Shown one piece after another: positions 1-54,649 of a stretch of DNA of 54,649 nucleotides. Within the stretch, counting starts at the first letter, position 1. Every line of letters starts with the position of its first letter. The notes below the pieces were generated by a model. The model worked only from the letters and a program-made list of their open reading frames with translations, did no database searches and had not been told where the DNA came from. The position numbers were made by a program, and so were the translations under genes. Source of the DNA: Opitutales bacterium (lineage in GTDB: Bacteria; Verrucomicrobiota; Verrucomicrobiia; Opitutales; Coraliomargaritaceae); contig JABBCA010000091.1 in assembly GCA_018607135.1 (NCBI GenBank), positions 90,798 through 145,446 on the forward strand, in the 5' to 3' direction.

Positions 1-321
1 CCACCACTTAAGATCAGCCACCCGTATGCGAACAGAACAGTCAACAGTGGGTATAAGCCAAGAGTTGGCACTTCTTCGAAGTGTCGCACGTGCGTCTTAT
101 CGCAAGCATCAAGCGCATAGCTATGAGGTGTGGCACCTTGCTTCTGTGCAAAGCAAGTGTGTGGTGCCTTTTGAGAACGTTTCCTCGAGATCCGTAGTCA
201 CACTACGCCTTGGGCGGACTGTCGAAAAAAGGCTTTAGTATGGCCGCTACGTAACCGATTACGCAGCGAGTTCAGCTCAGGCTAAAATTACTTTGGACTG
301 AGGGGCCACAGTCGCGAGAAA
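1..321. other. Gene-poor left edge with three short hairpins
   Basis: No convincing gene is seen. A 70-codon open frame at 26-238 resembles nothing I know and contains several small inverted repeats: CACTTC/GAAGTG around 69-83, TTGCTT/AAGCAA at 138-143 and 151-156 (with GGCACC/GGTGCC outside it), and CGTAG/CTACG around 192-206. It could be a structured RNA, decayed coding sequence or chance. Confidence 0.3.
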
Positions 322-2103
322 TTAGTCAGCGATTCTATCGGCATGTCGTGCGTCGGCTCTCTTGGCTGAGTTCAGCAGCAGGCCGCCCACTGCGAGTAGG
401 ATACCGCCACAGAAGAGAAAAGCGCTGCGCCCGAGTAAATCATTTGGAATGATCACCATTAGTAGTAGCATGAAGACACCGAAGACGGTCGCCATCCAGC
501 CGATGATTCGACATTGCGGGCCGTCGAGCTCGGAAGTGGTTTCATCGGCTTCAACGGGGCGATGGATGTCGGACCAGAACTGATCGACCTCTTTTTGGCG
601 CACTTCCGAATAACCTTTATAGAATAGACGCGTGAAGAAGAACCAGCCCGTTACCAGCGTAACGTTTAGTAGGACTGTGATGATATAGACATAGTCACCT
701 TTCTCGCGAGCAGTCAGTTCAAGCCCGAAAACGCCTTCAAACCATTCCACATTTAGCACGTGTTTCATCAGCAGTGCGGTCAGCACGCCGACTAGGGCGC
801 AACTCCAACCCGCCCAATCGGGTGTATTCCGAACGAAGAGGCAGAGTATGACAGGGACAGCGATGGGCACTGCGACGATTGCACCGAAGTTCAACATGAT
901 CTCAAACAAGCCTTTGCCGTCACCCTGGCCAGCGAGCACTTCGAGATACAGTGCGATGCCAATCACCAGCAATCCCATTACTAGGCTGGCGAGGTTGCCC
1001 GCCCAGAAGAGTTCTTTCTCGCTGGCTTTCTTGCGTAAAATCGGTTGATAAAAATTGACCACGAAGTAGCCGGCATTCTTGTTCAAACCAGTGTCCATCG
1101 AAGACATGGTTGCGGCAAACATGCCGACTATGAATAATCCAATCATACCGTTTGGTAGGATATTTTGAGCCATCACGACATACGCCAGTTCGCTTGGGTT
1201 TTTAAAGTTGGCGGAGACCTCATTTGCAATGTCTGGGTAGAGGATCGAAGCGGCCATTGGAGGGATGAACCAAATGATCGAACCAAATAGAAAGAGAATT
1301 GAAGCGAGTAGAGCCGCTTTGCGAGCATGGGAGCTGTCGCGTGCACTCAGGTAGCGATTTGCATTGGTCATGGAGTTGGTCGAGATGATCTGCTTCAGTA
1401 AGACCGTTAACATCCAGAAAAATGCGAGCAATGGTATGGTAACGTCATTGCCGAGTGCGGACTCCTGAGGGAGGTTGGAGATGAGCTCTCTGGGGCCGCC
1501 GACTGCGTGCAATGAAAAGCCTGCCGCCACGATGGTGACCAGCATGAGTAGGGTGAGTTGTATGAAATCGGTCGCTGAAACTGCCCATGCGCCACCCACA
1601 ACCGATACTACGATGACAATCAGACCCAGCGCGACGATAGTCTCAACCAGTTCAAAGCCAGGGAAGGCTTGAGTGAAAAATTTGCCAACCGCATTGAGCC
1701 AGATTGCAGCATAGATGAGCCCAATCGGAATATTCATCCAAGTGTAAAACTGCTCATTACCTTTGCCCAGCCGCAAGCGAACGGCTTGAATCGCAGTAAT
1801 CACACGGGTCTGCCGTAGCATCGGTGCGAGTAGGAGGTAATTGATGAAAAAGCCGACGGCATTGGCAACGAAGATGGTCAGTATGATCGGTCCATCATTG
1901 TAGGCTTTACTTGCAGCGCCGATGAAAGTCCAGGCACTGAACTGGGTCATGAACGCGCTGCTTCCCGTCATCCACCAAAACATTTTACCTCCACCACGGA
2001 AATAGTCACTGGTGTTGGATAGGAACTTCCGAAACAGAACACCTGCTAGCAGGATGAACAGGAAGTAAAGGACGATGACTGCGTAGTCGGCGCTAGTTAT
2101 CAT
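322..2103 (-). CDS. Sodium:solute symporter (SSS/SLC5 family)
   Basis: A 593-residue polytopic membrane protein that probably imports a sugar, sugar acid or similar solute with Na+. The sequence shows about 13-14 hydrophobic segments from residue 5 to the C-terminus. The segment TNANRYLSARDSSHARKAA (about residues 245-263) fits the conserved cytoplasmic loop of SSS transporters, where cation-coordinating and gating residues lie nearby. A hydrophilic stretch near residue 525-550 precedes a last pair of membrane spans, an extension common in SLC5-type transporters. The start ATG at 2101-2103 lacks a strong Shine-Dalgarno sequence. Its neighbours are sulfatase and glycosidase genes, so the substrate may be a glycan breakdown product. 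The family is clear, but the substrate cannot be read from sequence. Confidence 0.9.
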   Translation of the reverse strand: MITSADYAVIVLYFLFILLAGVLFRKFLSNTSDYFRGGGKMFWWMTGSSAFMTQFSAWTFIGAASKAYNDGPIILTIFVANAVGFFINYLLLAPMLRQTRVITAIQAVRLRLGKGNEQFYTWMNIPIGLIYAAIWLNAVGKFFTQAFPGFELVETIVALGLIVIVVSVVGGAWAVSATDFIQLTLLMLVTIVAAGFSLHAVGGPRELISNLPQESALGNDVTIPLLAFFWMLTVLLKQIISTNSMTNANRYLSARDSSHARKAALLASILFLFGSIIWFIPPMAASILYPDIANEVSANFKNPSELAYVVMAQNILPNGMIGLFIVGMFAATMSSMDTGLNKNAGYFVVNFYQPILRKKASEKELFWAGNLASLVMGLLVIGIALYLEVLAGQGDGKGLFEIMLNFGAIVAVPIAVPVILCLFVRNTPDWAGWSCALVGVLTALLMKHVLNVEWFEGVFGLELTAREKGDYVYIITVLLNVTLVTGWFFFTRLFYKGYSEVRQKEVDQFWSDIHRPVEADETTSELDGPQCRIIGWMATVFGVFMLLLMVIIPNDLLGRSAFLFCGGILLAVGGLLLNSAKRADARHADRIAD

Positions 2104-2459
2104 TTAAGATGGGGTCGAAGGGATTTATCATTAGATATAATAGTTATCAGTCTTTAGTGTCAAAAGTTCAAGCTGATTTTGGTTTACTATATGGGGACGA
2201 CTTTAAGTCGGCCTGCAGCTGAGCACTCGGACAATTACTGGAATACGGTGATGGACCTAAATTTCGATGTGCGCATCATTTTGGCACTTGAATTTGGCCA
2301 TGTGCAGATTCTAGGAGAGTTTCTCGTTTTGAGATAGAAATACTCGTTCTACCTATGGCCATTGAGTTTCATTGCGATTTCAAAGTCGCTTTTAAGAACA
2401 GTGATTGTGTAGGTGATACCTGAGAGCCATAGTTCAGTATCGCGAGACTCTTGGTGTAG
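2104..2459. other. Gene-poor spacer upstream of a sulfatase remnant
   Basis: No supported gene. A 48-codon frame starting at ATG 2191 (plus) matches nothing I recognise. Around 2415-2460 one plus frame reads like very degraded sulfatase N-terminal sequence with three in-frame stops, so the decay of the pseudogene to the right probably extends into this spacer. Confidence 0.4.
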
Positions 2460-2994
2460 ATTGTTGTAGCGGGCTTGGTTTGTTCGCCTTCGCGCTACGT
2501 TTTGTTGACTGGGTTCTATCCGTCTAGAGGGCCCTTGAAGGATCAGAATACGAAATTTAATAAGCCGATTGCGATTGACACGAACTCTTTAACTCTACCT
2601 CGTCTTTTTCAGGAACGGGGCTATTGAACAGGGCATTTGGGTAAGTGGCACTTAGGCTTTGGATATCCTGCGGGGATCACCAACTGGGCGGGCAAACTGA
2701 AACCTGGCCCTTTAGAGATCGGTTTTATTAGCATATCAGTCTGCCGACGGTTCAATACCTAACTCTGTGATCTTACAGACTGGAAGAAATCAACTCGCTT
2801 TCCGCTTAGGGGATTGGAAGCTAGTGAGCACCGAGAAGACCACCTGGTATGGGAAGCTTGCGATGATCGATTCCGAGTCTCTGCAGTTGTATCACTTAAA
2901 TGAAGATCCAGAGGAGGAAGTGGATTTGTCGGATCAATGTCCAGAGCGTGTCAACGCGCTTCTCAATCAAATCACCGCCGGGCGGATACGGTGA
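2460..2994 (+). pseudogene. Decayed sulfatase (active-site and C-terminal pieces)
   Basis: Remains of a type I (formylglycine) sulfatase. In frame from 2460 the translation includes VCSPSRYVLLTGFYPSR (Cys codon at 2481), the C-x-P-S-R sulfatase signature. It continues through TLPRLFQERGY, is broken by TGA at 2625-2627, and goes on in the same frame with TGHLGKWHLGFG, the typical GKWHLG motif, up to about 2725. The middle of the catalytic domain is then missing. The usual C-terminal part (LGDWKLVSTEK, then QLYHLNEDPEEEVDLSDQ) follows in another frame at about 2758-2994. Stops upstream (TAG 2457), the internal stop, the frame change and an internal deletion of probably more than 200 codons show it is dead. 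It does not seem to be a copy of the intact sulfatase next to it, because the residues around the motifs differ. Confidence 0.85.
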
Positions 2995-3092
2995 TTACCT
3001 AGATTGAACCTGAAGTTATAGAGCGAGTTGTTTAATATAAATTAGTTTGAAAGTGGCTCGAGTCGTCTATTAAAAGTCTGCTCTATAATTGT

Positions 3093-4706
3093 ATGAAACT
3101 GATCTGTATTGCTTTATTCTCACTATCCATTGCCAGTCTTAGCAGCTTCGCTATGGCCATTAGGCCTTCAGTAAAAGACGCACTACCAAATGTAGTGATC
3201 ATCATGGCGGACGACCTCGGCTACTCTGACTTGGGTTCCTATGGTGGCGAACTGCGAACGCCCAATATTGACCAACTTGCAATGGAAGGGGTTCGCTTTA
3301 CTCAGTTTACAAACACGGGCCGTTGCTGTCCCAGTCGTGTGGCACTACTCACTGGAAGAAATCAGCACTCCGTGGGTATGGGCTGGATGACGGCTGTAGA
3401 CGAGCACCGCGAGGGATATCGCGGTCAACTAACGAGTGTTGTGCCCACGATCGCAGAGATCTTTAAGGTGAATGGATACAGCACTTACATGTCGGGGAAG
3501 TGGCATGTGAGTATTGATGGTAACTACAAAGACGTGGATGTGCTTTTACCGAACGGGAGTTGGCCGACGGAGCGTGGTTTCGATCAATTCTATGGTGGCC
3601 TGACTGGTGGTGGACCTTACTCAAGCGTGAGTAGTCTGCTTCGCAATGAGACGCATATAAAGGAATTTGCGGACGACTACTACTACACTACCGAGATCAC
3701 AAAGCATGCCCTTGAATTTGTCGACATGCACGATTCAGAGGATCCTTTTTTTCTTTATTTAGCGCATTATGCTCCGCACCGACCGATGGAAGCTCCCGAA
3801 GAACGTATCGCTACTTACCGTGATCAATATAGAGTCGGTTATGACCTGCTTCGAGAGGCGCGCTTCGAACGGATGCAAGCGCTCGGGATTTTGGAAGCAG
3901 ATGCGGTGCTGCCCTTGCATGCGGTAGACTTTGGTGGCGAATGGCCCGCGTGGAAATCACTCACGCAAGAACAGCAAGAAGCTTGGGTTGAAGAGATGGC
4001 AACGTATGCGGCAATGGTTGAAATTATGGATGATGGTATCGGCGAAGTCATTGATGCCTTAAAGGAAAAAGGCATGTATGAGGACACGCTTATCTTCTTT
4101 CTCAGCGATAATGGTGCCACCTTCGAAGGTGGCGACGCATCGACTTGGGCTGCCGCTTTGAGCAATACTCCATTCCGACAGTATAAACAGTTTACACATT
4201 TCGGTGGGATTAAATCGCCGCTGATCATCCACTATCCGAAGCGGTATTCAAAGATGGCGGGAAGCCTCAATCACAACTTTAGCCACATCATTGATGTGTT
4301 ACCAACGAGCATAGACATCGCAGGCCTCGGCTACCCAGAAACATTCGCAGGTCGTGAAATCGGTGAACCCGATGGTGTGACCCTAGTGCCTGCGATGGAG
4401 GGCGATTTGCTGGATGAGCGTGACCTCTTTTTCGAACACCAGACCGCGAGCGCAGTAATTTCGAGTGGTTGGAAGTTAGTTCGTAAACAGCTCAACGATC
4501 CTTGGGAGCTTTACGATCTGAGCGTTGACCCCTTTGAACAGACCGACCTTGCTGCCGCGCGAACGAAGAAAGCAACCCTATTAGAAAAGAAATGGATGGA
4601 TTGGGCAGCGGCGAACAGTGTGCTTCCACTAGAAACTAGGCCATGGCGTGCGCGTGTTAAGCATTATAAGGCGCTTTATCCTGATCAAGACGGCATTGAC
4701 GAATAG
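3093..4706 (+). CDS. Secreted formylglycine sulfatase (arylsulfatase-like)
   Basis: An intact 537-residue sulfatase expected to cleave sulfate esters, probably from polysaccharide. An N-terminal signal peptide is visible (hydrophobic residues 4-22, possible cut after AMA). The metal-binding ADDLGYSDLG lies at residues 39-48. The signature Cys78-Cys79-Pro-Ser-Arg82 followed by LLTGR provides the cysteine that a formylglycine-generating enzyme would convert. Later come SGKWHV near residue 135 and LSDNGATFEGG near residue 340, matching the second metal and substrate region. The C-terminal part ends with the usual WKLVRK and ELYDLSVDPFEQTDL region. A long insertion (about residues 235-305) lies between HYAPHRP and the DDGIGEVID segment. 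It is flanked by two sulfatase remnants. The exact substrate class cannot be assigned. Confidence 0.93.
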   Translation: MKLICIALFSLSIASLSSFAMAIRPSVKDALPNVVIIMADDLGYSDLGSYGGELRTPNIDQLAMEGVRFTQFTNTGRCCPSRVALLTGRNQHSVGMGWMTAVDEHREGYRGQLTSVVPTIAEIFKVNGYSTYMSGKWHVSIDGNYKDVDVLLPNGSWPTERGFDQFYGGLTGGGPYSSVSSLLRNETHIKEFADDYYYTTEITKHALEFVDMHDSEDPFFLYLAHYAPHRPMEAPEERIATYRDQYRVGYDLLREARFERMQALGILEADAVLPLHAVDFGGEWPAWKSLTQEQQEAWVEEMATYAAMVEIMDDGIGEVIDALKEKGMYEDTLIFFLSDNGATFEGGDASTWAAALSNTPFRQYKQFTHFGGIKSPLIIHYPKRYSKMAGSLNHNFSHIIDVLPTSIDIAGLGYPETFAGREIGEPDGVTLVPAMEGDLLDERDLFFEHQTASAVISSGWKLVRKQLNDPWELYDLSVDPFEQTDLAAARTKKATLLEKKWMDWAAANSVLPLETRPWRARVKHYKALYPDQDGIDE

Positions 4707-5038
4707 TAGCCGTTCTTGCGCAGCAGGTCTGGGTAGTAGGCGATCTGGTCATGCGGGATCTTGTAGTGGCCACGCATTGGATAGGTGCCATTTGAAATCG
4801 CAAACATGCCAGTAATCCATGCGCAACGCGAAGGGGCGCAGACTGGTGCGTTGGCGTAACAGTTGGTGTATCGAAAGCCGTCTTCTCCCAGTTGATCGAT
4901 ATTGGGTGCGTTCGCATGGAGGTTGCCGTAGCAGCCGACCCATGTGACATTGTTATCCTCTCTGGTTAGCCAGAGGATGTTAGCTTTCGTTTCGGACTGG
5001 GTGCGCAGGATTAAGCATGCCGCGCCCCGAGATCGCTG
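4685..5038 (-). pseudogene. Truncated sulfatase N-terminal fragment
   Basis: On the minus strand, read from about 5000 down to TGA at 4685-4687, the translation contains KANILWLTRED, GCYGNLHANAPNIDQL, APVCAPSRCAWITG, YPMRGHYKIP and YPDLLRKNGYYSS. This is the first ~100 residues of a sulfatase, including a C-A-P-S-R active-site motif. No start codon or signal peptide precedes it, and the rest of the catalytic domain is gone. It ends inside the 3' end of the intact plus-strand sulfatase. It lies in the same frame as the GH3 gene, directly after that gene's TAG stop. It is therefore a relic, not a working gene. Two shorter ATG frames overlap it in other registers and are shadows. Confidence 0.82.
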
Positions 5039-6841
5039 CTAGCTTGATGACTTTGCAATCGTAGATTCTGCGAGAATACCTATTTGCGATACGCAGCTCG
5101 CGGTTTCAAGTGGATTGTAGTTTGAGATTGGCCAAGCTCCTTTAGGCTCAAGTTCTCCAAAAATTACTTTCTTGGCAGTGCGTAGCCCTTCAGGAGTTAG
5201 ATTCATGTTTAGAATCAAAGTCTTGGCATCTGGAATTAAACCTCCGACTTCTTTGATGCAGTAGGGTGTATTCGAGATCAGAACGACTGGATAAGCTTTC
5301 TCAATCAATGTTTTGACGTAAGTATTGGGTTTTTCCTGGCGATCGTAGAAGTTAGTGCACAAGATGATGTCATAGTTGTTATTTTCTACAAATTCAACGA
5401 CTGCTTTATCTTGCTCGGGGTCAGAGCCAAAGCGAGTTTCATAGGTTTGTAGGGTCGGCCAGTCCTCTTCCATGAGTTGCGAAAAAAGTGCGGGATGGTC
5501 CCAGAAATCGTGAGGCGATTTTATTGAATTTTGCTGGTTGATGAGCAGCACTTTCTTGGTGCGGTCCAAAGGGAGAGCGTTGAGTTCATCCTTGGGTATC
5601 AGGATTGCGTTTTGGGCCGCAATTTTTGAAGTCTCTATAATGATCGGATCTTTGTAGGGCTCAGCGGCCTTTGAGGCATCGACGAGTCCTGAATCTTCGA
5701 AGAGGCCATATTTGGCTTTCATACGGAGCACACGACGCACCTTATCGTCCAATTCATTGGCATCGATTCTGCCGTCTTCGACCCATTTTTGAATCGTATA
5801 AAACATTTCGCCGCGCCACTGGTTTTCTGCTTTCATCAATATTGTGTCGATGCCTGCCTCGAGTGCGCGCGCGCAAGCCTCACCAATACCGTAACGGTCG
5901 ATGAGTGCACCCATTGTAATGCTGTCGGAAGTAATCAAGCCTTCGAAGCCCAGCTCTTCGCGCAGAAGTCCAGTGACCACTTTTCGAGAAACAGTTGAGA
6001 TATGATCCGGATCAATCTGCGGATAGATGCAGTGGGCAATCATGATTGAATCGAGACCTGCTGCGATCATGCGCTTGTAGGGTAGTAGCTCGACTGCATG
6101 GAGACGCGCTAGACTAACGTCCAATGTCGGGCAAGCGTGGTGTGCATCGGTGGCAGAGTCACCTCTACCAGGAAAGTGCTTCGCTGCGGCGATGACGCCA
6201 CCTTGCTTATATCCTTCCATCATCGCGATCGCATATTCAGCCACGACCTCTGGATCGTCGCTGAAGGCGCGGAAGCCGATTTCTGGATTGTTGGGATTGA
6301 TATTTACGTCCACAACGGGCGAGTGAATCATGTCCATTCCAGAAGCTTTCATCTGGATGGCAACCGAACGTGCGACATCGCGCGCGACATCGAGGCTGCC
6401 GCCAGCCACAAGTCCCATGCAGGAAGGAAATTGAATTACGCCTCCTCTTGAAAGATCCTTGCTGGTGTCATTTTCTTGATCGATCACCATGTGTAAGGGA
6501 ATTGCTGGGTTCCGTTTCGCAGCCATACGCCTTAGGTCATTCAAGACTTCAGCATATTGCTCTGGGCTGCAGTAGGGGGGCATTCCTGGGTCAGCGATCT
6601 TCTGCATCGAAGGTTTAAAATCTTCGCCTAACTGCTGCTTCTTCGCTTTAGAATCAGTGAAGTATCGGAACATACGGGTGAAGGGTGACAGTCTGATACC
6701 ACCGCAGTGGTAGCGTTCTATTGATTCTTTTAGAGCGTTAGTAATAACGGTGCCCGACATTCCGACGACGACGCATTGCCCGATTTTTTGCTCGAGCGTC
6801 ATGCGATCGAGAATGGTTTCGATTTTGTTTTCTATAGACAT
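5039..6841 (-). CDS. GH3 glycosidase, NagZ-like clade
   Basis: A 600-residue glycoside hydrolase family 3 protein, probably a beta-N-acetylhexosaminidase or a related exo-glycosidase. The N-terminal TIM barrel contains KHFPGRGD (residues 221-228) followed by TDAHH (231-235), close to the NagZ signature K-H-F-P-G-x-G-x(4)-D-[ST]-H. Asp232 and His234 would form the characteristic dyad. LITSDSITMGAL (303-313) supplies the likely nucleophile Asp306. A second alpha/beta domain follows from about residue 410, so the protein is longer than proteobacterial NagZ and similar in length to two-domain members. No signal peptide is visible. It lies 41 bases downstream of the HAD gene on the same strand, a likely operon. 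The precise sugar specificity is open (GlcNAc or glucose-type). Confidence 0.85.
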   Translation of the reverse strand: MSIENKIETILDRMTLEQKIGQCVVVGMSGTVITNALKESIERYHCGGIRLSPFTRMFRYFTDSKAKKQQLGEDFKPSMQKIADPGMPPYCSPEQYAEVLNDLRRMAAKRNPAIPLHMVIDQENDTSKDLSRGGVIQFPSCMGLVAGGSLDVARDVARSVAIQMKASGMDMIHSPVVDVNINPNNPEIGFRAFSDDPEVVAEYAIAMMEGYKQGGVIAAAKHFPGRGDSATDAHHACPTLDVSLARLHAVELLPYKRMIAAGLDSIMIAHCIYPQIDPDHISTVSRKVVTGLLREELGFEGLITSDSITMGALIDRYGIGEACARALEAGIDTILMKAENQWRGEMFYTIQKWVEDGRIDANELDDKVRRVLRMKAKYGLFEDSGLVDASKAAEPYKDPIIIETSKIAAQNAILIPKDELNALPLDRTKKVLLINQQNSIKSPHDFWDHPALFSQLMEEDWPTLQTYETRFGSDPEQDKAVVEFVENNNYDIILCTNFYDRQEKPNTYVKTLIEKAYPVVLISNTPYCIKEVGGLIPDAKTLILNMNLTPEGLRTAKKVIFGELEPKGAWPISNYNPLETASCVSQIGILAESTIAKSSS

Positions 6842-6882
6842 ACTGAAAAGGTGTTGGTCTTTTGTGGTTGATTAAAAAATGA

Positions 6883-7839
6883 TTAGGGCGTGACCTGCTT
6901 AGTTAGAGGCCATACTTCGGCGGGACTTAGGGCATTTTTGAATTTCGTGAGTAACTCTTGTTCGTATTGGCGGTCGTAGTTGCCACTTAAGAACCGCTCC
7001 AGCGACTCAGTTTCAAAACGTTCCCATGACTCTGTTTCGAGGCCAGGTATGATCGGGTAGAAGAGTATTTCATTGTCACGTGCTGCTTCCAGATCACCAG
7101 GTGCGTCGCCAATCATAAGCGCACCTTTACTTGGAGATTGGGTTGCTAGCGCTGAACGTAGCTGTATCGATTTGTTACCTTCTTCCTGCCCATACACTTT
7201 GCTGATCACAGCGGTTAAACCTGCCGTTCCCCAATCTTGCTTGAGGGATTCTCCAGAGGAAGAAGAGATGACCATTAGCTCTGCATATTTTGAGGCCCGT
7301 TCTAGGATAGTTTTCACCCTAGGATAGGTCGGAGTTCCCTCCTGCTCCATTATTTCTTCGTAAAGAGCGTCGCTACGCTGGCTCCATTGCTGCACTTTGT
7401 CTAAAAAATCACTGTGCTTGTCTGAGTTGTAGGCGGCCAGAGAGTCAGCGGATAGCGGAGCGCCTGAGAGCACGAATTCAGACAAATCAGTGTGCCCTTC
7501 GAGAATTCTGCTCGCTACTTTAGACTGTTCAGCCAGTCGGTCGAAGGCCATCGCGAGTCCCTGAAAACGGTTCACACCACGATCGGTTGAGTAAAGATTG
7601 ATGCTCTCGGCGATGTGATAGTAATCAGTCGCAATTTCTCCTAGAGCCCATATATCACATGCGAGTGGCTGAAAAACCCGCTTGTGTTTAATTTCCATTG
7701 AATCAAACACCGTTCCGTCGGAGTCGATGCCAATCATAAACTGGCAATTAGATAACTGCGCCTTAGACGCCTCTGCCGGATACGATTCATCGTGAGAGGA
7801 GCGGGGTGAGGCTGTGTTACTGGTAGGAGTTGATTGCAC
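6883..7839 (-). CDS. HAD-superfamily hydrolase
   Basis: A predicted 318-residue haloacid-dehalogenase-type phosphatase. Motif I is IDSDGTVFDSM (Asp39 nucleophile, Asp41 acid/base), motif II is VISSSSGE near residue 190-200, and motif III is MIGDAPGDLEAA near 240, with the acidic pair that binds Mg2+. An alpha-helical cap is inserted between motifs I and II. The first 34 residues are polar and poorly conserved, so translation could instead begin at Met35, just before motif I. It is the first gene of a pair with the GH3 enzyme, which suggests it dephosphorylates a sugar phosphate. That role is inference from context only. Confidence 0.8.
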   Translation of the reverse strand: MQSTPTSNTASPRSSHDESYPAEASKAQLSNCQFMIGIDSDGTVFDSMEIKHKRVFQPLACDIWALGEIATDYYHIAESINLYSTDRGVNRFQGLAMAFDRLAEQSKVASRILEGHTDLSEFVLSGAPLSADSLAAYNSDKHSDFLDKVQQWSQRSDALYEEIMEQEGTPTYPRVKTILERASKYAELMVISSSSGESLKQDWGTAGLTAVISKVYGQEEGNKSIQLRSALATQSPSKGALMIGDAPGDLEAARDNEILFYPIIPGLETESWERFETESLERFLSGNYDRQYEQELLTKFKNALSPAEVWPLTKQVTP

Positions 7840-8805
7840 TACTCTATGTGATAACTATTACACAATTTCGTCAAGCGCCTTTCTGTGCTTACTTGGGATA
7901 CCTATGGCTTGAGACATGCTTCTTCTTAGTTCTTGGCGTGTTTAGGTCTTAAGAACCTTTGAGTCAGCAGATATAGTTAACACTCTCTTGTGGTGAATGT
8001 GCAGACTTACCTGTATGCTACTAAGCAGTGGAGATGGTCAGGTTCAATGCGGTGCAGAAGCATTTCGGCTCCTATTTCTATATTAAGCTCTTGGATATTT
8101 GTTGCTATTTACAAGTCTCTTATCTGGCCAATCACGGTTACGGAACGTCGAACGGGATAATTGATTATCTCTCAGATTGATCGCCCCTTTTTTGAAAACT
8201 AGACGAAGCACATTCAAGCTGGGTATTGCATCGGGTGAGCCGTATAGCTATCTGCAGTAAGTTAATAGCGTCCTGTTCGCATATCTCCACTTCATGGTAT
8301 ATCTGCTATGCTTAATATACATTACTTTAAAGCAGATTATTCTAATTAAAGGTGCAAGTCTCAGATGTTCCTACATTAGCTGCAGCGTTATAGGAATAAC
8401 TCGTGTGCCACAATGTCGACAGTAGGGGTGTAGCTTAATGAAACCTTGGTGTTAGATGATGCCGTAAGCTGAAGGGGCCGGTTGCTTCTGGTGTGCTAAT
8501 TAACTGCTGGCTATAGTCACTACTGAAAGTTCCTGTTGCCGTAGTATTTTGTGTAGGTTGACACGTATCATCGACAATCACAATCGACCGCTCTCTTAGA
8601 AACGAACAGACAACAATCGGTGAAAGAGTGGTGTTTGAGCGTGGGTCGAATATGTCTTAGTTTTTATGTCTAACAATATGGGCGCCAATCATATACGATG
8701 TGGCCGACGCAATAGAATCAAGCTAAGCATCAGTCTAGGCTATCTCATCTAGTATCTGTTCTACACTCTATGAATTACGGTTTTTTAGATGAACCCGTTT
8801 AACCT
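7840..8805. other. Long gene-poor spacer (966 bases)
   Basis: No intact gene is seen on either strand. A 49-codon frame from ATG 8034 (plus) begins MVRFNAVQKHFGSYF, which resembles the first residues of ABC-transporter ATPases (beta-strand plus the K-x-F-G turn), but no Walker motifs follow. The stretch looks A+T-richer than the flanking genes, by eye. It may be another decayed region next to the degraded sulfatases. Confidence 0.4.
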
Positions 8806-9489
8806 TTAATTATTTCCTACTTCGTCTGAGTCCAGTCCGCCTTTTAAGTCATTATCGAGTTTAAGACGTTCGATTTCTTCGATGAGGTAGCGGCTGAATT
8901 TGTTAAAGCGTGGCACGATACTACGTGTCTCCAGTAAGTCCTGCTTGAGTCGACTTACGGGGCAGAGTGTGAAGATTGCGAGGTCTAAGACGTTTTCAGG
9001 GTCTTCCATTTTACCTAGAAAAGTAATGACGTCTGCTGGGATATTTGCACCCAGTCGGCGTTGCGTTTTAAGCAATGCCACGATGCGTGTTGGGATCGAG
9101 TGGAGCGCTTCGGGGCTGCCCCCGGGATCACTGATGATCTGGTTGATGCGCGCGGTGCGATACGGTTCTTCGCTGACGATGCTCTCCATTTCGATTCGTG
9201 CGAGTCCTTGCAATATTAAGTTGGAAGTGCCGTCTGGGTTTTGATGACAGGCACGCACAAGTCCAACACTGGCGACACGATGAGGTGTTTCAAAGACTTC
9301 GGCGTCGGTGGCCTCCTCATTGAGTCCTGCCACGGCAAAAATGCGATCGTTCTCCAGCACGTAGTTGAGCATTTCGCGATAGCGTGGCTCGAAGATATAG
9401 AGCGGCATCATCGCTTGCGGAAACAAGGTCGTGTTGCCTAGAGTCATGATCGGCACTTCGCGAGGGATTTCTATTTCCTGAGAGGTCAT
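8806..9489 (-). CDS. Lon substrate-binding (N) domain protein
   Basis: A 227-residue protein consisting mainly of the Lon protease N-terminal domain, without the AAA+ ATPase or the protease domain. Typical features are the opening PIMTLGNTTLFPQAMMPLYI and FEPRYREML (about residues 14-42), then VGLVRACHQNPDGTSNLILQ and the RIEM strand. These stand-alone proteins (LON_substr_bdg) are widespread; their role is uncertain but may be substrate or peptide binding. The last ~40 residues are charged and helical. It starts 26 bases after the Cdd1-like gene on the same strand, and both probably form a unit with the helicase upstream. Confidence 0.85.
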   Translation of the reverse strand: MTSQEIEIPREVPIMTLGNTTLFPQAMMPLYIFEPRYREMLNYVLENDRIFAVAGLNEEATDAEVFETPHRVASVGLVRACHQNPDGTSNLILQGLARIEMESIVSEEPYRTARINQIISDPGGSPEALHSIPTRIVALLKTQRRLGANIPADVITFLGKMEDPENVLDLAIFTLCPVSRLKQDLLETRSIVPRFNKFSRYLIEEIERLKLDNDLKGGLDSDEVGNN

Positions 9490-9515
9490 GAAAGTTTTGA
9501 GTGCTTAGCGGTGGA

Positions 9516-9797
9516 TTAGTTCCATTCAGCTGGGTGGAGCTTACTTGCGTCGGGAACGTCTGTTTCTGCAAAGTAAACAGCCATGCGGAAATAGCGAATC
9601 CGATCCTGAGGTATTTCAGGATTCTTCTTTTTTGCATCCTCCATCAGCACTTCAGGGGAGCGACCTTGAAGATCGTAAATTTCACGAATCCCAATGTCGA
9701 TCAAGCTACGTGCCGCCGCAACTTCCATGCGTGGAATACGCATCAACGATGAATTGAGCGCTTCGTAATCGACTTTCTTTTTCTTTTGAGGAAACAT
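9516..9797 (-). CDS. Cdd1-like helix-hairpin-helix protein (pathogenicity locus family)
   Basis: A 93-residue protein resembling the small Cdd1 ('pathogenicity locus', PF11731-type) family. The body reads as a helix-hairpin-helix fold: LMRIPRMEVAAARSLIDIGI, then IYDLQGRSPEVLMED, then DRIRYFRMAVYFAE. Members are small and usually have a single HhH-like domain thought to bind DNA; no biochemical role is established to my knowledge. The N-terminus is basic (MFPQKKKK). It is placed between a UvrD-like helicase (upstream, across a palindromic repeat) and the Lon-domain gene. Confidence 0.75.
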   Translation of the reverse strand: MFPQKKKKVDYEALNSSLMRIPRMEVAAARSLIDIGIREIYDLQGRSPEVLMEDAKKKNPEIPQDRIRYFRMAVYFAETDVPDASKLHPAEWN

Positions 9798-9850
9798 GTT
9801 TTTCGAATTGTAGGAGAGGGTGGATCCCTCGACCAGATATTTCTGAAATT

Positions 9851-9926
9851 GTAGGGGCGTGTCTTGACGCGCCCGCCTGAGCTAGAGCCTTTTGACCACA
9901 GCGGGCGCATCAAGTTGCGCCCCTAC
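9851..9926. repeat. Palindromic dispersed repeat, copy 1
   Basis: A 76-base element with complementary ends: GTAGGGGCG at 9851 and GGGCGCATCAAGTTGCGCCC running to CCCTAC at 9926. It shares its right arm almost exactly with the element at 13540-13633, while the loops differ. It lies between the helicase stop and the Cdd1-like start. It could act as a terminator or mRNA stabiliser, or be a small mobile palindrome (REP/MITE-like). Confidence 0.8.
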
Positions 9927-9937
9927 GAAATGTGCAA

Positions 9938-11914
9938 TCACCAGCTCCTGGTCGGTGCGACGCGCAAGGTTTCGTAGCGGCTGATGTCGACTTCTTGAAT
10001 GAACCGGCTCGGGTTCAGGCGTATTACACTGTTCCCTTGACTGTTGAGCATGGGGTAGGAGAGGTAGAGTTCTTCCATCGCGCGAGTGACGGCTACGTAA
10101 AATAGGCGGCGTTCTTCTTCCATGTTGCCGTCGTCGATGGTGCGCTTGAGCGGGAAAAGTCCGTCTGCCAAGCCCATGACGAAGACAATCGGGAATTCGA
10201 GTCCCTTGGCTTGGTGAATAGTGGTCAGACGTAGGCAGTTTTGCTGTTCTTCTGGGTTACGCTCATTGCTTTCGGAGGCGAGGAGCACGAGTTGGGCGAG
10301 TAACTCTTCCATGGTGTCGTAGCGGCTGGCAAAGCTGACAAGACTTTGTAGGTCATCGGCTCGATCGGTCCAGTTCGGATAAATCTCGCGGATGTAGCTG
10401 CTATACCACCCATCAAGTGCGAGTTGCACAATGTCTTGTGGAGCCGCTTCGGTGAGGGCAACGGATACTTCGCGAATGGTTTCAGCCAGAGAGGGCCATT
10501 CTTCTTTTGCATCGTTGGGCACCTTTTTTAGAACGGCTTCAGAGCAGAGGGCATCGCAGAAATTCTTTTCTTCCTTCTCTGCGAGTTTCTTGGTGAATGC
10601 GTGAATCCGCTCTGCGGTCTTTGGGCCTACTTTGGGAAGGAGGCAAGTAAAGCGGGCAAAGGCGGAGACGTCTGCAGGGTTGGACGCAAAACGAAGCTGC
10701 GCAGTGAAGTCTCGGACGTGGGCTTGTTCAAAGAACCGGACACCGCTGGTGATTTGATAATCGATATTGCGGCGAGTGAGCTCCATCTGCAAATCCATCG
10801 CGTGATAGTGTGCGCGGTAGAGGATCGCGATTTCAGAAAGGTTACGACCTTCTTCGAGGAGTCCTTCGATACGTTGAATGATGAAGTTGGCCTGTCCACG
10901 TGCGTCCATGAGCGGCACGAAGTAGGGCTTGTCACCAGAGTCGCGCACCGCGCGAAGCTCTTTGGAATAGCCGAGGCCCGCGGGTTGTGCGCCGAGCACG
11001 GAGTTGGCGAACTCGAGAATTTCTGGGCTGCTTCGATAGTTGGTTTCGATCTTATGAATTTCGGCGCCAGGGTGGCGGTCGTTGAAACGCATGATATTGT
11101 CGAAATCTGCTCCGCGCCAGGTGTAGATGCACTGTGCATCGTCACCGACGGCCATGACTTGGTGATTGGCTGCGAGGCAATCCACGATGTCGGACTGCAA
11201 GCGATTGGTATCTTGAAACTCGTCGACTAAAATATGTTTGAAGCGGTCTTGGTATTGTTTGGCGATTTCTGGGTGCTCGCTAAGAAGCTTGAGGAAGAGC
11301 TCTAGCAAGTCGTCATAGTCGACGACTTGTTGTTCTAGTTTCGTGGCTTGGTATTGCTTATAGAAACTCTCGATTTTCGACGCCATGCCTTCGAGGAACG
11401 GATAGTGGTCGTCGGCTTCGTCATAAATGCTGCGACAGGTATTGCGCGCGTAGCTGATCATGTTGGCGATGACCTTTGGCTTGGGGTTGTTCTTACCTTT
11501 GATGAATGCGGGATCTATTTTCTGAATCGCATTTTTGAGGAGGCTCTCCGCTTCGCCTTCGTCGAGGATAGTGTAGTTGTTTCTGAGTCCGACTTTCTCA
11601 CCATTCACGCGAAGAATGCGTTGTGCAATACTGTGAAAGGTGCCTCCCCAAAGGTAACGACGTGAAATCCCCGTGAGGTCTTCGACACGCTCGAGCATTT
11701 CTTTCGCAGACTTATTGGTAAATGTCAGCAGCAGGATTTCGTTTGGCATATGTCCTTTTGAGAGCAGGTAGGCCACACGGTAGGTGAGGGTGCGTGTCTT
11801 TCCAGATCCAGCGCCTGCTAAGACCAGGGCGGGGCCTGGTTCAGCAGTGACGGCAGCGTATTGCTCGTCGTTGAGGTCGCCTCGGAAATCGATTTCAGGA
11901 AAGACAGGATGCAT
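9938..11914 (-). CDS. UvrD/PcrA-like ATP-dependent DNA helicase
   Basis: A 658-residue superfamily 1A 3'-5' helicase. Motifs in order: Q-motif LNDEQYAAV (14-22), Walker A AGAGSGKT (33-40, Lys39), motif Ia [14 protein letters not shown], motif [10 protein letters not shown], motif [18 protein letters not shown], motif IV ETNYRSS, motif [18 protein letters not shown] and motif [15 protein letters not shown]. This is the full SF1A set. Length is slightly below typical PcrA/UvrD (about 720), mostly because the C-terminal tail is short. It probably unwinds DNA during repair or replication restart. It appears to be first in a minus-strand unit with the Cdd1-like and Lon-domain genes. Its leader contains pyrimidine-rich tandem repeats. 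Confidence 0.93.
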
Positions 11915-11930
11915 GGTAAAGGAGTTATAA

Positions 11931-11963
11931 GCTAGGAGCTAGGAGTTAGGAGGTAGGAGTTAG
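11931..11963 (-). repeat. Pyrimidine-rich tandem repeat in helicase leader
   Basis: Read on the minus strand it is CTAACTCCTACCTCCTAACT followed by CCTAGCTCCTAGC, i.e. four to five degenerate 6-8 base units of the type CTAACTCC. It ends 16 bases before the helicase ATG. Similar units occur before argF, argC, mraY and ftsA. Confidence 0.75.
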
Positions 11964-12102
11964 ACTGCGCAAATTGAAAAGTGCTTTTCTGGGACTTCTG
12001 CTCGGATATTTTGGGTAAGGAAAGTAAATACGTATGAGCAGTTATTTCCATTCCTGACTTCCTAGTTGCGGTTTTGCGGGCTTTTGTTTCCTTCGTCTGC
12101 TT

Positions 12103-13533
12103 ATGCAAATTATACCCTCTAGTATGCTTCCAGAACGTGACGAAGGCGCCCTGCGTTCGTTTTTGGAGGGGTGTCGTGAAGCGGCACGGGCGAAGGGGCA
12201 TTTTCAGATCGCGAGTATCTCTTTGGCGGTGAAGCATATTGCGCCCTTGGCGGTGTTGGAGTCGATCTACGAACCAGAGGAGTTGCATTTCTACATCGAG
12301 CGTGCGGCTGATGAAGAGGCGCTTGCTGGAGCAGAGGCCGTGGTGGAGGCACGTTTCGATGGGCCCGATCGCTTTGCTCAAGTGAAAGCCTTTTCCGATG
12401 AGATTTTAGAAAATACCATCGCCGTGGGTGATTTGAGTGAGCCGTTTACGGGGCCGCATTTTTTTACCGCCTTTGCTTTTAATGATTCCGTTGCTGAGGA
12501 TGCACCGTTTCCAGCTGCGACAGTGTTCTTGCCACGTTGGCAGGTATCGCGATCCAAAGGTAAATACGGCGCGGTCGCGAATCTACGCATTGATCCAGAT
12601 ACCAACATCGATCAATTGGTAATGCGAGTTTGGGGCGCTTATAGTAAGTTTGGTGCATTTGATTATGCCTCCGATCCCGAAGTGCCAGAGTCGGCTCCCG
12701 AAGCAAAAGTCGTCTCACGAGAGGAGTTGGCGTCCGATCCATATGGGGCGGCAGTGATCTCTGCTTTAGATGCCATTAAAAAGGGGACCTACGAAAAGAT
12801 CGTGCTCGCACGTGGAGTCGAATTAAAGGCCGACCAAGCGTGGCAGCCCTTGATTGCCCTCAACCGCTTACGCGAACGCTTTAGTGGGTGCTTTACTTTT
12901 TCTTATGGTGGGGGCGCTGCGGGGAGCTTTATCGGCGCCACTCCGGAACGACTTTTGAAAATACGCGACGGACATCTTCTCACTGAAGCGATTGCTGGCT
13001 CTGCACCACGTGGTGCGACTGCGGGTGAGGATGCGAAATTTGCGAGTAAGCTTTTAGGGAGTGAGAAGGATCAGCATGAACATGCGTATGTGCGCGATTC
13101 GATTATTCGTCGTCTTGGTAATCTTGGGGTGACGGCGACCGCTGAAGGTGAACCGCGTCTCTTGCAACTCGCGAATGTTCAACACCTACGCACGCAGATT
13201 ACCGCCGAAGTCGGAGAGTCCGTTCATCTTCTCGATATGTTGGCAGACATGCATCCCACGCCTGCTGTGGGTGGCACCCCACGTGAAGCCGCAGTGCCGC
13301 AGATTAAAGAATTAGAGCAAATCGAACGCGGTCTGTATGCGGGAGTTGTTGGTTGGTTCAACCACCTCAACGAAGGTGAGATGGTGGTCGGTATTCGTTC
13401 CGCACTGATCCAAGGTGACACCGCTCGCCTCTATGCAGGTGCAGGCATCGTCGAAGGCTCTGACCCCGAAAAGGAAATGCGCGAAACTGAAATGAAGCTG
13501 AGAGCGTTACTGGATGTATTAGCGGCAGAGTAA
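12103..13533 (+). CDS. menF: Isochorismate synthase
   Basis: A 476-residue chorismate-binding enzyme that converts chorismate to isochorismate, the first step of menaquinone (or siderophore) synthesis. The C-terminal catalytic domain (about residues 215-470) shows the family hallmarks: [66 protein letters not shown] and the closing [15 protein letters not shown]. These distinguish it from anthranilate and aminodeoxychorismate synthases. The N-terminal third is variable, as in MenF and EntC. The chosen ATG at 12103 gives a normal length. A second ATG at 12124 is possible. No menD or other men gene is in the window, so menaquinone is the likely but unproven destination. Confidence 0.9.
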
Positions 13534-13539
13534 CCTGCC

Positions 13540-13633
13540 GTAGGGGCGCAACTTGATGCGCCCATTATGTTATTTATAGGTGGACGCGGCTTGAGGCCTA
13601 CACAGAAGCGGGCGCATCAAGTTGCGCCTCTAC
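13540..13633. repeat. Palindromic dispersed repeat, copy 2
   Basis: A 94-base element whose ends are near-perfect inverted repeats: GTAGGGGCGCAACTTGATGC at 13540-13559 pairs with GCATCAAGTTGCGCCTCTAC ending at 13633. The right arm matches copy 1 at 9851-9926. It starts 7 bases after the menF stop and overlaps the argF stop by 4 bases, so as RNA it could terminate either convergent gene. Confidence 0.82.
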
Positions 13634-14568
13634 GAATTTAGTTCCACGAGCTTCGCCATGATTGCTTTCTGAGCGTGGAGGCGGTTTTCGGCTTCGTCGA
13701 AGATGATGCTCTTTGGGCTGTCTAGAACGTCTTGGCTGACTTCTTCGCCTGCGTGGGCGGGGAGACAGTGCATGAAGTAGGCGTCCTGCTTCGCGAGGGC
13801 GAGGAGCTCTGCGTTGACTTGATACGGTGCCATTTCCTTGAGGCGTTGCTCGGCCTCGGCTTCGTCGCCCATGGAGACCCAGACATCGGTATAGATGCAA
13901 TCGGCGTCTTTGCAGGCTTCCTTTGGATCTTCGGTGTAGGTGAAGTTGACGGGTAGGCCTGCGGCTTTGAGAGCTTCAGTGACGGCTGGCTTTGGCTCAT
14001 AGCCCTTAGGGCCAGAAACGAAGATCTCCATGCCGAACATCGCAGCACTGAGAATCCATGAGTTGGCCATATTGCACGCACTATCGCCGAGGAAGGCGAC
14101 TTTCTTACCCTTGAGTGTATTGATATCGACGTCTTCGGGTGAGTAACGCTCAAGCAATGTGAAGAGGTCGGCCATCAACTGGCAAGGGTGATTGAAATCA
14201 GTCAGTCCATTGATAATTGGCATCGTCGCGTGCTTCGCGAACTCAGTCACCGTTTCGTGTTCGTAGGCACGAATGACAAGACCATGCAGGAAACGGGAGA
14301 GCACCTTGGAGCTGTCTTCGACGGTTTCGCCACGACCGATTTGGGTCTGCTGTGAATTGAGCACGATAGGGAAACCGCCGAGCTCGTTGACGCCGACCTC
14401 AAAGGATACACGTGTCCGGGTGCTACTCTTGTAGAAGAGTAGGCCCCATGATTGCATGTTCAGTGGCTGTGGGCCGCTGAGTCGATTGTCTTTGAAGCTC
14501 TTCGCGAGCGTGAAGACCTCTTGTGCTTGTTCGAGTGTGAAGTCGGTGACTGCTAAAAAATGGTGCAT
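13630..14568 (-). CDS. argF: Ornithine carbamoyltransferase
   Basis: A 312-residue enzyme that makes citrulline from ornithine and carbamoyl phosphate. The carbamoyl-phosphate loop STRTR is at residues 49-53. HPCQLMADL (near 150) and HCLPAH (near 265) carry the other phosphate-binding and catalytic residues. The ornithine-binding SMG loop is present (VWVSMGDE, near 225). The C-terminus ends with the usual ENRLHAQKAIMAKL helix. Length is normal for the family. It is the last gene of the argCJBDF run. Its stop sits inside the end of palindromic repeat copy 2. Confidence 0.97.
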   Translation of the reverse strand: MHHFLAVTDFTLEQAQEVFTLAKSFKDNRLSGPQPLNMQSWGLLFYKSSTRTRVSFEVGVNELGGFPIVLNSQQTQIGRGETVEDSSKVLSRFLHGLVIRAYEHETVTEFAKHATMPIINGLTDFNHPCQLMADLFTLLERYSPEDVDINTLKGKKVAFLGDSACNMANSWILSAAMFGMEIFVSGPKGYEPKPAVTEALKAAGLPVNFTYTEDPKEACKDADCIYTDVWVSMGDEAEAEQRLKEMAPYQVNAELLALAKQDAYFMHCLPAHAGEEVSQDVLDSPKSIIFDEAENRLHAQKAIMAKLVELNS

Positions 14569-14601
14569 TCTAAAAAGTAGTTAGAAGTAAGAATGTAGAA
14601 G
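14569..14601 (-). repeat. Pyrimidine-rich tandem repeat in argD-argF spacer
   Basis: The 33-base gap between argD and argF consists almost wholly of degenerate units, on the minus strand CTAACTTCTACATTCTTACT followed by TCTAACTACTTTTTAGA. It leaves no clear Shine-Dalgarno sequence for argF. Confidence 0.7.
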
Positions 14602-15789
<1,188 letters not shown>

Positions 15790-15882
15790 TATATTGAATA
15801 GTTAATGAGTATTTGCTGATGGCTAAATGGTATGTGCGCTAACCAATTATCCATTAACGATTAGTCATTAGGTTGAAAATCT

Positions 15883-16773
15883 TTACGAGTTGTGGATTTC
15901 GGTGCCGACGCCTTTGTCTGTGAAGATTTCTAGGAGGAGGCTGTGTGGTTGTTCGCCGTCGATGAAGTGCACGCGGTGGACGCCGTTGTTGAGTGCTTTG
16001 ACTGCACTGTCTGTTTTTGGAATCATACCTTTGCTGATGGTGCCATCGGCTACGAGGTCTGCGACGTCTTGAGTGCGTAGCGAGGACATGAGCGACTCGG
16101 GGTCGTTAACGTCGCGCATGAGGCCAGGGACATCGCAAAGATAAACCAGTCGGCGTGCGCGCAAGGCGGCTGCGACGCGCCCTGCGGCGGCATCGGCATT
16201 GGTATTATAGATTTGGCCGTCTTCATCGCACGCGATGGGCGAAATGATGGGGATGTAACCGTCGTTGAGTGCTTTTTTGATGATCTTGGTTTTGACAGTG
16301 TGTGTTTCACCGACGAATCCGAGGTCTAGCTCTTCACCATCAACGACGACTTTTTTCTTATCGCAGACAAGAATGTTGTTACCCGGAAGTGCGATTGGGC
16401 GAGCGTTCTTGGCCTGGAGGATCTCGCAGATGTCGAGGTTTACAACTTTATTTAAAGTGTGGTCGACGATCTTGACGGACTCCGCATCGGTAACGCGTAG
16501 GCCGTGCTCAAAGCGTGTTTCGACATTGGACTCAGCAAGGGCGCGAGTGATTGCTTTGCCGCCTCCGTGCACGACGACGACTTTGATGCCAGCCGCATGA
16601 AGGAACGCGATATCGGTAGCCACACGTGTGCGCACTTGTGGATCTGCATCGTCCATGAAGGCACCGCCGTATTTGACGACGAAAATCGCGTCTCGAAACC
16701 GCTGGATGTAAGGGAGTGCTTCCAGCAATACCGCGGCTTTTGTGGTGACGTCTAAGTGATCGAGATTGGTCAT
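15883..16773 (-). CDS. argB: Acetylglutamate kinase
   Basis: A 296-residue amino-acid kinase that phosphorylates N-acetylglutamate. The N-terminal FVVKYGGAFMDD (32-43) carries the nucleotide-binding lysine and glycine turn. VVHGGGKAI (near 88-96) binds the gamma-phosphate region. GLRVTDAESV and NTNADAAAGRVAAALRARRL are substrate and ATP site signatures. A helix of about 15 residues before the first strand is typical of the arginine-sensitive hexameric class, which suggests end-product inhibition, but that is inference. The leader contains degenerate TTTCAGTTTTC repeats. Confidence 0.96.
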   Translation of the reverse strand: MTNLDHLDVTTKAAVLLEALPYIQRFRDAIFVVKYGGAFMDDADPQVRTRVATDIAFLHAAGIKVVVVHGGGKAITRALAESNVETRFEHGLRVTDAESVKIVDHTLNKVVNLDICEILQAKNARPIALPGNNILVCDKKKVVVDGEELDLGFVGETHTVKTKIIKKALNDGYIPIISPIACDEDGQIYNTNADAAAGRVAAALRARRLVYLCDVPGLMRDVNDPESLMSSLRTQDVADLVADGTISKGMIPKTDSAVKALNNGVHRVHFIDGEQPHSLLLEIFTDKGVGTEIHNS

Positions 16774-16820
16774 TATCTGAAAAATTGAAATTTTGAAAAC
16801 TGAAAAGCTGAAATAAAGGC
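16774..16820 (-). repeat. Degenerate tandem repeat in argJ-argB spacer
   Basis: The whole 47-base spacer reads on the minus strand as units like TTTCAGCTTTTCAGTTTTCA followed by AAATTTCAATTTTTCAG. It is a second sequence type of the same general design as the CTAACTCC leaders elsewhere in the window. Confidence 0.65.
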
Positions 16821-18053
16821 TTATTCGGATTTATTGAAATCTACGTAGGCTTCGCTGAGGTCGGAGGTGAGTAGGCGGAAATTGCCGTCACCTTGATTTA
16901 AATTGAGTGTGATACGAAAGCGCTTTTTGGAGACTATTGCTTTCCATTCGGAGATCTTGCTGTCTTGTGGCTTGCCTCCTATGAGTGCGGGCACGTCGTC
17001 GTAGTGGATGTCGAAGCAGGGTTCTTGCAAGCCTACGCGAGCGTAACCAGCGGCGTCGGCGAGACGTCCCCAGTTGGGGTCGGAGCCATACCACGAAGTC
17101 TTCACGAGTAGGGAGTTGCCAACTGCGCGTGCGACTTTTTCCGCATCGGCGTGGGTCTTGCAGCCTTCGACTATGAGCTCGACGAGCTTGGTGACTTTTT
17201 CACCGTCACCGACAATCTTTTCAGCAAGCGCGTCGCAGACCATGAATACGGCGTCGCGGAAGGCTTGTAGGAGGTCTGGATGCTCGTTGGGCACGAGTCC
17301 AGTCTTGCCACTGGCAAGGAGCAGCACGGTGTCGTTGGTGCTCATGTCGCCATCGATGGAGATTCGGTTGAAGGTCTTGTTGCAGGCTTGGACGAGTGTG
17401 TTTTTGAGTGCGCTGTTTTCGACTTCGAGGTCGGTTGCGAGGAAGGCCAGCATTGTGGCCATGTTGGGCTCAATCATGCCTGCTCCTTTAGCCATACCTG
17501 CGACGGTGACGGTTTTCCCTTCAAAAACGAATTGAGCGGTCGCGACTTTACGCCGTGTATCGGAGGTGAGGATGGCATCGGCCGCATTGAGCGAGCATTC
17601 TTCACTTTCGCTTAGCTTTTGTGCTGCTTCGGCGATGCCAGATTTGATCTTGCCCATGGGCAAGACGCGTCCGATTCGTCCAGTGGAGCAAACGAGAAAT
17701 GGAGAGCCGATTCCTGTTTCGAGCTGGGAGATGGTAGACATCTCTTTAGCGTCAATCATGCCTTGTTCGGCAGTGGCTGCGTTGGCATTGCCACTATTGG
17801 CGACGAAACCAGCCACTTTTACGCCAGGGTGTGAAAGGATTTCCTGACACACATGCACTGGAGCCGCACAGACGTCGTTTAAAGTGAAAACACCCGCAGC
17901 AGAGCAGGGCTTTTCGGCTGCGACCAGCGCCAGATCGAGCGTCACCTTACCGGATCCCCGCACATCACAAGCGACGCCTGCAGTTTTGAAGCCGGGGCAA
18001 TCCGCGATTCCACCTGGGTTTTCGATAAGTTTGACTGTGATCGTATCGGACAT
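16821..18053 (-). CDS. argJ: Glutamate N-acetyltransferase / amino-acid acetyltransferase
   Basis: A 410-residue ArgJ that recycles the acetyl group from N-acetylornithine to glutamate (and may also use acetyl-CoA). It is a self-cleaving Ntn-type enzyme: the cut site is MIEPNMAT|ML with Thr200 as the new N-terminal nucleophile of the beta chain. FVANSGNANAATAEQG (83-98) and VCSTGRIGRVLPM (121-133) form the oxyanion and active-site loops. SWYGSDPNWGRL and the C-terminal LNLNQGDGNFRLLTSDLSE region are also typical. Presence of argJ and the apparent absence of argA/argE in the cluster imply the cyclic arginine pathway. Confidence 0.96.
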   Translation of the reverse strand: MSDTITVKLIENPGGIADCPGFKTAGVACDVRGSGKVTLDLALVAAEKPCSAAGVFTLNDVCAAPVHVCQEILSHPGVKVAGFVANSGNANAATAEQGMIDAKEMSTISQLETGIGSPFLVCSTGRIGRVLPMGKIKSGIAEAAQKLSESEECSLNAADAILTSDTRRKVATAQFVFEGKTVTVAGMAKGAGMIEPNMATMLAFLATDLEVENSALKNTLVQACNKTFNRISIDGDMSTNDTVLLLASGKTGLVPNEHPDLLQAFRDAVFMVCDALAEKIVGDGEKVTKLVELIVEGCKTHADAEKVARAVGNSLLVKTSWYGSDPNWGRLADAAGYARVGLQEPCFDIHYDDVPALIGGKPQDSKISEWKAIVSKKRFRITLNLNQGDGNFRLLTSDLSEAYVDFNKSE

Positions 18054-18084
18054 GGTGAAGCGCGGTTGGGTCGAGGTTTAAGAC

Positions 18085-19110
18085 TTAGATGAGGCCGGCA
18101 GTTTCGTCGAAGCCGGACTTTAGGTTGAGGATTTGCACAGCTTGGCCGCTGGCTCCCTTGAGCAGGTTGTCGATGACTGAGGTGATCACAAAGTTGTCCG
18201 TCCGTGGATCGTAAACCGCGGAGATGTCTGCCCGATTGCTGCCTGTGACGTGTTTGGTGTCTGGGCAGGTGCCGGATGGAAGCACGCTGACAAATGGTTT
18301 GCCTGCGTATGTTTTCTCCCACGTGGAGTAAACGCTTTCGATGGATGCTTTGTTGGACTTTGCCACGATGGTGGTGGAAATGCCCCGAGACATGGGGGCG
18401 AGGTGCGGGTTGAACTGCACGATGCAGTCGGCAAACGCGGCTTTTTCAAGCTGCTCTTCGATTTCGGAGAGGTGTCTGTGCTTGGGCAGTCCGTAAGCTT
18501 TCATGCTCTCGTTGCGTTCGCAGTAGATAAAGTCCTCTGCGACCTTCCTTCCTGCGCCGCTGACGCCACTATAGCTGTTGATGACGATGCCATCTGGTTT
18601 GACTAGACCTGCTTTAAGTAGCGGCACTAGAGGCAGTTGCACACTGGTTGGGTAGCAGCCTGGGCATGCGATGAGTGTGGCATCTTTCCAAGAGTCACCA
18701 GCCAATTCTGGGATCACGTAAGGAGCGGCCTTGAGTAATTCAGGCGCTGGGTGTGCGTGACCGTAGTAATTTTCGTAGATCGAAGTCGAGTTGAGCCGGA
18801 AATCTGCACTTAAATCGATGACAGTTTTGCCTACGTTATAAAGTGGGCTGGCAAATTCGCTGGCCACACCATGCGGCAGTGCGAGGAAAAAGACATCGAG
18901 GTCGTCCCGAGTGGCCAGTTCGACAGGATCTGAGCTGGTAAATTCCAATTCACCAACTGCGTGCCTTAGCGCGGGCATGATATCGGCGACTCTTTTACCT
19001 GCAAGCGACCGTGACGTGACTGCAGCCAGTTGCACGTTCGGGTGACGTGAGAGTAACCGAACGAGTTCTTCTCCGGAATAGCCGGATGCTCCAATGATCG
19101 CTGCATTCAT
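18085..19110 (-). CDS. argC: N-acetyl-gamma-glutamyl-phosphate reductase
   Basis: A 341-residue NADPH-dependent enzyme that reduces N-acetylglutamyl phosphate to the semialdehyde. The Rossmann glycine motif IIGASGYSGEELVRLL is at residues 5-20. The catalytic Cys152 sits in ACPGCYPTSVQ. The region YGLPKHRHLSEIEEQL matches the substrate-binding segment with the conserved histidine. Length is normal. It is the first gene of the argCJBDF run, with a 31-base gap to argJ. Regulation may involve the large imperfect inverted repeat in its leader. Confidence 0.97.
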   Translation of the reverse strand: MNAAIIGASGYSGEELVRLLSRHPNVQLAAVTSRSLAGKRVADIMPALRHAVGELEFTSSDPVELATRDDLDVFFLALPHGVASEFASPLYNVGKTVIDLSADFRLNSTSIYENYYGHAHPAPELLKAAPYVIPELAGDSWKDATLIACPGCYPTSVQLPLVPLLKAGLVKPDGIVINSYSGVSGAGRKVAEDFIYCERNESMKAYGLPKHRHLSEIEEQLEKAAFADCIVQFNPHLAPMSRGISTTIVAKSNKASIESVYSTWEKTYAGKPFVSVLPSGTCPDTKHVTGSNRADISAVYDPRTDNFVITSVIDNLLKGASGQAVQILNLKSGFDETAGLI

Positions 19111-19128
19111 AGTGTGAAAGTGGTTTAG

Positions 19129-19212
19129 GTCTTAATCTTACTCCTAATCATAATCTTAATCTAAGAGTTCACTGTGAGGGATTAAGATTAAGAGTAAGGT
19201 TAGGATTAAGAC
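19129..19212. repeat. Imperfect 33-bp inverted repeat in argC leader
   Basis: Arms at 19129-19161 and 19180-19212 pair at 27 of 33 positions around an 18-base loop. Both arms consist of degenerate CTTAATC units. It lies 19 bases upstream of the argC ATG, between argC and the rpsI terminator, so it could be an mRNA leader hairpin or operator. It could also just reflect two opposed copies of the spacer repeat. Confidence 0.75.
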
Positions 19213-19240
19213 GAGAAGGTGAATGTGAAAATATGGAAAC

Positions 19241-19283
19241 AAAAAACCCTCCAAAGCACGCGCTGACACGGCTATGGAGGGTT
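19241..19283 (-). terminator. Rho-independent terminator after rpsI
   Basis: On the minus strand AACCCTCCA (19283-19275) pairs with TGGAGGGTT (19253-19245), followed at once by a run of T (the A run at 19241-19246 on plus). The loop is 21 bases. It lies about 30 bases past the rpsI stop. Confidence 0.8.
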
Positions 19284-19313
19284 GCAAAAGATGCGTCCTT
19301 GCCGCTGTGCGGA

Positions 19314-19706
19314 TTAACGTTTGGAGAATTGGAAGCGCTTACGAGCACCAGGCTGACCCGGCTTCTTACGCTCGCGGCTACGAGGGTCACGCTTCATGTG
19401 ACCTTCTTGCTTCAATGCAACACGGAGATCCGCGTTCATTTTCTCAAGTGCACGTGCGATGCCGAGGCGAACTGCGCCCGCTTGACCGTTCAGACCGCCA
19501 CCTTGTGCGCGAACCTTGATGTCAACTTGGTCGGTCATCTCAACAGTCTTGAGAGGAGAGAGTGCTGCGTTCGCAAATTCTTCAGTTTTGAAGTAAGCAC
19601 GAGGCTCGCTGCCGTTTACTTCGATCTTACCAGTGCCGCGAGTCAGGCGGACACGAGCAGTTGCAGTCTTACGACGGCCTACAGTAACAAATGTTTGTTC
19701 GCTCAT
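19314..19706 (-). CDS. rpsI: 30S ribosomal protein S9
   Basis: A 130-residue S9. It begins with the conserved VGRRKTATARV, then GTGKIEVNG and DIKVRAQGGGLNGQAGAVRLG. The C-terminal tail RERKKPGQPGARKRFQFSKR ends with the K-R-x-Q-F-S-K-R that reaches the P-site tRNA. It follows rplM by 18 bases, the usual rplM-rpsI operon, and is closed by a clear terminator. Confidence 0.98.
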   Translation of the reverse strand: MSEQTFVTVGRRKTATARVRLTRGTGKIEVNGSEPRAYFKTEEFANAALSPLKTVEMTDQVDIKVRAQGGGLNGQAGAVRLGIARALEKMNADLRVALKQEGHMKRDPRSRERKKPGQPGARKRFQFSKR

Positions 19707-19724
19707 ATTATATAAAGTCAGAGA

Positions 19725-20150
<426 letters not shown>

Positions 20151-20169
20151 GATTTTGGAAAAGCGGCAA

Positions 20170-20197
20170 ACAGTAAAATCGCGAGTCCTCCTGTCAA
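20170..20197 (-). promoter_or_regulatory. Possible promoter for rplM-rpsI
   Basis: On the minus strand a perfect TTGACA (20197-20192) is followed after 16 bases by TACTGT (20175-20170), which matches TATAAT at only three positions. It lies 20 bases before the rplM ATG, so the leader would be very short. It is suggestive only. Confidence 0.4.
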
Positions 20198-20304
20198 TGG
20201 GAATTTTAGCGAAAATGCATAAGATTCTTGTTTTTTGTTGCAAAGGGGCCTCTCAGCGTCATTTTCCGCTCTTTTCCAATTTCAACCTTAGCGGAGAAAT
20301 CACC

Positions 20305-20514
20305 TTGAGAGACGATTATTTACAAGCAGCACAAGAAGTTATCACAGACCCAATGATCTTGATCAATGTGGTATCACGCCGTGCGAAACAACTTAAAAGT
20401 GGCTACAAGCCTCTCATCGAATCCCTTGAGCGCCTATCTGCAGAAGATATGGCACTGCGTGAGATTATGGAGGGTAAAATCACTTACCAACTGGCTGAGC
20501 CAGAAGAGGAGTAA
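20305..20514 (+). CDS. rpoZ: RNA polymerase omega subunit
   Basis: A 69-residue omega that helps fold and assemble beta-prime. The key segment ILINVVSRRAKQLKSGYKPLIE matches the conserved N-R-Y-x-L-V-x-x-x-A-x-R-A-R-Q-L helix of the family. The open frame reaches back to 20149, over the rplM start, but there is no reason to use it. A TTG at 20305 has GGAG at 20293-20296, 8 bases before it, and gives the normal omega size. The start choice is therefore by ribosome site and length. It is divergent from rplM and 62 bases upstream of smpB. Confidence 0.85.
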   Translation: MRDDYLQAAQEVITDPMILINVVSRRAKQLKSGYKPLIESLERLSAEDMALREIMEGKITYQLAEPEEE

Positions 20515-20576
20515 ATCCCTCTTAATTATTAATAGCGTGCCCTCTGCGTTTCCCCAAATAGAGGGATCGAGACACC

Positions 20577-21053
20577 GTGTGCGCCAAGAAACAGACACCT
20601 GAGGATCGCTTCAAAGAGATCCGCAATGCTAAGGCCAACCACAATTACTTTGTGGGGGATTGTTTTGAGGCGGGTTTAGTGCTCAAGGGAACTGAAGTCA
20701 AAGCCTTGCGTGAAGGCAATGCGCAGATTGGCGATGGCTTTTGCCGTGTCGAGAAAGGCCAAGTCTGGCTCTATAATTCACATATTGGTGAATATAGCTT
20801 TGGGAATTTTCAGAATCACGAGCCACGCCGTAAGCGTAAATTACTGCTGCATAAGCGCGAAATCCACAAATTGCTCGGAGCAACGGACGCGGGTGGCAAG
20901 TCATTGATTCCGATACGTATTTATTTGAAGCATGGTCTTCTCAAAATCGAAATCGCACTCTGCACCGGCAAAAAGCTGCATGATAAGCGCGAAACCATGA
21001 AAAAGAAGATTACGATGCGCGAAGCGGAACGCGAAATGCGTCACCACAAATAA
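20577..21053 (+). CDS. smpB: SsrA-binding protein
   Basis: A 158-residue SmpB, the tmRNA partner in ribosome rescue. The family features are NHNYFVGDCFEAGLVLKGTE, VKALREGNAQIGDGF, HIGEYSFGNFQNHEPRRKRK and LLLHKREIHKLLG, followed by ALCTGKKLHDKRETMKKK and a basic C-terminal tail that enters the mRNA channel. The start is GTG at 20577 with GAGGG about 11 bases upstream. No tmRNA gene was seen nearby. Confidence 0.97.
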   Translation: MCAKKQTPEDRFKEIRNAKANHNYFVGDCFEAGLVLKGTEVKALREGNAQIGDGFCRVEKGQVWLYNSHIGEYSFGNFQNHEPRRKRKLLLHKREIHKLLGATDAGGKSLIPIRIYLKHGLLKIEIALCTGKKLHDKRETMKKKITMREAEREMRHHK

Positions 21054-21068
21054 CTTTACCCCAGTATT

Positions 21069-21980
21069 ATGTCATCCGAACTGTCTACCGTTCTCGTCCA
21101 AGTTCCAGCTAGCACATCCAATTGTGGCCCTGGCTTCGATACACTCAGTATCGCGCTGTCTTTGTATAACTTTGTCCGTTTGACCGCACGTGAAGATGAG
21201 TTGATCGCATGTGCGACTGAAATTCAGGAAGGCACGCAGAAGATGGTCGAAGAGACCGCGTTGAGTTTTGCACAAACTGCGGGTGTCGAACTGAAAGGCT
21301 TCGACTATGAGATTTGGGGCGAAGTGCCCATGGCGCGAGGACTCGGTTCCAGCTCGACAGTGCTAGCAGGTGTGGTCGCAGGTTTGAATGCGCTTCATGG
21401 TGAGCCGCTCGATAAGGAAGCGATGATTCGCCTCACGACGAAGTTGGATAATGCACCTGATAATGCCTGCGCAGCGTTTGCTGGCGGGTTTTGTATCGCG
21501 CGAACCGAGCCATTTACCTTTGCCTATCGCGAGCACGTGCGCTTCGATCTTCCTGAATCGTTGGTTTTTGTGGCGGTTTCTCCCGACTACCAAGTGCTTA
21601 CCGAAAACTCGCGGCGTGTATTGCCAGATTCGATACCGTTCAACGATGTGGTGCGCAGTGCGAATAGCTTGGCATACCTAGTCGGCGTGTTGGTTTCGGG
21701 TGAATTTGAGCGATTGAAAGACTCTGTGAATGATTACATTCATCAGCCATATCGTGTGCTGCTAAATCCGTTCGGACACGAAAGTGTGGAGGCAGGAGTG
21801 CACGCAGGTGCCTACACCGGTTGGCTCAGTGGAAGTGGCTCTACAGTAGTTTGCGTGACCAATGCTGAAAACGCACGAGTCGTTGGCGAAGCGATGGAAG
21901 GCATTTACCAAGTCAATAACATCAAAGCGCGCGTTTACCGTCTGAGCGCAGATAATAATGGGCTGACGGTGACTGTGTAG
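21069..21980 (+). CDS. thrB: Homoserine kinase (GHMP family)
   Basis: A 303-residue GHMP kinase most like homoserine kinase, which phosphorylates homoserine in threonine synthesis. The opening VQVPASTSNCGPGFDTLSIAL (11-31) and the phosphate loop PMARGLGSSSTVLAG (near 86-100) fit ThrB. The C-terminal SGSGSTVVCVT is the third GHMP motif. It starts 15 bases after smpB. Other GHMP kinases are possible, but the P-A-S-T-S-N-x-G-P-G-F-D start is the homoserine kinase form. Confidence 0.9.
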   Translation: MSSELSTVLVQVPASTSNCGPGFDTLSIALSLYNFVRLTAREDELIACATEIQEGTQKMVEETALSFAQTAGVELKGFDYEIWGEVPMARGLGSSSTVLAGVVAGLNALHGEPLDKEAMIRLTTKLDNAPDNACAAFAGGFCIARTEPFTFAYREHVRFDLPESLVFVAVSPDYQVLTENSRRVLPDSIPFNDVVRSANSLAYLVGVLVSGEFERLKDSVNDYIHQPYRVLLNPFGHESVEAGVHAGAYTGWLSGSGSTVVCVTNAENARVVGEAMEGIYQVNNIKARVYRLSADNNGLTVTV

Positions 21981-22002
21981 TTTTGGATGCGGTTGTTGCC
22001 CT

Positions 22003-22884
22003 TTACTCTACATTCTGCACCTGTTCACGGATGCGTTCTAAGGTGTTTTTACCTTCGATGACTGCGCGTGTGATTTCGATCTGAGTAGATTTACTGCCTG
22101 TGGTATTGAACTCGCGGTGGATCTCTTGACAAAGGAAGTCCATTTTACGGCCAGTGGCTTCGTCTGCATTTAAAAAGTCTCTGAACTGCTCAAAGTGACT
22201 ACTGAGGCGTGTGATTTCTTCGCTCACGTCGCAGCGGTCGGAGAAGATTGCGAGTTCTTTCAGGACACGCTCATCGTTGGTGTCTAGGTCTAAGTCGAGT
22301 TGCTTGAGGCGTTCCAGTAAAGCGTCTTTTTGTTTGCCAACTGCACCCGCTGCGTGGGTTTCGATTTGAGCGCGTAGCTCATCCAATAGATCGATGCGCT
22401 CTAAAAGATCTTGCTTGAGTGAGTCTCCTTCAGACTGGCGCATTGAATCAATATCTGCGAGTGCTTGGTCAAAGGCTTGTTTGAGTGCTTCTTCGACTTC
22501 AGTCCAGTCGGGCAGCCCAGAGCAGTCTTTGAGTGACTTTGCGAGGTCGACGATGACTGCAGCATCGGGAGCGAATTCCAGTCCATGGCTTTCGGAGTAT
22601 GCTTTAAGGCGCCCCAAGGTTTCGTCCATTGCTTGGACGTCCCAAGTTAGACCATAGGTGACACCTTCAGTTGAGGTGACCTTAATTTGCACGTTCACCC
22701 GTCCACGTTGAAAACTACTTTTTAGCCATTCGGTGCACTTTTGATCGAGGCCATTCCATTCGCGAGGGCCAGAGACGAAGGCGTCGAGCGTCTTGCGATT
22801 GACTGAAGTAATCTCAACTTCGATTTGTAGATTTTGCGCGGTGGCTTCTGCAGATCCAGAGCCGTATCCTGTCATACTTTTCAT
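22003..22884 (-). CDS. yicC: YicC-family endoribonuclease
   Basis: A 293-residue YicC/YloC-family protein. It begins with [10 protein letters not shown], the family hallmark, and ends with the conserved [20 protein letters not shown]-type tail ([20 protein letters not shown]). [20 protein letters not shown] near residue 250-270 is also diagnostic. A long helical, acidic region fills residues 120-240. YicC proteins were found to be endoribonucleases; the biological target here is not known. It ends convergently with thrB (22 bases apart) and is the last gene of the minus-strand run from the TPR lipoprotein gene. Confidence 0.93.
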
Positions 22885-22962
22885 AGTAGGAAGGTGAGGC
22901 GAAATTGAGGGTTCGGCGAACTAAATTTTAACGTGAATGAACGTGAATGGACGTGAGGCTAC

Positions 22963-23625
22963 TTAAAGTGCAAAAGCAGCTTTTAGGTCGACTAAGCTTT
23001 CGAAGGTGGCTTCTGCGCCGGCTTCTTTGAGTTCACTTACGCTGTGTGCACCTGTGGATACACAGTAGCAGGGGAGGCCTGCATTGTGGGCGGTTTCGAT
23101 GTCTGTTGGAGAGTCGCCGATCATACAGGCGCCTTTGGCTGTGCTGTTGATTTGTTCGAGCACATAGTTGGTGAGCACTGCTTGAGGCTTATGCCATTCG
23201 GTATCCTTGTTACCAATACAAATGGGGATGTGCTTGCTGAAGCCTGTGTGCTCGCTGACTGTGCGAGCGGTGTCTCCGTGCTTATTGGTGAAGATGGCTT
23301 GCGGAATCTGCACTGCTTTGAAGTCTTCGATCAGTTCATGGCCGCCAGGCAGAATTATGAGCCCTTCGAACATGATCTCCGGAAAGCGTGCGCGAAAGCG
23401 CTTTGAGGCATCGTCGAGTTGGTCTTCTTCAATGAAGAGGGACATCGTTGAGGCCATAGGGCCACCTAGACTGCGGCGAATCACTTCGGAGTCGGGTTCT
23501 GGGAGACCCATGCCCACGATCACATCTACGTAACAACGGATGATTGCAGCAGTCTGATCGATTAAAGTGCCATCCATGTCCCAAAGCACGGCGCTAGGAC
23601 GTGGGAGTGATTGGGCACTGGGCAT
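22963..23625 (-). CDS. HAD phosphatase, phosphoglycolate-phosphatase-like
   Basis: A 220-residue HAD hydrolase of subfamily IA. Motif I VLWDMDGTLIDQTAAI (14-29) supplies the nucleophile and acid/base aspartates. A helical cap (about 30-95) follows, with the FTNKHGDTA motif II near 113 and the motif III CMIGDSPTDIETAHNAG near 167-183. The overall layout and length are those of Gph/PGPase-type enzymes, but such phosphatases have variable substrates, so no gene symbol is given. It lies between tatA and yicC on the same strand with short gaps. Confidence 0.85.
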   Translation of the reverse strand: MPSAQSLPRPSAVLWDMDGTLIDQTAAIIRCYVDVIVGMGLPEPDSEVIRRSLGGPMASTMSLFIEEDQLDDASKRFRARFPEIMFEGLIILPGGHELIEDFKAVQIPQAIFTNKHGDTARTVSEHTGFSKHIPICIGNKDTEWHKPQAVLTNYVLEQINSTAKGACMIGDSPTDIETAHNAGLPCYCVSTGAHSVSELKEAGAEATFESLVDLKAAFAL

Positions 23626-23665
23626 TGTGTGTCTTTAAAGTGGTTATCCCACTCCCTGTTGAGAG

Positions 23666-23980
23666 CTATGCTTTATCTTTTTCGGAGCTCTTTTCAGGAG
23701 CTTCTGTAGCTGCAGGTTCGACTGGACTTGGAGTCGCTTCTACGGACTTGCTTTCGACCTTAGCTGCAGGTGTCGGCTTTTTGACCGGCTCCTCAGCTTC
23801 CATTGCGCTGCGGATGTCTTCTTCTATGCCAGAGGTTGCGCTTTTGAATTCCTTTACGGATTTACCGAGTGATCGAAAGAGTTCTGGAAGGCGTTTTGCG
23901 CCGAAGAAAAGAAGCACAACCAAGAAAATGAGGACGATTTCCCAGCTACTGAGATTTTGTAGAAAAGCGAGTGTATGCAT
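23666..23980 (-). CDS. tatA: Twin-arginine translocase subunit TatA/TatE
   Basis: A 104-residue Tat component. It has a single N-terminal membrane helix (WEIVLIFLVVLLFFGAKRLP, residues 13-32) with the F-G-x-x-[KR]-L-P hinge, then an amphipathic helix ELFRSLGKSVKEFKSATSG (33-51). A charged, proline-rich tail follows (KKPTPAAK, then SEKDKA). It would form the channel-like oligomer that exports folded proteins. No tatC is nearby, so the remaining subunits must lie elsewhere. Confidence 0.94.
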   Translation of the reverse strand: MHTLAFLQNLSSWEIVLIFLVVLLFFGAKRLPELFRSLGKSVKEFKSATSGIEEDIRSAMEAEEPVKKPTPAAKVESKSVEATPSPVEPAATEAPEKSSEKDKA

Positions 23981-24033
23981 TATAAAAAGGCTAATGGTGG
24001 ATGATTACGATAAACGCTATTGTATCTATACGC

Positions 24034-24444
24034 TTATTCTGCTTCGGCGTCACGGTATATTTTGCCGAGGCGTGCACTTTCTGATGAATTTGCAGGGCTG
24101 ATGATGTCGTTGATGCTAGGCTCGCCTTCTAGGATGTCGGCAGTGCGTAGCATCTCGGCACGAGCGGGGCGGGCTTTGAGTGCAGCGGTCTGTTCGCCTG
24201 TTCGGTTTTTAGCAACAAGGAATCCAGTTGGCAATTGGTTGCCGTTACGAATCGTGGCGATGCGTTCGAATAGGTCCACATGGACGACCGATGCAGAGTT
24301 TGAAGCAACGATTGTTCCAGCTTTGGGTGATCCGATCTGAGTGTCACCTTCGGTCACGCGGATGCCGCTGCTACCACCGCAACCGGAGAGCAGAACAGTG
24401 AGGCATGTGCCCAGTAGTAGGGAGTATCTTTGAGATCGGCGCAT
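24034..24444 (-). CDS. Predicted lipoprotein, function unknown
   Basis: A 136-residue protein starting at ATG 24444 (an in-frame TTG 15 bases upstream is less likely). Residues 1-20 form a lipoprotein signal (RRSQRYSLLLGTCLTVLLSG) with Cys after LLSG, followed by a GGSSG linker. The mature part has a short beta-rich stretch (AGTIVASNSASVVHVDLFER) and a variable C-terminus rich in Ala, Ser and Glu. I do not recognise a family. It sits between rpoD and tatA on the same strand with short gaps. Confidence 0.7.
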   Translation of the reverse strand: MRRSQRYSLLLGTCLTVLLSGCGGSSGIRVTEGDTQIGSPKAGTIVASNSASVVHVDLFERIATIRNGNQLPTGFLVAKNRTGEQTAALKARPARAEMLRTADILEGEPSINDIISPANSSESARLGKIYRDAEAE

Positions 24445-24480
24445 AGTTATTGGAGTCAACGTGAGGAAGGCACGTTCAAC

Positions 24481-26439
24481 TTATTTGTGTTTCGCGTTTT
24501 CGCGTTTAATGCTGTCCATACCTGGCTTTTCTAGGTTGATATCACCTTCGAAGAAACCATGGAGCTGACGAATACGTGTTGGGTGACGCATCTTGCGGAG
24601 TGCTTTCGCCTCAATTTGGCGAATGCGCTCACGGGTGACTTTAAATTGGCGGCCCACCTCTTCCAGTGTGCGCGAGTAGCCATCTGCGAGGCCGAAGCGG
24701 AGTGAGAGCACCCGGCGTTCACGCTCTGTCAAGGAGTCGAGGACGTCAGTGATCTTTTCACGCAGCAGGCTGTAAGCAGTCATGTCGTAAGGATTTTCTG
24801 CGCCCTTATCTTCGATGAAGTCACCGAAGTTGGTATCGTCGGAGTCACCGACTGGACTTTGTAGCGAGATGGGCTGTTGTGCCATCTTCATGATGGACTG
24901 AACACGTTCAATTGGAAGGTTCATTTCGTCCGCAACTTCTTCAGCTGTTGGCTCGTGGCCCAGTTCTTGGAGGAGTTGTTTTTGCACCTGCATCACCTTG
25001 TTCAAGGTTTCGATCATGTGGACCGGGATACGAATGGTGCGTGCTTGGTCGGCAATGGAGCGGGTGATCGCCTGGCGAATCCACCATGTTGCATACGTTG
25101 AGAACTTGTAGCCGCGACGGTATTCAAATTTTTCCACCGCTTTCATTAGGCCCATATTACCTTCTTGGATAAGGTCTAGGAAGGAGAGACCACGATTGGT
25201 GTATTTTTTAGCGATCGAAATCACTAAACGTAAATTCGCTTCAACCATCTCAGTCTTGGCTTTGTGTGCCTCACGCATGCCTGTGCGAACCTCACGGATG
25301 ATTTCCATGAATTCACCAGCATCCATTTTGAATTCAGTCTTTAGCGTTTCGAGGCGGGCATTGATTGCCGTGCCATCTACCTTAGTTTTGCTGCGAGTGG
25401 AGACCAGCTTCGCTGCTTCAAGGTCTTCGTAGAGGCTAGTGATTTCGCGGTAGACTGGAGTGAGGTCTTTAAGGAAATCCTCAAATACTTTGAGCTTCAG
25501 GCAGTATTTACGAAGCACGAGACGGAGTTCAGTCTCATACTTAATCATACGTGTGCGGGAGCGCTTCGCATTCGATTCATTGCCCTCATCAGTGGCGTTT
25601 ACGTGGCTGTCCCATGCGGCGTAAATGCGTTCGCCGAGCTTGTGTGCTTGCTCAAGTAACTTGGGCAGGCTGTTGAAATAGGCTTCGCGACTTTCGATTT
25701 TTTTATCGAGGACTACGCGGTCAAAACGCTCTTCGCGGTTGAGGAGCTTGGTTACAATGTTGTTTTGAAATTCGAGCGTAAGTGCAGTTGAGAAAAGTGC
25801 ATCTTGTGCTTTCAGTTCAGCTTTCTCAATGCGTTTTGAGATCGCAACTTCTTCCTCACGAGTCAGTAGAGGCACTTGACCCATTTGCTTGAGATACATC
25901 CGGACAGGGTCGTCGAGAATGTCGTTTTGAGAGGTGCGGACCTCTTTCTCTTCGGTCTCTTCAAGGCGTGCTTTGTAGGCTTCGACTTCGCTGTCATCGA
26001 GGATTTCGACTTCAAGATTTTGAAGAATGGAAATGACGTTTTCGATTTCGTCTGGATTATTGACGTTATCAGGAAGTGCTTTGTTGATGTCCTTGTAAGT
26101 AAGGAATCCTTGCTCTTTGGAGAGGCGGATGAGGGTGCGAATGCGCTCGTTGAGTTTCTCTTGGGCTTTGGCGGAAAGCTTACGCTTCTTTGGAAGCTTG
26201 GCTGCCACTTCAGCGACTGCTTCTTCAGTGGTGGTCACCTTCTTCTTCGTCGCCTTCTTGGCGACCTTTTTGGTAGGAGTCTTCGCTGCAACTTTTTTAG
26301 CAGGTGCTTTCTTTTTGGCTACCTTCTTCGCAGGAGCTTTTTTGGCGGGTGCCTTTTTTTTAGCCACCTTTTTAACAGGAGTTTTTTTGGCGGCTTTTTT
26401 GACTGTCTTCTTGGCGGTTTTCTTTTTCGCAGCTGACAT
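24481..26439 (-). CDS. rpoD: Primary sigma factor RpoD with Lys/Ala-rich tail
   Basis: A 652-residue housekeeping sigma-70. Residues 1-68 form an unusual histone-H1-like tail with 31 lysines, made of A-K-K, P-A-K-K and V-A-K-K repeats. Region 1.1 follows ([20 protein letters not shown], near 95-115), then region 1.2 ([20 protein letters not shown], near 180-200). After a non-conserved insert, region 2 reads [20 protein letters not shown] and [20 protein letters not shown]. Region 3 follows. Region 4 is [18 protein letters not shown] with the helix-turn-helix [20 protein letters not shown]. Gene order dnaG-rpoD is a classic arrangement. The tail is basic, whereas region 1.1 is normally acidic, so it might bind DNA or interact with it non-specifically. 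Confidence 0.97.
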
Positions 26440-26470
26440 AATGTATTGTAGGAGTCTGTTGTGCTAGAAC

Positions 26471-28303
26471 TTAGAGTTCTAGCTGAAGTGGTTTGGCTAA
26501 AGTTTTTCGAATCTGACTGACTTCTTTCATGAGACGGTATTGCGAATCTGAATTGGCTTCAGTGTTGGTGATCCGATATTCGAGATCTTTTTTTCGAGCA
26601 GTTAAGTAATTTTTGTAAAGTGTTTGAAGGCAAGCTTCTATGTGTGCTTTTGGATTTTCGATTTCGAGGTCTTTAAGGTTAATTTCTGCCAGCAGTTGGC
26701 GATCTTCAATAGATTCGACTAGATTTTCTGTTTGTGTCGCATCGTCAATGAGACCCTCTTTGAGTTCAGCGAGTATGCGATCGAGTAAGCGACCTGCTGC
26801 TGACTTTGTATTAATCCATTCGTAATCAATAATTTCTGAGAGTTTGTTGCCGTATTCTGGGTGATGTGAAACGAGCCAAAGTAGCTCCCAAGTGGCCTGT
26901 GTCAATAGCGGGTCTTTAACAGCTTGAGACGCGGTATGGGGCGCTTTTGATTGAGGGCTATACTGTGTTGGCTTAGGTGCATTGTTGAAATCACGAAGTG
27001 CTGCAATTGGATCTACATTGAGTTTACGCGATGCGATTTGAATGTAGTCTTCGCGGGCGACTTCGGAGGGAACGTGTTGGAGGAGTTCAAATACAGCCCG
27101 AAGCGCGGTGGTCTTATCGCGAGTGTTCGGAGCTCGGTCTTCAGGTAGGCTGTCGGCAATAGCGAGTTCAATGCCACTTTTAGCATTTTCACGTAAGGGG
27201 GTAAGGGCATCAGCACCGTGTTCGCGGAGCAAATCGTCAGGGTCCGCCTTCTCAGGCAGGAGTAGAAAGTTAAATTCCAATCCTGCTTTGAATGCGAGTG
27301 GGATGTATTTAACTGCTGCTTTGCGCCCTGCGGAGTCACCATCGAGTAGGCATTCGACATACGCTGGATCATAGCGACGCAGTAGGTGCACCTGGTCCTC
27401 GGTGAGTGCGGTGCCTTGTGGAGCGACTGCGGTATGCAGGCCGACCGACCAGCAGCGTATTGCGTCGAGTTGTCCTTCTACGAGTAGAAAGCCATCTTTG
27501 TCCTTAATGTGAGTGCGTGCGTGATCCATGCCGAACAGAATTCGGCCTTTATGGAAAATCGGTGTTTCGGGCGAGTTGACGTATTTGGCGTCTTTGGCTG
27601 GGTCGTCGTCTGGAGTTTGTGGTAGCTGACGCGCGGTGAATGCGACGACTCGGCCTTGCACATCGCGAATCGGGATCATGAGCCGACCACGAAAACGTGA
27701 TTTGAAAAAATCGTAATTTTGTTCACCGTCTCTAGCGAAAAAGAGACCCGACTGATGCATCGCTGCGGGGGAGATCTTTTTCTCGCGGCAGTAGAGTGCA
27801 AATGCATTACGAGCGGCTGGTGCGTAGCCGATTTTTACCTCTTGTGCAGTGTCCATTCCAAAGCCGCGCTGATTTTGCCAGTATTCGCGCACGGGTGCGG
27901 CTTCTTTACTTTCGAGAAATTGTTGGTGGAACCAAGTGGTGGCGATCTCGTGCAGTTCGTAAATCTGTTTTCTGAGTGAGACTTCTTCTCTGGAGGGACC
28001 GCCTTCTTCGTATTCAAGGTTGATGTTGAATTTCTTAGCAATGAACTCTACGGCTTCGATGAACTCGAGATTCTCCTGTTTCATGACGAAGGTGAAGAGG
28101 TCACCGCCTTCGCCAGAACTAAAGCATTTATAAAAACCGCGATCTGGATGGACGTAAAACGAGGGGGTCTTTTCTTGCGTGAAGGGGCTCAAGCCTTTCC
28201 AAGATTTCCCTGCGCGCTTGAGTTGCACGTAGGTTGAAACCACATCAACCAAGTTTACTTGATGCTTGAGCGATTCGATGGATCTTTGTGCGATTCTGGG
28301 CAC
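26471..28303 (-). CDS. dnaG: DNA primase
   Basis: A 610-residue primase that makes RNA primers for replication. The N-terminal zinc-ribbon fold is recognisable (SPFTQEKTPSFYVHP and FYKCFSSGEGGDLF), but the canonical C-x2-H...C-x2-C ligands read Ser39, Thr42, Cys60, Ser63, so only one of four remains. The TOPRIM catalytic core follows: FLLVEGQLDAIRCWSVGLHT (motif E-G-x-x-D) and CLLDGDSAGRKAA (D-G-D-x-A-G), then PEKADPDDLL. A helical C-terminal region for DnaB binding fills about 440-610. Length is normal. It is 31 bases upstream of rpoD. Confidence 0.94.
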   Translation of the reverse strand: MPRIAQRSIESLKHQVNLVDVVSTYVQLKRAGKSWKGLSPFTQEKTPSFYVHPDRGFYKCFSSGEGGDLFTFVMKQENLEFIEAVEFIAKKFNINLEYEEGGPSREEVSLRKQIYELHEIATTWFHQQFLESKEAAPVREYWQNQRGFGMDTAQEVKIGYAPAARNAFALYCREKKISPAAMHQSGLFFARDGEQNYDFFKSRFRGRLMIPIRDVQGRVVAFTARQLPQTPDDDPAKDAKYVNSPETPIFHKGRILFGMDHARTHIKDKDGFLLVEGQLDAIRCWSVGLHTAVAPQGTALTEDQVHLLRRYDPAYVECLLDGDSAGRKAAVKYIPLAFKAGLEFNFLLLPEKADPDDLLREHGADALTPLRENAKSGIELAIADSLPEDRAPNTRDKTTALRAVFELLQHVPSEVAREDYIQIASRKLNVDPIAALRDFNNAPKPTQYSPQSKAPHTASQAVKDPLLTQATWELLWLVSHHPEYGNKLSEIIDYEWINTKSAAGRLLDRILAELKEGLIDDATQTENLVESIEDRQLLAEINLKDLEIENPKAHIEACLQTLYKNYLTARKKDLEYRITNTEANSDSQYRLMKEVSQIRKTLAKPLQLEL

Positions 28304-28381
28304 TTAAGGGATACGCGTCTTGGAGTCTAAAGGTCGCTGTGCACGAATGCGCAAACGGGGCTCACTTATGTGGAGAGTTGT

Positions 28382-30046
28382 TTACTGAAGTCGTTTGATT
28401 GCGGCTTCGGCCTCGGGGCGAAGCGGATGGCTGGGCGCGAGATCGATGAAGCGTTGGTAGAGAGTGCTAGCCGCGGTATTGTTTTTAGCAATGCGCTCGT
28501 AGCCTCTGGCCAGTGAAAGGGTCACCTCTGGGCTTTCTGGAAAACGGTCGTAGGCGGTTTCCAGTTCCGCAAAGAATTCGCTGGGCGTCTTGGAGCGTTG
28601 TGCGGCGCGTAGGTAATCAAGTGTGTAATTGATGTCTCGCGGGGAGAGTCGAATCGCTTCCAAGGCGGTCGTTTCGGCATTTTTATTTTGCCCATCAATT
28701 AAGTAGGCTCGTGAGAGCAGGTTCCAGATATCATCACGATCGTTGGCGGTGCCGAGTGCTTGCCAGTAGTTGGTAATCGCTAGGCGATAATTTTTATCAA
28801 TGGTTGCAGCATTGGCTTCATCTAAGAGTTCTTCGATTGGACGTGGGCGGTTGTTGGTTTGGATCGGTGTTGTTGCGTCTTCGAGAGTGCTTTCGATTGC
28901 ATCCACATCGGTGGTGCTTTGGACGGCGTAGGTGGTAGGCGTGCTTTCAGATTGTTGGTCGTAGGACACTTCGAAGCTTAAGTCAGGCTCTGCAGGTTGG
29001 ATGGCAATGTTTGGATCGAAGGTAACGGTGGTGGTGCCTTCAGTTGAACCGGCGCTTTCATCGGCTTCTAGTGCCGGTGTGGTGGCGAGCGCTTCGGCTG
29101 CCTCCATGTCGGCGATGATTTGCGCTTTACCTTCGGTGTTGGCTGGTTCGTTAGTTGCAGGCGTGTCGATCTCTGTTGATGTGTCTGGTGCGACTGTAGC
29201 GATGACTGTTTTCTTAGCTTCTTCGAGGGCCTTTTGGGCTTTCTCGGTGATCGCCATGTCGGCGCGCATTTGTTCTTGCGCGTTTCGCCAGCCAATGAGT
29301 TCAGTGCGAGTCGAAGACCATTCGCTGGCATCGACTGCTCCAGGGAATTGTTTATCTATGCGGGAGATGATCGCTTCGGCACCTTCCCAATTTTTTCGGT
29401 CGAGTCTTAATTTTAATAACCCAAAAAGGGCGGTCAATGCATCTGGACTGTCGTTGTCGGCTGCTAAGCTCAGCCAACGCTCAGCTTGAGCAGGGTTTTC
29501 AAGCTGAATAAAGAGTTTGCCAATGGCTGCGGCAGTCTCTGCTGAGGGAGCCACTTTGTCTGGGTTAACCCCTTTAAGGTAGGCGTCGAGCGCGGACTGA
29601 GTTTTGTTTGCCTCGGCGTAGTGCTTGCCGAGCTCCTGCCAAAGCCCTGGTGTCATGGACTCAGGTGACTGTGTGGCTAGCTTTTCGAGGAGCACGCCTG
29701 CAGGCTGATCTGCTGCTACAAGAGCACTGTAGGTCTGATAAAGGAGCTCAATGTCGTTTGGAGATTGTTGATGCGCTTGCTCTAGGAAGAAGGCGGCCAT
29801 GGTGGTATCGCCCTGCGCTTTGAAAATTTCTCCAATCTGTCTCAAGATGCTTGGATCGTTTGGATACTCCTCGGCGAGTGCTTCTAGGATTACGAGGGCA
29901 GCGTCATTTTTTCCTTGTTTCTGTAGTTCAGCTGCGTCTGCCAAGCTGCTGGCTTTCTTTTCTTTAGGGCCGCTGCAACCGATTAGTCCGAAGAGTGTCA
30001 GAGAGAGCAGTATGAAGAGAAGGCGTTTGAAGTTTGCGTTTGGCAT
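28382..30046 (-). CDS. TPR-repeat lipoprotein
   Basis: A 554-residue predicted lipoprotein with tetratricopeptide repeats, probably a scaffold at the outer or inner membrane. The signal peptide LLFILLSLTLFGLIGC places the lipid cysteine at about residue 24. TPR-like helices occur at about 35-215 (for example NDAALVILEALAEEYPNDPS and TTMAAFFLEQAHQQSPND) and again at about 395-554. The stretch between, about 255-390, is low-complexity, rich in Ala, Thr, Glu and Pro, and probably disordered. No partner is evident. It is 78 bases upstream of dnaG and divergent from the DUF362-like gene. Confidence 0.8.
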   Translation of the reverse strand: MPNANFKRLLFILLSLTLFGLIGCSGPKEKKASSLADAAELQKQGKNDAALVILEALAEEYPNDPSILRQIGEIFKAQGDTTMAAFFLEQAHQQSPNDIELLYQTYSALVAADQPAGVLLEKLATQSPESMTPGLWQELGKHYAEANKTQSALDAYLKGVNPDKVAPSAETAAAIGKLFIQLENPAQAERWLSLAADNDSPDALTALFGLLKLRLDRKNWEGAEAIISRIDKQFPGAVDASEWSSTRTELIGWRNAQEQMRADMAITEKAQKALEEAKKTVIATVAPDTSTEIDTPATNEPANTEGKAQIIADMEAAEALATTPALEADESAGSTEGTTTVTFDPNIAIQPAEPDLSFEVSYDQQSESTPTTYAVQSTTDVDAIESTLEDATTPIQTNNRPRPIEELLDEANAATIDKNYRLAITNYWQALGTANDRDDIWNLLSRAYLIDGQNKNAETTALEAIRLSPRDINYTLDYLRAAQRSKTPSEFFAELETAYDRFPESPEVTLSLARGYERIAKNNTAASTLYQRFIDLAPSHPLRPEAEAAIKRLQ

Positions 30047-30074
30047 ATCTCGGAATTTTGTTCTGAGGGAAATT

Positions 30075-31238
30075 ATGTTTCGATTTACGAAATCAATCTT
30101 AGTTCCACTTTCGTTTCCAGTGTTTGGGTGTCAAGTGGATAGGGGGCGCCTAACGAAAGCGATGCTGTTGGTGTTGGCTTTTTGGGGGCTTTCTACGCAA
30201 TTGGTGGCCAATCTAGCTCCTCGCGCGCCTTCTGGCTTGGTATGGGAGAGTGAAATTTTTGCTGGGGCGCTTTATTACGCTGAAGTAGAGGCCTTGATTT
30301 CGGCTTACGAGAATCAGGTAGGCGAGCAACTGTCGCCTGGGGATCGAGGTAAGGTTGGCCTTAAGGTGAATACGCGAGGCGGTCGTGGGATTGGCACCTC
30401 ACCGCAATTGTTGCGTGCATTGATCGAGTCCTTGGAACTCAGAGGCTTTGCGCGCAATGATATTGTATTGGTGGATTATTCGGCACATACGATGCGTGCG
30501 GCTGGTATCATGCCTTCGCTTGGTAGCGCTGAATCTCGTTTTGCGGGTTGTCCAGTCATTGCTCTGGATACTGGTGGGTATTATGATCCAAAGTGGTTTT
30601 ATGATAGTCCTTTACCGCCTGCTTTTCAGCAAGAGCCAGCGTTGTTTGGTGAGTTCTCGCGCAAGCAAACGCTCAAAGAAGGAGATGAGGGGCGTAAGAG
30701 TTTCTTGCCGAGCACTTTGCTATTTGACGTGGATTTTTGGATCAATTGTGCAGTTGCCGTGGACGATCCAGCACTTGGCGTGGATGGGGTGCTTGCCAAT
30801 GCCACGCTTTGGAATGTCAGTAACAGTCGGCGTTTCTTAGTGAATCAGGCGACCGCATCAGCCGCAGTGGCGGAAATCGCCGCAATCCCGGAGCTACAAG
30901 AACGTATGGTCTTCAATTTAATTTCGTTGGAGCGTTACCAATTCATTGCTGGGCCTTTTTTTAATTCACTCTACTCGAGGTCTGAACCTAAGTTGTGGTT
31001 GAGCAGTGACCCGGTGGCATTGGATCGGTTGTTGTATGACCGTTTCAATGCACATCGATTACTTGAGGGCTTTCCGGAGATTGAACCAATGCCACGACAG
31101 TTGGCATTTGCGGCCAGTTTAGGGCTGGGAGAATACGAAAAATCGCGAATTCGTATCGAGCCAGTCCAAGCTGTGGTGGGCGAGAAGCAAAAAGTGCAGC
31201 AAATAATGGCACCTGATGAGAAAAACGCCTTGAACTAG
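30075..31238 (+). CDS. DUF362-like exported protein
   Basis: A 387-residue protein that resembles the DUF362 family: GKVGLKVNTRGGRGIGTSPQ and LRALIESLELRGFARNDIVL followed by VDYSAHTMRAAGI match the nucleotide- or metal-binding-like core (K-x-N-x-x-x-G, then the G-x-x-x-x-x-I-x-V-x-D strand). A hydrophobic N-terminal segment (MLLVLAFWGLSTQLVA, residues 30-45) looks like a signal peptide. The ATG at 30075 has GAGGGA 4 bases upstream; an ATG at 30162 would place the signal at the N-terminus and leave a larger gap to the divergent TPR gene. Both starts are possible. Function is unknown; some relatives carry Fe-S clusters, but no cysteine cluster is seen here. Confidence 0.65.
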   Translation: MFRFTKSILVPLSFPVFGCQVDRGRLTKAMLLVLAFWGLSTQLVANLAPRAPSGLVWESEIFAGALYYAEVEALISAYENQVGEQLSPGDRGKVGLKVNTRGGRGIGTSPQLLRALIESLELRGFARNDIVLVDYSAHTMRAAGIMPSLGSAESRFAGCPVIALDTGGYYDPKWFYDSPLPPAFQQEPALFGEFSRKQTLKEGDEGRKSFLPSTLLFDVDFWINCAVAVDDPALGVDGVLANATLWNVSNSRRFLVNQATASAAVAEIAAIPELQERMVFNLISLERYQFIAGPFFNSLYSRSEPKLWLSSDPVALDRLLYDRFNAHRLLEGFPEIEPMPRQLAFAASLGLGEYEKSRIRIEPVQAVVGEKQKVQQIMAPDEKNALN

Positions 31239-31264
31239 CGAGAAAACCCGCCTTCCTTCTATCC

Positions 31265-31639
31265 ATGCAGATTGCGGACTATTATCCGATACTCGTTCAG
31301 TTTACTATCGCTTCCGGTATTGGTGCGGTCGTTCTTGTCGCGTCTCATATTTTCGGACAACGCGGCACGCCCAATGCCATCAAAGATAGCCCCTATGAAT
31401 GTGGTATGTTGGCTGAAGGCTCAGGGCATGCACGTTTCGCAGTTAAGTTCTATGTGACTGCCATGTTGTTTATTTTGTTCGATATCGAGGTCGTCTTCTT
31501 GATCCCATGGGTGATGGTCTTCCGCGAATTTCTTGCCGTCAATTTACCGATTCTTCTCCCGGTTTTCTTCTTCTTGTTTGTTGTGGTCTTCGGGCTCATC
31601 TACGAGTTGAAGAAGGGCGCAATTGAGTGGGAAAAGTAA
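31265..31639 (+). CDS. nuoA: NADH-quinone oxidoreductase subunit A
   Basis: A 124-residue membrane subunit of respiratory complex I. It has three membrane helices (about 10-30, 66-86, 93-115). The conserved loop DSPYECGMLAEGSGHARFAV contains the Cys and the E-C-G signature, followed by KFYVTAMLFILFDIEVVFL with the conserved F-D-I-E-V-x-F-L-x-P-W region. No other nuo gene is beside it, so the rest of complex I must be encoded elsewhere. It ends 114 bases before the next gene; that gap holds a small hairpin (GAGTTG 31663-31668 / CAACTC 31685-31690) without a T-run. Confidence 0.95.
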   Translation: MQIADYYPILVQFTIASGIGAVVLVASHIFGQRGTPNAIKDSPYECGMLAEGSGHARFAVKFYVTAMLFILFDIEVVFLIPWVMVFREFLAVNLPILLPVFFFLFVVVFGLIYELKKGAIEWEK

Positions 31640-31753
31640 ATTAGGCCTAAGTCGCTTATTGTGAGTTGGTTGTTGATTTATTAACAACTCAAGTCATCTG
31701 TAGGTGCACACTCCTTTTAACGACCTGTTTCTTCGACGACTAACAACTAATAT

Positions 31754-33112
31754 ATGCGCATCGACCGTTACATTGCCCAATCTCGTGTTATTGATTTAGT
31801 AAGCACTGATTTTGAGTCGGCATTGTCAGAGTTGTTAGACGTATGCGATTTCTCGAAGGAGAAGAGTTTGACTAAGAAGAAGCTACTCAACGAGCTCTTG
31901 GAGCGCGAAAAGCAGATGACAACCTACCTAGGAAATGGTGTTTGTTTACCACATGCTAGAGTGTCGATGCGCCGCCCCTACATGATCGCGGTCGGACGTT
32001 GTGCCAACGGTTTAAAATATGACGGGCAGAATGAGTATCAAGAGATTCGCTACGTATTTTTATTACTGGCTGCTAAGAATGCGCGCAGTTATTTATACGG
32101 CTTGGCGTCCTTGGCGCGGGTTTTTCAGGATCAGGCTCACATGGCTCAGCTTGAAGCTGCCAAGGAATTGCCGGCATTTCGCAAGGAGTTGAAGGCGGTC
32201 TTTGGAGGCGATGCTTCAAAGCCCAAGCGTAAACATAATCGATTTAACAATTTAATTTTAAAGGAAGCTGCAAAAATCGCTCGCGGTGCGAATTGCACAT
32301 CAGTGTTGGTTTTCGGAGATACTTTTGGAGGTGGTGTTGAAATCGGTAAGATTTTCACGGGTTTTAACACTGTGCTGATCGCGCATGCCTCTACGGACAG
32401 TATTACTGAGCATTCAGAAATCGATGCGGTGATCCCCATACGATCTTATAGCAATCACCGTTTCTCGCAATTGCGCAGTGCCGTGTTGATTGGTTTGACG
32501 CGTGGTATTTTTGGTAGTCACGACCGTTTGTGTTGTGTCGGTGGCCTGCCGCAAAGCAATCAGTTTGATAGTATCACAGTGGTCGATATCGAACGCGAAT
32601 TTCAAACAATGTTGATGCAAAAAACAGACATGCTTCCTGCGAGCGTGAAGCCAGAGGTGATTGAGCGTGTGTTGGCAATCGCGACCGAACTTGCGGTTGA
32701 GGGGCGCGAAGGGCACCCGGTAGGCTGCTTATTTGCTCTGGGTAATGCGAACAAAATATCAGAATACACCAAGCCATTGATCTTGAATCCGTTTTATGGA
32801 TACAAGGATGAAGATCGCAATATCTTGAATCCATTTATGGATGAAACGGTTAAAGAACTCTCCTCTATTGATGGAGCCTTTATCATTCGAGGTGATGGAG
32901 TTCTCGTGTCGGCAGGCTCATTGATACACGCTCCAGATTACGATCACAATTTACCTAGTGGGCTAGGGAGTCGTCACGCTGCGGCGGCATCCATCTCGCA
33001 AGCAGTGGATTGCCTATGTATTGTGGTCTCTGGCAGCACGGGGCAAGTCACGCTCTTCCGAAAGGGTGAAATGTTGCCATTGATTGAAAAAGCCTTGGTT
33101 AGGAACAGTTGA
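31754..33112 (+). CDS. PTS EIIA-like / diadenylate cyclase fusion protein
   Basis: A 452-residue soluble protein with two recognisable ends. Residues about 10-150 resemble PTS EIIA of the fructose/Ntr type: EREKQMTTYLGNGVCLPHAR places the phospho-accepting His at His67. The C-terminal ~90 residues match the DisA_N diadenylate cyclase domain: DGAFIIRGDGVLVSAGS (Asp373-Gly-Ala is the catalytic DGA), LGSRHAAAASISQAVD and CIVVSGSTGQVTLFRKG. The usual R-H-R reads Arg407-His408-Ala409. The middle (about 165-370) is alpha/beta-like, with VLVFGDTFGGGVEIGKIF, and may be a regulatory or oligomerisation domain. It would make c-di-AMP from ATP, possibly tuned by PTS phosphorylation. No membrane segment is seen. 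Its neighbours (nuoA, trpA) give no functional hint. Confidence 0.8.
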   Translation: MRIDRYIAQSRVIDLVSTDFESALSELLDVCDFSKEKSLTKKKLLNELLEREKQMTTYLGNGVCLPHARVSMRRPYMIAVGRCANGLKYDGQNEYQEIRYVFLLLAAKNARSYLYGLASLARVFQDQAHMAQLEAAKELPAFRKELKAVFGGDASKPKRKHNRFNNLILKEAAKIARGANCTSVLVFGDTFGGGVEIGKIFTGFNTVLIAHASTDSITEHSEIDAVIPIRSYSNHRFSQLRSAVLIGLTRGIFGSHDRLCCVGGLPQSNQFDSITVVDIEREFQTMLMQKTDMLPASVKPEVIERVLAIATELAVEGREGHPVGCLFALGNANKISEYTKPLILNPFYGYKDEDRNILNPFMDETVKELSSIDGAFIIRGDGVLVSAGSLIHAPDYDHNLPSGLGSRHAAAASISQAVDCLCIVVSGSTGQVTLFRKGEMLPLIEKALVRNS

Positions 33113-33256
33113 GCTGTGCTGGAAGGCGCAAGCGTTGGAGCTGTCAAATGTTCAAGCTTTGAAACGCTTCTGGTCGCTTGACGCGTGCAGGGGTTCGCGA
33201 TTAAACCTACACATTGATATTATTCACTCACAGACTTTTTACTTTTGAACCTTACC

Positions 33257-34066
33257 ATGTCCCGTATCGAACAAGCCTTTGCGAAAGCCCGAGCCGAAAA
33301 CCGCGCCGCCTTTGTGGCCTATTTATGTGCGGGCGATCCTGACTTTGAGACATCTGTGGAAGCGTGTCGTGCAATTCTAGATGAGGGGGTGGATATTTTG
33401 GAGCTTGGCGTGCCGTTTTCCGACCCGCTTGCGGACGGAGCGACCAACCAGTTGGCAGCGCAGCGTGCTCTGGAGGGCGGTATGACGAGTCAGCGCGTGC
33501 TCGACTTGGTGCGAGCGATCCGCGAGTTCAGTGAGGTGCCCATCGTTTTTTATACCTATTATAATTTGGTTTTTGCTCAGGGAAGTGACGGCTATGCGAA
33601 AAAGGCTAAGAAGGCGGGCGTGGATGGCTTGTTAACTCTCGACCTACCACCAGAAGAAGCCGGTGAGCACTTAGCTGCCTGTGAAAAGCACGGCTTGGGC
33701 ACGGTGTTTATTGTGGCACCGACCACACCAAATGAGCGCTTGGATAGCATTTGTAAAGCGACCACTGGATTCGTCTATTACGTTTCTCGTGAGGGGGTTA
33801 CAGGCGAGCAAGCGTCGATGTCGGATGGTATACGAGCGAGTGTTGAAACCATTAAGCAGCACACTGAGTTACCGGTTGTAGTGGGCTTTGGTATTTCAAA
33901 TGCAGATCACGTTAATACAGTCGCTCAAGCAGCCGATGGTGTCGTGGTTGGAAGTGCGATCGTGAATTGCATCGCTGAAAATGTTGGAAGTCCGCAAGCG
34001 ATTATTTCGGCTTTGACTGAAAAGATGCGTGCATTGACTGCGGATGGTGCGCTGGGAAAGCAGTAG
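33257..34066 (+). CDS. trpA: Tryptophan synthase alpha subunit
   Basis: A 269-residue alpha subunit that splits indole-3-glycerol phosphate into indole and glyceraldehyde 3-phosphate. The family signature is VDILELGVPFSDPLADG, with the catalytic Asp in that segment and Glu in the ELGVPFSDP strand. GVDGLLTLDLPPEE and GFVYYVSREGVTG form the phosphate region, and VVVGFGISNADHV is also typical. An in-frame TTG 12 bases upstream extends the frame, but ATG 33257 (MSRIEQAF) fits the family N-terminus. No trpB is in the window, so the gene is separated from its usual partner. Confidence 0.95.
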   Translation: MSRIEQAFAKARAENRAAFVAYLCAGDPDFETSVEACRAILDEGVDILELGVPFSDPLADGATNQLAAQRALEGGMTSQRVLDLVRAIREFSEVPIVFYTYYNLVFAQGSDGYAKKAKKAGVDGLLTLDLPPEEAGEHLAACEKHGLGTVFIVAPTTPNERLDSICKATTGFVYYVSREGVTGEQASMSDGIRASVETIKQHTELPVVVGFGISNADHVNTVAQAADGVVVGSAIVNCIAENVGSPQAIISALTEKMRALTADGALGKQ

Positions 34067-34276
34067 CGCTGTTATTGTTGTTTGCTCCTCGGATTTGAGC
34101 ATGTGTTATCTGCATAGGTATTGAATGGTGCGTGAATGTCAGGTTCGTTGGGGGCGATTAGTCCCTAGAACCTTACCGTGAGCACGGACATAGAGCTCCG
34201 CGCTTCCTAACCGATTTGCTTTGGGGTTCTTGGACCCTGACTTTAGCCAAGGTCGTTTTTACTGCAAAATTCTTAG

Positions 34277-34291
34277 TGGGGCGAAGTGGGG
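34277..34291 (+). promoter_or_regulatory. TGGGG direct repeat, distal MraZ-box pair
   Basis: Two TGGGG units at 34277-34281 and 34287-34291 have exactly 10-base spacing. They match the pattern of MraZ binding boxes (TGGGN repeats). They are 180-195 bases upstream of the mraZ ATG and 146 bases from the proximal set, so they could be an auxiliary operator. Confidence 0.5.
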
Positions 34292-34414
34292 AATGTTTTG
34301 CATCTGAAAAGTGATTTGTTTGCTTTGTGAATAAGTCCGTTAAGCGCCTTACAAAAAGTTACTTAAAGCGCTTATTCCCAAGTTGTTCACAAATATAAAT
34401 ATGCATGTTTGCCC

Positions 34415-34444
34415 TTGACGAGTGGGGTAAAATGGGGCGATATG
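34415..34444 (+). promoter_or_regulatory. Candidate mraZ promoter
   Basis: TTGACG at 34415-34420 is a good -35. With 17-18 bases of spacing, a weak -10 falls at CGATAT or GATATG (34438-34444). The spacer contains the first two TGGGG boxes, so MraZ binding would block RNA polymerase. The -10 match is poor. Confidence 0.4.
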
Positions 34445-34457
34445 GTGTGAATTGGTT
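34423..34457 (+). promoter_or_regulatory. Proximal MraZ operator: four TGGGG-type boxes
   Basis: TGGGG at 34423, TGGGG at 34433, TGGTG at 34443 and TGGTT at 34453 recur at exact 10-base intervals. In other bacteria MraZ binds such TGGGN repeats and represses its own promoter. Placing the operator here also argues that the coding sequence starts downstream (34471), because the same bases would otherwise be inside the gene. Confidence 0.7.
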
Positions 34458-34470
34458 TAAACACGATCGA

Positions 34471-34932
34471 ATGGCGCTATTCAAAACAGGATTATTTGTG
34501 GGGACTCACCACCACAATATGGACGACAAAGGTCGTCTAACGATCCCGTCTGCGTGGCGCCCAGAGGCGGACTCCGACCAGAATTCATTTCTCGCGCTTC
34601 CGAACCCAGCAGGTTACGTAACGGTCTATCCACCAAAGATGATCGCTCAGCTTGAGGAACGTATTTCTCAAATCAGCTTGGGCGACACTGAAGGGCAGAA
34701 GGCGGTCGAAGCGTTGATGTCCATGGCGCACAGTTTCGCTTGCGACAAACAGGGACGCATCAACCTAAACGATAAGTTGGTTCAGCACGCTAAGATCGAG
34801 AAGGGTGCAGTGCTCCTCGGTAAGCTTTCCACTTTCAGCATCTACAGCGAAGAAATCTACAACGCAATTGAGGCAGCTGCACCGGTCGAGCCGGAAGCAC
34901 AAGCTGAGGTCTTCAAGCGCTTCGGTCTATAA
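34471..34932 (+). CDS. mraZ: Transcriptional regulator MraZ
   Basis: A 153-residue MraZ with two AbrB-like swapped-hairpin repeats: [17 protein letters not shown] (about 17-33) and [19 protein letters not shown] (about 89-107), each with the K-G-R-[IL] motif that contacts DNA. It is the autorepressor of the dcw cluster in other bacteria. The frame stays open to ATG 34405, but ATG 34471 gives the normal length and leaves the TGGGG operator in the leader. It lacks a clear Shine-Dalgarno sequence. Confidence 0.93.
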
Positions 34933-34951
34933 CCTGTAATTATTGAGTCTT

Positions 34952-35185
34952 ATGTCTGACGTCCTCGAAGCCATCGCCCGCGAAAATTTCCGTAGTTCTG
35001 GTTACCTTAGCCATCCATCCCGCGAGCGTCGTAAATCTTGGACTTTTTCAAAACCGCCTCGCAGCCCATTTCACTCCAACGACGCCGTCCGCGGCGCACT
35101 GAAGCGCCGTGAAAAAGCGCTTCATCGCCAACAACGCAAACCTACTTTTATCCAGACCTGTCTCAATGCCTTCCTCCACCGATGA
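34952..35185 (+). CDS. Small basic protein between mraZ and rsmH
   Basis: A 77-residue open frame from ATG 34952 to TGA at 35183-35185. It begins 19 bases after the mraZ stop and overlaps the rsmH start by 20 bases. The protein is strongly basic and rich in Arg, Ser and Lys (SHPSRERRKSWTFSK; GALKRREKALHRQQRKPTF), with no membrane segment. I do not recognise a family. The position inside a tightly packed operon and a reasonable codon pattern argue that it is real, but I cannot rule out a chance frame. Confidence 0.5.
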   Translation: MSDVLEAIARENFRSSGYLSHPSRERRKSWTFSKPPRSPFHSNDAVRGALKRREKALHRQQRKPTFIQTCLNAFLHR

Positions 35186-36122
35186 TGCGTTAACCTCTGC
35201 TGCTTCAAGTGGCCATGTTCCAGTCTTGCTCGCCGAGACATTGGAGCTGCTGGCTCCTCGCGCAGGTGCAACCATTCTTGACGGAACATTTGGCGGCGGC
35301 GGCCATACACGAGCGATACTCGAATCTGCGGACGATGTTACGGTGGTTGCATTGGATCGAGATCCTGCAGCGATCGAACGCTCCGCAACGATCCAAGCTG
35401 AATACGGCGACCGCTTTCGTATTCATCAAATAAACTTTGGAGATCTTGCGGATCTGAATGAGACTGGTTTCAACGGTATTCTGTTTGATTTTGGCTTGTC
35501 CTCATTTCAGCTAGACACTGCAGAGCGCGGGTTTTCATTCCGCTCAGATGCACCTGCCGACATGCGTATGAATCCAGATATTGGAATCAGCGCTGCCGAA
35601 TTTCTTGAAACCGCAGATAACGAATCTTTAGTCCGTGCGATTCGCAACTATGGCGAAGAGAAACGCTGGCGCCGAGTCGTCGAGAATATCGTCAAAGCAC
35701 GCGGCACAGGACTATTGCAACGCACGCATTCGCTGGCCGAGTTGATCAAAGAGGCCGTGGGCCCGACTCCGCGCGGTCGCAAGGCAGTGCATCCAGCGAC
35801 ACGAACTTTTCAGGGTATTAGAGTTGAGATAAATGATGAGTTGAGCGCGATCGAGCGTGGCTTACCAGCTGCGTTCGATCGTCTCTTACCAGGCGGCGTG
35901 CTCGCCGCGATCAGTTTTCACTCTCTCGAAGACCGTATTGTAAAACGCTTCTGCCGTAAGATGGCAGGTCGTCCAGAGCATTCAGGTGACTATCGCACAC
36001 AGGATGAACGCACTGTGCTCGCGAAAATGATTTCCACTCGCCCAGTCGCCCCATCGGAAGAAGAAATTCGCGTCAACCCCCGCAGTCGCAGTTCACGCTT
36101 ACGCGCGATTCGTAAACTTTAA
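35166..36122 (+). CDS. rsmH: 16S rRNA (cytosine-N4)-methyltransferase RsmH
   Basis: A 318-residue RsmH (MraW), which methylates N4 of C1402 in 16S rRNA with S-adenosylmethionine. The SAM site LDGTFGGGGHTRAILES, the LFDFGLSSFQLDTAERGFSF segment and the C-terminal ISFHSLEDRIVKRF are all diagnostic; RVEINDELSAIERGLPAAF is also typical. The frame is open further upstream to 35109, but ATG 35166 gives the normal length. It overlaps the small basic ORF by 20 bases, consistent with coupled translation in the dcw cluster. Confidence 0.96.
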   Translation: MPSSTDDALTSAASSGHVPVLLAETLELLAPRAGATILDGTFGGGGHTRAILESADDVTVVALDRDPAAIERSATIQAEYGDRFRIHQINFGDLADLNETGFNGILFDFGLSSFQLDTAERGFSFRSDAPADMRMNPDIGISAAEFLETADNESLVRAIRNYGEEKRWRRVVENIVKARGTGLLQRTHSLAELIKEAVGPTPRGRKAVHPATRTFQGIRVEINDELSAIERGLPAAFDRLLPGGVLAAISFHSLEDRIVKRFCRKMAGRPEHSGDYRTQDERTVLAKMISTRPVAPSEEEIRVNPRSRSSRLRAIRKL

Positions 36123-36145
36123 TAAACAAGCAGCCAGCATCTACT

Positions 36146-36523
36146 ATGAACAACATGTCCGCCCAGTCTCGCAAACGTATCTACCTATTAGTGGTATCCA
36201 TGATCGCCATCACCGTAATGAGCGCTTTTGCGATTGTATGGATGCAGCAGCAGATCTCTCGCACTGCGCAAAATAGCAAAGAGAATGAAGCGAAGCTCGC
36301 CGACACGGTTCGCAAGCTTCGTTACCTTGACGAGCGTATCGCTACCTTGCACCAGCCTGTGGTGTTACAGGGCAAAGTCGCGGGTGTGCTCCGTCCGTCG
36401 TTGGACGATCAACTGGTTTGGGTGAATGAGAAAAGTGTCGCGACTGGTCGCGCCTATGCGCTCTCCGCACCTTACGAAGTTTCCATGGATCTCGCTCTAC
36501 TCGATATTGACGCGAAGCGCTAA
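36146..36523 (+). CDS. ftsL: FtsL-like division protein
   Basis: A 125-residue bitopic protein placed between rsmH and ftsI, where FtsL is normally found. It has a short cytoplasmic N-terminus (NMSAQSRKR), one membrane helix (IYLLVVSMIAITVMSAFAIV, about 12-31) and then a coiled-coil region (QQQISRTAQNSKENEAKLAD, continuing to about residue 70). The remaining ~55 residues form a C-terminal extension not usual for FtsL. Sequence similarity among FtsL proteins is low, so the assignment rests on topology, size and position. FtsL links FtsB/FtsQ to FtsW/FtsI. Confidence 0.65.
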   Translation: MNNMSAQSRKRIYLLVVSMIAITVMSAFAIVWMQQQISRTAQNSKENEAKLADTVRKLRYLDERIATLHQPVVLQGKVAGVLRPSLDDQLVWVNEKSVATGRAYALSAPYEVSMDLALLDIDAKR

Positions 36524-36555
36524 GCCTTGCGTTTAACAGCCAACCCACACGCATC

Positions 36556-36777
36556 ATGCACATTACATCTAGTTATTATCGTTGTCGTCAGCATCAAGAC
36601 ACCCTCGATCTTGGAGTGGGTGGTGGATTTGCGCGTGCGGTGGATCAAGCCGCACTCGATGCAGAACCGAAATGCTGCCCATGGCCAAAAAACGAGAAAC
36701 CGCTCAGCCCATCTAAGCGAACCCTTCAACGTCTCGCTCGTCGTTACAACTCTATCCACAAAGACCAAGTCGCCTAA
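36556..36777 (+). CDS. Small ORF between ftsL-like gene and ftsI
   Basis: A 73-residue frame from ATG 36556 to TAA 36777, ending 9 bases before ftsI. Codon use (CGT, CTC, GTC and GCC rich) is like the neighbours. The product is basic, with one Cys pair (KCCPWPK) and the C-terminal segment KRTLQRLARRYNSI. I do not recognise it. Its size and position suggest a small division-related protein, but this is inference, and a chance frame remains possible. It does not overlap either neighbour. Confidence 0.45.
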   Translation: MHITSSYYRCRQHQDTLDLGVGGGFARAVDQAALDAEPKCCPWPKNEKPLSPSKRTLQRLARRYNSIHKDQVA

Positions 36778-36786
36778 CCGTGCTCT

Positions 36787-38601
36787 ATGAGTAAAGCCTT
36801 CGTTTCCACCTATCGTGCATCGCTCGTCTCGTGCGCCGTCGCTTTTGCGTTCTGCGTGCTGCTCGGTCGTTTGTTCTATTTGCACGTTTGGGAGCAAGAG
36901 GAGCTCATGGAGCATGTGTCAAGTAACCGCAAAATGGTCACTGTTGTCGAAGCGCGACGTGGTAATATCGTAGATTCTCGCGGTAACTTATTGGCGACGA
37001 CACGCACGGCCTACGATATCGGAGTGGATCCTCAGGCCTTTCGTGAGTCTGATCGCGAGAAGCTGATTGAGCTCGCATCTATTCTTGGCAAGCCACTCGC
37101 AGACATTGAACATTTGATTGATACGAAGACTCGAAAGGGAAGTGAGCATGCCAAAGAAGTTCGCTTGATTCGTTGGGCTGCATTGGCAAAGGATGTGGAT
37201 GAAGCGACTAACGATGCTGTCCGCGAACTCGGGATTCGTGGAGTGTATGGAAATAGTAAATACAGTCGCGCTTACCCCGCAGGTAAGCTTGCGGCACATG
37301 TATTAGGCTATGTAAACAAAGAAGAAACTCCAGTCACAGGTATTGAGCGCTTTTTCGATTATTACTTACGTGGACAAGATGGTTGGCGTGAATCAGAAAA
37401 AGACGGAAAGCGTCGGGAGCTCGCAGAATTTCGCGAACGTGAAGTGGAACCCTCTGATGGGTTGAACGTGGAATTGAGCATCGATCAAATGGTGCAACAC
37501 ATCGTGGAGGCCGAAGTGACACGTCTTGCAGAGGAGTATAATCCAAACGGTATCAGTGTGATCGTGAGTGAGCCTTCAACAGGTGCGGTTTTAGCGATGG
37601 CAAATTATCCAACCTACGATCCGAACGAGTTTTTCAATACGAAAAAATATCCGATCGAGTCGCAACGTAACCGTGCGCTCACTGACATTTACGAACCAGG
37701 ATCTACATTCAAGATTGTATCTGCTGCGGGCGTATTGAATGAGGGCTTAGTGACTCCAGACGATATTTTTCAAACAGGCGTTTCGCGAGTGAGTTACAAG
37801 GGACGTTCGTTAAAGCTTCCCAGTGACCACCATGTGTATGAAAAACTGACCACTAAAGAAATCGTCGTGAAGTCTAGCAATCGCGGTGCGGCTCACTTTG
37901 GCTTAATGCTTGGTGAGCATCGTTTGCACGACTATGCAGCGGCTTTTGGTTTTGGTGAAAAGACTGGTTGTGATCTTGGTGGCGAAGTATCTGGAACCTT
38001 ACACAAGGTGAAGAACTGGGATGGTTTGACCATTACACGTATGCCGATGGGCCACGCGATTAGTGCGACTCCTATGCAAGTGCACACCGCGATGTCCGTG
38101 ATTGCAAATGATGGCGTGCTGATGGAGCCACTGCTCACTAAACGTATTTTTGATTCAACAGGCTCGGATGTAATCCGCTTTTCTCCAAAAGCGAAGCGTC
38201 GAGTCGTATCCACAGAAGTGGCTGAAACGATGAGTGAAATGCTTGCCGCAGTCGTTGGTGAGAAGGGCACAGCTCGTAAGGCTGCGGTCGAAAACTACAT
38301 GGTCGCGGGTAAAACGGGCACCACGCAGAAGATCATAGATGGGAAATATTCACGCCAACATCACGTCGCGTCTTTCAGCGGATTCTTCCCCGCAGATAAT
38401 CCTGCACTCGTGATCACAGTGGTCGTGGATGAACCCAAATTTAATGGTGTCGGTTACGGAGGTTCCGTATCGGCCCCAGCTTTCCGTAATATCGCGGAGG
38501 CATGTATCGCTTACCTAGGCATTCGCTCCTCACGTCAGGACATCGCTTATCAACCTTCTTCCATTTCTATCTATGATCGGACTCGCCGACTTTCAAATTA
38601 G
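36787..38601 (+). CDS. ftsI: Septal transpeptidase FtsI (class B PBP)
   Basis: A 604-residue penicillin-binding protein with one N-terminal membrane helix (SLVSCAVAFAFCVLLGRLF). A PBP dimerisation domain (about 45-230) has the conserved RRGNIVDSRGNLLA. The transpeptidase domain carries the catalytic S-x-x-K at Ser306-Lys309 (EPGSTFKI), S-x-N at 363-365 (VKSSNRG) and K-T-G at 509-511 (VAGKTGTTQ). It cross-links septal peptidoglycan with FtsW. No C-terminal PASTA domain is seen. The start ATG is 9 bases after the preceding small ORF. Confidence 0.95.
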   Translation: MSKAFVSTYRASLVSCAVAFAFCVLLGRLFYLHVWEQEELMEHVSSNRKMVTVVEARRGNIVDSRGNLLATTRTAYDIGVDPQAFRESDREKLIELASILGKPLADIEHLIDTKTRKGSEHAKEVRLIRWAALAKDVDEATNDAVRELGIRGVYGNSKYSRAYPAGKLAAHVLGYVNKEETPVTGIERFFDYYLRGQDGWRESEKDGKRRELAEFREREVEPSDGLNVELSIDQMVQHIVEAEVTRLAEEYNPNGISVIVSEPSTGAVLAMANYPTYDPNEFFNTKKYPIESQRNRALTDIYEPGSTFKIVSAAGVLNEGLVTPDDIFQTGVSRVSYKGRSLKLPSDHHVYEKLTTKEIVVKSSNRGAAHFGLMLGEHRLHDYAAAFGFGEKTGCDLGGEVSGTLHKVKNWDGLTITRMPMGHAISATPMQVHTAMSVIANDGVLMEPLLTKRIFDSTGSDVIRFSPKAKRRVVSTEVAETMSEMLAAVVGEKGTARKAAVENYMVAGKTGTTQKIIDGKYSRQHHVASFSGFFPADNPALVITVVVDEPKFNGVGYGGSVSAPAFRNIAEACIAYLGIRSSRQDIAYQPSSISIYDRTRRLSN

Positions 38602-38686
38602 CACACTGCTTTCAGCTGCCAGCTCTCGACAATCTTACTCACGTCTAAACGCTTCGAACCACGCACATTGTGATCGCCGTCTACAG

Positions 38687-40156
38687 ATGAACCCTTCTTT
38701 GACTCAGTTGCTGCAAGGGGTAGAGTTTGATTTGCATAAGAAGCGCAATGAATCAGAGGTCACCTGCTTGATTACGGACAGTCGTCGCGTCGTGCCAGGA
38801 GCCTTGTTTTTCGCGATTGGAGGTCTACGCACAGACGGGAATCACTTTGTAGAAGAAGCGGTGGATCGTGGGGCAGTGGCAATTGTCACCGAGCAGGATT
38901 TGGGTGCTCATTTTCCAATTGATTATGTGAAGGTGAAGGATGTGCGTCAGGCACTAGCCGAGATTTCTCGCGAGTTTTATGGTCGCCCTGATCAGAAGCT
39001 ACGTATTTCTGGCATCACTGGAACGAATGGTAAGACTACGGTTTCGATGCTGACTCAGCACCTCATTGGAGGAAGTGATAAAGTCGGTCTTATTGGCACG
39101 ATCCGCTACGACATTGGTAAGCGCACTTTACCATCGTATCGAACCACTCCCGAGTCGGTGGATGCGTTTGCTTTGCTTGGGCAAATGGTCTCTAATGGCT
39201 GCGAAGAAGCAGTCATGGAAGTGAGTTCGCACGGCATCGATCAAAAGCGCGTGTATGGCTTAGATATTGATGTCGCGGTGTTTCTTAATTTGACACGCGA
39301 CCATATTGATTATCACAAGTCGATGGAGGCGTATTACGAAGTAAAGAAGTGTCTTTTTACTGGTGGAGTGGGTGCCAAGCCAAAAGCGGGTGTGATCAAT
39401 ATTGATTGCCCTTATGGCCGGCGTTTACACGGCGAATTACCCGGTGGTTTACCTGTTGTAACTTTTGGTATGGCTGAAAATGCGATCATTTATGCCAGTA
39501 ATATACAACTCTACGCGGATCGCACTGAGTTTGATTTATCTTGGCCAGAGGGACAGGCGACCGTGGTCTCTCCGCTGCTTGGGCGGTATAATGTGAGTAA
39601 CTTGCTTGCGGCGCTAGCGACTGGACGTGCGAAAGGCTACGAGATTGCTGAATTACTTTTACGCTTAAAATCATTTCCAGGGGTTCCAGGTCGCATGGAA
39701 ACCGTGCAAAAGAGTCAGCCATTTAATGTATTGGTAGACTATGCGCATACCGATGACGCGATGAAGCTTGCTTGTGAAATGTTAAGTGAAATTACTGAGG
39801 GCAAGCTGATCGTAGTATTCGGTTGTGGGGGGGATCGAGATCGCACCAAACGTGCTCCGATGCTTGAGGCAGCGCTCCAAGGAGCTGATATGGTATTTGC
39901 GACTTCGGACAACCCGCGTTCAGAATCCATCGACCAAATTTTCAATGATATGCGTGAGGCAAAAGACTCTTCGAAGGCGCAGTTTATTGACGACCGCAAA
40001 CGTGCGATCTCGTTGGCGCTTGATGCTGCTCTTCCGGGTGACTGCGTTCTGATTGCAGGCAAAGGGCACGAGACGTATCAGGAGTTTGATGGATCGGTAA
40101 TGCCTTTTGACGATGCCAATATCGCGCGCGAACTTCTGAGTCTGAAGGGTTACTGA
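38687..40156 (+). CDS. murE: UDP-MurNAc-tripeptide synthetase (meso-DAP type)
   Basis: A 489-residue Mur ligase that adds the third residue to UDP-MurNAc-L-Ala-D-Glu. The ATP loop GITGTNGKTTVSML, the N-x-T-x-D-H motif (LNLTRDHIDYH), the carbamylated-lysine region and the signature VDYAHTDDAM are present. The D-N-P-R motif (ATSDNPRSES) marks the meso-diaminopimelate-adding class, so the wall should contain mDAP. The frame stays open to 38573 inside ftsI, but ATG 38687 matches the family start and length. The 85-base gap to ftsI is unremarkable. Confidence 0.96.
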   Translation: MNPSLTQLLQGVEFDLHKKRNESEVTCLITDSRRVVPGALFFAIGGLRTDGNHFVEEAVDRGAVAIVTEQDLGAHFPIDYVKVKDVRQALAEISREFYGRPDQKLRISGITGTNGKTTVSMLTQHLIGGSDKVGLIGTIRYDIGKRTLPSYRTTPESVDAFALLGQMVSNGCEEAVMEVSSHGIDQKRVYGLDIDVAVFLNLTRDHIDYHKSMEAYYEVKKCLFTGGVGAKPKAGVINIDCPYGRRLHGELPGGLPVVTFGMAENAIIYASNIQLYADRTEFDLSWPEGQATVVSPLLGRYNVSNLLAALATGRAKGYEIAELLLRLKSFPGVPGRMETVQKSQPFNVLVDYAHTDDAMKLACEMLSEITEGKLIVVFGCGGDRDRTKRAPMLEAALQGADMVFATSDNPRSESIDQIFNDMREAKDSSKAQFIDDRKRAISLALDAALPGDCVLIAGKGHETYQEFDGSVMPFDDANIARELLSLKGY

Positions 40157-40159
40157 TAG

Positions 40160-41596
40160 ATGTATGCATACTCCGCAGACGAACTCGCTCAGATCGCCAA
40201 CGGCGTATGGCACGCTGCGGATCGGTTAAATTTAGTTTCGAGTTTTTGCTTTGACGCTCGTCAGATACAATCTGGTGCTTGTTTTGTCGCACTTAGTGGT
40301 GGCGCTCGCGATGGGCACGAATTTATTGAGCAAGCCTCGAAAGGCGGAGCGTCCTGTGCATTCGTAGAGAGCGTGGCCGATGTTGAATTACCGCAGTTGG
40401 TAGTTGAAGACTCATTGCTCGCCCTTGGGAGGATCGGGCAAAGTGCTCGGTCGCGATTCGCTTCGCCAGTCGTAGGTATAACAGGAAGCTGTGGTAAAAC
40501 GTCGACGAAGGAAATGTTGCGTCTGTTGCTGGGCGAGGCATCCACGCATGCAACGGCGGGGAATTGGAATAATCGTATCGGTGTGCCGATGACGCTTATA
40601 GATTTGGATCCTAAAATGCATGACTTTGCAGTAATCGAGGCCGGCATCAACCAGCCTGGAGAAATGCAACATCTGGGCGAGATGATCCGCGGAGACCTAA
40701 CGATTGTCACCAATGTTGGGCCCGCGCATTTAGAGTTACTTGAAACGGTTGAAAATGTGGCGATTGAAAAAGCCCGCTTAGCGCAAGCTGCTAAAGAGGG
40801 TTCACCAGTAGTCTTTGCCAGCGATTTGTTACAGTATCCAGTGTTTCGAGTGATGGCGGATCGTGCGATTGTGTTACACCCGGAGAGTGAGCCAGAGCCA
40901 GATGTATCCGTTCGGAAACTAATGAACTATCGTCTCACTGTAAGTCAGACACATTTGTCAGACTCCAAAGCGGCAAGGGGGGGCGGGCCAGCTTGCCCAA
41001 GCTACCAACTCTCAATGTTTGAAGGGGATCACTCATTTGATTTTATCGTGCAGACTCCAAGCCGAGGTATCGCGACGAACGCCGCCCTCGCAATCGTAGC
41101 GGCGCAGGAGCTGGGAATTGGAGTCGAAGAGTTACAGGCACGCATTGCCAACTGGCAGCCAGCCACGAATCGCGGGCGTATGTTGACCATCGGTAATCAG
41201 TTTTTCTACGTAGATTGCTACAATGCAAATCCTGCATCAATGACAGATGCCATTCTGGCGTTTGGTTCGATCACTGACGATACGCAGCCGCGAGCTTATG
41301 TGCTCGGTGCCATGAATGAGCTCGGCGAAACTGCTGAAGCGCAGCATCGACAAATTGGACTACAACTGAATTTACGTTCTCAAGATCGTGTATTTTTCAT
41401 TGGCCCAAAAAGTCTCTGCTTAGGGTATCAATCTGGCGCAGTCGCTGCTGGGAATCGACCCGACCAGCTACAGGTCAGTAAAAGTGTCGAAAATATCAAA
41501 TCTGAGGTTGCCGAGTTCAGTGGTGCACTGTTTCTCAAGGGCAGTCGCAGCTACCAACTTGAAACCCTACTGCCTGAGGGCATCTCTAATTCTTAA
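40160..41596 (+). CDS. murF: UDP-MurNAc-tripeptide:D-Ala-D-Ala ligase
   Basis: A 478-residue Mur ligase that adds D-Ala-D-Ala to complete the pentapeptide. The ATP loop GITGSCGKTSTKEML, the NWNNRIGVP motif that follows in MurF, the ITNVGPAHLE-type motif (VTNVGPAHLELL) and FYVDCYNANPASMTDA with LGAMNELG are diagnostic. A loop near residue 271-285 (AARGGGPACPSYQL) contains a G-rich, hairpin-forming sequence not typical of the family. The start ATG at 40160 is 3 bases after the murE stop. Its C-terminus runs into a tandem-repeat spacer upstream of mraY. Confidence 0.95.
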   Translation: MYAYSADELAQIANGVWHAADRLNLVSSFCFDARQIQSGACFVALSGGARDGHEFIEQASKGGASCAFVESVADVELPQLVVEDSLLALGRIGQSARSRFASPVVGITGSCGKTSTKEMLRLLLGEASTHATAGNWNNRIGVPMTLIDLDPKMHDFAVIEAGINQPGEMQHLGEMIRGDLTIVTNVGPAHLELLETVENVAIEKARLAQAAKEGSPVVFASDLLQYPVFRVMADRAIVLHPESEPEPDVSVRKLMNYRLTVSQTHLSDSKAARGGGPACPSYQLSMFEGDHSFDFIVQTPSRGIATNAALAIVAAQELGIGVEELQARIANWQPATNRGRMLTIGNQFFYVDCYNANPASMTDAILAFGSITDDTQPRAYVLGAMNELGETAEAQHRQIGLQLNLRSQDRVFFIGPKSLCLGYQSGAVAAGNRPDQLQVSKSVENIKSEVAEFSGALFLKGSRSYQLETLLPEGISNS

Positions 41597-41618
41597 TTTC
41601 TAATTCGTAATTTCTAAC
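41586..41618 (+). repeat. Tandem repeat in murF-mraY junction
   Basis: The end of murF and the 23-base gap before mraY read as TCTAATTCTTAATTTCTAAT followed by TCGTAATTTCTAACC: three degenerate 11-base units of the type TTCTAATTCTTAA. The same general unit recurs before argF, argC, the helicase gene and ftsA. Confidence 0.75.
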
Positions 41619-41619
41619 C

Positions 41620-42720
41620 ATGCTCAGTTATCTCGCCGATTATGAAGCCTATTTTGGCCCGCTTCGCCTTTTTCGTTATATTACTTTGCGAGCCGCGTTT
41701 GCTGGGATGACTGCGATGGGCATTGGCTTTCTCATGGGGCCATGGCTCTTTGCTAAATTAAGAGAGTTGCGCGCCAAGCAGGCGTTTCGGGGTAAAGATG
41801 AAGTGGGCGACTTGGCCGAGTTACACGCTTCTAAAGCGCAGACACCAACCATGGGCGGTTTGATGATTTGTGTGTCAATTGTCGTGAGTTCGGTCCTGTG
41901 GGCACGTCCAAATGTGTATGTTTATACCGCGCTACTTATCTATGTCGGTCTGACAGTCATCGGTTTTCTAGATGATTATTTGAAAGTGACCAAAGCAACC
42001 AGCGATGGGTTAGCCGGTCGTTGGAAGCTGGCTGGGCAGGCGCTATTGACAGTATTGGCGCTGGTTTGCTTGCTGAGTTTTCCAGAGTCGGCTGCTAAGA
42101 TGCGCGAGCTGTGGGTGCCATTTTACAAGGACGTGTTGATTTCTGAGATGTCACTGTTCCTCCTCGCTCCGTTTTTGTTTCTGATATTAGCGGGATCCAG
42201 CAATGCAATTAACTTAACCGATGGAGTCGATGGTCTGGCGATCGGTTGCACGGTGACTGCTGCACTCGCCTTTGCGATTATGGCCTACGTGGCGGGCAAC
42301 GTCATCATATCCGACTATTTGTTCATCAGCTATATACCTGGAGTGGGAGAGCTTGCAGTGATGTGTTCTGCGCTTTTGGGCGCGAGTTTGGCCTTTCTCT
42401 GGTATAATTCACACCCAGCGGAAGTCTTCATGGGGGACACGGGTTCGCTCGCTCTGGGCGGGTTGATCGGCATGATTGCATTCATGGTGCACCAGCCGCT
42501 GACTTTGATTATTGTTGGGGGTATCTTCGTGATGGAAGCAGGGTCTGTGATTTTACAGGTCGGGTCGTTTAAGCTTCGTAAAAAACGCATTTTCCGAATG
42601 TCTCCGATTCACCACCACTTTGAACTCAAAGGCTGGCATGAGAACAAGGTCGTGATCCGTTTTTGGATCCTTTCCTTAATCTTTGCTATGGCGGGACTTG
42701 CCACTCTAAAGCTGCGCTAG
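41620..42720 (+). CDS. mraY: Phospho-MurNAc-pentapeptide translocase (lipid I synthase)
   Basis: A 366-residue membrane enzyme that makes lipid I from UDP-MurNAc-pentapeptide and undecaprenyl phosphate. About ten membrane helices are seen. The key motifs are TPTMGGLMI (about 72-80), VIGFLDDYLKVTK with the D-D pair, NAINLTDGVDGLAIG, MGDTGSLALGG and the histidine motif IHHHFELKGWHE. The N-terminus includes the usual LFRYITLRAAFAGMTA. Length is normal. Confidence 0.97.
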   Translation: MLSYLADYEAYFGPLRLFRYITLRAAFAGMTAMGIGFLMGPWLFAKLRELRAKQAFRGKDEVGDLAELHASKAQTPTMGGLMICVSIVVSSVLWARPNVYVYTALLIYVGLTVIGFLDDYLKVTKATSDGLAGRWKLAGQALLTVLALVCLLSFPESAAKMRELWVPFYKDVLISEMSLFLLAPFLFLILAGSSNAINLTDGVDGLAIGCTVTAALAFAIMAYVAGNVIISDYLFISYIPGVGELAVMCSALLGASLAFLWYNSHPAEVFMGDTGSLALGGLIGMIAFMVHQPLTLIIVGGIFVMEAGSVILQVGSFKLRKKRIFRMSPIHHHFELKGWHENKVVIRFWILSLIFAMAGLATLKLR

Positions 42721-42740
42721 AATTATTGCTGATCGAATCG

Positions 42741-44006
42741 ATGTCACAAAAAATAGCCATACTCGGAGCTGGGATTAGCGGGCAAGCGGCGCGCCGCTTG
42801 GCTGAGTCGCGTGGTGATGTGGCGACCGTTTTCGATCAGAGTGGCAATGGCGACGAGGATACGTTTTCGGCATCCTCACTTGATGCGTTTGACTGCGTCG
42901 TCGTTAGTCCTGGGTTTGGTAAGGCGCATCCATGGCGACGAACTGCGGAGCGTTCGAATACGCCTTGTTTTGGTGAGTTGGGATATGCGGCGCGGTTTTG
43001 GCAGGGGAAGATTATAGCTGTAACTGGCACCAATGGAAAAAGCACGCTGACTAAGTTTTTGACGCAAGCCTTGCATGCGGCTGGACGTCAGGCGGTAGCG
43101 ACGGGTAATATTGGCTATCCTTTGAGTGACGCCGTGCTTTCGGATGTGAATGGAGTCGAGTCGTTTGCAATTTTGGAGGTAAGCTCTTTTCAGGCGGAAA
43201 TGCCTTTTGGGCTAAAGCTTGATGGTTTGATCTGGACGAATTTTGCTGAAGACCATTTGGATCGATATGAAACGATGGCTGAGTATTTCTCAGCGAAGGC
43301 AAATTTATTCAACTGTCTCGGGCAGGACGGCATCTGTGTGCTGAATCCGCAGGTGAGTTATTGGATGAATCTAATGAACTGTCCATTCAATGCATGCTCT
43401 ATCGCTTACGAAGATCCACTGTTGGAGGATCAACTCTCGGATCAATCACCATTCAAGCATTTTCCACAAAGTGAGAATTTTTTCCTGCTAGCTGAATTAT
43501 GGTGGATGTTTGAGTTGCCCGAGGCTGCTTTAATTGAGACGGCAAATTCCTTTGAATTGGCGCCGCATCGATTGAGATGTGAGGCGAATTATGAGGGAGT
43601 GGCTTTTTGGAACGACTCTAAGGCGACTAATTTCCATGCCACGCTAGCGGCATTGACTGCGCTGGAGTCGCCCGTTTATTGGATCGGTGGAGGCCAAATA
43701 AAAGGTGGAGATATTGAGGCTTTTGCTCGTGAGGTGGCCGCGCGGGTCACTGCTGCCTTTGTTTATGGAGAAACCGGGCGTCGTCTTGTCGCTGAATTCG
43801 AAAAAACCAAGCGTTCAGTCACTCATCATGAAAAATTTGAAGACGCTGTGAGGGCCGCCGCAGCGGCTGCTAAGGGTATTCAAGGGGCAAATGTTTTGCT
43901 CAGTCCAGGATTTTCCAGTTTTGACCAGTTCTCAAGCTATGAAGAGCGCGGAAAATGCTTTATTTCTACCGTTTTAAGTTTGAATGGCGCGCAAGCCACG
44001 CACTAG
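42741..44006 (+). CDS. murD: UDP-MurNAc-L-alanine:D-glutamate ligase
   Basis: A 421-residue Mur ligase that adds D-Glu. The N-terminal Rossmann motif KIAILGAGISGQAARRL, the ATP loop AVTGTNGKSTLTKFL, the LEVSSFQ motif and ILWTNFAEDHLDRYE-like motif (LIWTNFAEDHLDRYE), then NDSKATNFHATLAAL are diagnostic. The frame stays open upstream to 42663 within mraY, but ATG 42741 fits the family. It lies 20 bases after the mraY stop. Confidence 0.95.
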   Translation: MSQKIAILGAGISGQAARRLAESRGDVATVFDQSGNGDEDTFSASSLDAFDCVVVSPGFGKAHPWRRTAERSNTPCFGELGYAARFWQGKIIAVTGTNGKSTLTKFLTQALHAAGRQAVATGNIGYPLSDAVLSDVNGVESFAILEVSSFQAEMPFGLKLDGLIWTNFAEDHLDRYETMAEYFSAKANLFNCLGQDGICVLNPQVSYWMNLMNCPFNACSIAYEDPLLEDQLSDQSPFKHFPQSENFFLLAELWWMFELPEAALIETANSFELAPHRLRCEANYEGVAFWNDSKATNFHATLAALTALESPVYWIGGGQIKGGDIEAFAREVAARVTAAFVYGETGRRLVAEFEKTKRSVTHHEKFEDAVRAAAAAAKGIQGANVLLSPGFSSFDQFSSYEERGKCFISTVLSLNGAQATH

Positions 44007-44042
44007 TGTGCATATAGCCTGAATCATCAAAAAGATCATATT

Positions 44043-45218
44043 ATGAAAGTTTCCAAAATCTTCGGATTTGTCCTCTGTTTACACGTCGGTGTCATTACCG
44101 TCCTAATTGTCCAGCCTGGTTGTCGCACGACTCAACCGCCGACACAAACCTACCAGCAAGATCGCACGACTCGCACAACGAAAACCTTTAGTAGCAGCAA
44201 TGTGAAAGGTGCTGCGCGCGCACAGGGTGATTTGATTGAAGCCACCCGTATCGACAGCGGCTCGACGCTGGATTCGGCATTTAACGCAGGCATTGAGGGT
44301 GATTTTTCCCCAAATAATGATTTTGGTGATATTACACCAGTCGATCCGGTAGTGCCAGTCGCACCGACCGTTTCAGTTGCAGGCCCCTCTTACGAGACCT
44401 ACACCGTGAAAAAAGGTGACAGTCTCTGGGCGATTTCGAAGCGCTACAGTGTTTCGCTTAACGAGTTGTATGCGGCAAATGGCTTGAGCAAAAATTCGGT
44501 CCTAAATATCGGGCAGCAAATTCAGATCCCCTCTGAGGGTGGTTCTGCGATGGTCAGCACTGTGACCGCAGATGCGTATCAGCCAACATCGTTTAATACT
44601 GGCTCCGAGACTTACACGGTGAAAGGTGGCGACACACTCTCTAAAATTGCGAGCCAATATGGAACGACCGTTCGTGCCATCAAGGCCGCCAATGGTAAGA
44701 CTTCGGATATGATTCGTGTCGGCGAGAAATTGATTATTCCAGTTTCTGGTTCTGGTTCCAGTAGCTCTTCGTCTTCAACCCGAGCTCCCGTTTTAACGAC
44801 TTCAGTAACGACTGTCGCTCCAGCTGCCATTGACTCAGGTCGCACACACACTGTGAAGTCTGGTGAATATCCAGCGACGATTGCCCGCAAGTATGGCATG
44901 ACCTCAGGTGAGTTGCTCGCACTCAATGGCATCACGGATCCACGTAAGTTGCAGGTCGGCCAAGTATTGAAGGTGAGTGGTTCTGGTAGTGCAGCAAACG
45001 TCGATACGAAGACTGAAACAGTAACAGCCCCAACCACAACTCTCATTCCAGCAACATTTGCACCCGCGCCCAAGCCAGCTCCAGTTGCCAGTAATGGTCC
45101 TGTTGCGGTCCGCGTGGTTGAAGCCGATCCGATCGTAGAGGGTGAAGAAGACATCATTGATGTGGACAGTCAGTTTAAGGACGTCGTTGAAATTCCAGTC
45201 ATTCGCCTGGAAGAGTAA
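44043..45218 (+). CDS. LysM-repeat cell-wall protein
   Basis: A 391-residue secreted or lipid-anchored protein with three LysM peptidoglycan-binding domains: about 118-163 (YTVKKGDSLWAISKRYSVSL), 188-232 (YTVKGGDTLSKIASQYGTTV) and 272-315 (HTVKSGEYPATIARKYGMTS). Ser/Thr/Pro-rich linkers separate them. The N-terminus is hydrophobic (FGFVLCLHVGVITVLIVQPG) and is followed by Cys27, which might be lipidated, although Gln-Pro-Gly before the Cys is a poor lipobox. No catalytic domain is seen. Its placement between murD and ftsW implies a wall-binding role in division, by inference. Confidence 0.85.
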   Translation: MKVSKIFGFVLCLHVGVITVLIVQPGCRTTQPPTQTYQQDRTTRTTKTFSSSNVKGAARAQGDLIEATRIDSGSTLDSAFNAGIEGDFSPNNDFGDITPVDPVVPVAPTVSVAGPSYETYTVKKGDSLWAISKRYSVSLNELYAANGLSKNSVLNIGQQIQIPSEGGSAMVSTVTADAYQPTSFNTGSETYTVKGGDTLSKIASQYGTTVRAIKAANGKTSDMIRVGEKLIIPVSGSGSSSSSSSTRAPVLTTSVTTVAPAAIDSGRTHTVKSGEYPATIARKYGMTSGELLALNGITDPRKLQVGQVLKVSGSGSAANVDTKTETVTAPTTTLIPATFAPAPKPAPVASNGPVAVRVVEADPIVEGEEDIIDVDSQFKDVVEIPVIRLEE

Positions 45219-45257
45219 TTCCGAGTTCTGACAACACCCGTATTTAAGTGACATAGA

Positions 45258-46400
45258 ATGAGTGCCCGCACGGTCTCACGAAAATTCTCATGGCGTATAC
45301 CGCCTGCGGGGGTTTTCATGGGGTTGATTGTCATCTCGCTCACATTTCTGGGGCTGGTCATTCTGTTCAGTGCCTCGCGTGCGATTCATGATGACCCTAC
45401 GGTGCTGCTTCGTAAGCAGTCGATTTGGCTGGTCATTGCAACGCTGGCTGGGCTGTTTACGATGATCATCAATCTGGAGGCATTACGCCCCTATGCATTC
45501 ATTCTCGCAGGTGGCGCAGTGCTCACGCTCGTGCTGGTGCTGATACCGGGGATTGGGGTGCGCGTGAATGGTGCGCAACGCTGGATGGATTTTGGGCCTA
45601 TGCGATTGCAAGTCTCAGAGATCGGTAAGCTTGGGCTACTGTTTGTTATGGCTCACTACTTAGCGATGCATCGGCGCTTTTTGGACGATATCATGAAAGG
45701 CTATCTGGTGCCTTGCGGTATCTTGGCAGTGATCTGTGGTCTCATCATTATTGAGCCCGATTTCGGCACTGCTTTTTTGTGTGGGCTAGTAGGGGGCACG
45801 ATGATGTTTCTAGCTGGAGTGCGCTTAAAATTTTTGATTCCGACCGCAATCGCGGCGCTGACGATGTTTTCGGTTGCGGTGTATCACGATCCTGTGCGAT
45901 TGAAGCGTATTACTTCGTTCCTCGATGTGGAGGGTAATCGCAGCGATAGCTCTTATCAGCTATGGCAAGGGATTTTAGCCTTTGGCGCAGGTGGGATACA
46001 TGGTGTCGGTTTGGGTTCTGGCCGCCAGCAAATGTCATTTCTCCCCGAGGCGCATACTGACTTTATTTTTGCAATTGTTGGTGAGGAGCTTGGCCTGCAG
46101 TTCACCGCGGGGGTCGTGGTCTTGTATATGATTTTATTTTTTATTGGTGTGTTGCAGCTCAAACGTGCGCCCAATCTTTATCAATATCTTCTCGTGATGG
46201 GGGCTTTGCTCTTTGTGACCTTCCAAGCGTTGATCAATATCGGGGTGGTGACTGGATGTTTGCCGACCAAAGGAATGTCATTGCCCTTCATCTCTTACGG
46301 AGGTTCGAACCTAGTGTTCATGTTTGTGTTGATCGGTATTATTTTGAACGGCTTTCGCTCTTGGGAAATGCCGGCATTGGGAAGGCAGCGCGATCTATGA
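45258..46400 (+). CDS. ftsW: Lipid II polymerase FtsW (SEDS family)
   Basis: A 380-residue polytopic SEDS protein with about ten membrane helices; it polymerises septal glycan strands with FtsI. The characteristic segments are VILFSASRAIHDDPTVLLRK, NGAQRWMDFGPMRLQVSEIG, KGYLVPCGILAVICGLIIIE, PDFGTAFLCGLVGGTMM, FLPEAHTDFIFAIVGEELG, and TGCLPTKGMSLPFISYGGSN. The final helix and a short tail complete it. Its stop overlaps the murG start (ATGA), so translation is coupled. Confidence 0.96.
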   Translation: MSARTVSRKFSWRIPPAGVFMGLIVISLTFLGLVILFSASRAIHDDPTVLLRKQSIWLVIATLAGLFTMIINLEALRPYAFILAGGAVLTLVLVLIPGIGVRVNGAQRWMDFGPMRLQVSEIGKLGLLFVMAHYLAMHRRFLDDIMKGYLVPCGILAVICGLIIIEPDFGTAFLCGLVGGTMMFLAGVRLKFLIPTAIAALTMFSVAVYHDPVRLKRITSFLDVEGNRSDSSYQLWQGILAFGAGGIHGVGLGSGRQQMSFLPEAHTDFIFAIVGEELGLQFTAGVVVLYMILFFIGVLQLKRAPNLYQYLLVMGALLFVTFQALINIGVVTGCLPTKGMSLPFISYGGSNLVFMFVLIGIILNGFRSWEMPALGRQRDL

Positions 46401-47524
46401 GTAAAATACTGATTGCGTGCGGTGGCACAGGTGGGCACTTGGCTCCGGGAATTGCAGTCGCGCAAACGCTTCAACAGAGCGGACATGACTGTCGATTGTT
46501 GATCAGTCAGAAGCAGGTCGATTCTGCATTGATAGAAAAGTATGAGCACTTGAATTTCGTAAAAACCCCAGGGCGTGCGTTTGCAGGTGGTGTGATGGCT
46601 CGATTCGCCTCTGCGTGGAGTTTGTTATCGGGCTATCTTTTTTCTCGAAAATTGATTCAAGAAGAGCAGCCAGACTTAGTGTTGTTATTCGGTGGTTTTT
46701 TATCCGTAGGATTGGGTGTGGCCGCACGCACGACCGGTGTGCCGATTGCGTTGCACGAAGCCAATTGTCATCCAGGTAAATCGATACGTTTGATTAAACG
46801 TCTAGCTACGCGCGTCTATTTACCCGATGGTGTGCGCTTGAAAGGGTTACCACCTTCGCGAGTTAAATATTTAGGCTATCCCGTGCGTCATGATGTGAAG
46901 CACTCCTTAAAGGTCGATGCTTGGCGTCGTTTAGGCATTCAGGTGCCACATAAACTTTTAGTCGTGATTGGCGGCAGTCAGGGTGCATCGGTATTGAATG
47001 AGTGGGTCCTGCATAATTTCACTGATTTAGCGAAGTCTGGCATAAGCGTCTATTGTGTGACGGGTTTGGGTAAAAGTTCGAAGAGCACTATCCATGAAAT
47101 TGATCGAAATGGTGAAGATATTACTGCCACGATGGTGCCGTTTTCGGACAAAATGGGCGATGTGATTTCTGCAGCAGATTTGGTTTTATCAAGAGCTGGG
47201 GCCGGTTCGATTGCTGAGATCATTCGCTGTCGAGCACCTTCTATTTTAATTCCTTACCCATTTGCAGCGGATAACCATCAAGAGGCGAATGCGCGCATGC
47301 ATGAGCAACATGGTGCAGGCTTAGTCTTGAACCAATCCAATTTTGATCAACTCAAGTCTGAAGTGATGGATCTCATTTTTAATGATTGGTTGCTGAGTAA
47401 ATTTAAATCCAATTTGGAGCGCATGGATCGTTACGATTCCTGTAGAATGATCGCCGAAGACTTAGAAGCGTTGTGCCGTGCAAGTTCATTAGCACATGCA
47501 GATCGAATGGAGTCCACAGTTTGA
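46397..47524 (+). CDS. murG: UDP-GlcNAc:lipid I transferase
   Basis: A 375-residue GT28-type glycosyltransferase that makes lipid II. The start gives MSKILIACGGTGGHLAPGIA, the G-loop 1 signature. LVLLFGGFLSVGLGVAARTT, HEANCHPGKS, GGSQGASVLNEWV (second G-loop) and the UDP-GlcNAc motif SRAGAGSIAEIIRC with PYPFAADNHQEANA are all present. The frame is open further upstream within ftsW, but the ATG overlapping the ftsW stop gives the family N-terminus. Its stop overlaps the murC-murB start (TGATG). Confidence 0.96.
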   Translation: MSKILIACGGTGGHLAPGIAVAQTLQQSGHDCRLLISQKQVDSALIEKYEHLNFVKTPGRAFAGGVMARFASAWSLLSGYLFSRKLIQEEQPDLVLLFGGFLSVGLGVAARTTGVPIALHEANCHPGKSIRLIKRLATRVYLPDGVRLKGLPPSRVKYLGYPVRHDVKHSLKVDAWRRLGIQVPHKLLVVIGGSQGASVLNEWVLHNFTDLAKSGISVYCVTGLGKSSKSTIHEIDRNGEDITATMVPFSDKMGDVISAADLVLSRAGAGSIAEIIRCRAPSILIPYPFAADNHQEANARMHEQHGAGLVLNQSNFDQLKSEVMDLIFNDWLLSKFKSNLERMDRYDSCRMIAEDLEALCRASSLAHADRMESTV

Positions 47525-49761
47525 TGGCAGAGATCGAGACATATTTATTTATCGGAGTCGGAGGCATGGGTATGGCTCCACTTGCGAGTTGGCTTGCGAA
47601 ATCAGGGGCCACGATTACGGGCTACGATGATCATTTGCGAGAGCCCGTGCGTAGAGTTTTAGTCAATGCTGGAGTCGAAGTTCGTGATATACTATTTGCC
47701 GAGCAACTCGATAGGATTACCACGGTGGTGTATTCCAGTGCGATTCAAGCGAGCCATCCGTTGTTGGAGTCGGCCCGCGCCCGTGGCTTGAAAGTGCTGC
47801 GTCGTGGTGAGATGTTAGCGGAGATTTCTAGCACTAAAAAGTTGATTGCAGTGGTGGGTAGTCACGGAAAAACCACCACTACGGGTATGATTGCGCATGG
47901 TTTGCGTAGCTATGGTATCGATGCCAATTTTATCGTGGGCGGTTTGTTTAATGATCCTGACTTGGCACCCTATCATTACAGCGAAAGTGAATGGCTGGTC
48001 GCTGAGGTGGATGAGAGTGACGGAACCATAGATTCGTTTAGTCCGGAAGTGACTCTGCTTTTAAATGTGGATTGGGATCATGCGGATCGCTATTCAGATG
48101 AAGCGATGATTGATGAGGCGTTTCGTCAGCTGATTGTGCGCACCCAGTCGCGAGTCTTGTTTCCGTCTGAGAGTGGTCTAGCAGAGCGTTTTCACGAGAC
48201 TGGAGGTGCTGCGATTGAAACGTATTCTACTGCTTCGAAAGAAGATTGCTTTAATCGTTCTAATGAGGTGGCGGCAATTGCGGTGCTTGAACTTTTAGGA
48301 GCGCAGGTAAATGCTGATTTGTTTGATAGCTTTCCTGGTGTTGCTCGACGTCAGACTTGTTTGTTTAAGACGGACTCTTTGACCGTTATTGAGGACTACG
48401 CGCATCATCCTACTGAGATTTCAGCTCTGTTACAGCGCCTGCGTAAGCAATCTTCTGGTGAGCGTTTAGTGGTTGTATTTCAACCGCATCGCTACTCGCG
48501 CACAAAACAATTTAAACGGGCCTTTGCCGAGAGTCTTTTTGGCGCGGATAAATTGTTTTTATTACCTGTATATGCAGCACATGAGTCGGAGCAATCAGGT
48601 GGATTGCTAGAGGATCTAGTCGGTGCATTTGATGTGGGTGCACCCGAATGTCTGACGATGGATATTGCTGGTGTGCAGCAATTGGTTCAATCGCTAACAG
48701 ATCAACCGACGACGGTGGCTTTTGTCGGTGCAGGAGATTTGGATGGTTTTGCAGGTGTATTTGTTGAGTGGATACGTTGTAAGGGTGCTTTGGATGGTGC
48801 ATGGTTTGGCTACCTTGGTGGGAGGGTTGCACCAGAATGCACTTTGAAGTCCAACGAGCCTTTGGCGAATAAGACCACCTTGCGGGTCGGTGGTGCTGCT
48901 CGATTTTATGCGGAGCCGAGCAGTTTGGCGGATCTTCGAGCATTGCTACGTTCCGCAAAATTATTTGGTTTAGAAATCTTTTGTTTGGGACGCGGGTCGA
49001 ATTTATTGGTGTCGGACTCAGGTTTTGATGGATTGGTGATCCGTTTTTCGGCACCCGCTTGGCGTAAAGTTGAAACCTTGTCAAACGGCAGGATTTGGGC
49101 TGCAGCGGGAGGGCGCCTCAAAGAGATTTGTGGTCACGCAGCCAAGGCTGGTTTGGCAGGGTTTGAATTTCTTGAAGGTATCCCCGGCGCTGTTGGTGGT
49201 GCATTACGAATGAACGCTGGCGCGATGGGGAGTTGGATGTTTGATGTGGTTGAGCGTGTGCAGTATCTGGACGAGACGGGTAAGCTGCTGGATTTGCCGA
49301 AAGATGCGTTTCATTTTGGCTATCGTAAGGTTGAAGAGATCAGTCGTGGGATTGCTTTGGGGGCTATTTTGAAGAGCCCTGAGTCTGGGGAGGAAGCGTC
49401 GATTCGCAGTCGCATGGATAGCTACTCTAGCTCGCGTAAAGAGAGTCAGCCACGGGCGCCGAGTGCAGGCTGTATTTTTAAGAACCCAGAGGGGAACTAT
49501 GCTGGCAAGTTAATTGATACGCATGGAATTAAAGGAATGTCCGTAGGTGCTGCTGAAGTGTCGGATGTGCATGGCAATTTTATCGTCAATACTGGTGGAG
49601 CCACCTCTGAGGATGTGATTGAGCTCGTGCGTCGTGTGCGTGCCGCCGTATACGAACAGTCGGGCTATATCTTAGAGCCTGAGGTTTTATTGGTTGGAGA
49701 TTCATGGGACTCAATTCTAGGTAGTGGTCTACCAACGGAAAAGGAGGCGAAGGGTGTCTAA
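47524..49761 (+). CDS. murC-murB: Fused MurC-MurB (ligase + enolpyruvyl reductase)
   Basis: A single 745-residue polypeptide with two full enzymes. Residues 1-~425 are MurC: FIGVGGMGMAPLASWL, the ATP loop VGSHGKTTTTGM (111-122), VAEVDESDGTIDSF, LNVDWDHADRY and EDYAHHPTEI. Residues ~440-745 are MurB: TTLRVGGAARFYAEPSS, LGRGSNLLVSDSGFDGLVIR, EGIPGAVGGALRMNAGAMG, FGYRKVE (Tyr600-Arg601), PSAGCIFKNPEGNYAGKLID and EPEVLLVG with Glu720. Where most MurB have Ser as proton donor, this one has Cys650 (SAGC). The protein makes UDP-MurNAc from its enolpyruvyl precursor and adds L-Ala, so the product of the second half is the substrate of the first. Start overlaps the murG stop. Confidence 0.95.
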   Translation: MAEIETYLFIGVGGMGMAPLASWLAKSGATITGYDDHLREPVRRVLVNAGVEVRDILFAEQLDRITTVVYSSAIQASHPLLESARARGLKVLRRGEMLAEISSTKKLIAVVGSHGKTTTTGMIAHGLRSYGIDANFIVGGLFNDPDLAPYHYSESEWLVAEVDESDGTIDSFSPEVTLLLNVDWDHADRYSDEAMIDEAFRQLIVRTQSRVLFPSESGLAERFHETGGAAIETYSTASKEDCFNRSNEVAAIAVLELLGAQVNADLFDSFPGVARRQTCLFKTDSLTVIEDYAHHPTEISALLQRLRKQSSGERLVVVFQPHRYSRTKQFKRAFAESLFGADKLFLLPVYAAHESEQSGGLLEDLVGAFDVGAPECLTMDIAGVQQLVQSLTDQPTTVAFVGAGDLDGFAGVFVEWIRCKGALDGAWFGYLGGRVAPECTLKSNEPLANKTTLRVGGAARFYAEPSSLADLRALLRSAKLFGLEIFCLGRGSNLLVSDSGFDGLVIRFSAPAWRKVETLSNGRIWAAAGGRLKEICGHAAKAGLAGFEFLEGIPGAVGGALRMNAGAMGSWMFDVVERVQYLDETGKLLDLPKDAFHFGYRKVEEISRGIALGAILKSPESGEEASIRSRMDSYSSSRKESQPRAPSAGCIFKNPEGNYAGKLIDTHGIKGMSVGAAEVSDVHGNFIVNTGGATSEDVIELVRRVRAAVYEQSGYILEPEVLLVGDSWDSILGSGLPTEKEAKGV

Positions 49762-50686
49762 GCTCGAATCAATCGTAGTGTTGTATGGTGGAGTCGGTTC
49801 TGAACGTGAGGTTTCGCTGGTCAGCGGTGAAGCGATTGCGAAGGCATTGTCAGCAAAGCATACGGTTCAACTGTTACGTTTAGATAGTAATGAGCTTCCT
49901 ATGGAGGTGGATGGCAGTCGCTCGATCGTATTTCCAGCGCTTCATGGCGCCTTTGGTGAGGATGGGCAGTTACAAGCGCTTTGTGAAGCGGCAGGTGTGG
50001 TGTGCTGCGGTAGTGATACCGAGGCCAGTCGTTTGTGCATGGCTAAAGATAAGACTAAGGACATTGCGACGCACTTGGGTATCGAGTCTCCGAGGGGTAT
50101 GGTTTTCAATGGTGCGGAGACTCCGCTCGCTGATGATGTGATCCATGAGCTCGGCACTTCTTTAGTGATCAAGCCCGCAGACGAAGGGAGTAGTGTTGGT
50201 TTACATTTCACCGAGCATCGTTCTGCCTTGGGGGTGACACTTTCGAATATTCACAAGGGGAACTGGCTGATCGAACAGCGTATTCAAGGTCGGGAGCTGA
50301 CCGTTGGTGTGCTCAATGGGCAGGCAATGGGAATCGTGGAAATCGTCAGTGCTTCGGGTGTGTATGACTATCAGGCAAAATACACACCGGGCTCGACGGA
50401 GTATCGTTTTCCGGCGGAATTGGAGGCATCGGTGGAAGCTCAAATCAAAGCATCTGCGGAACGCTTGTTTGAGGCCTGCGGCTGTCGCGATTTTGCACGA
50501 ATCGATTTTCTGCTAGACGGCAATGGGGTGTATTTTTTAGAGATCAATACCTTGCCTGGTCTGACTGCAACGAGTTTACTGCCGAAGAGCGCGTCTTGCG
50601 TGGGGCATGATTTCGAAGCATTGGCAAACGAACTCGTTTCGCCAGCAATACAGCGCTTTCATGCGAAGGAGGGGATAGGCGTTTAA
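49754..50686 (+). CDS. ddl: D-alanine-D-alanine ligase
   Basis: A 310-residue ATP-grasp ligase that makes D-Ala-D-Ala for MurF. GGVGSEREVSLVSG (about 11-24), FPALHGAFGEDGQLQALCEA, the ATP-site LVIKPADEGSSVGL and the Mg2+/product region FLEINTLPGLTATSLLPKSA are typical. The start is GTG 49754 with a strong AAGGAGG (49741-49747) 6 bases upstream, inside the end of murC-murB; an in-frame ATG further upstream would make an untypical extension. It overlaps the murC-murB stop by 8 bases and the ftsQ start by one. Confidence 0.95.
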   Translation: MSKLESIVVLYGGVGSEREVSLVSGEAIAKALSAKHTVQLLRLDSNELPMEVDGSRSIVFPALHGAFGEDGQLQALCEAAGVVCCGSDTEASRLCMAKDKTKDIATHLGIESPRGMVFNGAETPLADDVIHELGTSLVIKPADEGSSVGLHFTEHRSALGVTLSNIHKGNWLIEQRIQGRELTVGVLNGQAMGIVEIVSASGVYDYQAKYTPGSTEYRFPAELEASVEAQIKASAERLFEACGCRDFARIDFLLDGNGVYFLEINTLPGLTATSLLPKSASCVGHDFEALANELVSPAIQRFHAKEGIGV

Positions 50687-51624
50687 TGATGATTGGATCG
50701 GGCAAAGATAAAGGCGGCACAGCCGCAAGCGGAGAGCAGAGCTGGCGTGAGTTAGCTGGGCCACGCAAGAAGCGGATCAATTCTCCGCAAGCTCGTAGGC
50801 GTCGTCAGCAGAAAGCGCTTAAGGTGCTAGGTATATTACTGCTCTTGGTCGCAATCGTGAGTGCTATCTCATGGGGAGTGGTGAGCTTGATGCATCGCGA
50901 AGAGAAGATTCAGATCACTACACCATCAAAGCCCATAGAGCGTATTCTTTTTGATACGGACGGTGTGTTGCCGAACCAATGGCTGAGTGCGGTTATGAAG
51001 TATCAACCTGGCATGACCATGATGGATGCGGATATCCATACTTTGAAGTTGGAACTCGAAGCTCAAGGGCAGGTGAAGTCAGCTTCCGTCGCGCGTGTGT
51101 TTCCGAGCGATTTGAAGATCACTATCGAGGAGCACACTCCTAGCCTGCGCATCGCAGCTGTCGGCGCGAATGGAGAACAGGAGCTTAAGCTCGTTGCCCG
51201 TGACGGCACGGTTTACGAGGGGGTGGGCTATCCGAAAGCGATGTTGCGTAATCTCCCGTATGTGCAGCCCTATCGTAGCCCAGAAGGGAAGTATTTGCCG
51301 ATGCGTGGGATAGAGCGGGTGGCGGACCTGTTGGATTATTCGCGTCAGAACAGTCCGAAATTGTATGCGACCTGGCAGGTGGTTTCTTTGGAGCACTATT
51401 CCGGGGACTTGGAATTACCGGGGCAAATTATTGAAGTGCGCTCCTCCTGGGTGCCTAGGATTATCTTTAGCGCAGGGGGCGATTTTGGACAGCAAATGGA
51501 TCGTTTAAACTATATCTTGTCATATGTGCAAGAACGTGGAAATCCTTCCATTGAACGAATCGATCTTTCTTTACGCGGCTCTGCTGCAGTGCAGTTTACT
51601 AGTGGACGAATCGGAACATTTTAG
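50686..51624 (+). CDS. ftsQ: Cell-division protein FtsQ
   Basis: A 312-residue bitopic protein with a long basic cytoplasmic N-terminus (about 1-45), one membrane helix (VLGILLLLVAIVSAISWGVV, about 47-66), a POTRA-like domain (about 85-160, including VKSASVARVFPSDLKITIEE) and the FtsQ beta domain (to ~310). It connects the divisome through FtsB/FtsL. Sequence conservation is low, but topology and the ddl-ftsQ-ftsA order support it. Its ATG overlaps the ddl stop (TAATG). Confidence 0.88.
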   Translation: MMIGSGKDKGGTAASGEQSWRELAGPRKKRINSPQARRRRQQKALKVLGILLLLVAIVSAISWGVVSLMHREEKIQITTPSKPIERILFDTDGVLPNQWLSAVMKYQPGMTMMDADIHTLKLELEAQGQVKSASVARVFPSDLKITIEEHTPSLRIAAVGANGEQELKLVARDGTVYEGVGYPKAMLRNLPYVQPYRSPEGKYLPMRGIERVADLLDYSRQNSPKLYATWQVVSLEHYSGDLELPGQIIEVRSSWVPRIIFSAGGDFGQQMDRLNYILSYVQERGNPSIERIDLSLRGSAAVQFTSGRIGTF

Positions 51625-51651
51625 AAAGGGGACAGAAGATAGAATTAATGA

Positions 51652-51737
51652 GTTAGAATATCCATTTTGTAGGCAGTAGTTTTGTCAGGTTTTACCTGTG
51701 ATCTGCTCCTATATTCTAACTGCTACCTCCTAACTTC
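51652..51737 (+). repeat. Inverted repeat and pyrimidine-rich units upstream of ftsA
   Basis: The 121-base ftsQ-ftsA gap contains GTTAGAATAT (51652-51661) paired perfectly with ATATTCTAAC (51711-51720). The downstream arm runs into CTAACTGCTACCTCCTAACTTC (the first 20 bases shown at 51716-51735), the same unit as in the helicase leader. It could be an ftsA leader hairpin or part of an ftsAZ promoter. Confidence 0.7.
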
Positions 51738-51745
51738 TTTCAAAT

Positions 51746-52960
51746 ATGAGTCATTCCAGAGTAGTCGGTGCTGTTGAAATCGGGACATCTAAAGTCGCGG
51801 TGCTTCTGGGCGAAATTGTCGGTGAGTCTGGTTTGAATATCATTGGCCATAGTGCAAGCTCCTCTAAGGGGGTCAAAAAGGGAGTCATCACTGATCTCAA
51901 TCTTGCGAGTGACTGCGTGCACGCCGCTATCATGGCTGCGGAGAAGAATGCGCAGTCGCGTATTGATGAAGTGTATCTTGCTCAAACCGGAAGTCATTTG
52001 ATTGGCAGTTTTAACGTTGGCACGACGAATGTAAGCTCACCCGATGGCGTAATTCGCTCGATTGATATCGAAGCGGCGAAGGCAGATGCGAAACGACGTA
52101 AGTTACCTGGCGAACGCACCTACATTCATCACATTCAGAATCCATTTTCGGTGGATGATCATCCCGTTGAAAATCCGCTCTCTCGTGAAGGCCGCCGCCT
52201 CAAGGTTGGTTATTGGTCGGTGCACGGGGATAGCGACATGGTAAGTGATAGTTTACGAGTGATTCGTGGTATTGATTTGGACGTGAGTGACATGATCATT
52301 TCTAGCATTGCTTCGGGTGCGGTCTTGTTGGAGGACTCTGAAAAGGAAAATGGTGCCTTGGTCATTGATATGGGGGGCGGCACTACGGATTATGTGCTCT
52401 ACCGTAAGGGCTACATTGTAAAGACTGGCGTGGTGCCTGTAGGCGGAGACCATATTACGAATGATTTGAGTATTGGCCTGCGAGTTGGTCGAAAGAGTGC
52501 AGAGGAATTTAAGCTGCGCGATGGTCGTGCTTATTATGAAGCCGAAGATAAAGATACGAAGGTCTGGGCGCGCGGCGACTTGTCGATTGGTGATCGTGAG
52601 TATCCATTGTCAGCGATCACCAAGATCATAGAAGCACGAGTCTCGGAGGTTTTTGATATTATTAAGGACGAACTTGAAGCGGATGATTTGTTGGAGCCGA
52701 TGGATATCGCATCGGGAGTTATTTTGACAGGTGGAAGCTCTCGTTTGCGTGGAATCGATGTAGCAGCGAAGAAGAGTTTAGGTTTAGAGTCTACCATATC
52801 TGAAGGTTCGGCGGATGTTTCCGATGAGCTGCGCCAGCCAGAGTATAGCACGGTGCTGGGCTTGCTACACTATGCGTTGACTGGTCAAGAGGCTGCACAA
52901 GAAGCGGCGGCAAAACCCAATAGTCTGTTTCGCAAAATCAGCGGGTTATTAAATATTTAA
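51746..52960 (+). CDS. ftsA: Cell-division actin-like protein FtsA
   Basis: A 404-residue actin-fold ATPase that tethers FtsZ to the membrane. The phosphate 1 motif [16 protein letters not shown], the 1C subdomain (about 85-165, [20 protein letters not shown]), the phosphate 2 motif [17 protein letters not shown] and the adenosine motif [12 protein letters not shown] are present. The C-terminus [11 protein letters not shown] is a plausible membrane-binding amphipathic helix. The next gene, ftsZ, starts 4 bases after its stop. Confidence 0.95.
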
Positions 52961-52964
52961 AAAA

Positions 52965-54233
52965 GTGAGCGAAGAACCACAGAGTCTATTCAACCAAAGC
53001 ACTGGAGCGGCGGATCTTAAGATTAAGATCATTGGCGTCGGTGGTGCGGGCACGAATGCGGTCGATGGCTTGAAGCTGGATGACCTAGGTGATGTGCGAC
53101 TTGCCGCCATTAATACGGATGCTCAAGCACTGAACAATTCACCGATTGCCGAGAAATTGGTGATCGGTCGTTCGGTGACACGAGGCCTCGGTGCGGGTGG
53201 TGAAGTGGATATCGGTAAGGCGGCTGCGGAGGCAGACCGTGATGCGATTGCTCGACTGATTGCGGATACCGATTTGATCATTTTGATTGTTGGATTGGGC
53301 GGCGGCACTGGAAGTGCGGCGGTTTCGGTGGTTGCTGAAGTCGCGGCAAAGACCGATGCGCTGGTGCTCGCATTTGCGACATTGCCATTCAGTTTTGAAG
53401 GTTCTCGTCGCAAGCGCATTGCAGAAGAGAGCATCGGAGAGCTGCGCCAGCTGGTGCATGGATTGATACCCTTGCCGAATGATGTGCTCCTACAAGAAGG
53501 AGAAGAGGATACCAGTGTATTGAACGCATTTGCGGTGGCAGATCGTTGGATTGGTCGCGGTGTGAATTCGCTCTGTGCGATGTTGTTGAAGACTGGCTTG
53601 ATCAATCAAGACTTTGGCTCGCTGCGATCGGTGTTTCATGACCGTGGGGGTAAAACGATTTTTGGCACGGGCACTGCGAGTGGCCCTGAGTATGTGAAAA
53701 ACGCCTTGGATGATTTATTCATTTGCCCACTGCTCCACATGGGAGATCGCCCGTCCCAGCTGGATCGTATCATTGTGAATGTGATCGGTGGCGCTGACCT
53801 CGGTATTGCCAAGGTGAATGAGATCATGTCGATCGTCTCGAAGCGCTTTGGCTCACGTGAGGATTTGATTTTTGGTGCGGTGATCGATGAAGCGCGTCGC
53901 GAGAGTTTGGAGATTTGTATTCTCGGTAAAGCGGATATGGAGGCCGCCCCTGTCGCCGACCCCGAAGTTGCGATTCAGAAGAAGGCCACACTCGAAGGGG
54001 GGCTCGGTTTAGAAACTGAAATTTCAAAAGAGGATAAGCCGCCGCGTCCGGTTCATTCTTCCAAGCTCAGTAGTAAACAGAAGCCTGTAGAAGCGAACCA
54101 AGATGAGTTCATGTTCATCGATATCGATGCTCAACGAGGTTACTTTGATAAGACCGATCGCAACGAACACAACGGGGAGGACTTAGATGTGCCGACCTAT
54201 ATGCGGCGAGGGGTTAAGATTAAGATCAAGTAG
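52965..54233 (+). CDS. ftsZ: Divergent cell-division GTPase FtsZ
   Basis: A 422-residue tubulin-like GTPase that forms the Z-ring. It starts with GTG. N-terminal signatures are normal: [15 protein letters not shown] (21-35), INTDAQAL (49-56) and [17 protein letters not shown] (71-87). The tubulin signature reads [14 protein letters not shown] (112-125) instead of GGGTGTGAAPVVA. The T7 synergy loop reads Asn214-Gln-Asp216-Phe-Gly-Ser219, so the first Asp is kept and the second (E. coli Asp212) is Ser. The C-terminal FtsA-binding peptide is intact ([10 protein letters not shown], 407-416). A charged spacer fills about 325-400. It closes the dcw cluster. Confidence 0.93.
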
Positions 54234-54649
54234 GGTAGCTCAGCTTCGTTACGTTCGTAAATGCCTATTTGTTAGGGTCTTGCCTTTTTCTGGTTCGCCA
54301 TATTAGGACATCTTCGTGTTCAGTCGTGCCACAAACGTTCGTCAAACTTCTGAATTCAACCCAGATTATGCATTAGGATGCGAAGTGTGCTCCGCAACTG
54401 AACCGCAAGGGAGCGTATGAACATACGTGACTGCAGGGCTGACAGGCAGCGATGTGCGCTGGTCGCCTAAGCGTTTCACGGACACCCGTCAATCAGGCAC
54501 ATTTCTAATGCGATTCATTAGAAATGTGCCTGATTGACCAGTAATTACGGAAGCTGAAATCTTGTTCGGGAAACGCCTTTGCATCCTTTGGGTTTAATAC
54601 CATCAATGAACTTTATCTGGCAATATAATTAGGAGTGTGTCTTATTCTA
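54234..54649. other. Gene-poor right edge
   Basis: No gene is supported in the final 416 bases. Short hairpin-forming pieces occur around 54400-54460 (for example CGTATG/CATACG at 54414-54427). A perfect 23-bp inverted repeat lies at 54488-54538. The sequence after it could be the start of another locus that continues past the window. Confidence 0.4.
54488..54538. repeat. Perfect 23-bp inverted repeat
   Basis: Arms at 54488-54510 and 54516-54538 are perfectly complementary around a 5-base loop (CGATT). The arm begins GTCAATCAGGCACATTTCTA. There is no T-run right after it, so a classic terminator is unlikely; a dispersed palindromic element or operator is more likely. Confidence 0.9.

Follow-up and report, generated by a model that had tools for sequence, protein, structure and literature searches.

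For most diadenylate cyclases no controlling signal is known, to our knowledge. One class of these enzymes, DacD, reportedly goes back to the 2013 review by Corrigan and Gruendling. A legend in PMC6741144 names DacD members from Coraliomargarita, Puniceicoccaceae, Opitutae, Verrucomicrobia and Lacunisphaera, which is the lineage of the nearest relatives of the protein described here, the link between the class and this protein being one of taxon. According to PMC6741144, the archaeal enzymes DacZ and CdaZ have an N-terminal fold in common that resembles the C-terminal domain of pyruvate kinase (PK_C). In DacZ and CdaZ (DacY) this domain is followed by a diadenylate cyclase (DAC) domain without the RHR motif.

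In phosphotransferase systems (PTS), potassium homeostasis is called a unifying theme of PTS-Ntr (PMC13104625). Unphosphorylated PtsN (EIIA-Ntr) of E. coli, which is a separate protein, inhibits the CPA1 antiporter YcgO with its putative RCK domain (PMC11808508).

A 2023 survey of DAC architectures is cited in PMC13092281, and this survey (Galperin) may list the fusion of an EIIA domain to a cyclase. The architecture is probably an already catalogued kind, with 'DacD' members from Opitutae in the legend of PMC6741144. Among the titles and abstract openings of the open-licence literature, no paper was found on the function of an EIIA-cyclase fusion or on a relay from the PTS to c-di-AMP, and the system that accompanies the cyclase in its genome (EI, HPr and HprK, two PF00359 EIIA domains and no PF02378 permease) is the new part of the present finding.

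Domain composition of the fusion protein

The window, i.e. the whole stretch of 54,649 nucleotides that was analysed, contains a gene in which an EIIA domain, a DacZ_P domain and a DAC domain are read in one frame. The relevant features are as follows.

31265 to 31639, forward strand: nuoA, for subunit A of complex I, next to the fusion gene on its upstream side
31754 to 33112, forward strand: EIIA-DacZ_P-DAC fusion, 452 amino acids in a single frame
31841 to 32191, forward strand: PTS_EIIA_2 domain, residues 30-146 (Pfam E 2.3e-20, 73.5 bits, cut-off 27)
31952 to 31954, forward strand: codon of His67, aligned with the histidine of the PtsN PH motif
32090 to 32092, forward strand: codon of Tyr113, which in the alignment stands opposite the second active-site histidine of PtsN
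32237 to 32608, forward strand: DacZ_P (PF21755), residues 162-285 (Pfam E 2.7e-19, 69.5 bits, cut-off 27.4)
32693 to 33070, forward strand: DAC / DisA_N (PF02457), residues 314-439 (Pfam E 2.1e-20, 72.9 bits, cut-off 27)
32870 to 32878, forward strand: DGA motif, residues 373-375
32972 to 32980, forward strand: R-H-A, residues 407-409, counterpart of the RHR motif in this family

An earlier note, made from the sequence of this DNA, had described one protein with an EIIA-like domain and a DisA_N cyclase domain, and this description holds. All three Pfam domains score above their curated cut-offs, so that the profile search which the note had proposed for the three parts of the protein returns EIIA, DacZ_P and DAC, and the identities of the EIIA and DAC domains are backed by profile, solved-structure and fold matches alike. 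The motifs lie where the note had placed them: LPHAR with His67, DGA at 373-375, GSRH at 405-408 and R-H-A at 407-409. In a fold search with the predicted structure, residues 1-153 resemble PtsN (1a6j: Z 18.3, rmsd 2.4, 145 aligned), and residues from about 295 to 445 resemble DisA/CdaA (9y4s: Z 14.6, rmsd 2.5, 129 aligned; 8c4n: Z 14.2, rmsd 2.8, 129 aligned). The structure model that had been suggested alongside therefore bears out the folds of the domains but not their arrangement: the full-length AlphaFold2 model, which was built from an input alignment of 27 sequences, is of middling confidence (pLDDT 72, pTM 0.43), and with such a pTM the domains can be read whereas their packing cannot, so the model was not used for packing.

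The middle part, which the note had called an uncharacterised alpha/beta region, turns out to be DacZ_P, described in Pfam as a 'probable sensor domain', with the fold of the pyruvate kinase C-terminal domain. Folded alone, it gives a better model (pLDDT 79, pTM 0.74). With VIA-align, all 50 matches listed for the isolated domain are pyruvate kinases, and the part matched is the C-terminal domain of the kinase (best: Z 14.4, rmsd 3.3, 123 aligned, 11% identity). With Foldseek, pyruvate kinases make up 48 of the 50 matches listed (best of these E 8.0e-6), and the other two, the first and third of the 50, are chains of 3khd, whose title is a gene name and gives no enzyme. This fold match agrees with the PK_C-like fold given for DacZ and CdaZ in PMC6741144. 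The fusion protein thus has a PK_C-like domain N-terminal to DAC, an arrangement that it shares with the DacZ superfamily. Among NCBIfam models DacZ is indeed the best match, but at 111 bits it falls far below the equivalog cut-off of 430, and that model spans 270 positions without EIIA, whereas the fusion protein has one. By profile score, the protein is a DacZ relative and not an equivalog.

Conservation of the fusion

In a collection with one genome per species, 28 loci encode a full-length or nearly full-length relative with 50-92% identity; not all 28 sequences are distinct, and one (L028) reaches residue 416. With so many relatives of full or nearly full length, the fusion is no product of assembly and no chance join. 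By title, those closest to the protein come from Opitutae, Opitutales, Puniceicoccaceae and Coraliomargarita. Gene order is kept as well: nuoA lies just upstream in 28/28 of these loci and trpA downstream in 18/28, some loci being cut short. Judged by sequence, the EIIA-DacZ_P-DAC architecture runs through the order, and DacZ_P itself is found in 39 of 188 genomes of the class and in 67 of 387 genomes of the phylum (65 over the cut-off). In one genome (G130) the stretch compared had no BLAST match at 1e-5.

A short DacZ_P-DAC type without EIIA also exists in two genomes, in frames of 300 and 320 amino acids (L149 in G179 and L139 in G224) in which DGG replaces DGA. G179 has this short type besides a fused cyclase.

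The cyclase domain and its R-H-A motif

Two alignments were used. In the first, dropping identical rows reduced 60 rows to 55; in the wider one, which includes truncated and distant rows, dropping rows alike in the last 200 residues reduced 123 rows to 109. D373, G374, R407 and H408 are invariant in 55/55 and in 109/109 rows, and G405 in 55/55. The third residue of DGA is alanine in 101 of the 109 rows. The residue after R-H is alanine in 86 of the 109 and arginine in none, and it is histidine (R-H-H) in two haloarchaeal DacZ proteins. According to PMC6741144, DacZ of Haloferax volcanii, whose own motif lies outside this comparison, is an active cyclase that makes c-di-AMP with Mn2+.

The earlier note had taken R-H-A in place of R-H-R as a reason to doubt activity, and a cyclase impaired in this way would make the whole protein a pseudo-enzyme. 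The third motif residue is certainly unlike that of CdaA in the alignments. However, the arginine is absent from all 109 rows while R-H is invariant, and DacZ of Haloferax is active. R-H-A therefore does not mark the enzyme as dead. In addition, the genome, which is 3.53 Mb in size and 99.98% complete, has no DAC match in the profile search besides the fusion protein itself. The doubt is thus not supported, and the pseudo-enzyme was rejected on the motif columns of the 109 rows together with the haloarchaeal R-H-H; we regard it as very improbable indeed. In this branch, the third arginine of RHR does not seem to be required.

The EIIA domain, His67 and Tyr113

For the N-terminal domain, PtsN is nearest both in fold and in sequence, and the position of the phospho-acceptor is filled, His67 aligning with the histidine of the PtsN PH motif, which is thus kept. 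P66, H67 and R69 are invariant in the 55 distinct rows of the first alignment. In the wider alignment, position 67 is histidine in 92 of 109 rows, a gap in nine and another residue in eight, i.e. histidine in 92 of 100 ungapped rows, and nine outgroup proteins with 29-39% identity are among those that keep it. One of the eight rows counted as other than histidine is G301, whose frame aligns with the query from residue 168 onward, so that its residue in column 67 is not an EIIA residue. Six genomes have Tyr, Ser or Cys in place of His67 in a protein that is otherwise full-length, and EI was shown in four of the six. In family f56 the residue is Tyr in 3/3 genomes, with EI and HPr present, and one of these (G211) has no further EIIA_2 besides that of the Tyr67 cyclase. 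In family f3, G150 has Ser at this position, with EI and HPr present and an EIIA match of 26.6 bits, just below the Pfam cut-off; two further f3 cyclases without His67 (G183, Ser; G450, Cys) lie outside the EI survey.

Apart from carrying a cyclase, the fusion differs from PtsN at Tyr113, which aligns with a residue that we take to be the second active-site histidine of PtsN. In the 100 ungapped rows this column holds Tyr in 88, Phe in seven, Leu in two, His in two and Arg in one, the two histidines belonging to an outgroup protein (G463) and a degenerate one (G214). In EIIA-Glc, loss of the second histidine blocks onward transfer of the phosphate but not its acceptance. By analogy, the tyrosine in place of the second PtsN histidine suggests that the fused EIIA may be a terminal acceptor, one that takes and keeps the phosphate.

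Phosphotransferase components in the same genome

The genome encodes one EI with three EI domains and the motif GGKTSH, one HPr with the sites GIHARPAA and KSIMGL, and one HprK with a P-loop. In PTS-Ntr, EI carries a GAF domain (PtsP). Here, the Pfam scan (E up to 0.001) of the EI frame of 606 amino acids gives the three EI domains alone, with no GAF or other sensor domain, which is a further difference from the system of PtsN. No permease of the PF02378 type (EIIC) and no EIIA-man were found in this genome, the search for permeases and EIIA having covered PF02378, PF00359 and EIIA-man. At L167:471-2625 (genome G000, contig C43), the HPr gene follows, in the same orientation and after about 0.5 kb, the gene of an MgtE-type divalent-cation transporter with a CBS domain.

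Two EIIA_2 (PF00359) domains are present, that of the cyclase and a second one, which forms the C-terminus of a 749-amino-acid Na_H_Exchanger-TrkA_N-EIIA protein (L148:3012-5261, genome G000, contig C35). In E. coli, EIIA acts on the CPA1 antiporter as a separate protein (PMC11808508), whereas here and in seven other genomes it is fused to an antiporter-like protein; from its domain order, the latter reads as a fused form of the PtsN-YcgO partnership with a CPA1-type antiporter. The Pfam domains are those of the copy in this genome, and among 14 loci of 12 genomes that were compared, eight loci in eight genomes, this one included, hold a relative over most of the length.

Survey of the order

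The survey covered a sample of 52 genomes of the order, with EI in 41, HPr in 44, HprK in 43, EIIA_2 in 43, DAC in 47, PF02378 in five and EIIA-man in none. EI thus occurs without a PF02378-type permease in 36 of the 41 genomes that bear it. EI and DAC occur together in 37 genomes. In 36 of these an EIIA is part of the cyclase (with His67 in 32, Tyr in three and Ser in one), and the cyclase of the remaining genome has none. In 22 of the 37 (21 with His, one with Tyr), the cyclase carries the sole EIIA found, where 'sole' refers to EIIA_2 (PF00359). None of these 22 genomes has a PF02378 match, and HPr was not found in two of them (G195, G204). Of the 15 genomes with a second EIIA_2, at least eight have one fused to a cation antiporter.

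In the ten DAC-positive genomes in which EI was not found, His67 is kept in five, the EIIA domain is gone in three and degenerate in one, and in one the cyclase is cut by a contig end. This last genome (G197) has, at the end of a different contig (L169), an EIIA frame that includes a PH motif; the two pieces are unjoined, and the genome was left out of the trait tests. Three of the five genomes that keep the histidine (G193, G207, G210) have neither EI nor HprK that could be found, and in two of these three R69 is changed to Lys; the other two are G199 and G215. The EIIA domain is therefore recognisable in 36/37 EI-positive and in 5/9 scoreable EI-negative cyclases.

If the genomes are treated as unrelated, retention of the EIIA domain goes with presence of EI (Fisher p 0.0035), and retention of the histidine shows p 0.058. 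On the tree, however, the joint loss of EI and EIIA does not reach significance, the independent-pairs test being without power (median p 1), and formal co-loss was therefore dropped as evidence. This tree was built from the rest of the protein without EIIA (leaving out the second DAC of G213) and has six long branches of unsure placement. Moreover, the four EI-less genomes without a sound EIIA domain are 0.8-1.0 Mb in size, which makes genome reduction a confounder of the co-loss.

Proposed mechanism and alternatives

On this basis, we think it somewhat probable that the protein, a member of the DacZ superfamily, is active as a diadenylate cyclase and that a regulatory PTS driven by phosphoenolpyruvate (PEP) sets its output. 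In such a relay, EI would draw phosphate from PEP and HPr would hand it on to His67 of the fused EIIA, and the phosphorylation state would alter cyclase activity, in one direction or the other, by way of the pyruvate-kinase-like domain in the middle, for which a metabolite may also serve as ligand. The level of c-di-AMP would thereby reflect the PEP:pyruvate (energy/carbon) state, and c-di-AMP would act on potassium and osmotic balance. The earlier note had supposed control by carbon or nitrogen status through EIIA. Of this, control by the PTS is plausible in view of EI, HPr, HprK, the conserved histidine and the absence of PF02378, but nitrogen is not specially supported, since EI has no sensor domain besides its three EI domains. 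For the output, potassium is the better guess. A c-di-AMP riboswitch was considered as output and rejected, no Rfam family reaching the gathering score in the window and RF00379 not being found in 51 of the 52 genomes under strict filters with at most 50 candidates scored per genome; the single match is in G202 (L166 / L170), which is 50% complete and has no DAC match.

PTS regulation is put conditionally here because four genomes keep EI yet have lost the histidine and because the co-loss is not significant on the tree. Indeed, counter-evidence to the relay comes from both sides: f56 and G150 have EI and HPr but not the phospho-acceptor, while G193, G199, G207, G210 and G215 keep the histidine with no EI found. 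Such cases would suit an EIIA domain that is a structural or docking module, binding a partner or setting the oligomeric state, in which phosphorylation of His67 is not the main signal. The six genomes with an otherwise full-length protein but no His67 (four with EI), and the three that keep the domain with neither EI nor HprK found, fit such a module, and PtsN too acts through binding (PMC13104625; PMC11808508). This reading is nevertheless rather unlikely in our view, given that 92 of 100 ungapped rows, the nine outgroups included, and all 55 rows of the first set have histidine at position 67. Another use of the domain would be in trans, with a constitutive cyclase and an EIIA end that regulates K+ transport as PtsN does. 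Any PtsN-like duty would fall to the cyclase EIIA in the 22 of 37 genomes where it is the only EIIA_2 found, and the other EIIA of the present genome sits on an antiporter; yet the fusion in cis is kept across the order sample, of which control of the cyclase is the simpler reading, and we hold regulation in trans to be quite improbable.

The cyclase under PTS control also admits a wider formulation, which is tentative and in which we place slightly more doubt than belief. Throughout the Opitutales, the PTS might be a relay from PEP to a second messenger and not a means of sugar uptake, with the cyclase as its main, and often only, EIIA_2 acceptor; EIIA and the pyruvate-kinase C-domain, joined in one polypeptide, would set c-di-AMP and thereby connect energy state to potassium homeostasis. 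That the sole recognisable c-di-AMP synthase is fused to EIIA and to a pyruvate-kinase-like domain suggests that energy metabolism may set the messenger directly, and the protein would have a candidate cyclase signal built into it. If true, the relay would (i) tie c-di-AMP to PEP status by a direct chemical route, (ii) account for the retention of EI without a PF02378-type permease in 36 of the 41 genomes of the order sample that bear EI and (iii) let the literatures on PtsN and K+ and on c-di-AMP and K+ meet in one molecule.

Other observations on the locus

An origin from phage or defence systems was considered and set aside, since neither PADLOC (E 0.01) nor PHROGs (E 0.001) gave a family match. 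One locus (L011), filed under a Pseudomonadales metagenome-assembled genome, has a cyclase and neighbours of the Opitutales type and is probably a misbinned contig. Downstream of trpA, positions 34405-40156 of the window hold mraZ, rsmH, a penicillin-binding transpeptidase and a Mur ligase, which is the start of a division and cell-wall cluster.
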